Origin: Chloroflexota bacterium
Lineage (GTDB): Bacteria; Chloroflexota; Anaerolineae; Anaerolineales; UBA4823
Length of the DNA: 35,143 nt
Direction of reading: 5' to 3'
Assembly: GCA_020349245.1 (NCBI GenBank)
Contig: CP070764.1
Coordinates: forward strand, 1,453,205-1,488,347
The notes beneath the pieces are model-generated. The model made no database searches and had not been told where the DNA came from. It saw only the letters and a list, made by a program, of their open reading frames with translations. Positions 1 to 35,143 of this stretch are shown here, one piece after another. The position numbers and the translations under genes are program-made. Every line of letters begins with the position of its first letter. Position 1 is the first letter of the stretch.

Positions 1-1385
1 AGGGGATCATCTGTTAACAATGTCGCTCCCGGGGTAACGCGATCCTGGTCAGCAATGTGCAGGTACACCAGCACCCAGCCGGTCCCCTCGAAACCATCCC
101 CATCCAGATCAACCGCCAGGACATTGTCACTGGAGCGGGTAACCACCCCAGCCGCGGAAGCTGTTACCCAGGCCTTCGAGGGCGTGCAGGGCGGCTCGCC
201 GGTCACCGGCGAGAAATCCAAGGCACCCAGCGGACTGCCGGCATTCCAGGAGCGGTGCGGTCCCCCGGTGAAACTCCACTGCTCTCCGGGTAGGAAAGGC
301 AGCTCCAGGACCGGCTGGGTGAGATCGAGGGGGAACAACGGCTCCACCTGACCCGCCCGTACCCAGGGGTCACCGAACATCTGCTCGTAGAGAGAAATAA
401 AATCCCCCGGCTCGTATAGCGCAGTGCGCCACTCCCCCTGGTTCAGCAGCTTGGCGAATACTACCTGCAAACCAGCGGTTCCGGGATTCAACCCCGGGCT
501 GAGCCGCAACAGGCTGCCATCTGGAAAAGACATCGAAGTCCTTTCCCCGCTGCGCCAGCCGTAATACCCCACCCCCAGGTGGGTGGCGGTCAGGACCAGC
601 TCATAGTATAAGCCCCTGTAATCGGGGACAAAAAAGCCTATCGGGAATCCAGAACCTGGTTCTTGCCCGGATGGACCAAAAACCCAGCCGGAACGGTACT
701 CCAAAACCGCCAGCAGGAGCCGAGGATTGATGGAATTCTCCCGGGCTACTTTCGTAACAATCTCTGCCCCGGAAAGCTGCTCGCCCTTCACCATCTCCTC
801 ATACCTGCTCAAGTGACCACCTGCGCCATCGATATACTGGGATAGATCGAAATCCCTGGCAGAAGGGGAATAGATTATTTCACTGTCGGGCAGCAGGACC
901 GATCTTTCCTGGTACACGCCTAGCTGGTTGGGGATGAGCAGCTCCTGTCCTGGGGCGAGCAGTCCTCCCCCCAATAAAGGTTGAGGGGAACTGATCTGGT
1001 CGGGATCCACCGCGAATCGCCTGGCGACAGCATCCAGCGTGTCGCCAACGAGAGTGAGATAACGATACCGCTCACCAGCCTCATCCAGGGCTGGTGGGTC
1101 TGGTCTTAGGATGCCAGTCACCACTTGAGTCTCCCCTGGTGAAAGCACATCTGGTGGGAGAACAGGGTTAGCCACGCCAGCCGGGGAGGGAGTCGCATCC
1201 GCCGGAGAATTGACCGCGATGGCTGTCAAAGTCAAACGCAAGTCATCTGCTCTATCAGGAGCAGCGTTGCGGAAAGGGAAATTACATGCCAGGGCAGGTA
1301 CAAGCCACCCGCAAATGACCAGCAGCAATAGGCTGCGTTTTAATTCGTTTTTACCAAACCGTGAGCGAATTTTGTATAAAAACAT
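1..1385 (-). CDS. LysM / M23-peptidase-like lipoprotein, partial (C-terminus beyond left edge)
   Basis: The minus strand is open from the ATG at 1385 to the window edge (461 codons), so the 3' end is missing. The N-terminus is a lipoprotein signal: basic residues, a hydrophobic stretch and the lipobox VPALAC near residue 34. A LysM-like segment follows at about residues 105-150 (YRYLTLVGDTLDAVARRF, then PGQELLIPNQ). The visible C-terminal part resembles an M23/lysostaphin-like fold: GGPHRSWNAG, with His377, LGALDF with Asp390, and later VYLHIAD. The His-to-Asp spacing is longer than in the classic HxxxD motif, and the HxH motif reads YLH, so catalysis is uncertain. Inferred role: an envelope-anchored peptidoglycan-binding protein or hydrolase. 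The start is fixed because an in-frame TAA lies just upstream. A TATAAT box ends only 8 nt before the ATG, so the mRNA may be leaderless. Confidence 0.8.
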   Translation of the reverse strand, partial: MFLYKIRSRFGKNELKRSLLLLVICGWLVPALACNFPFRNAAPDRADDLRLTLTAIAVNSPADATPSPAGVANPVLPPDVLSPGETQVVTGILRPDPPALDEAGERYRYLTLVGDTLDAVARRFAVDPDQISSPQPLLGGGLLAPGQELLIPNQLGVYQERSVLLPDSEIIYSPSARDFDLSQYIDGAGGHLSRYEEMVKGEQLSGAEIVTKVARENSINPRLLLAVLEYRSGWVFGPSGQEPGSGFPIGFFVPDYRGLYYELVLTATHLGVGYYGWRSGERTSMSFPDGSLLRLSPGLNPGTAGLQVVFAKLLNQGEWRTALYEPGDFISLYEQMFGDPWVRAGQVEPLFPLDLTQPVLELPFLPGEQWSFTGGPHRSWNAGSPLGALDFSPVTGEPPCTPSKAWVTASAAGVVTRSSDNVLAVDLDGDGFEGTGWVLVYLHIADQDRVTPGATLLTDDP

Positions 1386-1572
1386 CGCGGCTGATTATAT
1401 CCTCATTGCAGGAGTATAGAATGGACGTACTTACACTGAAATTAGTTTCCCGACCCAGTCAAATTCCAAAGCAGGGCATGATCCCTGTCAACCAGCAATA
1501 ACCCCGGTGAATTTCGTCTCCAGAGTTGATCAAACTTGGATAGCCAGTTGGTTTCCTGATTTCTGAATTTGA

Positions 1573-1578
1573 TATAAT
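1573..1578 (+). promoter_or_regulatory. Candidate -10 box of the 1670 gene
   Basis: TATAAT at 1573-1578 lies about 92 nt upstream of the ATG at 1670. The best -35 match is TTGGTT at 1548-1553, with a 19-nt spacer, which is longer than ideal. The rest of the 1386-1669 gap shows no other gene or clear structure. Confidence 0.35.
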
Positions 1579-1669
1579 GAATCGTAATTATCTGGAATTC
1601 AGCTTTGGGTGAGAAATCTCCCATCCAGATATGAAGACCAGACCTTCGATCAACAATCAGGAGAATACT

Positions 1670-2140
1670 ATGGCCAGTAAACCGGAATTTGACCTGAAAG
1701 CAGCCCACAAATATTTCTCAGCTAACTGTTTCAATCGCGCCTGGGACCTGCTCGATAAAAACGATCGGACTCCCCAGGAAGACGAAGAAATGATCCGCCT
1801 CAGTCTTACCTCCCACTACCATTGGACTCAGAGGGAAGATTACACCGACACGAAAGCCTCCATCGGCTTCTGGCAGATAGCCCGTATTTACGCCGTGATT
1901 GGTCAAGCAGAAAATGCAGCCAGGTACGGGCAGCTCTGCTTGGAGGCAAGCCAGAAGGAAGGGGTCGCCCCATTTTACCAGGGCTATGCCTACGAAGCCT
2001 TGGCCCGCGCTGCAGCAGCCGCGGGAGACAAAAATAAAATGCAGTCATACCTTGAGAAAGCCAATCAGACGGCTGGAGGAATCAAGGATGCAGATGAAAA
2101 AGATATGCTCCTCGCCGATCTGAAGACGATCCATCTCTAA
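1670..2140 (+). CDS. Conserved hypothetical protein, TPR-like helical
   Basis: A 156-residue soluble protein with no signal peptide. The sequence is rich in Ala, Tyr and charged residues, with paired helices that resemble tetratricopeptide repeats: AWDLLDKNDRTPQEDEEMIR, then GFWQIARIYAVIGQAENAAR and GYAYEALARAAAAAGDK. The family appears to be a conserved hypothetical one; no enzyme motif is visible. The start was set at 1670 rather than the in-frame ATG at 1631 because AGGAG at 1659-1663 sits 6 nt before it. The gene stands alone between the divergent lipoprotein gene and the riboswitch/sortase cassette. A role as a protein-protein interaction module is an inference from the repeat-like helices only. 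Confidence 0.7.
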   Translation: MASKPEFDLKAAHKYFSANCFNRAWDLLDKNDRTPQEDEEMIRLSLTSHYHWTQREDYTDTKASIGFWQIARIYAVIGQAENAARYGQLCLEASQKEGVAPFYQGYAYEALARAAAAAGDKNKMQSYLEKANQTAGGIKDADEKDMLLADLKTIHL

Positions 2141-2283
2141 AACAAGAATATTTTCAACAAATTTATTACATAACCTCCAAGCCAGATCGTGCAGCAGCCC
2201 GATTCGTCCATCGAGTTGGTTAGTTTTTGGTTTGGAATTCAATGTAACAAGTCCCAGAATCGATCGTTATACCAGTCAACAAT

Positions 2284-2355
2284 AACCATTTTCTAACCCC
2301 GGCAAGGATAATGGCGGGGGATATCCCGTCTAAATCGCTAGAATGGTTAGAAAAT
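2284..2355 (+). repeat. Nested inverted repeats upstream of the first riboswitch
   Basis: ATTTTCTAACC at 2288-2298 is perfectly complementary to GGTTAGAAAAT at 2345-2355. The overlapping arms AACCATT (2284-2290) and AATGGTT (2342-2348) are also complementary, so two mutually exclusive pairings exist. A CCCCG/CGGGG stem lies inside. It sits about 10 nt upstream of the first riboswitch and may be part of the transcript leader or a protein site. No convincing promoter was found in 2141-2364. Confidence 0.45.
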
Positions 2356-2364
2356 AATTTTAAT

Positions 2365-2477
2365 GGGAATTGCGACGATCTGATGGCCTAATTTGGTCGC
2401 TTCTCTGCCGAAAAGGTGGAATGGTCATCAGGGAGCGAATAGCGAAACCGGCCCTCGAGGTCGGTTTTAATTTTTTT
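2365..2477 (+). promoter_or_regulatory. Cyclic-di-GMP-II-type riboswitch with terminator, copy 1
   Basis: A structured leader of 113 nt. The elements in order are: GGGA at 2365; a degenerate GACGAT; P2 5' arm CTGATGGCC (2380-2388); TAATTTGGTCGCTT (2389-2402); a small hairpin (2404-2420); P2 3' arm GGTCATCAG (2423-2431); GGAG; and AATAGCGAAACCGGCC. The pseudoknot pairs TCGCT (2397-2401) with AGCGA (2441-2445). The order and bases parallel clostridial class II c-di-GMP aptamers (TAAATTGGGCACTT, GAG, AGTAGTGCAACCGACC). The clostridial pseudoknot GCACT/AGTGC has changed on both sides. P2 differs from copies 2 and 3 by paired substitutions. It precedes the surface protein gene at 2502. c-di-GMP as ligand is inferred from the match and has not been tested. 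Confidence 0.82.
2446..2477 (+). terminator. Riboswitch 1 expression-platform terminator
   Basis: AACCGGCC (2446-2453) pairs with GGTCGGTT (2459-2466) across a 5-nt loop, followed by TTTTAATTTTTTT. It lies 25 nt before the ATG of the downstream gene, so transcription must read through it for expression. Its 5' arm overlaps the conserved aptamer bases AACCGG. Confidence 0.8.
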
Positions 2478-2501
2478 GAAATCAATGGGTTGGGAAAATT
2501 T

Positions 2502-3356
2502 ATGACGAACATCTTCGACTCTTCTAAAAGCTTATTTAGCAAGTATTTCATCCTGATCCTGGGGGCTTGCCTGTTCGCAGGCATGCTTGTTGTGCTGCCA
2601 GGTTCACCTGCCCAGGCTGCAAAAAATGACTTGAGTTCTGCCCAGGAAGAGACCTGTACCCCACCAAATGATTGGGCACAGACCACCCGGGTTAAGAATC
2701 CTGAAAAGCCAACCAAGCAATGGACTTTCACCGTGGACAATCCGGAGATGCTGGTCAGCCTGACATTCTTCTACTACCAGGACTATAGCATACCCGGATG
2801 TCCGTATGACTGTAGCCAGGGAGACTGCCAGACAGATGAAACTGGCAATGGCACAACTCCCCTTGGGGATTTTACGGTGGTTGATGGAAAACTGGGTGCC
2901 AACCGGGGTTCAAAAAGGTTCGAGGGGCGTCTTCCACAGGGGACGTACCAGGTCTCCTTCACGGCCAATGGGAATCCAGGCTCACTGAATGTGGGCTTGA
3001 ACGTCCGCCAGAGCACAGTCCCCACTGCGACACTCTTTCCCACCAACACACCTCTGCCTACAACGCCGCCTCCCACCGCGACCTTGCCCCCAACCGTGAC
3101 CCCGACAGAGCCGGCGCGCACCCAGCCTCCCGCAAAGAATCCTACGCCTTCTCCGACCCCAAGACCGGGCCGGACACCGCCTGCAACTTTACCTCCGCCA
3201 ACACCATTCCCGGGATCACCGGCTCCTCAAGTTCTAATCCCGCAGACGGGGCTGGTGCCTGGCGCTAACGCTCTGGTCCTCCTGCCACTCGGGATCGGTC
3301 TGGTTGGTCTAGGGATCGCCTTCTACGGTATTACCAAGCGACTGAAGGCAAAGTAG
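2502..3356 (+). CDS. Secreted surface protein with LPXTG-like sorting signal (1)
   Basis: A 284-residue protein with a signal peptide (cleavage probably after SPAQA, about residue 38) and a compact N-terminal domain (about 40-185) that contains several Cys residues, including the cluster CPYDCSQGDC. A Pro/Thr linker (about 185-240) leads to the sorting signal IPQTG at 246-250, a hydrophobic segment and the basic tail TKRLKAK. A sortase should cleave within IPQTG and attach the protein to the cell wall. The N-terminal domain is not recognised. The start is the ATG at 2502. The frame is open upstream to a TTG at 2370, but that stretch is the riboswitch, so the longer form is rejected. It is the first of three similar substrates placed before a sortase gene. 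Confidence 0.85.
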   Translation: MTNIFDSSKSLFSKYFILILGACLFAGMLVVLPGSPAQAAKNDLSSAQEETCTPPNDWAQTTRVKNPEKPTKQWTFTVDNPEMLVSLTFFYYQDYSIPGCPYDCSQGDCQTDETGNGTTPLGDFTVVDGKLGANRGSKRFEGRLPQGTYQVSFTANGNPGSLNVGLNVRQSTVPTATLFPTNTPLPTTPPPTATLPPTVTPTEPARTQPPAKNPTPSPTPRPGRTPPATLPPPTPFPGSPAPQVLIPQTGLVPGANALVLLPLGIGLVGLGIAFYGITKRLKAK

Positions 3357-3477
3357 ATTACTCAAGGAGAAGCAACCATCGACCCTACTTTACTAACAGT
3401 GTAAATAAAACACAGTCACGCAAAGCAAACACAGGCGTGGGAAGACCTAGAAAATTTAAAAACTGAATAGATAACAA

Positions 3478-3585
3478 GGGATAAGCAATGATCCAATGAC
3501 CTAATCTGGTCGCTTATCTGTCCGCAAGGGCAGGAAAGTCATTGGGGAGCAAATAGCGAAACCGGCCCAAGAGGCCGGTTTTTTT
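3478..3585 (+). promoter_or_regulatory. Cyclic-di-GMP-II-type riboswitch with terminator, copy 2
   Basis: Same architecture as copy 1. GGGA starts at 3478, GATGA follows, and P2 is CCAATGAC (3493-3500) with GTCATTGG (3538-3545). The loop strand is TAATCTGGTCGCTT (3502-3515). The inserted hairpin is CTGTCC (3518-3523) / GGGCAG (3528-3533) with a GCAA tetraloop. GGAG and AAATAGCGAAACCGGCC follow. The pseudoknot is TCGCT (3510-3514) with AGCGA (3555-3559). Relative to copy 1, P2 pairs 2 and 3 change on both strands (T-A to C-G, G-C to A-T), which is direct evidence for a conserved RNA helix. No clear promoter or terminator separates it from the preceding gene, so it may be reached by read-through. 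Confidence 0.85.
3560..3585 (+). terminator. Riboswitch 2 expression-platform terminator
   Basis: AACCGGCC (3560-3567) pairs perfectly with GGCCGGTT (3573-3580); a run of seven T ends at 3585. The 8-bp GC-rich stem is a strong intrinsic terminator, 36 nt before the ATG at 3622. Confidence 0.85.
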
Positions 3586-3621
3586 ATTACCAATATAAAT
3601 ATTAAATATGGGAAGGAAAAA

Positions 3622-4476
3622 ATGAAAACATTTATCAATATCAAACGAATTACCAAGTTCAGCTATATACTCGGAATCGCCTGCCTGCTGGTTGGCATGA
3701 TGTTTTCAGTTGTCACCCAGACCGGGGAAGCGGCAACTGTCAACGGCCAGGGAAACTGCAGCACTGGATGGGTTGCCAAAGATGAAAACGCTCCCTTTGA
3801 ATACAACGGCAGCGAAACGATCATCAAAGCGATCGTCAAATCAGGCCGGGGATGCTTCCCGCTGACCATCAGCAACCCCAACGATGGCTGCTACAAAGCT
3901 GCTGGCCTGGGTACTAATTCTGTCCAAGTCACCCAGGTTGGCACTCCCGGCCCATCGTGCCAGGCAATATCACACGTCGAGTTCTATTCAGGCCCAACCG
4001 ATCCACCTCCGACAGAACCGCCAGCGACGGAACCACCAGCGACTGAACCGCCAGCGACGGAACCACCAGCGACTGAACCACCAGCGACTGAACCACCAGC
4101 GACCGAGCCACCGGCGACTGAACCACCGGCGACTGAGCCGCCAGCAACCGAACCTCCGGCAACCGAACCTCCGGCAACCGAACCTCCGGCAACCGAAACG
4201 CCCACCGACTCACCTGCAACGGTGACACCCACTGAGCCACCGGTAACCCCATCACCCACCGAACCACCGGCAACGCCAACTCCGCCTCCGACATTAGCCC
4301 AGCCCACTCCGATGAAGGGGACTCCACAAGTCCTGATCCCAGAGACCGGTCTTGATCTTTCCGGACCAAAGCAGGTCTTTGGCAGCCAGTTCTTCATGTT
4401 CCTGGGATTGACTTTTATCGGCCTCGGCCTGATCTTCCAGGGAGTAACCAAGCGGCGAGCTTCAGATCAGAACTAG
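3622..4476 (+). CDS. Secreted surface protein with PPATE repeats and LPXTG-like signal (2)
   Basis: A 284-residue protein. Residues 1 to about 38 form a signal peptide (ends GEAA). A small Cys-containing domain follows (about 39-125), not recognised. Next come twelve perfect PPATE pentapeptides (residues 133-192) and a further Pro/Thr stalk. The C-terminus has IPETG at 239-243, a hydrophobic segment and the tail TKRRASDQN. This is a typical wall-anchored stalked architecture: the small N-terminal domain is held away from the cell by a stiff Pro-rich rod. GGAAGG precedes the ATG. The tail shares PQVLIPxTGL with its upstream neighbour and IPETGLDLS with its downstream neighbour, which suggests one sortase serves all three. 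A hairpin at 4499-4552 follows the gene. Confidence 0.85.
   Translation: MKTFINIKRITKFSYILGIACLLVGMMFSVVTQTGEAATVNGQGNCSTGWVAKDENAPFEYNGSETIIKAIVKSGRGCFPLTISNPNDGCYKAAGLGTNSVQVTQVGTPGPSCQAISHVEFYSGPTDPPPTEPPATEPPATEPPATEPPATEPPATEPPATEPPATEPPATEPPATEPPATEPPATEPPATETPTDSPATVTPTEPPVTPSPTEPPATPTPPPTLAQPTPMKGTPQVLIPETGLDLSGPKQVFGSQFFMFLGLTFIGLGLIFQGVTKRRASDQN
4018..4197 (+). repeat. 15-bp tandem repeat, 12 units (PPATE)
   Basis: Twelve in-frame 15-bp units of the type CCNCCNGCNACNGAN encode PPATE. Units differ mostly at third codon positions, so the array is old enough to have drifted while the peptide was kept. The number of units sets the stalk length and could vary between strains. Confidence 0.9.
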
Positions 4477-4498
4477 TCAGCTCAGACCAACCCTATTG

Positions 4499-4552
4499 AG
4501 GGAGCAGCGCAGGCAGCAGAATGTTTTCGCCAATCCATGCCTCCTGCTCCCT
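4499..4552 (+). terminator. Possible hairpin after the second surface protein gene
   Basis: AGGGAGCAG at 4499-4507 pairs with CTGCTCCCT at 4544-4552 across a 36-nt loop. No T-run follows, so it is a weak terminator candidate or an RNA-stabilising stem. Confidence 0.35.
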
Positions 4553-4647
4553 TCACTAAGAAGGGCGAACGCATTTTGGGTAGAAGATCTTATGAAAGAG
4601 CGCAGAAAGCGCCAAAATCTATAATAATTGTGACAGAGATTGTATAG

Positions 4648-4653
4648 TATAAT
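4648..4653 (+). promoter_or_regulatory. Candidate -10 box for riboswitch 3 / third surface gene
   Basis: A perfect TATAAT in an AT-rich stretch, about 95 nt upstream of the third riboswitch. No good -35 hexamer lies at 16-18 nt. The transcript would include a small hairpin TAACGCA/TGCGTTA (4688-4712). If real, the third gene and the sortase can be transcribed independently of the first two genes. Nothing else was recognised in 4477-4748. Confidence 0.4.
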
Positions 4654-4748
4654 TAAAATTGGTCAAGTTCACCGGGTAAATAGCATGTAACGCAATTAAT
4701 TTTGCTGCGTTATTAACTGTAGACCACAAAAAAATGAATATCGATCAT

Positions 4749-4856
4749 GGGAAAAGCGATGATCCAGTGACTCAATATGGTCGCTTACCTATCCGCTAGG
4801 ATAGTAAGGTCATTGGGGAGCAAGTAGCGAAACCGGCCCGAGGGGCCGGTTTTTTT
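4749..4856 (+). promoter_or_regulatory. Cyclic-di-GMP-II-type riboswitch with terminator, copy 3
   Basis: GGGAAAAGCGATGAT starts at 4749. P2 is CCAGTGAC (4764-4771) with GTCATTGG (4809-4816). The loop strand ends TGGTCGCTT (4778-4786). The inserted hairpin is CTATCC (4789-4794) / GGATAG (4799-4804). GGAG and AAGTAGCGAAACCGGCC follow. The pseudoknot is TCGCT (4781-4785) with AGCGA (4826-4830). The 3' block matches the clostridial class II consensus AGTAGYGCAACCGRCC at most positions. The inserted hairpin differs from copy 2 by a G-C to A-T double change. This copy controls the third surface gene and, through overlap, the sortase. Confidence 0.87.
4831..4856 (+). terminator. Riboswitch 3 expression-platform terminator
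   Basis: AACCGGCCC (4831-4839) pairs perfectly with GGGCCGGTT (4843-4851) across a 3-nt loop, then a run of T to 4856. This is the strongest stem of the three, 39 nt before the ATG at 4896. Confidence 0.85.
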
Positions 4857-4895
4857 GTTATCTCCAAAACGGGTGTTGGGAAAGGGAAGAAGGAA

Positions 4896-6482
4896 ATGGC
4901 TAAGAGACCAAATAAGAACATCGGAATTTATGTATTTTTCCTAGCCACGATAGCAGGGTTGGTGCTGATTGGGGGTGTGCTGGCAAACAGTGCTGCCGCT
5001 TCCAACAGCGCTGTTGAAAGCAATAATGCCCTGTTTGTTGGGCAGGGGGTAAATTTATTTAGTCATGGGGGTACAACCAACGGTTGCTTTGTAGATAGAT
5101 ACAACGACGTTAATAATAAAAATGAGACTAGTCTGAATTGCACTGCCAATGATGTCCAGCTTGCACAGTACAGCTTGCTCTCAGGTCCTAATTCATGTGT
5201 GGAAGGGGAGGAGATCACTTTAACGCTATTGGGCCAATTCATCGCGACCGCGAGTGAGCGCTATGATGTCGGCATGTTTATCGCTACCGATGGAGGTGAC
5301 CCCAATACAAAGGGTGGAACCTGCTACAATGATTATCTGCACCCTGTTTCGTTAACCAACACTGATATAAATATCTCCACAGGAAACGGTCCGTTTTTTA
5401 ACGGTGAGCTCACTCAAGACACAAATGATTTCTGCGGTGATATTGAACAAAAACCTTCAGGCATAACTACTAACTTCAAAACGGCTGAGATTACCATAAT
5501 ATGCCAGGACAGTAACAACAATGGCACTGCTGATGTGAATAGCTGCACCGTTTGGTCGAATTCACGTTCGGATGGCTCAACAAATAAACCAAGCTGCGAG
5601 GATGAGTTTGACACAATTGCAGGGACAACCGCAAAATGCAGATGCGGACCCGTCGAGATCGCAGGACTCTCAGTGCCCCTCACTGGCACGATCGAAGTGA
5701 TCAAGGAACTTATCCCCAGCGACGCGCCGGGAGTGTTCAACCTGCAGGTCGATGGACAAACCGAATTCCCCAACGCCGGGAACGGGGACAGCACCGGACC
5801 GGTGACCGTTTCAGCAGGTCTTTCGACGGATCCTGATCCAATCGGGGAAACACACACCGTCGGGGAAACCGCAGGCAACGGAACTACTTTAAGCCTCTTT
5901 GATACTGAGATCTTCTGTGAAGATGATGATGATGAAACGGCATATGCTGCTGGCGCCGGTCCCCTGGATGTATTTGTCGAGCCGGATGACGCCTGGGTTT
6001 GCCGTATCGTCAACACCTTCAATGTAACCCCCGAGGCGACGAATACATCCACGCCAACCAATACCGCCACGCCGACCAACACGGCAACCGCAACCAGCAC
6101 AGCCACACCAACCAACACAGCAACTCCGACCAGCACCGGTACCCTTGTGGCTACTGAACCGATCGTGACCCAAACGCCCACGAACACACCGACGCTCACC
6201 AGGACCAGACCGCCGGCGACAAATCCACCCGCGACCAGCACGCCAACCAAGCGTCCACCGACTGCGACCGCCACAATTCCGTCCACGCTGGCCCAGCCCA
6301 CCTCTCCGGCAGAGACACCACAGATCATCATACCGGAAACTGGCTTGGACCTGTCATTATCTGGCCAAGGATCTGGTCTCAATGTGCTCATGATCCTCCT
6401 GCTGGGATTGGGTTTCGTCGGAATCGGCTTGATGTTCCACGGCATTTCAACGCAGCTGCTTCGAAATAGGCGAAAGAAATAA
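4896..6482 (+). CDS. Large secreted surface protein with LPXTG-like sorting signal (3)
   Basis: A 528-residue protein. The signal peptide is about residues 1-36. An N-terminal region (about 40-255) with several Cys is not recognised. A segment starting GTIEVIKELIPSDAPGVFNL (about 264-370) resembles the prealbumin/SpaA-like beta-sandwich repeats found in Gram-positive surface proteins. A long Thr/Pro/Asn linker (about 375-470) of TPTNTAT-type repeats leads to IPETG (about 479-483), a hydrophobic helix and the basic tail LLRNRRKK. GGAAGAAGGAA precedes the ATG. The stop codon overlaps the sortase start by one base (TAATG), so the two are probably translationally coupled. Probable function: adhesin or surface-layer component; the ligand is unknown. 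Confidence 0.85.
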   Translation: MAKRPNKNIGIYVFFLATIAGLVLIGGVLANSAAASNSAVESNNALFVGQGVNLFSHGGTTNGCFVDRYNDVNNKNETSLNCTANDVQLAQYSLLSGPNSCVEGEEITLTLLGQFIATASERYDVGMFIATDGGDPNTKGGTCYNDYLHPVSLTNTDINISTGNGPFFNGELTQDTNDFCGDIEQKPSGITTNFKTAEITIICQDSNNNGTADVNSCTVWSNSRSDGSTNKPSCEDEFDTIAGTTAKCRCGPVEIAGLSVPLTGTIEVIKELIPSDAPGVFNLQVDGQTEFPNAGNGDSTGPVTVSAGLSTDPDPIGETHTVGETAGNGTTLSLFDTEIFCEDDDDETAYAAGAGPLDVFVEPDDAWVCRIVNTFNVTPEATNTSTPTNTATPTNTATATSTATPTNTATPTSTGTLVATEPIVTQTPTNTPTLTRTRPPATNPPATSTPTKRPPTATATIPSTLAQPTSPAETPQIIIPETGLDLSLSGQGSGLNVLMILLLGLGFVGIGLMFHGISTQLLRNRRKK

Positions 6483-7327
6483 TGAGATATACCCTGATCA
6501 ATAACTGGAGTATTTTTGCAGGATTCCTCCTGGCCATCCTCGCCATGTCAGGGATGCTGGTGACTGTATTCCTGCCAGTAACCATTTCCTTCGATCTGCC
6601 AAGCGATCAGGGTATTGGCTCCCTCGAAGTCCCCTTGAAACCAATCCACCAGGAAAAAACAAACAATTTTCAATCAGCTGTGGTTGAACGCAAAATTGTA
6701 ACTACCAAGGAAAGTGTTGATGATGCGGACAGGGAGGATTCATCCCAGGTCGTACTCTCTGCTCCAAACCCGGTAAAGGTTGAGCCATCATTGGTTAAAG
6801 ATGCATCCCAAGAGACTGAGGCTTTACCTGCAGTCCAGCTTCCACCAGAAGTCCCTGTCCGCATTGTTATCCCTTCCATCGACCTGGATGCCCCGGTCAT
6901 CCCTGCACCGGTGAGCTTCGAAAAACTGGCTGGCAAGGAATTCATGCGCTGGTCTGTGCCTGACCAGTTTGCCTCTGGTTGGCACACCACCTCGGCGATG
7001 CTGGGTGAAACCGGCAATACTGTCCTCAATGGCCACCACAACGCCTATGGAGAAGTCTTCGTCTCCCTGGTGGATGTGGAAATTGGAGACATGATCTGGG
7101 TCGAATCGGAAAACAGCCGCTTCAGCTACCAAATTACGAATAAGATGATCCTGCCAGAGAAATACGAGCAGCTGGATGTACGCATGAACAATGCTCAATG
7201 GCTCTTGCCTTCGATTGATGAGCGATTGACACTGATCACCTGCTGGCCATACGAGACAAATACCCACCGGTTGATCATCGTGGCCCGCCCGCTGGGACGC
7301 GAAGAAATCAACAGAGTATACAAATAA
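6482..7327 (+). CDS. Sortase (class D/E-like), dedicated to the surface cassette
   Basis: A 281-residue membrane-anchored transpeptidase: it cleaves the sorting signal between Thr and Gly and links the protein to the cell wall. There is one N-terminal membrane segment (about 12-33), a linker of about 85 residues, and the sortase barrel from about residue 125 (VPVRIVIPSIDLDAPV). Catalytic residues visible are His in LNGHHN (185/186), Cys254 in TLITCWPYE and Arg263 in THRLIIVAR. The pattern fits class D/E sortases; the class is not settled by eye. Its ATG overlaps the stop of the upstream substrate gene, which places it under the third riboswitch. A strong terminator follows at 7359. The upstream genes with IP(Q/E)TG tails are the obvious substrates. 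Confidence 0.92.
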   Translation: MRYTLINNWSIFAGFLLAILAMSGMLVTVFLPVTISFDLPSDQGIGSLEVPLKPIHQEKTNNFQSAVVERKIVTTKESVDDADREDSSQVVLSAPNPVKVEPSLVKDASQETEALPAVQLPPEVPVRIVIPSIDLDAPVIPAPVSFEKLAGKEFMRWSVPDQFASGWHTTSAMLGETGNTVLNGHHNAYGEVFVSLVDVEIGDMIWVESENSRFSYQITNKMILPEKYEQLDVRMNNAQWLLPSIDERLTLITCWPYETNTHRLIIVARPLGREEINRVYK

Positions 7328-7358
7328 CGCCAGCAAATTTACCCGTAAACTTGATTTT

Positions 7359-7392
7359 CCCCCTTGCCAAGGTGAATGCAAGGGGGATTTTT
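7359..7392 (+). terminator. Terminator of the surface/sortase operon
   Basis: CCCCCTTGC (7359-7367) pairs perfectly with GCAAGGGGG (7378-7386), followed by ATTTTT. A clear intrinsic terminator 31 nt after the sortase stop. Confidence 0.9.
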
Positions 7393-7398
7393 ATCTGC

Positions 7399-7427
7399 TT
7401 GACGCAGTATCAGGATTGTGCTAGTAT
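7399..7427 (+). promoter_or_regulatory. Promoter of the LysM lipoprotein gene
   Basis: TTGACG (7399-7404), a 17-nt spacer and TAGTAT (7422-7427) make a good housekeeping-type promoter. A second TATAAT lies at 7465-7470 with TTGAAA 19 nt upstream, so two start sites are possible. Confidence 0.65.
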
Positions 7428-7500
7428 CAGTGACAGAATTTGAAAAATCATTTGCGAAACTGGTTATAATAGCAGTCAAAATTCCAATGAGGAGAATTTT

Positions 7501-8163
7501 ATGACCACCACACGCACGATTATCTTCCTTGTGTTGGTGACAACTGCAATGACTTTAGCGGGGTGCAGGCTTTCTGCATCGACACCACCCCCGGTGACAG
7601 AGACACCCGACAGCGCGATGAACACATTAGAAGCTGAACTTGGCACAATCGCCACTCAAACGGCTGTTGCCGGCGGTGGCGCTGAAACCGTGCCCTCTGA
7701 GCAGCCGCCAGCCCAATCAACGGAGACCGGCTCCACCGATACCACCCAACCAACAGCCCCGGCACCCACCTCCCCGCCTCCCCAACCTTCTCCCACACCT
7801 GCACCAGTTTTCACGGCGACACCAGGATTACCTGAAACTTACCAGCTGCAGAAAGGTGAATTCCCCTTCTGCATCGCCCGCCGGTTTAACGTCGACCAGT
7901 CTGAGCTGCTCAGCCTGAATGGTCTCGGATCAGAGTCCATCGTCCCAGTGGGATATTCTCTGAAAATCCCCCAAACTGGCAATAAATTCTTTGGACAAAG
8001 AGCCCTGCTGAATCACCCCACGAACTACACGGTAGTCGCCGGTGACAGCATATATTCCATCGCCTGCAAATTTGGAGATGTCGATCCAAATGCCATAGCC
8101 CAGGCGAATAGCCTTAATGCCCCATACAATGTTTCTGCCGGGCAGGTGCTGTACATCCCCTAG
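7501..8163 (+). CDS. LysM-domain lipoprotein
   Basis: A 220-residue lipoprotein: lipobox LAGC with the acylated Cys at 22, then a Ser/Thr/Pro-rich linker to about residue 115. Two LysM-like modules follow. The first starts at YQLQKGEFPFCIARRFNVD, the second at YTVVAGDSIYSIACKFGDVD, each ending in a motif of the type VPVGYSLKIP or VSAGQVLYIP. LysM modules bind the glycan chains of peptidoglycan, so the protein probably tethers to the wall from the outer face of the membrane. No catalytic domain is present. GAGGAG precedes the ATG. It is a single-gene unit with its own promoter and terminator. It resembles the larger lipoprotein at the left edge in design but lacks the peptidase-like part. Confidence 0.88.
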   Translation: MTTTRTIIFLVLVTTAMTLAGCRLSASTPPPVTETPDSAMNTLEAELGTIATQTAVAGGGAETVPSEQPPAQSTETGSTDTTQPTAPAPTSPPPQPSPTPAPVFTATPGLPETYQLQKGEFPFCIARRFNVDQSELLSLNGLGSESIVPVGYSLKIPQTGNKFFGQRALLNHPTNYTVVAGDSIYSIACKFGDVDPNAIAQANSLNAPYNVSAGQVLYIP

Positions 8164-8187
8164 TAAAATACCAAATGCGAATTTTGT

Positions 8188-8221
8188 GTAGCCGGTATAA
8201 TGTGCCGGCTACTCTTTTTTT
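8188..8221 (+). terminator. Terminator of the LysM lipoprotein gene
   Basis: GTAGCCGG (8188-8195) pairs perfectly with CCGGCTAC (8205-8212), followed by TCTTTTTTT. It lies before the Nudix gene and rules out an in-frame ATG at 8200 as that gene's start. Confidence 0.9.
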
Positions 8222-8241
8222 GCCTGCCGAGGAAGATACAC

Positions 8242-8769
8242 ATGCGATACATAACTCAAGAATCAGAAACCCTTTATCGAGGTAAAGCCTTTGATGTACG
8301 CCGCGACCTGGTCCTGCTGCCAGATGGGAAAACAACCTCTGTCGACATAGTTGTCCATCCCGGTGCAGTGACCTTAATCCCCATCAACAGCGATGGCAAA
8401 CTGCTTTTTGTGCGCCAATACCGGCATGCCGTGGGGCGCATGCTGCTGGAACTGCCCGCTGGCACCCTGGACGCTGGTGAGAAACCCGAGGATTGTGCAC
8501 TGCGCGAGATACGTGAAGAGACCGGTATGTCGGCCTCCAGGCTGGAAAAGGTCGGAGAGTTTTTCCTGGTGCCTGGTTACTCGACGGAATATATGTATAT
8601 CTACCTGGCAAGCGGCTTGCAATCTGCCCCACTGCCAGGAGATGAGGACGAATTTATCACTGTCGAGGCTGTGGATCTCGCGAGAATCCCGGAATTGATT
8701 AGTAAAGGAGACCTGCGGGACGCCAAATCCCTGGCAGCCCTCTTTCTGGCAAAGCCCTATCTCGAGTAA
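8242..8769 (+). CDS. Nudix hydrolase, ADP-ribose pyrophosphatase type
   Basis: A 175-residue cytosolic enzyme that probably hydrolyses ADP-ribose or related nucleoside diphosphate sugars to AMP and a sugar phosphate. The Nudix box is complete (G74 to M96: G, five residues, E, seven residues, REIREETGM), which binds the catalytic Mg ions. The N-terminal strand region RGKAFDVRRDLVLLPDG and VRQYRHAVGRMLLELPAG are typical of the NudF-like branch. The start at 8242 is chosen because GAGGAAG sits 7 nt upstream and because a terminator occupies 8188-8221. It stands alone, convergent with the minus-strand block that ends at 8814. Confidence 0.92.
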   Translation: MRYITQESETLYRGKAFDVRRDLVLLPDGKTTSVDIVVHPGAVTLIPINSDGKLLFVRQYRHAVGRMLLELPAGTLDAGEKPEDCALREIREETGMSASRLEKVGEFFLVPGYSTEYMYIYLASGLQSAPLPGDEDEFITVEAVDLARIPELISKGDLRDAKSLAALFLAKPYLE

Positions 8770-8813
8770 TTAAATTTTCAAGTGAAGTGGAAATATCCAG
8801 GGGAGTCCGCGCA

Positions 8814-9113
8814 TCAGGTTTGCGGTTGGCCGCCTGGTGATATCCTCGGCCGGCGACGTGATTTCTGAACTGAAGACCGCCCTGTCCCGGGGTTGAGCAA
8901 GGTGTTCAGCCAGGTGATAGCCCGCGGGTCAAAATCCCTGCGCCCACACATATCACAAACCCAAGCCGGGAAATTGGGCACCGTGACCAATTCCCTGTTT
9001 AACCAGGTGAAGTAGGTCACCGCTTCCATGTGCATGACCCCAGCATAGCATTCCGGGCATTGGTACACCGACTCGTTCTTCTGGTTATCTGCGGACTGTG
9101 ATTTCATCTTCAT
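8814..9113 (-). CDS. YgiT-type zinc-finger protein
   Basis: A 99-residue protein with two CxxC pairs: CPECYAG near residue 19 and CDMCGRR near residue 53, the pattern of YgiT/MqsA N-terminal zinc-binding domains. In the classic cases such domains are the metal-binding half of antitoxins. Here the helix-turn-helix half is missing and no toxin gene is adjacent, so an antitoxin role is not supported. The C-terminal 25 residues are basic and look disordered. GAGG precedes the ATG by 7 nt. It lies just downstream of lepB on the same strand (24-nt gap), so the two are probably co-transcribed. Confidence 0.75.
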   Translation of the reverse strand: MKMKSQSADNQKNESVYQCPECYAGVMHMEAVTYFTWLNRELVTVPNFPAWVCDMCGRRDFDPRAITWLNTLLNPGTGRSSVQKSRRRPRISPGGQPQT

Positions 9114-9137
9114 TGCAGCCTCAACTCGTATGCCCCG

Positions 9138-9737
9138 TCAAGGAGCCGCACTGGCAGCTGGATGCTTAAGCAGACCCCACTCCGTCGGTGGCCAGTAGAC
9201 AAAGGTCGCCTTTCCAATAACGTAATCCAGGGGAACTGTACCCCAATTATGTGAGTCCGAAGAATTATTGCGATTGTCTCCCAGGACAAACAAAGAATCG
9301 CCGGGGACTGTCCAGGTATCTTGATACACGGGTGAAGCGGCAATATAATCTTCCTCGAGCAGATTACCGTTCACATAGACTTCACCGTTCTTTACCTCGA
9401 CCTGGTCACCCGGCAAGCCAATAATCCGCTTGATGTATTCCTGATCTGGATCACGGGGGAAATGGAAAACAATCACGTCTCCAGTGGCTGGATCGCCAAA
9501 GTAATAAGCCAACTTATTTACAATAACGAATTCTCCACTCTGAAGTGTCGGTTCCATGCTCGCTCCATCCACCCGGATGCGTGCAGAAACAGCATTGATA
9601 GCCACGAATAGTATGACCGACAAGATTAAAGTTTCTACGATGTCGATCACAAACCTAGTTAAACCGGATCGCTTCTCCTCTATCTCCTGCGGTTCCGGTA
9701 TAGTTTCTGTGTGGAAATGATCCAAGTTATGCTCCAT
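9138..9737 (-). CDS. lepB: Signal peptidase I
   Basis: A 199-residue membrane-bound serine peptidase that removes signal peptides from exported proteins. There is one N-terminal transmembrane helix (about 29-50). The catalytic Ser60 is in GASMEPTL and the catalytic Lys103 is in YIKRIIGLPGD. The conserved box LGDNRNNSSDSHNWGTVP is present, and the length is normal for a Gram-positive-type enzyme. An in-frame ATG at 9767 would add ten residues. The ATG at 9737 is preferred because AAGGAAA lies just before it. It has its own promoter (9800-9828) and is separated from der by a hairpin. Many substrates, such as the secreted proteins at the left of this window, would depend on it. Confidence 0.93.
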   Translation of the reverse strand: MEHNLDHFHTETIPEPQEIEEKRSGLTRFVIDIVETLILSVILFVAINAVSARIRVDGASMEPTLQSGEFVIVNKLAYYFGDPATGDVIVFHFPRDPDQEYIKRIIGLPGDQVEVKNGEVYVNGNLLEEDYIAASPVYQDTWTVPGDSLFVLGDNRNNSSDSHNWGTVPLDYVIGKATFVYWPPTEWGLLKHPAASAAP

Positions 9738-9772
9738 CCATTTCCTTACTGTGCAAGCTAGCTGCATGATGA

Positions 9773-9791
9773 GGGAGAAAAGATTTCTCCC
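9773..9791. repeat. Perfect palindrome in the lepB leader
   Basis: GGGAGAAA, three bases, then TTTCTCCC. It lies right after the expected lepB transcription start (about 9793), so it could be an operator or a 5' mRNA hairpin. Confidence 0.6.
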
Positions 9792-9799
9792 ACAATTGG

Positions 9800-9828
9800 A
9801 TTATAAAGTCGCCATGCTGACAGGTCAA
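9800..9828 (-). promoter_or_regulatory. lepB promoter
   Basis: On the minus strand: TTGACC, a 17-nt spacer and a perfect TATAAT. The -35 is at 9823-9828 and the -10 at 9800-9805. One of the best promoter matches in the window. Confidence 0.8.
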
Positions 9829-9840
9829 GGCATACAACTC

Positions 9841-9862
9841 AACCTAAGAGATTTCTTAGGTT
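9841..9862 (-). terminator. Hairpin after der
   Basis: AACCTAAGA (9841-9849) and TCTTAGGTT (9854-9862) form a perfect 9-bp stem with a 4-nt loop, 43 nt downstream of the der stop. It lacks a U-run, so it is a weak terminator or mRNA end-protecting hairpin. Confidence 0.5.
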
Positions 9863-9905
9863 TCTCCCTGTTAATAGATTTTGTGTTAGGGGGGAAGAAT
9901 TGCAT

Positions 9906-11279
9906 TTAACGGCGGCTGCGAAGTACCAGGCGAATCGGGGTTCCCAGAAATGGGTAATCTTCACGGATGCGGTTCTCCAAGTATCGCTGGTATGTAAAGT
10001 GGGCAAGCTTCGGGTCGTTTACGTATAGCAAGAAAATCGGTGGGTCATTCCGCACCTGGGTACCGTAATATATTTTCAGCTGTTTACCAGCCCGGGTGGG
10101 GGCTGGATGGAGATCCTGCGCTCTCCTCAAGATCCGGTTCAACATCCCGGTAGACAGCCGCACCAACCGTTCTTCCTGCACTCTCAATGCCATGGGCAGC
10201 ACTTGAGAAACCCTTTGTCCCGTCTTGGCGGAAATGAACAGCAAGGGTACGTAAGGTAAGAAGTTCAATTCCTGTCTCAACAGGCGGGTATATTCATCCA
10301 TGGTGTAGGTATCTTTGGATATCGCATCCCACTTGTTAACCACCACCACGACGCTTTTCCAGGCATCGATGATATATCCTGCTATATGAGCGTCCTGGGC
10401 AGATAAGCTGGTCGTGGCATCAACTACTAACAGCACCACGCTGGCGCGATCGATCGCCTGAAAAGTTCTCAGCACGCTGTATTTTTCCACCCCCGGTTCG
10501 ATTTTTCCTCGCTTGCGTATCCCGGCCGTATCGATCAGGGTAATCGGTATGTCCTCAAAAGTCAGGTATGTATCCACTGCATCGCGAGTGGTTCCCGGGA
10601 TAGCGCTGACAATCGCCCGCTCCTCTCCCAGCAATTTATTCAGCAAGCTTGACTTACCCACATTGGGTTTGCCAACAATGGCGATCTTCAGCGAATCATC
10701 TTCGACCTCTTCACCGGTCAAGCGGAAGGATGAGACCAGTACATCAAGCATATCCCCGGTCCCCGTACCATGGAGCGCTGATATGGGATATGGCTCACCC
10801 ATGCCTAATTCATAGAACTGGTAGGCTTGTCCACGCCGGGCTTCATTATCAGCCTTATTCACAACCAGGAATATCGGCGGATAAGGTTCGTCATCCACCT
10901 GGCGCTGGTGCTGGCGAAGAATCTGGGCAATTTCTTGATCAGCAGGCGTGACCCCACTCTCAGCATCGACGATAAACAGGACGGCATCTGCCATAGATAT
11001 AGCGATCTCTGCCTGTTCCTTGATTTGATTAATAAAATCAGCTGAACCGATAGACAGGGGTGCCTGAGCCTTCCCCGGACCGGTCTGTGTCGGGTCGATC
11101 CCCCCTGTGTCAATAATCGAAAACACAACCCCGCTCCAAATCGCATCCGCCATCAAGCGATCCCGCGTGGTCCCGGGGGTTGCATCGACGACCGCCAAGC
11201 GCTCTTCTGCCAGGCGGTTAAACAGGGTGCTTTTCCCAACGTTGGGGCGCCCAACCAGGGCTACAACTGGTTTTGGCAT
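9906..11279 (-). CDS. der: Ribosome biogenesis GTPase Der (EngA)
   Basis: A 457-residue double GTPase needed for maturation of the 50S ribosomal subunit. The first G domain has GRPNVGKST (residues 10-18), DTGG and NKAD; the second has GKPNVGKSS (about 205-213), DTAG and NKWD. A KH-like domain makes up the last 80 residues or so. The tandem arrangement is unique to Der. Length is normal. It starts 9 nt after the cdaR stop and is probably part of the same transcript as cdaA-cdaR. The ribosome binding site is weak (GAGATACGG). Confidence 0.97.
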   Translation of the reverse strand: MPKPVVALVGRPNVGKSTLFNRLAEERLAVVDATPGTTRDRLMADAIWSGVVFSIIDTGGIDPTQTGPGKAQAPLSIGSADFINQIKEQAEIAISMADAVLFIVDAESGVTPADQEIAQILRQHQRQVDDEPYPPIFLVVNKADNEARRGQAYQFYELGMGEPYPISALHGTGTGDMLDVLVSSFRLTGEEVEDDSLKIAIVGKPNVGKSSLLNKLLGEERAIVSAIPGTTRDAVDTYLTFEDIPITLIDTAGIRKRGKIEPGVEKYSVLRTFQAIDRASVVLLVVDATTSLSAQDAHIAGYIIDAWKSVVVVVNKWDAISKDTYTMDEYTRLLRQELNFLPYVPLLFISAKTGQRVSQVLPMALRVQEERLVRLSTGMLNRILRRAQDLHPAPTRAGKQLKIYYGTQVRNDPPIFLLYVNDPKLAHFTYQRYLENRIREDYPFLGTPIRLVLRSRR

Positions 11280-11288
11280 ATCCGTATC

Positions 11289-12557
11289 TCAGGGCTGGCT
11301 GGTGGCGATCGGTTCAGTTGTCGGTGTGGGAGTCGGGGCGATAATAATTTCCACCGCGACCGTGGAAGGAAGGATCGCCTCCACCTGGATGCGGTCCAGG
11401 ACGATATCCACCACCGGTTCGAGCTGATACGTACCAAGCTCCAAGTCAGTCACATCTACAACCACACGGATGTCATCCGGGCTTAATGTATCCAGGATGG
11501 GGACTGGACCAGAAAGGATTACATCGACAGTTTCTGGTGAAATAACCGCGCTGTGGATAGGCAGCAAACCGATGGGTATCACCGGTGGCGAAATTGTCAA
11601 ACTTCCTTCAATCGCGGCGATGCTCACTTGAACCAGGACAAATTGATCCCCAACCATAGTCACGCCTTCCGGCAAATTCACCACAACGTAAGTATCTATA
11701 TCATCCACCGCATCAGTCAGCTCCACGGGTTCCGTTTCCACGTATCCAGGCAAATCATTCACCAGTTGAGGATCGCTTGAAAAGACAACCACATTCAATG
11801 GAGAGACAGTGATATTGGTCAATTTATAACCATTAGCGGGCTGACCAGTTGTTTCCACCCGAACGATCACGTTTCGATAACCACCCTGCAGAAATATCGG
11901 CTGGATAATGCTTACTTCCAGCGGGTTTAGGGTCACCCCAGAAACTGGCTCGCCGTTTGCATCCAGGGCAATCAGGGGGACGTCGCGCTCAACCGTCTCG
12001 GTAACGCCGGAGATATCCAGTGCAGCATAGACACCCTCAATCTGGGTCACCAGGGATTCGGCACCCGAGATTGTGACTTCAGAGGGCTCCGAGCTCAATC
12101 TGCCTTTCTGGTAACCTACAGCTGGCTCACCGGATACCTCGAGGTTTACCGGGTATGTACGGGTTAATAACGGTTCCAGGGTTACCGAAACAATTGCCGG
12201 GACGACAGAGCTGCGACGAACCGGTCGAAAGGGTGGGTTGATCTGCACCTGGACGCCTAAATCATGGGTACCCGCTTCCAATCCAGAGACATCCACCCAG
12301 GCCTGCACCGCGTTCTCCGAAGCACTCATCGAATCCATGACAGAAGAGGGCGCTTCCAAAGTAACCCGCACCTGCGCAGGGATGTTCCCAATGACCAGCA
12401 TCCCCGGGTTCAGGCCGACCAGGTCCAGGGGAACCGAACGGGTTTGTTCAACATTTGGATTGGCAGCGGTCACTGCAGATATCCAAACGACGATGGCCAA
12501 CACCAGCGCCAAAATGAGTGTACTCAGATTACTGATTAACCAACGAAAAGGTGACAA
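11289..12557 (-). CDS. cdaR: CdaR-like YbbR-domain regulator of diadenylate cyclase
   Basis: A 422-residue protein with one N-terminal membrane helix (about 10-32) and an extracytoplasmic region made of tandem YbbR domains (four can be discerned), recognised by units of the type VPLDLVGLNPGMLVIGNIPAQV. It ends in a Thr/Pro-rich tail. In Firmicutes CdaR binds and modulates the c-di-AMP synthase CdaA; the two genes are normally adjacent, as here (5-nt gap). The start codon appears to be TTG at 12557, with AGGAGG 10 nt upstream inside the end of cdaA. The usual third partner of that operon, glmM, is not in the window; der follows instead. Confidence 0.9.
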   Translation of the reverse strand: MSPFRWLISNLSTLILALVLAIVVWISAVTAANPNVEQTRSVPLDLVGLNPGMLVIGNIPAQVRVTLEAPSSVMDSMSASENAVQAWVDVSGLEAGTHDLGVQVQINPPFRPVRRSSVVPAIVSVTLEPLLTRTYPVNLEVSGEPAVGYQKGRLSSEPSEVTISGAESLVTQIEGVYAALDISGVTETVERDVPLIALDANGEPVSGVTLNPLEVSIIQPIFLQGGYRNVIVRVETTGQPANGYKLTNITVSPLNVVVFSSDPQLVNDLPGYVETEPVELTDAVDDIDTYVVVNLPEGVTMVGDQFVLVQVSIAAIEGSLTISPPVIPIGLLPIHSAVISPETVDVILSGPVPILDTLSPDDIRVVVDVTDLELGTYQLEPVVDIVLDRIQVEAILPSTVAVEIIIAPTPTPTTEPIATSQP

Positions 12558-12562
12558 ATTCT

Positions 12563-13453
12563 TTAATCCTCCTCTCGTTGTGACTGATCATCGGCGCCAA
12601 ACAAGCGCCTGAAGAAACCGGTAATGCCTCTAACCGGCCTGGAGGGTCGATACAATGCACGCAGGATATTTTCCAGCCGTTCAGCATCCAAGCGACGAAT
12701 CATGCGCCCCGAGTTGACGACGGAAATGGAACCGGTCTCTTCGGAAACAACAATCGCCACCGCATCGCTGACCTCAGAAATTCCCAGGGCAGCCCGGTGG
12801 CGCAATCCCATCTGGCGCTCCGGGGACTTCGAGAGCACTCCACTTGCCGATAAGGGTAAAACTGATGAAGCTGAGACGATCTTGGAGCCAACAATGATCA
12901 CTGCACCATCATGGAGAGGAGTATTTGGATAAAAGATTTGCAGGATCACCTCCGGTGACACGTCTGAATCCATCCGCACTCCGCTTTGAATGTATGCTTC
13001 CAGATTATCCGCTCGCTGCAGCACGATCAAAGCGCCATGCCTGCGATTAGAAAGCCTGGCGGTAGCGCTAACCACAGCAGAGATTGTGTCCTGGATTTCG
13101 GTCGCATTTGACCCCCTTCCACCGTCCAGGATTGCGCCAGCTCGACCCAATCTTTCTAATGCCCGCCGGATCTCCGGAGCAAAAATAACCGGGATGACCA
13201 GCAACAAAGCAGGCAGTGTCGTACGCATCAACCAGGAGAATGCTGGCAGCACCTCAAGACTGGTGAGCAAGCTGATCAGGGCGATCACCAGCAGGACACC
13301 CCGCAAGAGCACCAATGCCTGTGTATCCCGCAGCCAACGCAGAATCACGAAGAAAATTGCAGTGACCAATAACACGTCTACAATCCCGAAAGGATCGAGA
13401 CGTTCGAAAACAAAGGTCAGGTTATCGATCAAGCTCTCAATAATATCGGTCAC
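12563..13453 (-). CDS. cdaA: Diadenylate cyclase CdaA
   Basis: A 296-residue membrane enzyme that makes cyclic di-AMP from two ATP. Three N-terminal hydrophobic helices (about 24-95) are followed by the DAC (DisA_N) domain. The catalytic motifs are present: DGA at 182-184 in TPLHDGAVIIV and RHR at 218-220 in GLRHRAALGISE. The C-terminal 25 residues are basic. c-di-AMP in related organisms controls potassium uptake and wall homeostasis. The start is GTG at 13453, with GGAG 10 nt upstream. It forms an operon with cdaR. The riboswitches in this window resemble c-di-GMP aptamers, not the c-di-AMP (ydaO) type, so a direct link to CdaA is not suggested. Confidence 0.95.
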   Translation of the reverse strand: MTDIIESLIDNLTFVFERLDPFGIVDVLLVTAIFFVILRWLRDTQALVLLRGVLLVIALISLLTSLEVLPAFSWLMRTTLPALLLVIPVIFAPEIRRALERLGRAGAILDGGRGSNATEIQDTISAVVSATARLSNRRHGALIVLQRADNLEAYIQSGVRMDSDVSPEVILQIFYPNTPLHDGAVIIVGSKIVSASSVLPLSASGVLSKSPERQMGLRHRAALGISEVSDAVAIVVSEETGSISVVNSGRMIRRLDAERLENILRALYRPSRPVRGITGFFRRLFGADDQSQREED

Positions 13454-13505
13454 AGATCAGAACTCCACGAGTGCTTCCATTCCCATGGATGCAGGGCAAC
13501 CATCC

Positions 13506-14639
13506 TTAGACCGGCTTTAATACCCGGTCTTTGCGCAGCTGTTTAAAGAACATCACCGTACCGACCGGCATCGATTCAAGGGCAGCTTCTTCCCAAGCGC
13601 TGAATCCCAATTCCTGCGGGCTACGGGTTGTGTATCCCAGCGCATCCCAGACAGCAGCATGCCGTCCCAAATAGGGAGGCAGGAACAATAACAGGGCTTC
13701 GCTCTGCAGTTCCCGAGAAGCGTCTTCAATCGTCTTCATCAGCACCCTAACAGCCTCTCCAAGTGCCAGACCAGGTTCTAAATATAGATCGCTAACCCGG
13801 GCTACTAAATTCTCAACCTGCCAGCCGGCCAATCCAACCAGGCGTTCATCGATCTTCAACAGCATAAAAGCTTTCTCCCCGAAGGCAGCCATCACCTCCT
13901 CGGGAGTCATTGTACGGCGTCCTTTGCTGATCTGGGTGACAAATTCAGCGATCTCCTCCACCTGGCGGGGACCAGCTCGCTCGACCAGCAGCCCGCCCCT
14001 GCCAGCAGAGGCGGGTTGGGATCGCCCGCCAATCCCTTCCGGGAGCGTTCTTTTCCAGGCGGTCAGCACCTGCTGCCAGGTCGCTTCAAACGAATCATCA
14101 TTCTGGATGACCACATCCGCAGCCTCGATCTTTTGCGATTGCGGAGGTTGGGCAGCAATCCGCTGCCGGGCAATCTCTGCACTCAAACCCCTCTTCAGCT
14201 GCAACCGCCTGAGCTGCAGTTCTGTCGGTGAAGTCGTCACCCAAATCTTATCACATGCATGCCGCAAAGGACCTTCCAGCAGTTTTATTGCCTCGATCAC
14301 GACCACATCCTGACTTGCGTGGCGAACCAAAAGGTCTATCGCCTGCCTCACCAAAGGATGGACAATCGCTTCTAAAAGGGCGAGTGCTTCTGGATCTGAA
14401 AACACTATTTTGCCCAAGCGGGTGCGGTCAATTTGCCCTTCCGGGTTCAAAAGCCAGGTACCAAAAGATGCGAGTACTGGCTGGTATCCGGGAGCATCTT
14501 TGGCGATGGCGCGGTGGGCAAGCGCATCCGCATCGATCCCGTATGCGCCTAAGTGCTCGAGCATTTTCCGCACGACGCTCTTCCCGGTTGCGATATTACC
14601 GGTCAGTCCAATTACATATTTTCCCGGCCAGGCACTCAT
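13506..14639 (-). CDS. coaE: Dephospho-CoA kinase fused to a GNAT-like domain
   Basis: A 377-residue protein, while free CoaE is about 200. The N-terminal part is a dephospho-CoA kinase, catalysing the last step of coenzyme A synthesis: P-loop GLTGNIATGKSVV (residues 11-23), the DADALAH motif, and LLEGPL in the middle. A linker follows (about 200-215). The C-terminal 160 residues look like an N-acetyltransferase (GNAT) fold: RQVEEIAEFVTQISKGRRTM, LVGLAGWQVENLVARVSDLY and an ALLLFLPP strand. Fusion of a CoA-making enzyme with a domain from an acetyl-CoA-using family is notable. The acetyl-CoA pyrophosphate-binding motif (Q/RxxGxG/A) is not clear, so the second domain may not be catalytic. It has a strong promoter upstream. 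Confidence 0.9.
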   Translation of the reverse strand: MSAWPGKYVIGLTGNIATGKSVVRKMLEHLGAYGIDADALAHRAIAKDAPGYQPVLASFGTWLLNPEGQIDRTRLGKIVFSDPEALALLEAIVHPLVRQAIDLLVRHASQDVVVIEAIKLLEGPLRHACDKIWVTTSPTELQLRRLQLKRGLSAEIARQRIAAQPPQSQKIEAADVVIQNDDSFEATWQQVLTAWKRTLPEGIGGRSQPASAGRGGLLVERAGPRQVEEIAEFVTQISKGRRTMTPEEVMAAFGEKAFMLLKIDERLVGLAGWQVENLVARVSDLYLEPGLALGEAVRVLMKTIEDASRELQSEALLLFLPPYLGRHAAVWDALGYTTRSPQELGFSAWEEAALESMPVGTVMFFKQLRKDRVLKPV

Positions 14640-14768
14640 TGATCGGATCGCTCCACTTCCAGCACCATCTCAACACAACCAAAACCAGGCAAGCTAATAA
14701 AATTCAGCGCACCAGCAGAATCCGCAGGCAAGTGCGCAGAATTTCTCCTGCCGGCTAATCCTACCTGA

Positions 14769-14797
14769 ATTTTAGTCTCTGGCATATGGATTGTCAA
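14769..14797 (-). promoter_or_regulatory. coaE promoter
   Basis: On the minus strand: a perfect TTGACA (14792-14797), a 17-nt spacer and TAAAAT (14769-14774). Transcription would start near 14761, about 120 nt before the coaE ATG. Confidence 0.75.
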
Positions 14798-14812
14798 AGG
14801 AAAGGAACATAC

Positions 14813-14844
14813 AAAATTGTATCCCGGCACATTTCTGCCGGGAT
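14813..14844 (-). terminator. Terminator of the opp operon
   Basis: ATCCCGGCA (14821-14829) pairs perfectly with TGCCGGGAT (14836-14844). On the minus strand it is followed by ACAATTTT. It lies 30 nt after the oppF stop. Confidence 0.75.
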
Positions 14845-14874
14845 ACAGACAATCAGGATCATAATGGCTGTCTG

Positions 14875-15906
14875 CTACAGGAATTGTTCTGCGAAGTGGC
14901 AGGCGACGAAGTGATTGGGTTTCAGCTCGCGCAGTTCTGGAAGATCTATACTACATATTTCTTTGGCAATCGGACAGCGTGGGTGAAAACGACAACCTGG
15001 AGGAGGATTTATGGGGTTTGGAATTTCGCCTTCTGGCATTGGTTCTGTACGTCTCTTATCCGGATCTGGAATAGGAACCGCAATTAACAAGGCCTGTGTA
15101 TAAGGATGTAATGGATTGGAATAAACTTCCTTCAAATTTCCAACTTCAGCCAAGTGACCTAGATATAAGATACCGATACGATCACATATATATTTTGCAG
15201 TTGCCAAGTCATGGGTGATAAACAGGTATGTCAGATTTAATTCATCTTTCAATTCACGCATCAGATCCAATAGTAATGCCCGTACGCTAACATCAGCCAT
15301 AGCGATAGGTTCATCTGCCAGAATAAGGTCTGGGTTGGTAACTAATGCCCGAGCAATAACTACTCGTTGCCGCTGACCACCAGAAATCTGGTGAGGGTAT
15401 TTTGTATAGAAAAAATAAGGGGGTGACAATCCGACGCGTTCCATGATATTCATAGTCATATCGCGATGTTCAGATGATTTTTCAGGATAATGGATCTTGA
15501 GACCGTGGGAAATAGATTCGCCCAAAGGCATACGCGGGTTCAAAGATGCCATGGGGTCTTGAAAAATTACCTGCATACGTCGTCTCAGGAGACGGAGCTC
15601 CTCTGGTTTTAATGAATTGAGATGAATACCATCAAAGCATACATTTCCTTCGGTTGGTGGGATCAACCCGATAATCATGCGCCCTATGGTTGTCTTTCCA
15701 CTTCCACTCTCACCTGCTAACCCGAATACCTCGCCACGCCGGATATGGAATGAGACCCCGTCCACAGCACGAACATAATCAATTTTCCTTGCTAATATTT
15801 GATCGATAAATCCTTTCTGTACAGGAAACCATTTCTTCAAATTAATAATTTCAACCAAGTTGTCCCAATCCATATCTGCACAGGGACCCATCTTAATTTC
15901 GCTCAT
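14875..15906 (-). CDS. oppF: Oligopeptide/dipeptide ABC transporter ATP-binding protein OppF-like
   Basis: A 343-residue cytoplasmic ATPase subunit of a peptide importer. Walker A is GESGSGKTT (about 69-77), the signature is SGGQRQRVVIARAL, and Walker B is LILADEP. The C-terminal oligopeptide-transporter tail PPGCRFHPRCPIAKEIC carries the conserved Cys residues seen in OppD/F and DppD/F. The D-loop reads AMAD where SALD is common. The gene overlaps the end of oppD by four bases, so the two subunits are translationally coupled and probably form a heterodimer. It is the last gene of the operon and is followed by a terminator. Confidence 0.93.
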   Translation of the reverse strand: MSEIKMGPCADMDWDNLVEIINLKKWFPVQKGFIDQILARKIDYVRAVDGVSFHIRRGEVFGLAGESGSGKTTIGRMIIGLIPPTEGNVCFDGIHLNSLKPEELRLLRRRMQVIFQDPMASLNPRMPLGESISHGLKIHYPEKSSEHRDMTMNIMERVGLSPPYFFYTKYPHQISGGQRQRVVIARALVTNPDLILADEPIAMADVSVRALLLDLMRELKDELNLTYLFITHDLATAKYICDRIGILYLGHLAEVGNLKEVYSNPLHPYTQALLIAVPIPDPDKRRTEPMPEGEIPNPINPPPGCRFHPRCPIAKEICSIDLPELRELKPNHFVACHFAEQFL

Positions 15907-16919
15907 GGTTGCACCTTGACAGCTTCTGCTTCTTTTTCAGGGTGATCTTGGAAAAGCCAGCAGTGTACCAATCTACCTGGAGCAGCTTCTTCAAGCGTTG
16001 GCTCTATGCGCCCACAAATTGGCATCACATCTGGGCAGCGGGGGTGAAAACGACATCCTTTCGGCGGGTGAGTCAAGTTAGGGGGTTCACCAGGCATCTT
16101 GTATAGCTCTTCTTCATCATCGATGCGGATACTGGGTACAGATTTCATCAATCCACGGGTATAAGGATGTAATGGTTCGTGAAAAACATTTTCTACGCTC
16201 CCAATCTCCGATATTCTTCCTGCATACATGACAGCAACCCGGTCGGCTATCTCGGCTACTAAGGCAATGTTGTGAGTTATCAATAAGATCGTAATTCCAA
16301 ACTCGTCCCGTATTTCACGCAGCTGATCAACAAGGTTCGCTTCCACGATCACATCCAAGGAAGTGGTTGCTTCATCTGCGATAATAAGGCTGGCATTTAG
16401 CACCAATCCCAGGCCCACCATTACCCGCTGACGCATACCACCAGAAAGATGGTGGGGGTAATCGGTGAGGCGGCGCTTCTGGATTCCCAGACGTTCGATT
16501 AATTCCCGGATACGTTCCATGGCCTGCTCAGTAGCTGTTTTCGGTTCATGTACCTTGATCGCCTCCACCAGATGTTGATCAACCCGCTGTACTGGATTGA
16601 GACTGGTCATGGGATCCTGAAAAATCATACTGATCTGGCGACCTCGGAAATCTCGTAAACGTTCTTCGCTGAAGGTCATCACATCTTCTCCATCAAAGAA
16701 AATGTGACCATTGACAATCTCCCCAGGAGGAGTGATCATGCGCATTAGAGCCTTGCCAAACGTGCTTTTACCACAACCGCTTTCCCCCACCAACCCAATG
16801 ATCTCACCCCGATAAATATCGAATGAGACATCATCCACCGCACTCACTGCGCCTAATCGAGTTTCATAATTTACACACAGATTGCGGATTTCCACAAGCA
16901 CGTTTTTTTGATCAGCCAT
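15903..16919 (-). CDS. oppD: Oligopeptide/dipeptide ABC transporter ATP-binding protein OppD-like
   Basis: A 338-residue ATPase. Walker A is GESGCGKST, the signature is LSGGMRQRVMVGLGL, Walker B is LIIADEA and the D-loop is TSLD. The C-terminal Cys-containing tail is PPKGCRFHPRCPDVMPIC. The usual DEP after Walker B reads DEA here; the catalytic Glu is kept. It lies 3 nt downstream of oppC and overlaps oppF by four bases. It powers import of peptides or similar solutes through OppB/OppC. Confidence 0.93.
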   Translation of the reverse strand: MADQKNVLVEIRNLCVNYETRLGAVSAVDDVSFDIYRGEIIGLVGESGCGKSTFGKALMRMITPPGEIVNGHIFFDGEDVMTFSEERLRDFRGRQISMIFQDPMTSLNPVQRVDQHLVEAIKVHEPKTATEQAMERIRELIERLGIQKRRLTDYPHHLSGGMRQRVMVGLGLVLNASLIIADEATTSLDVIVEANLVDQLREIRDEFGITILLITHNIALVAEIADRVAVMYAGRISEIGSVENVFHEPLHPYTRGLMKSVPSIRIDDEEELYKMPGEPPNLTHPPKGCRFHPRCPDVMPICGRIEPTLEEAAPGRLVHCWLFQDHPEKEAEAVKVQP

Positions 16920-16922
16920 AAT

Positions 16923-18185
16923 TTACAGCTCCGACAAGCGAGGATTCAAGATCTCGCTTAGACTTTCACCCAGCATACTGAAAGCCAGGGTAACCAGGGT
17001 AACCATCACACCCGGGAATGTGATCAACCACCAGGCTCTGCGTAGATAATCCTGCCCACGTGCCAGGTCAATGCCCCAATCTGGAGTGTCGGGCGGCAAT
17101 CCGAGACCGAGGAAACTCAATCCCGCTTCGGTTAAGATGGCATCAGCGACATTTACGGAGAAAATGATCACCACCGAAGGGATCACATTGGGGAAGATAT
17201 ATCGCCAAAGGATAGTGCGAGATTTTGCTCCCAAGCTCTGAGCGGCTTCGATATATAATTCTTGCCTCACAGAGAGAACCTGCCCTCGCACAATTCGAAA
17301 GTACGTAGGGACATATAAAACCGCAATAGCGATGATAATATTGCCTATGCCCGCGCCCAGAACAGCAGCAATAGAAATTGCGAGGATCAAACCCGGAAAA
17401 GCATAGAGGCTATCCATGATAAGTGTCAGCACCCGGTCTAAAGAACCACCGACATATGCGCTGATCAATCCCAACGGCACCCCAATTACCAATGCAAATA
17501 AAGCTGAACTTAAACCAACAATCAAGGCTATCCGGGTACCCCAGATAATACGGCTGAAGATATCCTGTCCTATCTGGTTGGTGCCCATCACAAATCCGCG
17601 TTCAGCAGCCTCTCGCAATCCACTGACTATCTCCAAATCAGGATAGCTTTCAAGGATTGCTTCCAATTCTTGGGGTGAGGCGATAAAACCTTCAACCTCT
17701 CCAGTCTGCAAGGCATCTAAACCTTCCTCAAGTGTTTCGTAGCGTTTTGGTCGGGGCTGATAGCGTACACCTTCCTCGGCCGTCTGGTTGAGTTCATCAA
17801 GCGCATCCCGCAACGCTTGACTGGATGGGGTAGCAACCTGGTATCCAATATAATTATCAGTGTTGGCAATATCCCGCAGCGCGGTCACTCCAGAGCTGAT
17901 TGGTGCAACCAGCACATAAGCTGAGGGTGACTCACCCGGAGAAAGTAACGAAGGGCCTACTTCAGCCCGAGGATCATACGGTGCGAACCATTGGGGGAAA
18001 ACACCCACGGTTATCACAAAAAGCAATAAGATTGAGCTGAGCACCACAAACCACCAGTCGCCACCATACCATTTGCGAGCCATCAGCATACGGCGGACGG
18101 AGCCCACCCGATCTAGTTCTAACATCCAATCTGGAACGGCTTCTGCAGAGGGAGAGAATTTGTAGTCTGGTTGAGTATTTTGCAT
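16923..18185 (-). CDS. oppC: Oligopeptide ABC transporter permease OppC-like, with an inserted extracellular domain
   Basis: A 420-residue membrane protein; relatives are about 280-310. TM1 is at about 44-64, followed by the family sequence WFAPYDPR. Then comes an insertion (about 84-198), and the canonical text resumes with MGTNQIGQDIFSRIIWGTRI, five more membrane helices and the EAA loop YIEAAQSLGAKSRTILWRYI that docks on the ATPases. The insertion contains YIGYQVATPSSQALRDALDE and TLEEGLDALQTGEVEGFIAS, which resemble the second half of small amino-acid-type periplasmic binding proteins. It sits in the first extracellular loop, where it could touch the substrate-binding protein. The start lacks a good ribosome binding site; an 81-nt gap separates it from oppB. 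Confidence 0.9.
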   Translation of the reverse strand: MQNTQPDYKFSPSAEAVPDWMLELDRVGSVRRMLMARKWYGGDWWFVVLSSILLLFVITVGVFPQWFAPYDPRAEVGPSLLSPGESPSAYVLVAPISSGVTALRDIANTDNYIGYQVATPSSQALRDALDELNQTAEEGVRYQPRPKRYETLEEGLDALQTGEVEGFIASPQELEAILESYPDLEIVSGLREAAERGFVMGTNQIGQDIFSRIIWGTRIALIVGLSSALFALVIGVPLGLISAYVGGSLDRVLTLIMDSLYAFPGLILAISIAAVLGAGIGNIIIAIAVLYVPTYFRIVRGQVLSVRQELYIEAAQSLGAKSRTILWRYIFPNVIPSVVIIFSVNVADAILTEAGLSFLGLGLPPDTPDWGIDLARGQDYLRRAWWLITFPGVMVTLVTLAFSMLGESLSEILNPRLSEL

Positions 18186-18266
18186 TGAAGTTACCCATTT
18201 ACATACAATATATGTGCAGATTTAATGAATCTGTTCGCCAATAAAGATCAAAAAAAGGAGTAGTGC

Positions 18267-19289
18267 CTAATAACGGATACGAGGGTCGACGAACGCATAT
18301 AAGACATCCATTGCTAAACTGATGCCAGCGACAAATACCGCAAACACTGCGATGGTCGATTGAACCGCAGTGTAATCGCGCAGCTGGATGCGGGTGACCA
18401 GGTAGCGACCGATCCCGGGCCAGGAAAAAGTGGTCTCCGTGAGCACGGCGCCAGCCATCAGGATCGCCAGCTGCAGTCCAATCAAGGTTAGAATAGGAAT
18501 AAACGTGTTGCGTAATGCGTGCCGATAAGCCAGACGCCGCTCAGGCAAGCCGCGCGCCCTTCCGGCGGTGATGAAATCAGCTTGTAGCATCTCGATCATA
18601 TTTACCCGGGTCAAGCGAATGAACACACCAGTGAGTGCCAAGCCCAATGTTAAAGCTGGTAAGACAAGGTGTTTGAGAGCGGACAACAAGGCCGGCCAAT
18701 TGCGGGTTAGGATCGCATCCAAGACATAAAAATTGGTGATCGAGTTAAAATTGACCAGAAGTAAGGGATTCATTCTTCCGGCGAGAGGAAGGATATTAAG
18801 GCGTACGGAGAAAATAATCTGAAATATAAGACCTAAGAAGAAAATCGGAATGGAATAAATGATAATACTGAACAAACGGATTCCAAAATCTTCTGGTTTC
18901 TTTCGCCTTCTTGCAGCAAAAGCCCCAAAAAAAATCCCAAATATCGCGGTAAACGTCATGGCTGGAATGGTCAGCTCGATCGTCGCTGGGAGCTTCTCGG
19001 AGAGTTCCTGACGAATGGGTCGCTCCCCCTGGGTGAGTGCCGTACCAAAATCTAAGGTAACCGTTTTCCACAAGAAATCAAAGTATTGGATATAAAGCGG
19101 GCGATTAAGTCCCAGGCGTTCTGCGATGCGATCAGCCTGCTCTGCGCTCACACGCGGTCCAAGCTGGGAACGAATCGGATCTCCAGGTAATATGCGCATG
19201 ATAACAAATACAAAAGTGATCAGGATCAACACCATGGGGATGGTAAGCAGCAAGCGGGTGATCAAAAAATTACGGAAAGAAGCAGACAT
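18267..19289 (-). CDS. oppB: Oligopeptide ABC transporter permease OppB-like
   Basis: A 340-residue permease with about six membrane helices. The N-terminal helix (about 11-31) is followed by the family signature RILPGDPIRSQLG and LGLNRPLYIQY. The EAA loop, which contacts the ATPase, is seen near the C-terminus as ARGLPERRLAYRHALRNTFI. It forms the translocation pore with OppC. AAGGAG lies 10 nt before the ATG. A terminator-like hairpin between oppA and oppB probably reduces expression of this and later genes relative to the binding protein. Confidence 0.93.
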   Translation of the reverse strand: MSASFRNFLITRLLLTIPMVLILITFVFVIMRILPGDPIRSQLGPRVSAEQADRIAERLGLNRPLYIQYFDFLWKTVTLDFGTALTQGERPIRQELSEKLPATIELTIPAMTFTAIFGIFFGAFAARRRKKPEDFGIRLFSIIIYSIPIFFLGLIFQIIFSVRLNILPLAGRMNPLLLVNFNSITNFYVLDAILTRNWPALLSALKHLVLPALTLGLALTGVFIRLTRVNMIEMLQADFITAGRARGLPERRLAYRHALRNTFIPILTLIGLQLAILMAGAVLTETTFSWPGIGRYLVTRIQLRDYTAVQSTIAVFAVFVAGISLAMDVLYAFVDPRIRY

Positions 19290-19318
19290 TACCGCAGCTC
19301 CTTGAACTGGAAAAAATT

Positions 19319-19345
19319 AAGGGGCGAGGATTCTCCCCGCCCCTT
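19319..19345 (-). terminator. Attenuating terminator between oppA and oppB
   Basis: AAGGGGCG (19319-19326) pairs perfectly with CGCCCCTT (19338-19345); on the minus strand AATTTTTT follows. A second hairpin, GTTCGAG/CTCGAAC at 19384-19402, lies right after the oppA stop. This fits higher oppA than permease expression. Confidence 0.75.
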
Positions 19346-19404
19346 AAAAACGATCAAACTATGCGCCCGTTGGACGGGTTTTTGTTCGAGAAGAATACTC
19401 GAAC

Positions 19405-21162
19405 TTAAGGCACATCACATTGTTGCGTTTCTGGCCAGTTTGCCACTGTTAGCGGATAGCAGTGGTTGAACACCAAATAGCGCAAGGCAGGAGCATCGAC
19501 CCTAGTAACGGTCACACCCTCTACGTCCATTAAGCGGGTGGCTTCCACAGGCCCCAAGATACGCCAGGCGATATCGATCTCACCACTCTCGACGGCGTTT
19601 GACATGGTCGTCGGGTCAGCAAAGTAACGCACGATGACGTTGGGGATCACAGGTGCTTCACCATGGTAATTGGGATTAGCTTCCAGCACCATCTGCTCAC
19701 CGGGAGCGTAGGAGACCATGCGATAGGCACCGTTGCCATCCAAGATCTCTGGGAACTGGACGATTTCATCTGCGGGGAACTGGTTGGGGTTCGCCGGGAT
19801 GAAGGGTGCAGTTGCCGCTAATGCAGGGAAGAAACCGAAGGTATCCTTCAGTGTGTAAACCACTGTCAGGTCATCCAATGCTGCCACACTATCCACATAT
19901 ACCTGGATCAAACCAGAAACCTGCCCTTCAAGCGTGTTGAGGCGGTCCCAGGAGTCTACGTAGGTCTGGGCGTTGATCGGGGTACCATCGGCGAACTGGA
20001 GGCCTTCGCGCAGTGTAAAGGTGTAGGACAAGCCATCCTCGCTGACGGTTGGCAACTCAGCTGCTGCACCTGGAATTAGATCAGCGGTCCCTGGTACATA
20101 TTTCAAAAGAGGTTCTCCGGTATTTTTGAGAATCTCCCAGTCATGGGTAGCATATGCATCTTGTGGGTCAAGGCTGTTAACTTCATCGGTTGTACCAATA
20201 ATGATCGTGTCAGGGCTACCGGATACCGGTGCAGATCCTTCTCCAAAGCTAACCACATCATAAGAGAATTCGAAGGGAGCACCAATGGCGACTCCTTCTA
20301 CACCGTTGCGTACGGTGACAAATTCCGGCTCCCAGAACAATGGGATGGTGGGAAGATCCTCAGCATAGAATTCACCAAGTTCTGAATAGGTTTGTTCACG
20401 CACTGCCGTATCTGCCGAAGCGGCACCTTTCAAGAGCAATGCATCCATTTGCTCGTTGCAGTAGAATACACCATTATCATTCGAGGCTCCACAAGAGGCA
20501 AACGGCGTTAACCAGGTCTCCGGGTCGACAAAGTCAGGGAACCAACCCAAAATGAAGAAAGGCAGCTCACCAGCAACAAAGCTGTCCACGTACTCAGCCC
20601 AGTTTTGGCTGACAAGCTCGACCTGCACCATGCCGGTCTCTTCCAGCTGCTCCTTGACCACCTGCATGACATCAGCTGTGGTGGTACCGTAGTGCTCAGG
20701 AGGGTACCAAAGTTCAAAGACAAAGGGATTTTCCTCAGAATAGCCTTCCTGCGCAAACAACTCTTTCGCTAACTCCAAATCGCGCACACCATACTTATCC
20801 AAGAAAGGTTCAGTAGCATATGGATAGCCAGGAGGTACCATGTGATAGGCAGGCGGGTTGCGCCCTTCGAAGACCCGGTCAACGATCACCTCACGGTCGA
20901 TGGCAGCCGCCACGGCTTGGCGTAATCCTATGGTCCATAATGGTCCTTCTGCCATTGGCTCTTCCATGGGCTCCTCAGTGGGTTCTTCCATGGGTGCCTC
21001 GGTGGGCTCTTCCATGGGTGCCTCAGTCGGTTCCTCCATGGGTGCTTCGGTCACCACTGCTTCCTCTGTTGGTGCTTCAGTGGCAGCCGGTGCACAAGCG
21101 ACCAACACTAAGGTTGTGGCAACAAGTATTGCAATTATTGCCAGTATTTTTTTCTGTTTCAT
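19405..21162 (-). CDS. oppA: Family 5 peptide-binding lipoprotein OppA-like, circularly permuted
   Basis: A 585-residue lipoprotein: lipobox LVAC with Cys23, then an acidic Pro/Met/Thr linker of EAPMEEPT repeats to about residue 72. Residues 75-306 are what is normally the C-terminal half of a family 5 binding protein (LRQAVAAAIDREVIVDRVFE, MVPPGYPYATEPFLDKYG, QTYSELGEFYAEDLPTIPLF). A Gly/Ser/Pro linker (307-318) leads to what is normally the N-terminal half (319-585: TIIIGTTDEVNSLDPQDAYA, SEDGLSYTFTLREGLQFADG, ending ALRYLVFN and a short tail). The order is therefore swapped and both joins are in linkers. All conserved blocks appear once, so the fold can still close. The start is the ATG at 21162, with GGAGGAGAG upstream. 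Confidence 0.9.
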   Translation of the reverse strand: MKQKKILAIIAILVATTLVLVACAPAATEAPTEEAVVTEAPMEEPTEAPMEEPTEAPMEEPTEEPMEEPMAEGPLWTIGLRQAVAAAIDREVIVDRVFEGRNPPAYHMVPPGYPYATEPFLDKYGVRDLELAKELFAQEGYSEENPFVFELWYPPEHYGTTTADVMQVVKEQLEETGMVQVELVSQNWAEYVDSFVAGELPFFILGWFPDFVDPETWLTPFASCGASNDNGVFYCNEQMDALLLKGAASADTAVREQTYSELGEFYAEDLPTIPLFWEPEFVTVRNGVEGVAIGAPFEFSYDVVSFGEGSAPVSGSPDTIIIGTTDEVNSLDPQDAYATHDWEILKNTGEPLLKYVPGTADLIPGAAAELPTVSEDGLSYTFTLREGLQFADGTPINAQTYVDSWDRLNTLEGQVSGLIQVYVDSVAALDDLTVVYTLKDTFGFFPALAATAPFIPANPNQFPADEIVQFPEILDGNGAYRMVSYAPGEQMVLEANPNYHGEAPVIPNVIVRYFADPTTMSNAVESGEIDIAWRILGPVEATRLMDVEGVTVTRVDAPALRYLVFNHCYPLTVANWPETQQCDVP

Positions 21163-21236
21163 CTTACTCTCCTCCAACTAGTATAAAGAATATCTTCTAC
21201 TTCTTTTGACGTGCAACAAAAAATGAATTTTTCCAC
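21159..21236 (-). CDS. Possible leader peptide upstream of oppA (25 codons)
   Basis: A GTG at 21236 is preceded four bases upstream by AAAGGAGG, close to a perfect match to the 16S 3' end and stronger than any other site in the window. The frame runs 25 codons, includes Cys-Cys (FCCTSKE) and ends WRRVR, with a TGA that overlaps the oppA ATG in the ATGA arrangement. An inverted repeat TGACGTG/CACGTCA brackets the first codons. This is either a translated leader coupled to oppA or a chance frame beneath a strong ribosome-binding element. No homology is known to me. Confidence 0.4.
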   Translation of the reverse strand: MEKFIFCCTSKEVEDILYTSWRRVR

Positions 21237-21278
21237 GTCACCTCCTTTGTATTCAGATTCCACAATAACTTGAGATGG

Positions 21279-21296
21279 GAGTATTATACAATACTC
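21279..21296 (-). promoter_or_regulatory. opp promoter -10 within a palindrome (candidate operator)
   Basis: GAGTATT, four bases and AATACTC form a perfect palindrome that contains TATAAT on the minus strand (21283-21288). No good -35 is seen at the normal distance. The predicted start lies about 40 nt before the leader ORF. A repressor site over the -10 is an inference. Confidence 0.5.
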
Positions 21297-21500
21297 TTGG
21301 GCGCAGATGGCATTCGAGTTGCTACCGTAGCGATAGCATCTTATATACCTTACTGATTAGTATCCATGCAGGTTCATTCATCTATGTTATTTGAATTGCG
21401 CAGTTTGTCAACCACAAACATGACACCTGACACTGTGCTTATGCTAATGCGAGTGATACAATCAAAATAGGTTTATTATTGTTAGAGAAGGAGCATTCCG

Positions 21501-21731
21501 ATGGCTGAGAAAAATTGGGAAACTTTAAAGGTACAGTACTGCCACCACGTGGATAAAGAGGTTGGCTTAGAAGCCGAGATGGTCTTCCCAGCAGATATCC
21601 TGCCAGACCAACCACCCCGCATCCTCGCTCACCGCTGCTCTCACGGCCTGGCCTGCAACCTGGATGGACGCCCCAGCTGCATCTGGGCTGGCACCAATCC
21701 CGCATACGACCCGTTTATTTCTAAGGAATAA
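21501..21731 (+). CDS. Small conserved Cys/His-containing protein
   Basis: A 76-residue soluble protein. It has Cys and His pairs near the N-terminus (YCHHVDKE) and in the C-terminal half (HRCSHGLACN, then SCIWAG), a spacing that suggests one bound metal ion or a redox pair. It ends GTNPAYDPF. The sequence looks like a conserved hypothetical family; I cannot assign a function. GAAGGAG lies 8 nt before the ATG, a strong site, and supports a real gene despite the small size. It is divergent from the opp operon and convergent with the kbl operon; 21732-21860 after it holds nothing recognised. Confidence 0.7.
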   Translation: MAEKNWETLKVQYCHHVDKEVGLEAEMVFPADILPDQPPRILAHRCSHGLACNLDGRPSCIWAGTNPAYDPFISKE

Positions 21732-21860
21732 AGCCCGGGGTCACCCGAATTATCAGACTTTGCTGAATACCTGCCTTTTTCCCGGGTAACGCCGGAGAGC
21801 AACTTATAATCCGATTTACCCCGAAACCCCGTGAAGGGGAATCAACAGAGACCAATAATA

Positions 21861-21890
21861 AAAGCCATTTGATTATGTTCAAATGGCTTT
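21861..21890. terminator. Bidirectional terminator between the small Cys gene and kbl
   Basis: AAAGCCATTTG (21861-21871) pairs perfectly with CAAATGGCTTT (21880-21890). T-rich tracts follow on both strands. It ends the kbl operon (stop at 21898) and probably the plus-strand small gene. Confidence 0.85.
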
Positions 21891-21897
21891 ATTAATT

Positions 21898-23093
<1,196 letters not shown>

Positions 23094-23097
<4 letters not shown>

Positions 23098-24077
23098 TTA
23101 TCCTTTTTTCTACCTCTGCCGATCAAGCGACCAAAAACTTCAGAAGCAGTTGGTGCTTCGATAACACCTGTTTCCTCGGCTGCCCAATCGGCTGTCATAC
23201 GGGCTTTCAGCCATTCCTGCCTGCCTTCACGGGCACGCTCAAGGCGCTCTTCCAGGCTCTTGCCATCTTCCTCTGCCAGGTCATTCCGAATAGCGTTGAT
23301 CGAAGCAACCGCACTGTCTAAAACGCGGACAACATTCTCGCGATTGAGCATCGCGGCGGAGGTCAGCGTTTTCGATTCGGAGGCATACATGACCGGAGCG
23401 GTGACTTCCGCATAGGACCGTCCGGCCAGCTTGCGCCCCTCCTGCCAACCCGGCTGCCCAACGGTTGCATTCAATAAACCTGCGGCCAGCAATTGAGGCA
23501 TGATATGTGTGGCCGCTACCAGACCATCCATCTCCAGGGGATCCGCAAACAACGGAGATGCGCCAAAGAGCCGGGTCAGATCTGCAGCCAGCTTGATCGC
23601 TTCCGAAGGCGTCCCGGGTGGCGAGATGATCCCGATCAAGCCGTCTCGAAATAAATCCGGGTGAGCAGCTTCAGCTCCTGAGTCAACATCATGCAGATAA
23701 ACCGGGTTGAGCACCGGGGTCAAGCCAACATAATAGCGTTCAGGGGGAAGCAATTCGGCGACCCAGGCAGCGACAACCTGCTTCACTGGACCGGTGTCCA
23801 TCACCACTGCACCTTCTTTCAAATCGTCGCGAATTAATTCAAGAGTCTCGCGAATCTGGTCGATTGGCAATGCCAGCAAGACCAAATCCGCATCTTCCAC
23901 CGCGGCATGCAGGTTGATACTGACCTTATCCAGTGCGCCCATTTTTTCAGCCCGGCGGGCAAAACCTAATTCGCGGTCATGACCAACCCGGGTGATCACT
24001 TCACCATGATCAGCCAGAGCCAACCCGATCGATGTCCCGATTTGACCTAAACCAATGATTGTTAATTGGACAGCCAT
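23094..24077 (-). CDS. TyrA-like (prephenate/arogenate dehydrogenase family) NAD-binding protein
   Basis: A 327-residue cytosolic protein with an N-terminal Rossmann fold: [15 protein letters not shown] (residues 7-21) binds the dinucleotide, and later [10 protein letters not shown] follows the family order. A helical C-terminal domain follows, as in prephenate dehydrogenases. The catalytic His of the family, normally in a GLHPMFGP-type motif, is not there: the equivalent text is VGLTPVLNP, with Thr near residue 120. So the enzyme may act on another substrate, and I leave the gene symbol empty. GAGGTG precedes the ATG. It lies 9 nt after the HD-domain gene and overlaps kbl by four bases. Confidence 0.75.
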
Positions 24078-24086
24078 AGATGCACC

Positions 24087-24641
24087 TCAACTATTCTTAT
24101 CAGCCGCCTGCAATATCCGCAGCAGGCGGTTTTCTTCCGAGTCTTCCCCCGCTCCCTCAGGAGAGAGCTTTTCCTGATGGCGGGCGATGAGAGCAACCGT
24201 CATTACCGAAGCACCGCATTGGGAAGCCAGCTCTGCGCCCCAGGCAGGATGCTGCTCAGCGACGACGAACGCTCGCTGCCAACCGGGCATGGCTGAAGGA
24301 ACTTCGCCCTGAGCTGCACCCCATTCCTTAACACAGGCCGGGCAAATCGCGTTCGTGATCACGATTAATATACGCTCCCACAAGCGTAAAGGTTCTTTTA
24401 CTTTCCCGATATCATGCAGCAATGCAGCTGCCTGCAGATCGATATTATCTCCACCCTGTTTTCTCACTGCTTTCAAAACCCGAATACTGTGTGTCTGCTC
24501 GCTTTTCTGCAGCAGATTAAATAACTCAACCTGCCCGGGATCCAGGATAGAGGCGACCAATTCTTTATCCACCTCAGAGGGACGAGTTGTAAGGGCCTGC
24601 CAGAATTGACGTGAGCGGTAGACCAGGCGGGAGGTGTTCAT
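24087..24641 (-). CDS. HD-domain protein (putative phosphohydrolase)
   Basis: A 184-residue protein with the HD metal-binding pattern: His51 in QTHSIRVLKAV, His76-Asp77 in ALLHDIGKV, a third His in AEQHPAWGAELA, another in IARHQEKL, and the Asp of ILQAADKNS near the end. HD proteins hydrolyse phosphate mono- or diesters of nucleotides; the substrate cannot be read from the sequence. Because the block lacks the HD-GYP insert, it is not an obvious c-di-GMP phosphodiesterase. Its start overlaps the stop of the M50 peptidase gene (ATGA). Confidence 0.82.
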   Translation of the reverse strand: MNTSRLVYRSRQFWQALTTRPSEVDKELVASILDPGQVELFNLLQKSEQTHSIRVLKAVRKQGGDNIDLQAAALLHDIGKVKEPLRLWERILIVITNAICPACVKEWGAAQGEVPSAMPGWQRAFVVAEQHPAWGAELASQCGASVMTVALIARHQEKLSPEGAGEDSEENRLLRILQAADKNS

Positions 24642-25288
24642 CCAACCAATACAGACATCAGTGCGGTCAATGGAGGCCCAATGATCGTCCCCAGAATGTT
24701 AAATCCCAAGAGAGGTCCGAGAAAAACCACTGCCAATAAGATTAGAGGTCCATAGGGACGGATGTTATCCATCACCCTTTGTCCAGAAACGGGCAGCAGG
24801 TAATACAAGATCTTCTCCCCATCCAATGGCGCCAGCGGGATCAGGTTGAAAAGCATTAATAGCAAGTTGATATATACAAATTCCCAGAGCAGCTTATCCA
24901 ATGAGGGCAGGATCGCTCCTGAATTTGTAAAGGCGTTGAAGGCGGTCACCAATCCCAGTTGGAATGGAATCGCAGCCAACAAAGCCATCAACAGATTTGA
25001 AGCGGGTCCAGCCAGGGAAACCCACATCATAGCCGCGGAGGAGCGGCGCGCCAGGGCGTAAGGATTGACCGGGACTGGCTTCGCCCACCCAAACCCGACC
25101 GCGATCAACATCAAGGACCCCATCGGGTCAAGGTGAGCCATGGGATTTAACGTCAGTCGTCCATTGTTCCGTGGTGTCGGATCACCAAATCGATCAGCCG
25201 TCCAGGCGTGGGCAAACTCGTGGACTGCGAAAGCTGTCAACAAAACAAAAATTCGCGAGATTAGAGTAGGTAAATTGAGATCGAACAT
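24638..25288 (-). CDS. Site-2-protease-like M50 membrane metallopeptidase
   Basis: A 216-residue integral membrane protein with about five to six hydrophobic segments. The zinc motif is HEFAH (His23, Glu24, His27) in [16 protein letters not shown]; the third ligand Asp is in [12 protein letters not shown] near residue 158. The family sequence [17 protein letters not shown] is present. These small rhomboid-sized M50 proteases are common in bacteria; the substrate is unknown. It is the first gene of the operon ending in kbl and is divergent from the DUF951 gene, with 41 nt between the two starts. Confidence 0.9.
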
Positions 25289-25329
25289 TAAAAGTGACCT
25301 TTTCGGCGATTATACCACCCCATGATATA

Positions 25330-25551
25330 ATGCCTCGCATGTTACCACCCTTGGAATTGGGTGATATTGTCCGTCTGCGCAAGCCACACCCGTGTGGAGG
25401 ATACGAATGGAAAGTGGTGCGCCTGGGAGCTGATATCGGATTGCAATGTCTTACCTGTGAACGCCGCATCCTGCTTTCTCGCCGTACACTAGCCCGGCGT
25501 TTGAAAACCGCTCTGCCCCGTCCAGGAGATGAACAACCCACCACCACCTAG
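25330..25551 (+). CDS. DUF951 family small protein
   Basis: A 73-residue protein with the DUF951 signature [35 protein letters not shown] and ERRILLSR. The Cys residues may bind a metal. The function is unknown; in other bacteria it is often near ychF or rpsF. The start is ATG at 25330 or 25339. A TATAAT at 25326-25331 sits where the transcript would begin close to 25339, so translation may start there from a leaderless mRNA. No Shine-Dalgarno sequence is visible. Confidence 0.85.
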
Positions 25552-25563
25552 CGATCTCTTTGT

Positions 25564-26652
25564 ATGAAATTCCACCAGATTTATTCACAGATGAAACTAT
25601 CCGGTACGACCAAGTTGGTTACTCTCCTAATATTTGTGGGCTTGCTTTTCAGCCTGACGGCATGTAATCTGCCTGCCCGTGCGAACACTTCACCCACCCT
25701 GAATGTCACCCAGGCATATCAAACAGTTGAAGCCAGGCTCACCGAGGCTATCTCTCGAACGCCGACTGTCACAGCTACCAGCCCTCTACCTTCAGCCACT
25801 CCCGCCCAGCCGACGACACAACCCACGGAGACTGATGGGACTGCAACCCCCGCTTCGTCACAACCCCCTACTGGCACCTGTGACCAGGCTCTGCCCGGAG
25901 TGCCAATTGACGTGACCATCCCGGATGATACCGTGCTCAGACCTGGAGAGAATTTTACCAAGACCTGGCGTCTGCAAAACGCAGGGACCTGCACCTGGAC
26001 GAGTGATTATGCCCTGGTCTGGTTTTCCGGTGAACAGCTCAATGCCCCCTTGAACGTACCCTTGAGCGGGAATACCCCCCCAGGCCAATCAGTTGATCTC
26101 TCTGTAGAAATGCAGGTACCGGATAGCGAAGGAACTTACCAAAGCTGGTGGAAGCTGCGCAACCCATCCGGGGTCTTATTCGGGATTGGGCCGAGCAGCG
26201 ATTCTGCGTTTTGGGTCAGGGTTATTGCCCAGGGGATTCCACTGACAAGCGGGACACCCACGATTACAGAGACTTCCAGCCCTTCGCTCACACCCACCCC
26301 GGGCGTCCAGGCCAGTGGTCCTGCGACCCTGCAGTTCCGGGATCTTTACGATCTCGACAACAACACCCTTAACCTCGATGGCGAGGATTTAACTTACGAA
26401 GAACTCGACCAGGTCCACAAGCTCGTACCGATCGACAGAACAGAGATAGCCATTTTCGGTCCCAATCAACCCGGTTTGAGAGATTGTCAAAACGCAAACT
26501 TGTCCACCGACACGATTGCCGTGGACAGCCTGGTTGGAAATTACTTTTGCTACCATACGAACATGTCACTTCCGGGTTGGTTATTAATCAACTCCTTGGA
26601 TCCTGAGAATGGACAATTAAATGTCCAGATATTCACCTGGCTGATCCCATAG
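25564..26652 (+). CDS. Lipoprotein with NBR1-like Ig domain
   Basis: A 362-residue lipoprotein. The lipobox LTAC has the acylated Cys near residue 34. A Thr/Pro linker (about 40-100) is followed by an NBR1-type Ig-like domain (about 112-225): IPDDTVLRPGENFTKTWRLQ, NAGTCTWTSDYALVWFSGEQ, GTYQSWWKLRNPSGVLFGIG. In Chloroflexota this domain is a frequent extracellular module. After a second Thr/Pro linker, a C-terminal domain of about 105 residues (LQFRDLYDLDNNTLNLDGED) has two Cys that may pair. Its function is unknown. There is no good ribosome binding site before 25564 or before the in-frame ATG at 25591, so the exact start is open. It is probably an outward-facing membrane-anchored protein. 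Confidence 0.82.
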   Translation: MKFHQIYSQMKLSGTTKLVTLLIFVGLLFSLTACNLPARANTSPTLNVTQAYQTVEARLTEAISRTPTVTATSPLPSATPAQPTTQPTETDGTATPASSQPPTGTCDQALPGVPIDVTIPDDTVLRPGENFTKTWRLQNAGTCTWTSDYALVWFSGEQLNAPLNVPLSGNTPPGQSVDLSVEMQVPDSEGTYQSWWKLRNPSGVLFGIGPSSDSAFWVRVIAQGIPLTSGTPTITETSSPSLTPTPGVQASGPATLQFRDLYDLDNNTLNLDGEDLTYEELDQVHKLVPIDRTEIAIFGPNQPGLRDCQNANLSTDTIAVDSLVGNYFCYHTNMSLPGWLLINSLDPENGQLNVQIFTWLIP

Positions 26653-26707
26653 CAGTTTCTTTTGATAAATCCTAACAGCCTGCAACTCATCTCAGGAAAG
26701 GCACGGC

Positions 26708-27529
26708 GTGAGTACTTTATTTCTTGTTGCCACCCCTATCGGGAATTTAGAGGACATCAGCCAGCGCGCATTACGGATATTGGGTGAAGTGGATCTGGTT
26801 GCTGCAGAAGATACGCGGCACACCGGGAAGCTGCTCAAGCATTATGGCATCCAGACAACCATGGTCAGCTTCCACGAACACAGCAAGCCAAGCAAAATAA
26901 GGCAGCTGCTGGACCACCTGGAAGGAGGCGACCTTGCCCTCGTATCTGACGCAGGCACCCCGCTGCTTAATGATCCCGGTTATGAATTGGTCTGCGAGGC
27001 GATTGCAGCAGGGCACCAGGTCAGCCCAATACCAGGTCCCAGTGCCTTGGTCAGCGCATTGGTAGGCTCGGGATTACCTGCTGAAAACTTCCTCTATCTG
27101 GGCTATCTGCCGCGCCGGTCAGCGGATCGGCGTAAAGCTGTCCGCCAAGTCTCCATGTTGCCCTACACACTGGTTTTCTTTGAAACCCCGCACCGGCTCC
27201 TGGATTCCTTGCAAGACCTGGTGCAAGAACTTGGAGACCGGGACCTGGCAGTCGCTCGAGAATTAACCAAGCTGCACGAGGAGTTTTTCCGTGGACCGAT
27301 TTCAGCGGCTCTTGCTCACTATACCGCCAACCCGCCCAGGGGAGAAATCACCCTGGTTGTCGCAGGATATCTTCCCGAGGAGACAACCTGGTCAGAAGCA
27401 CAGCTAAAGGAAGCTATCCAGGAACGGATAACCCAGCAGATTCCTCCTGCGCAGATCGCCAGCCAGCTATCTGCTGAATCGAATTGGCCGCGGCGGAAAA
27501 TATACCAATTACTGATAGATATGGAATGA
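26708..27529 (+). CDS. rsmI: 16S rRNA (cytidine1402-2'-O)-methyltransferase
   Basis: A 273-residue SAM-dependent enzyme that adds the 2'-O-methyl group to C1402 in the decoding centre of 16S rRNA. The family text is complete: LFLVATPIGNLEDISQRALR, VAAEDTRHTGKLLKHYGI, LVSDAGTPLLNDPGYELV, IPGPSALVSALVGSGLP, FFETPHRLLDSL and RELTKLHEE. The start codon is GTG at 26708, with AGGAAAGG upstream. It lies 55 nt after the lipoprotein gene and 9 nt before the isomerase gene, which it probably shares a transcript with. Confidence 0.95.
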   Translation: MSTLFLVATPIGNLEDISQRALRILGEVDLVAAEDTRHTGKLLKHYGIQTTMVSFHEHSKPSKIRQLLDHLEGGDLALVSDAGTPLLNDPGYELVCEAIAAGHQVSPIPGPSALVSALVGSGLPAENFLYLGYLPRRSADRRKAVRQVSMLPYTLVFFETPHRLLDSLQDLVQELGDRDLAVARELTKLHEEFFRGPISAALAHYTANPPRGEITLVVAGYLPEETTWSEAQLKEAIQERITQQIPPAQIASQLSAESNWPRRKIYQLLIDME

Positions 27530-27538
27530 GGCTACTGC

Positions 27539-28603
27539 ATGAATCTCGACGATATTTCCAAGTTTAAAGAAATCGACGCCCAGGGGATGCTTTCGCATAT
27601 TGAGGGATTGCCCGATCAATTGGAATTTGCCTGGCAGCTGGGTGCCAAACTGCCGCTGCCGGATTGGAAGGGTATAAATAAAGTCCTGGTGGCTGGGATG
27701 GGAGGCTCAGCGATTGGCGCCGATCTTGTCGCAGCTTATATCGCCCCTCATTGCCCGCTGCCCGTCGTTATCCACCGCAATTACTCCCTGCCTGCCTGGG
27801 CGCACGGCGAAGACACCTTGGTGATCGCCTCCTCACACTCGGGCAACACAGAAGAGACCCTGTCATCCTTTACAGCAGCCCAAGAAAAGGGATGCGAAAT
27901 TCTGGCGCTGACAACCGGCGGAAAACTCGCCGAGATGTGCAAAACATCTGGTATTCCTTTCTGGCAGTTTGAGCACCATGGACAACCAAGAGCCGCGGTT
28001 GGTTTTTCTGCTGCTCTCCTGCTGGCTGTTTTTTCACGATCAGGATGGATTTCAAATCCAGGAGCAGAGATACAGAATGCAGTTCGGGCAATGCGCAAAC
28101 AGCAAGAGTCCCTGCACCCCCAGGTGAGCACCGTAAATAATCCAGCAAAACGCATCGCAGGCCAGATCTACGGTCGTTGGGTGACGGTCATCGGTGCTGA
28201 TATCTTAGAACCGGTAGCCAGACGCTGGAAATCCCAGATCAGCGAGATCGCCAAAGCATGGGGGCAATTTGAATCCTTACCAGAAGTGGACCATAACACC
28301 CTTGCCGGTCTCTCATTTCCGGAAGATTCCTTAAGCCACAACTTGGCCCTCTTCTTGAGAGCTCGATCTTACCAGCCACGCAATTTACTTCGCAGCAAAT
28401 TGACGAAAACAGCCTTCATGCTCGAAGGCCTCGGTACAGACTTTATCGATGCCCAGGGTGATAAACCCCTAGCCCAACAATGGACCGCTTTACACCTCGG
28501 GGATTACACAGCCTACTACCTGGCGATGGCCTACGGTGTTGATCCCACTGCGATACCCACGATCCAGATGCTGAAAAGTGAAATGGCGGACAAGGAACAA
28601 TAA
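27539..28603 (+). CDS. Bifunctional phosphoglucose/phosphomannose isomerase
   Basis: A 354-residue SIS-domain protein. VLVAGMGGSAIGADLVAAYI (about 49-68), IASSHSGNTEETL (about 96-108) and LALTTGGKLAEM are the sugar-phosphate binding loops. The C-terminal SIS half has RRWKSQISEIAKA and EVDHNTLAG, the catalytic Glu/His region of the family. It interconverts glucose-6-P, mannose-6-P and fructose-6-P. The length is normal for the archaeal/bacterial bifunctional PGI/PMI type. The gene is followed after 12 nt by the end of the convergent PAP2 gene. Confidence 0.92.
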   Translation: MNLDDISKFKEIDAQGMLSHIEGLPDQLEFAWQLGAKLPLPDWKGINKVLVAGMGGSAIGADLVAAYIAPHCPLPVVIHRNYSLPAWAHGEDTLVIASSHSGNTEETLSSFTAAQEKGCEILALTTGGKLAEMCKTSGIPFWQFEHHGQPRAAVGFSAALLLAVFSRSGWISNPGAEIQNAVRAMRKQQESLHPQVSTVNNPAKRIAGQIYGRWVTVIGADILEPVARRWKSQISEIAKAWGQFESLPEVDHNTLAGLSFPEDSLSHNLALFLRARSYQPRNLLRSKLTKTAFMLEGLGTDFIDAQGDKPLAQQWTALHLGDYTAYYLAMAYGVDPTAIPTIQMLKSEMADKEQ

Positions 28604-28615
28604 GCAGGCAGCGGA

Positions 28616-29125
28616 TTACACGAAAAACAGGACCAGCAACCCAATTACGATTCCCAACCCCATACCGGCAATAATATCGGATGGATAATGAACCCCGAGG
28701 ATAATGCGAGCCAGGCCAACAAGTGGTGCCCAAAATAATAAGACCAACCCCAGCCAGAGCGGACCCAAGCCCAGGGAGACTACCGCCAGCATAGTGCTTC
28801 TAGCTGCATGACCTGAGGGAAACGAGTGGGGATCCGTACTCCGGTATATCCGCCCCCAATCACCTTGAGGCCGGCGGCGGCGAACGGTGAATTTGATCAC
28901 CATGACAATGATCGCAGTGACACCGATGCTGATCAGCATCACCAGAGCCAGGTGCTTCCAATACGCCGTTCCGAACCACCAGAGCAGCCCCAGACCAATT
29001 AACCAAAACCAGGAATCACCAGAATGGGCGAATATCACAGCCAATACATGGAGAATGCGAGGCTGTGATTTCACCCGTGAGGATTCTGCAAACTGGTTAT
29101 CTAATTCTTGGATCCGCTGGAGCAT
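28616..29125 (-). CDS. PAP2-family membrane phosphatase
   Basis: A 169-residue membrane protein with about four to five hydrophobic segments and the three phosphatase motifs: KFTVRRRRP (KX6RP), FPSGHAARS (PSGH) and ARIILGVHYPSD (the first residue is Ala instead of the usual Ser). Its members dephosphorylate lipid phosphates such as phosphatidate or undecaprenyl pyrophosphate; the substrate here is not determined. It lies 12 nt after the nucleotidyltransferase gene on the same strand, so the two are co-transcribed. Confidence 0.9.
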   Translation of the reverse strand: MLQRIQELDNQFAESSRVKSQPRILHVLAVIFAHSGDSWFWLIGLGLLWWFGTAYWKHLALVMLISIGVTAIIVMVIKFTVRRRRPQGDWGRIYRSTDPHSFPSGHAARSTMLAVVSLGLGPLWLGLVLLFWAPLVGLARIILGVHYPSDIIAGMGLGIVIGLLVLFFV

Positions 29126-29137
29126 GTGGGGAGTGAT

Positions 29138-29923
29138 TTAAACTTCCCGAGCCTTTTTCTTTCTCTCGAGATCTGCTCGCAAAATTTCAAGCTGGTGAGG
29201 TTTATCGACATCCATGCCGACCTCAGCATAAGGGCTGAAAACTGCCTTCCCGGTGATATCCATCCGTTTTGTCACCCGCTTAACGGCTCCTTCAATGGTC
29301 AGCTGGCGGGGAAGGAGCAGGATGAGATTCCCGTAACCGAGTAATGCGGCTTGCTTGAAGACGCTCTTGCGGGCAGCAATGATGCGATCCCACAGCTCAT
29401 CGTTAGTCCTAACCGTGTGGGCGCGGATCATATTGATATCTCCCCCGCACACTTCAGCATTTTTCAAGCGGGTGTAGGAGCGATTTGAGTTTGGAAAGCG
29501 GGATTCCATGACCTGGCGCGGGATCACCGTGTAATACAAATCAAGATCGGTCCCCGCATTTTCATTAACCATCCAATCAACCATTTCCGCTTCTATGGCT
29601 GGGATATCCGATGAGATCGCCAACACGTGCCTTGTCTGGGGACTTAATTCCAGCACCTTCTCCATGCCAGCCCGCACGTTTTGCAGCATTCCGCCCTGGT
29701 TGGGCACAAATGTGAGGCGCTTTGAACACTCCAATCCAGAATCCTCTGGTAAACCGATCAGCACCACCTGGTCAATGGTTTTTGCCCCAGACAACGCATC
29801 CAGCACCCACTGCACCATGGGCTTCCCAGCGATATCCAGGAGAGCTTTTGGTTGTCCCTGGGTATATTCATACAATGGGTCTCCAGGTTCGGGAATCCCA
29901 CCTGCAATTACAATAGCATCCAT
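29138..29923 (-). CDS. Nucleotidyltransferase (MobA-like NTP transferase)
   Basis: A 261-residue protein with the nucleotidyltransferase fold: AIVIAGGIPEPGD replaces the usual LAGGxGxRM glycine loop and GQPKALLDIAGKPMVQWVLD follows. Further motifs are ISSDIPAIEAEMVDW (metal-binding Asp) and a C-terminal MDVDKPHQLE. It probably transfers a nucleotide to a sugar phosphate, a cytidyl cofactor or an alcohol phosphate, but the acceptor cannot be read. It is one base downstream of the quinate-dehydrogenase-like gene. Confidence 0.82.
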   Translation of the reverse strand: MDAIVIAGGIPEPGDPLYEYTQGQPKALLDIAGKPMVQWVLDALSGAKTIDQVVLIGLPEDSGLECSKRLTFVPNQGGMLQNVRAGMEKVLELSPQTRHVLAISSDIPAIEAEMVDWMVNENAGTDLDLYYTVIPRQVMESRFPNSNRSYTRLKNAEVCGGDINMIRAHTVRTNDELWDRIIAARKSVFKQAALLGYGNLILLLPRQLTIEGAVKRVTKRMDITGKAVFSPYAEVGMDVDKPHQLEILRADLERKKKAREV

Positions 29924-29924
29924 C

Positions 29925-30824
29925 TTAATTCAGCTCCTGAAGTTGGGGTTGAATCCCCAATTGATCAAGCAATTCCTTTAATTCCGCATTCTCCAGAACA
30001 CGTCCTTTACCTGAAACCGCAACCAAAGCAGCTTCAAGCATATTCGCACCAAAGGAGCGACCATCCATGACCGGACTGGTTGTGACCAGATACTTTACCC
30101 CCATCGAGCGGAACAGCTCGACATCCTCGCTGGTGGTTGTGTTGGTGGCAATGACTTTCCCTTCCAAGCGGTTAGGCATGTGACGTTTGACATAATGACA
30201 ATCACCAGCGATCACACTTCCCCATTGATAATATCGCTCCCACTTGGGGTCACGAACCTCCTGTTTCTCGCCGGTGGGATATATCCAATCAAAAGGCAGT
30301 CTTCCTGCAATTGGCATCATGATCGCCGCCAAGGTTTTCAAACCGCGAGCGGAATGGAGTGCGAAGGGCAGGCCTAAGCCAAACATCAGATCACCAAATA
30401 CACATTCATATCCTGCGTTAAGAAATGAGGTCGTCAATCCCCAGCGGTCCGCACCCAGGGTGATGAATACTTTCTTCTCTTTCAAGTAATCCCCAATTTG
30501 GGAATCGATGAAAGGTGCTAATCCATTCTCGAGGGTATTTTTAATCCCTGCACCATCGACTAGAGGGGTTTTCTTTACAAAACGCACCATCGGCTGTACT
30601 GAATAGAGTGGATACCATTTACGGTCGATCAGAACGCCTAAATCAGCCCCCCCCACACCAAAGGCGTCAACTTCGCCATCCAGCTCCTTGTACAGCTGGG
30701 CAGCTTTTTCCATATCCCCATCAGTCCCAATTCGCTCGATGCGAACCATTTCCCCGAGAAGTTCAACTTCAACGGATTTATCACGTTTGGATGAACCCAA
30801 ACTCACACTCACGGCGCGCTTCAT
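29925..30824 (-). CDS. Conserved protein often annotated quinate 5-dehydrogenase
   Basis: A 299-residue soluble protein. Its N-terminus MKRAVSVSLGSSKRDKSVEV and text such as ELDGEVDAFGVGGADLGVLI match a family that database entries label quinate 5-dehydrogenase. I know of no strong experimental basis for that name, and a canonical GxGxxG dinucleotide loop is not obvious. The start at 30824 is chosen because AGGGAGAG sits 8-9 nt upstream; the frame is open further upstream but that part looks non-coding. It heads a three-gene minus-strand unit with the nucleotidyltransferase and the PAP2 phosphatase. Confidence 0.7.
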   Translation of the reverse strand: MKRAVSVSLGSSKRDKSVEVELLGEMVRIERIGTDGDMEKAAQLYKELDGEVDAFGVGGADLGVLIDRKWYPLYSVQPMVRFVKKTPLVDGAGIKNTLENGLAPFIDSQIGDYLKEKKVFITLGADRWGLTTSFLNAGYECVFGDLMFGLGLPFALHSARGLKTLAAIMMPIAGRLPFDWIYPTGEKQEVRDPKWERYYQWGSVIAGDCHYVKRHMPNRLEGKVIATNTTTSEDVELFRSMGVKYLVTTSPVMDGRSFGANMLEAALVAVSGKGRVLENAELKELLDQLGIQPQLQELN

Positions 30825-31029
30825 GATCAACTCTCCCTGAGCATTATAAATATTGTCCGAATCTGGGTGGCTAGCTGCTGTGTGGTGCATTAATCTAGCG
30901 TTACCCAGTGTGCTCTCCTGAGTATACACCGAACTGATGAAATTCGAATATGGAAAAAAACAAGAACAATAATCCATCAAGAATTCGTTAACCACAAGAT
31001 AAATCTGAACACTCGCTGCTCTCCTGAGT

Positions 31030-31055
31030 TATAATCAACTCATTGAAGATATAAT
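31030..31055 (+). promoter_or_regulatory. Candidate -10 boxes of ilvE
   Basis: Two TATAAT hexamers at 31030-31035 and 31050-31055. The first has TGAACA 18 nt upstream (31006-31011). Transcripts would start 22-45 nt before the GTG start of ilvE. Confidence 0.45.
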
Positions 31056-31084
31056 CATCAGCTTTGCAACCAGGAGACTTACCG

Positions 31085-32032
31085 GTGAATCTTCCAAATT
31101 ACGCGTATTTCCGAGGGAAAATTGTTCCATATTCTGAAGCAAAATTAGGTGTCTTAACCCATGGGCTGAATTATGGTACAGCAGTCTTTGCTGGAATCCG
31201 TGCATATTGGAACGAGGAACAAGAGCAACTTTATATCTTCAGGGTTAAAGATCATTTCAAACGATTCTTGCATTCTGCAAAAATCATGTTCATGGACTTC
31301 GACCACAGCCCGGAAACGCTTACCAAACTCACCTTAGAGCTGCTGCGCAAGGAAGACTACCGGCGCGATATCTATATTCGCCCCCTGGCTTATAAAGCTG
31401 ATGAGATCGTGGGTGTGAAGTTGCATGATCTGATCGATGAGATCACTATCGCGGCTCTGCCGTTCAGCACTTATGTTGCAAACGACACAAATGCCCACGT
31501 CACTTTTTCCTCTTGGCGGCGATTGGATGACAATATGATCCCCGCCAGGGGAAAAGTAAGCGGCGCCTATGCAAACTCCGCTTTGATCAAGACTGATGCG
31601 GTGAAATCCGGATTCGACGAAGCGCTGGTGCTTACCCAGGACGGACATGTATCTGAAGGTAGCGCCATGAATGTATTTATGGTCCGCAATGGTGTTCTGA
31701 TTACCCCCACCATAACGGATAATATTCTTGAAGGAATCACCCGCCGCACAGTGATGGAGCTCGCCCGCCAGGAATTGGGGATGAGCATCGTTGAGCGTGC
31801 CATTGATAGAACCGAAGTCTACATGAGTGAAGAGCTCTTCATGACAGGTACTGCGGCACAAATTGTCGCCATTACCCGGGTGGACCACCGGGAAATCGGA
31901 ACGGGGAAAATGGGCCCCATCACCTCCCGTTTAAGAGACCTCTACCAGCAAGTCGTTCGAGGATATCTCCCCAACTACAGCCATTGGAACACCCCTGTTT
32001 ACGAAACCGTGAAAATCGCCTCCGCTGATTGA
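31085..32032 (+). CDS. ilvE: Branched-chain amino acid aminotransferase
   Basis: A 315-residue class IV PLP aminotransferase that interconverts valine, leucine and isoleucine with their keto acids using glutamate/2-oxoglutarate. Visible are FRGKIVPYSEAKLGVLTHGL, GTAVFAGIRAY, the PLP Lys in ANSALIKTDAV, the cofactor region EALVLTQDGHVSEGSAMNVF, and GITRRTVMELA. The start is GTG at 31085, since AGGAG (31072-31076) is 8 nt upstream; an earlier TTG at 31064 is less likely. No other ilv gene is nearby. Confidence 0.94.
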   Translation: MNLPNYAYFRGKIVPYSEAKLGVLTHGLNYGTAVFAGIRAYWNEEQEQLYIFRVKDHFKRFLHSAKIMFMDFDHSPETLTKLTLELLRKEDYRRDIYIRPLAYKADEIVGVKLHDLIDEITIAALPFSTYVANDTNAHVTFSSWRRLDDNMIPARGKVSGAYANSALIKTDAVKSGFDEALVLTQDGHVSEGSAMNVFMVRNGVLITPTITDNILEGITRRTVMELARQELGMSIVERAIDRTEVYMSEELFMTGTAAQIVAITRVDHREIGTGKMGPITSRLRDLYQQVVRGYLPNYSHWNTPVYETVKIASAD

Positions 32033-32042
32033 TAATCACAGC

Positions 32043-33401
32043 CTAGGAGATTGGCCAAACTCGCGAAGCCTGTTTAGGAAACAGGATCTCTAATAGCGCT
32101 ACAGCCTGATCCTCGCTGGCCCCGCAATCTGCAAATGCATATTTCAGCTCTGCAAAGCTTCGGTATCCAAAAACCAGCTGCAGGAAAGTTAGTCCCGGAA
32201 ACGAAGCATCCCCAGAATATCTCTGCGGCTCTGGTTTCCAAGCCTCAACTTCCTTCAGCCGACCTTTTTCAAATACAAGCAGTAAGCCTGAATTATAAAA
32301 AGTTATCTTTAGTTCCCCCGTATGACCAACCATGACTGAATCTGCCAGCCTCGCTTCGATGGCTGGGGAAACATGCCGGACAAACGCCGGTAAATCCGGT
32401 ACGCGTAGATACCAGGCATACGGCTCGCGGACCCGGGGTATTTTTTGCGGGATAACTTGATAAACCGGATGCTGTCTTCCTAACCAGAAACCAAACTCCC
32501 CAAATTCCTTTTCCTTGCCATCTTCAGTCTGATATTCCTTCCCAATGGCAAGCAGATAGCGGATGACCGTGGGCGTCACGGATGCCCAGGAAACACCGCG
32601 CCTGACCTCGAAACTTGTCACTGACATCATCGAGCCCCAACGGTACGGTGGGTGGACGATATATCCAACAGGTCCTTCTTCTGGAGATTCGATGATCTTG
32701 ATCAGGGAGAAATTGACATTTTGGGGGTCTCTACCGCTCAATTCATACGCCCATATACGCTTATCCCTCACGCAGCTCACCAAGTAGCGCTGGCTTGATT
32801 GCGCGTATAAATCCTGTAGAAAGCGGAGATCTGAGTCCTCCGCCGGTCGAATTAAATACGGCTCATCCTCTGACTCGAGTTTTGGTGCGAGGGAACGGTA
32901 TCCTATTCGCCCTCCCCCCAGATCCATGGCCATCTCGTAACCAAATATCCGATAATAATAAGGTATGCCAGTAATCCCCTGGACAAGTTCCCCGCGTTCA
33001 GCACTCCATTGGTGAATTTGTTCCATCTGAGCCCGAACCAGACCCTTGTTACGAAAGTCTGGATCGGTCCCCACGAGTTCCGGTCGCCCAACCTGAAACG
33101 GAATCCCTGCATAAGACCAGGTTTGTGAAATTAGATTAAGGGTCGATACGATTTTACCTGTCTTGGTATCCTCCACAATTGTAAAATCACTGCTGTTGAA
33201 TGTGGGGTGTGAACGGGTGACCAAATCGAGAGTCCAAGTGCCCACCCTCCGATCGGGTTCATTCGTATCTTCGTGTCCATGAATTCTGGCATTAAACTCT
33301 GCAAGGGCTTGTCCGTCAAAGGAGGTTGCCCGGCGTAATATCAATCCATCACCCAATTCCGTGAGATATGGGATCTCCGAATCAGAGCCGAAGGACATCA
33401 T
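32043..33401 (-). CDS. Eis-like GNAT N-acetyltransferase
   Basis: A 452-residue protein with the three-part design of Eis enzymes: an N-terminal GNAT domain with the acetyl-CoA loop (PDFRNKGLVRAQMEQIHQWS), a second GNAT-like part in the middle (about 185-320), and a C-terminal SCP2-like domain (GELKITFYNSGLLLVFEKGR). Motif YYYRIFGYEMA is also typical. Eis-type enzymes acetylate amines, including aminoglycosides in some organisms; no such activity can be deduced here. ATGATG at the start, with GAGG upstream. It is convergent with ilvE (10-nt gap), with no clear terminator between them. Confidence 0.85.
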   Translation of the reverse strand: MMSFGSDSEIPYLTELGDGLILRRATSFDGQALAEFNARIHGHEDTNEPDRRVGTWTLDLVTRSHPTFNSSDFTIVEDTKTGKIVSTLNLISQTWSYAGIPFQVGRPELVGTDPDFRNKGLVRAQMEQIHQWSAERGELVQGITGIPYYYRIFGYEMAMDLGGGRIGYRSLAPKLESEDEPYLIRPAEDSDLRFLQDLYAQSSQRYLVSCVRDKRIWAYELSGRDPQNVNFSLIKIIESPEEGPVGYIVHPPYRWGSMMSVTSFEVRRGVSWASVTPTVIRYLLAIGKEYQTEDGKEKEFGEFGFWLGRQHPVYQVIPQKIPRVREPYAWYLRVPDLPAFVRHVSPAIEARLADSVMVGHTGELKITFYNSGLLLVFEKGRLKEVEAWKPEPQRYSGDASFPGLTFLQLVFGYRSFAELKYAFADCGASEDQAVALLEILFPKQASRVWPIS

Positions 33402-33472
33402 GATAACCTCATTTCTTGTGAGAACTAAAGAAACTGCAGGCTGTATTTTATCGCAAAGGGGGATAGTTTAAA

Positions 33473-35068
33473 TCACGAGATCGGTAAAATCACGGTAAAG
33501 GTTGCCCCCTGCCCTTCCTGACTGCTGGCAAGAATCTTGCCCCCATGGCGGGTGATCACCTGGTGGCAGACGGTCAGACCCAGGCCAGTACCAACACCAG
33601 GGTCCTTGGTTGTGTAAAAGGGTTCAAAAATTCTCGAGATTTTATCGGCTGGGATTCCCTGACCGTTATCTGAAACCACGACTTCAATAGTATTTCCATC
33701 TCTGCGGGTCTTGATCGAAACCAAGCCTTGCGGCCTATCGACCGCATCGAGCGCATTCAGAAGTAAGTTGAGCCATACTCCCTGCAGGCGATCCTGACTA
33801 GCGTTCACAGGAGGCAAGTCCATGGCGGGTTCAAACTGCAAGGAGATAGACCGCGAACCCAGCTCATGACCTATCAACGCCAAGGTACGCTGGATGGTTT
33901 CATTGACGTCCGTGGGAGCAAGTTCATAACGTTCACGACGGGAAAAATCAAGCAGGTTGCGCACAGATTGCGAAGCACGGTCGCAAGCTTCAATGATTAA
34001 ATCTACCATCTCCAGAGAGTCCTTATTTTGCACTGGCAAGCTGCGTTTGAGGAGTTGGGCGTTCCCCAGAATCGTTGTCAGTGGATTATTTATCTCGTGG
34101 GCGACACCAGCTGCCAGCTGCCCAACAGCTGCTAACTTCTCAGATTGGGCCAGGGAAGCCTGCAATTGTTGCTGTTCGGTAATATCTTCTTCAAACAAAA
34201 ATGCCTGAACGATATTCTGATCTGAATCCCAGATTGGGAAGGTGCTGATCTCGATATCAGCCCCGTTTTGCCCGGCGGAAATGCGCTTCTCAAGACGCCT
34301 GGTAGTGCTGCCGGTCTGGAGTGTCTCCACGACGAGGCATCCCGGGCAGGGGGATTCCCGCTGGTATAAGGCCGCGAAACACTTTTTTCCAACCATTTCA
34401 GGGGGTGTTTTTTCAGCGAGATCCGCGCGGGTCATGTTTATGGCTTTCAGCTGGTAATGCGGATCGATAATGTAGATAGCGCTTGGACTGCTGTCAAATA
34501 AAGCACGCAAGGTATTTCTTGAATTAAGCAATTGTTCTTGGAAAGTCTGCATTGCCCGGATAGTGTCTTTAGCTTGCTGTGCCTGCCTGGATCTTACGAT
34601 ATTCACGGCAAGCACTGCACAGATGGCACCAAGCAGATCGGGATCAAATTGCTGGTGATCTGCCTCAATCGCCAATGCACCGATTTTTTCCTGGTAGGCT
34701 GCAAGCGGAAAAAGAAAGGTCCTGGTCTCACGATTATTGGGCGATACCCATGGTTTTCCTGACTTTATCACTTCTAAAACTTCGCGGCTTTCTTCTTCCC
34801 GGAGTGGTTGGCAGCTCCATTGACCCCCATCTTTCCAAGATTTCCTTGTTATCTCGCAGGGAAAAGCCTTCTCACAAAGAAATAAGGAAACTGCTTCTGC
34901 TGCCAGCAGCTTCTTGGTCTCTTTTAAAAACCAAGCCTGTGTCTCATCAACCCACGCATCAGCAGCGGACAAATCCAGCAGAAACTTCAGCACTGCATGG
35001 TTATTTTCTCCGCCAAAAGATTGGTTGGAGAGATTGGCTGCTGGTCGAGTAAAAAATGTCGAAGCCAT
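33473..35068 (-). CDS. Soluble sensor histidine kinase (GAF-PAS-HisKA-HATPase)
   Basis: A 531-residue kinase without a membrane segment. The GAF-like domain is about 27-165, a short coiled coil about 160-185, the PAS domain about 185-300, HisKA about 308-375 with the phosphorylated His324 in GVAHEINNPL, and the ATPase domain about 415-531 (NLLLNALDAV, VSDNGQGIP, GTGLGLTVCHQVI). The PAS domain has Cys230, Cys241 and Cys244 (C, ten residues, CPGC), a pattern found in many PAS kinases that may bind a metal or sense redox. No response regulator gene is seen downstream; an upstream gene ends at about 35099. Confidence 0.93.
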   Translation of the reverse strand: MASTFFTRPAANLSNQSFGGENNHAVLKFLLDLSAADAWVDETQAWFLKETKKLLAAEAVSLFLCEKAFPCEITRKSWKDGGQWSCQPLREEESREVLEVIKSGKPWVSPNNRETRTFLFPLAAYQEKIGALAIEADHQQFDPDLLGAICAVLAVNIVRSRQAQQAKDTIRAMQTFQEQLLNSRNTLRALFDSSPSAIYIIDPHYQLKAINMTRADLAEKTPPEMVGKKCFAALYQRESPCPGCLVVETLQTGSTTRRLEKRISAGQNGADIEISTFPIWDSDQNIVQAFLFEEDITEQQQLQASLAQSEKLAAVGQLAAGVAHEINNPLTTILGNAQLLKRSLPVQNKDSLEMVDLIIEACDRASQSVRNLLDFSRRERYELAPTDVNETIQRTLALIGHELGSRSISLQFEPAMDLPPVNASQDRLQGVWLNLLLNALDAVDRPQGLVSIKTRRDGNTIEVVVSDNGQGIPADKISRIFEPFYTTKDPGVGTGLGLTVCHQVITRHGGKILASSQEGQGATFTVILPIS

Positions 35069-35098
35069 GAATTATCGCTCGTTACCCATAAATCCTGG

Positions 35099-35143
35099 TC
35101 AATCCACAGGCATTTCGCTCGTGATTGTGTAGCCGTAGCCAGG
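35099..35143 (-). CDS. Possible 3' end of a gene upstream of the histidine kinase (partial)
   Basis: Fourteen codons are open from the right edge to a TGA at 35101-35099 (ending SEMPVD). The gap to the kinase ATG is 30 nt, typical for an operon, but the fragment is too short to identify and could be chance. Confidence 0.25.
   Translation of the reverse strand, partial: PGYGYTITSEMPVD

Follow-up and report, generated by a model that had tools for sequence, protein, structure and literature searches.

The minus-strand gene at 19405..21162 of the window, the 35,143-nucleotide stretch of DNA analysed here, very probably encodes the lipid-anchored solute-binding protein (SBP) of an Opp/Dpp-type ABC importer, circularly permuted in an ancestor of several Anaerolineae lineages. 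We also think it probable, with less certainty, that cluster C proteins underwent at least four independent natural permutations in Chloroflexota, three of them at one loop, and that the permuted forms took over conserved importer operons and spread through the taxonomic order and the phylum, and into one other phylum. This would be an unreported, recurrent change of topology for which normal-order orthologues in the same operon serve as natural controls.

The open reading frame (21162..19405, 585 codons) encodes a family-5 binding lipoprotein and starts with an ATG at 21162, preceded by the ribosome-binding site GGAGGAG at about 21169-21175. The signal peptide and lipobox occupy residues 1-23 (21094..21162). 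The lipobox LVLVAC (residues 18-23) supplies the export signal expected of cluster C SBPs, and its Cys23 is nearly invariant in alignment A2. It is followed by an acidic PTEEPMEEP tether linker (residues 24-72, 20947..21093), for which the model gives a pLDDT below 50 at residues 22-71. The old C-terminal half now comes first (residues 73-302, 20257..20946), and by phmmer and the model it comprises OppA/DppA domain III with the C-terminal piece of domain I. Where the normal-order sister L066 has free ends, a new linker, the SFGEGSAPVSGSP region (residues 303-318, 20209..20256), connects the former C-terminus to the former N-terminus. The old N-terminal half is now last (residues 319-585, 19408..20208); according to the model and the NikA match it comprises domains I and II together with hinge strand 1, and its end lies in the loop that opens domain III. 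These blocks, all on the minus strand, agree to within a few residues with the boundaries 75-306, 307-318 and 319-585 proposed in the first-pass annotation, which had also described each block as occurring once; the only direct repeat in the gene is indeed the acidic linker, with a period of 12 nt (20945-21051). On the plus strand at 20820-21209, antisense to this linker, the repeat creates long open frames (129 and 107 aa) that are probably not genes.

The reversal of the halves is seen with several profiles. The whole protein scores 244.6 bits against Pfam SBP_bac_5 (PF00496; cut-off 32.4, E 2.3e-72) in two stretches, with profile positions 211-367 upstream of 2-208, both complete and in one open frame. 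Similarly, NCBIfam models align residues 73-293 of the window protein (P0001) with DppA 302-521 and residues 317-534 with NikA 5-222, while L066 gives a single stretch, 34-529, against GsiB 13-502. A profile of 38 normal-order relatives matches residues ~80-306 at positions 321-545 and then ~311-570 at positions 54-314, these residue numbers being counted from a TTG five codons upstream of the ATG. By phmmer against sequences of solved structures, residues 318-558 correspond to OppA 13-269 and residues 73-289 to OppA 282-496; the matches shown are all to family-5 proteins, with none to cluster B (MglB). Sequence and predicted structure together equate residues 73-302 with DppA/OppA ~275-510 and residues 303-562 with OppA 1-274. 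The order claimed earlier, and the intactness of the frame through the join, are therefore borne out; aligned separately to family-5 proteins, the halves fall in reversed and not in normal order. A chance match is excluded by the E-values and by the many genomes that retain this order. The protein thus belongs to PF00496 and cluster C by score and homology, but lacks the canonical N-before-C order and is therefore best filed as a permuted offshoot of family 5, not as an ordinary member.

The whole permuted chain was modelled by AlphaFold2 from 24 permuted proteins with moderate confidence (pLDDT 79.8, pTM 0.74), the tether at residues 22-71 being disordered. Modelled residues 303-562 superpose on OppA 1-274 (Z 24.1, rmsd 2.5 A, 250 residues). 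A sequential fold search with the full model matches one half at a time, as a permuted chain should give, and the C-half was therefore modelled separately; alone, it superposes on DppA 271-507 (Z 17.9, rmsd 5.5, 223 residues). The two modelled halves together span the full mature canonical protein, and would pack into one bilobed molecule. Published OppA boundaries assign residues 1-44, 189-269 and 487-517 to domain I, 45-188 to domain II and 270-486 to domain III (PMC6305025), and the hinge of cluster C proteins consists of two strands (PMC7312458). On these boundaries the cut falls immediately behind hinge strand 1, in the loop (OppA ~275-280) with which domain III begins, and both hinge strands and the entire bilobed fold are predicted to be retained. 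The idea that the cut interrupts a hinge strand, so that only one of the two crossovers remains, was dropped, since the published domain boundaries and a predicted strand at residues 550-565 put the cut after the strand. The loop at the cut site in L066 is LRYLVLNHAFPPHDNNNVNAAIAAAIDRE; permuted proteins end in LRYLVFNHTY.. and begin with ..PLWTKELRQAIAAAIDRE. L066 has a free C-terminus, FEFLYSELYEE, and a free mature N-terminus, QEAKTIIIGTTDE; in the permuted proteins these old termini are bridged by a FEFNYNVLSFGPDAQPASGSTDTIIIGTTDE-type linker.

A scan of the genome collection produced 49 related loci, and sorting by the order of the halves gave ~27 intact permuted loci, namely the P0001 clade (about 65-80% identity per half) and L064 (~45%). 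Looking for the permuted order in related genomes, as the first-pass annotation had proposed, turned it up in more than 25 of them, including those of the isolates Pelolinea submarina MO-CFX1 (a complete chromosome), Longilinea arvoryzae KOME-1 and Anaerolinea thermolimosa IMO-1, and within the window's own family in G011 (74%) and G028 (72%). An assembly or binning error, in which halves of neighbouring normal-order genes were misjoined, had to be considered, as the window genome is ~93% complete with 5% contamination, and a repetitive linker could mislead assembly; the assembly of G004, from the same genus, stops in an N run right there. Nevertheless, more than 25 genomes that were assembled independently, one of them a complete isolate chromosome, contain the same junction with 65-80% identity, and the join at 20209-20256 is ~700 bases away from the repeat. 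The isolate genomes already refute this explanation, whose probability we regard as practically nil. The G004 fragment (L125:8324-8878) carries only a signal peptide and acidic linker, followed by the N run and an unrelated gene; scaffolding has probably left a gap where the repeat lies, and the fragment is uninformative on order.

The permuted protein is old, maintained and under purifying selection. Median dN/dS (Nei-Gojobori, NG86) is 0.09 for the C-half and 0.15 for the N-half, with a maximum of 0.39, in the 79 of 253 pairs that could be computed, most synonymous divergences being saturated and the window gene being in none of the 79. It is thus extremely improbable that the gene is a decaying, non-functional relic, a pseudogene left by a tandem duplication. 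The unusual order and the broken frame of one relative, L061, would fit a relic, but nearly all copies have an open frame, dN/dS is about 0.1-0.15, the lipobox is intact and the binding residue invariant, and the operon has no other SBP gene. The earlier suggestion of a working protein is upheld by the order kept in more than 25 genomes, the dN/dS well below 1, the conserved operon and the invariant equivalent of OppA D419. The frame of the permuted orthologue L061:4149-5800 is broken inside the N-half, through either an assembly error or pseudogene formation. Another permuted orthologue, L055:5635-7491, has a LysM-like N-terminal segment (YTVQADDWLSKLAEKEYGDPLAF), free of Pfam matches, in place of the lipobox and acidic linker, and may be a natural anchor swap. 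Relatives of the window protein were not found among the viral contigs searched. In plasmid records, the best 10 matches to the window protein all came in two pieces, the pattern of normal order.

The permuted gene heads a five-gene operon, SBP-permB-permC-ATPase-ATPase, of the Opp/Dpp type and is its only SBP. Downstream on the same strand lie an OppB/DppB-type permease (18267..19289; Pfam BPD_transp_1, a conserved neighbour), an OppC/DppC-type permease (16923..18185; Pfam, likewise conserved) and ATPases of the OppD/DppD (15903..16919) and OppF/DppF (14875..15906) types, both with ABC_tran and oligo_HPY. DppA D408 binds the N-terminal amine of the peptide (PMC8566422). The equivalent OppA D419 aligns with Asp210 of the window protein (codon 20533..20535, minus strand), and Asp stands there in 24 of 24 permuted proteins. 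Peptide uptake is the best-supported function, and the product is most likely a working peptide receptor. A strong hairpin followed by a T-run (19311..19345, minus strand; MFE of the region -45.3 kcal/mol, z -5.7) separates the binding-protein gene from the permease gene and may be an attenuator or processing site, typical after an operon-leading SBP gene. Such hairpins are often seen in operons that produce an excess of binding protein. An Rfam scan of the window gave no match. The OppC-type permease carries an extra ~110-aa stretch (IGYQVATPSSQALRDALDEL...EGFIASPQELEAIL) ahead of BPD_transp_1 that resembles a small binding-protein-like domain. A Pfam search of this stretch found no match. 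The length of the permease, ~420 aa, is common to permuted and normal-order operons.

The likely route, of the kind proposed in the first-pass annotation, would start with a tandem duplication of the binding-protein gene within the operon. The C-half of copy 1 would then have been fused to the N-half of copy 2 with loss of the outer halves, joining the old N- and C-termini through a ~15-residue linker and creating new termini beyond hinge strand 1. The product would fold as one unit and, with the Venus-flytrap closure usual for such proteins, would trap peptides between its lobes and pass them to its permease. Its membrane tether now enters at domain III, not at domain I, a move that may have effects of its own. 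The same five genes occur in the same order with normal-order binding proteins in L066-L083; because permuted and normal forms head the same operon, the switch happened in place.

Alternatively, the halves of two different paralogues could have been fused, without permutation of one gene. The genome has many SBP paralogues and fusion is a possible route, but the two halves are about equally identical (60% and 59%) to the same sister, L066, and trees of the N-half and of the C-half each need the same two switches. In both half trees L064 groups with the same seven-row set, and the rows nearest to L066 are the permuted clade. The agreement of the trees shows that both halves come from one gene lineage, and makes a chimeric origin very unlikely. 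The tree built from the four transporter subunits likewise calls for two switches, one in the main clade and a separate one in L064. L066 itself is the sister of the main clade in the binding-protein tree and falls outside both groups in the transporter tree rooted on L074; this difference makes local recombination around L066 possible. Permutation of one gene by tandem duplication remains plausible as a route: the common ancestry of the halves stands, and a relative has a tandem normal-order pair, while the route itself is inferred. This pair, in the orthologous operon of G007 (L124, G007:C43), consists of two normal-order SBP genes ahead of the same permease genes. It shows, in a present-day genome, the arrangement that the route requires and that could give rise to a permutation by duplication; it does so by analogy and not as the actual intermediate, as it belongs to a different normal-order branch.

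Sorted by the profile of 38 normal-order relatives, 59 of 117 ORFs, a set in which some loci were entered twice, are permuted. A tree of 93 homologues, built after the segments were put into a common order, has at least four changes of permutation on well-supported branches; its deepest branching is uncertain owing to long-branched rows, and on any single branch a loss, that is, a return to normal order, is possible instead of a gain. The rearrangement of the window gene is ancient and clade-wide, and the family has undergone at least four such permutations independently, this one included. Three switches share the cut loop of the window gene: the window clade beside normal L066 (support 99/98), L064 within a normal-order group (100/100), and the L016/L018/L107 group beside normal L110/L117 (100/100). 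The members of this last group are of ~700 aa, with extra sequence within the N-half, and are widespread in the order. The fourth switch (100/100) is that of one large DppA-like clade, cut at a second site inside the N-half (family-profile 157/165). Junction-spanning matches place this clade in 36 of 301 sampled genomes of the phylum and set it sharply apart from normal-order proteins, whose matches come only in separate pieces. Among 400 genomes of the order, the best ~150 matches listed, from at least roughly 140 genomes, all cross the whole junction of the second cut in one frame. In another phylum the form was found in 4 of ~250 sampled genomes, all with E <1e-60. The best 15 plasmid matches to a protein of this clade come in two pieces with the normal-order pattern. 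Longilinea arvoryzae has three permuted paralogues.

Recurrence at the same loop might mean that the permutation is adaptive, the tether moved to domain III altering lobe dynamics or permease docking. This is compatible with a recurrent in-place permutation and would suit the identical cut loop in three independent lineages, and a tethering idea was proposed by the authors of the TpMglB-2 study for their permuted protein (PMC4990184). However, the recurrence may merely reflect the tolerance of the loop for new termini, and the large DppA-like clade is cut at another site; we therefore consider adaptation rather unlikely.

Natural circular permutations are uncommon, and are as a rule regarded as isolated, ancient events that separate distantly related proteins. 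A search of open-access papers found none that combines OppA with circular permutation, and no report of a permuted protein of the OppA/DppA type. The closest known precedent is TpMglB-2 (Tp0684) of Treponema pallidum, of another fold cluster: this cluster B sugar-binding protein, itself a circular permutant, was shown to bind glucose and to change conformation (PMC4990184). Like the window protein, it is a membrane-tethered binding protein of an ABC transporter with a natural permutation, but it has a Type I fold and another ligand, and its cut in the N-lobe adds a fourth hinge crossover (PMC4990184). Its C-terminal part is poorly conserved relative to normal relatives, whereas both halves of the window protein are clearly homologous to theirs. 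With OppA, DppA and NikA (family 5, cluster C, PF00496) the window protein shares homology over both halves, the predicted three-domain bilobed fold, a signal peptide, the Opp/Dpp-type operon and the amine-binding Asp (OppA D419 = D210); it differs in the reversed halves, the linked old termini, the ends after hinge strand 1 and the tether at domain III. L066, from an Anaerolineae MAG, has the same family and five-gene operon at 60% identity, but the canonical N-then-C order. The large DppA-like clade (L019, L032, L088-L097 and others) is also permuted and widespread in the phylum, but runs late-N, C-half, early-N and has a separate origin.

Permuted and unpermuted orthologues that are 60% identical and share an operon, with a switch that recurred, allow a direct test of how moved termini and a moved tether affect ligand binding. 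For the construction of permuted OppA/DppA biosensors, the cut loop offers a natural site already tested by evolution. Linear profile searches break such proteins into two matches, and many annotated SBPs in the phylum probably have an unrecognised order.

Elsewhere in the window, the plus strand at 2370-7327 carries three genes for secreted proteins (2370-3356, 3622-4476 and 4896-6482) and then a sortase gene (6482-7327; Pfam Sortase). The three proteins end in I-P-[QE]-T-G, in which I replaces the L of LPxTG, followed by a hydrophobic stretch and basic residues. By these sequence features, the region reads as a compact sortase-substrate cluster.
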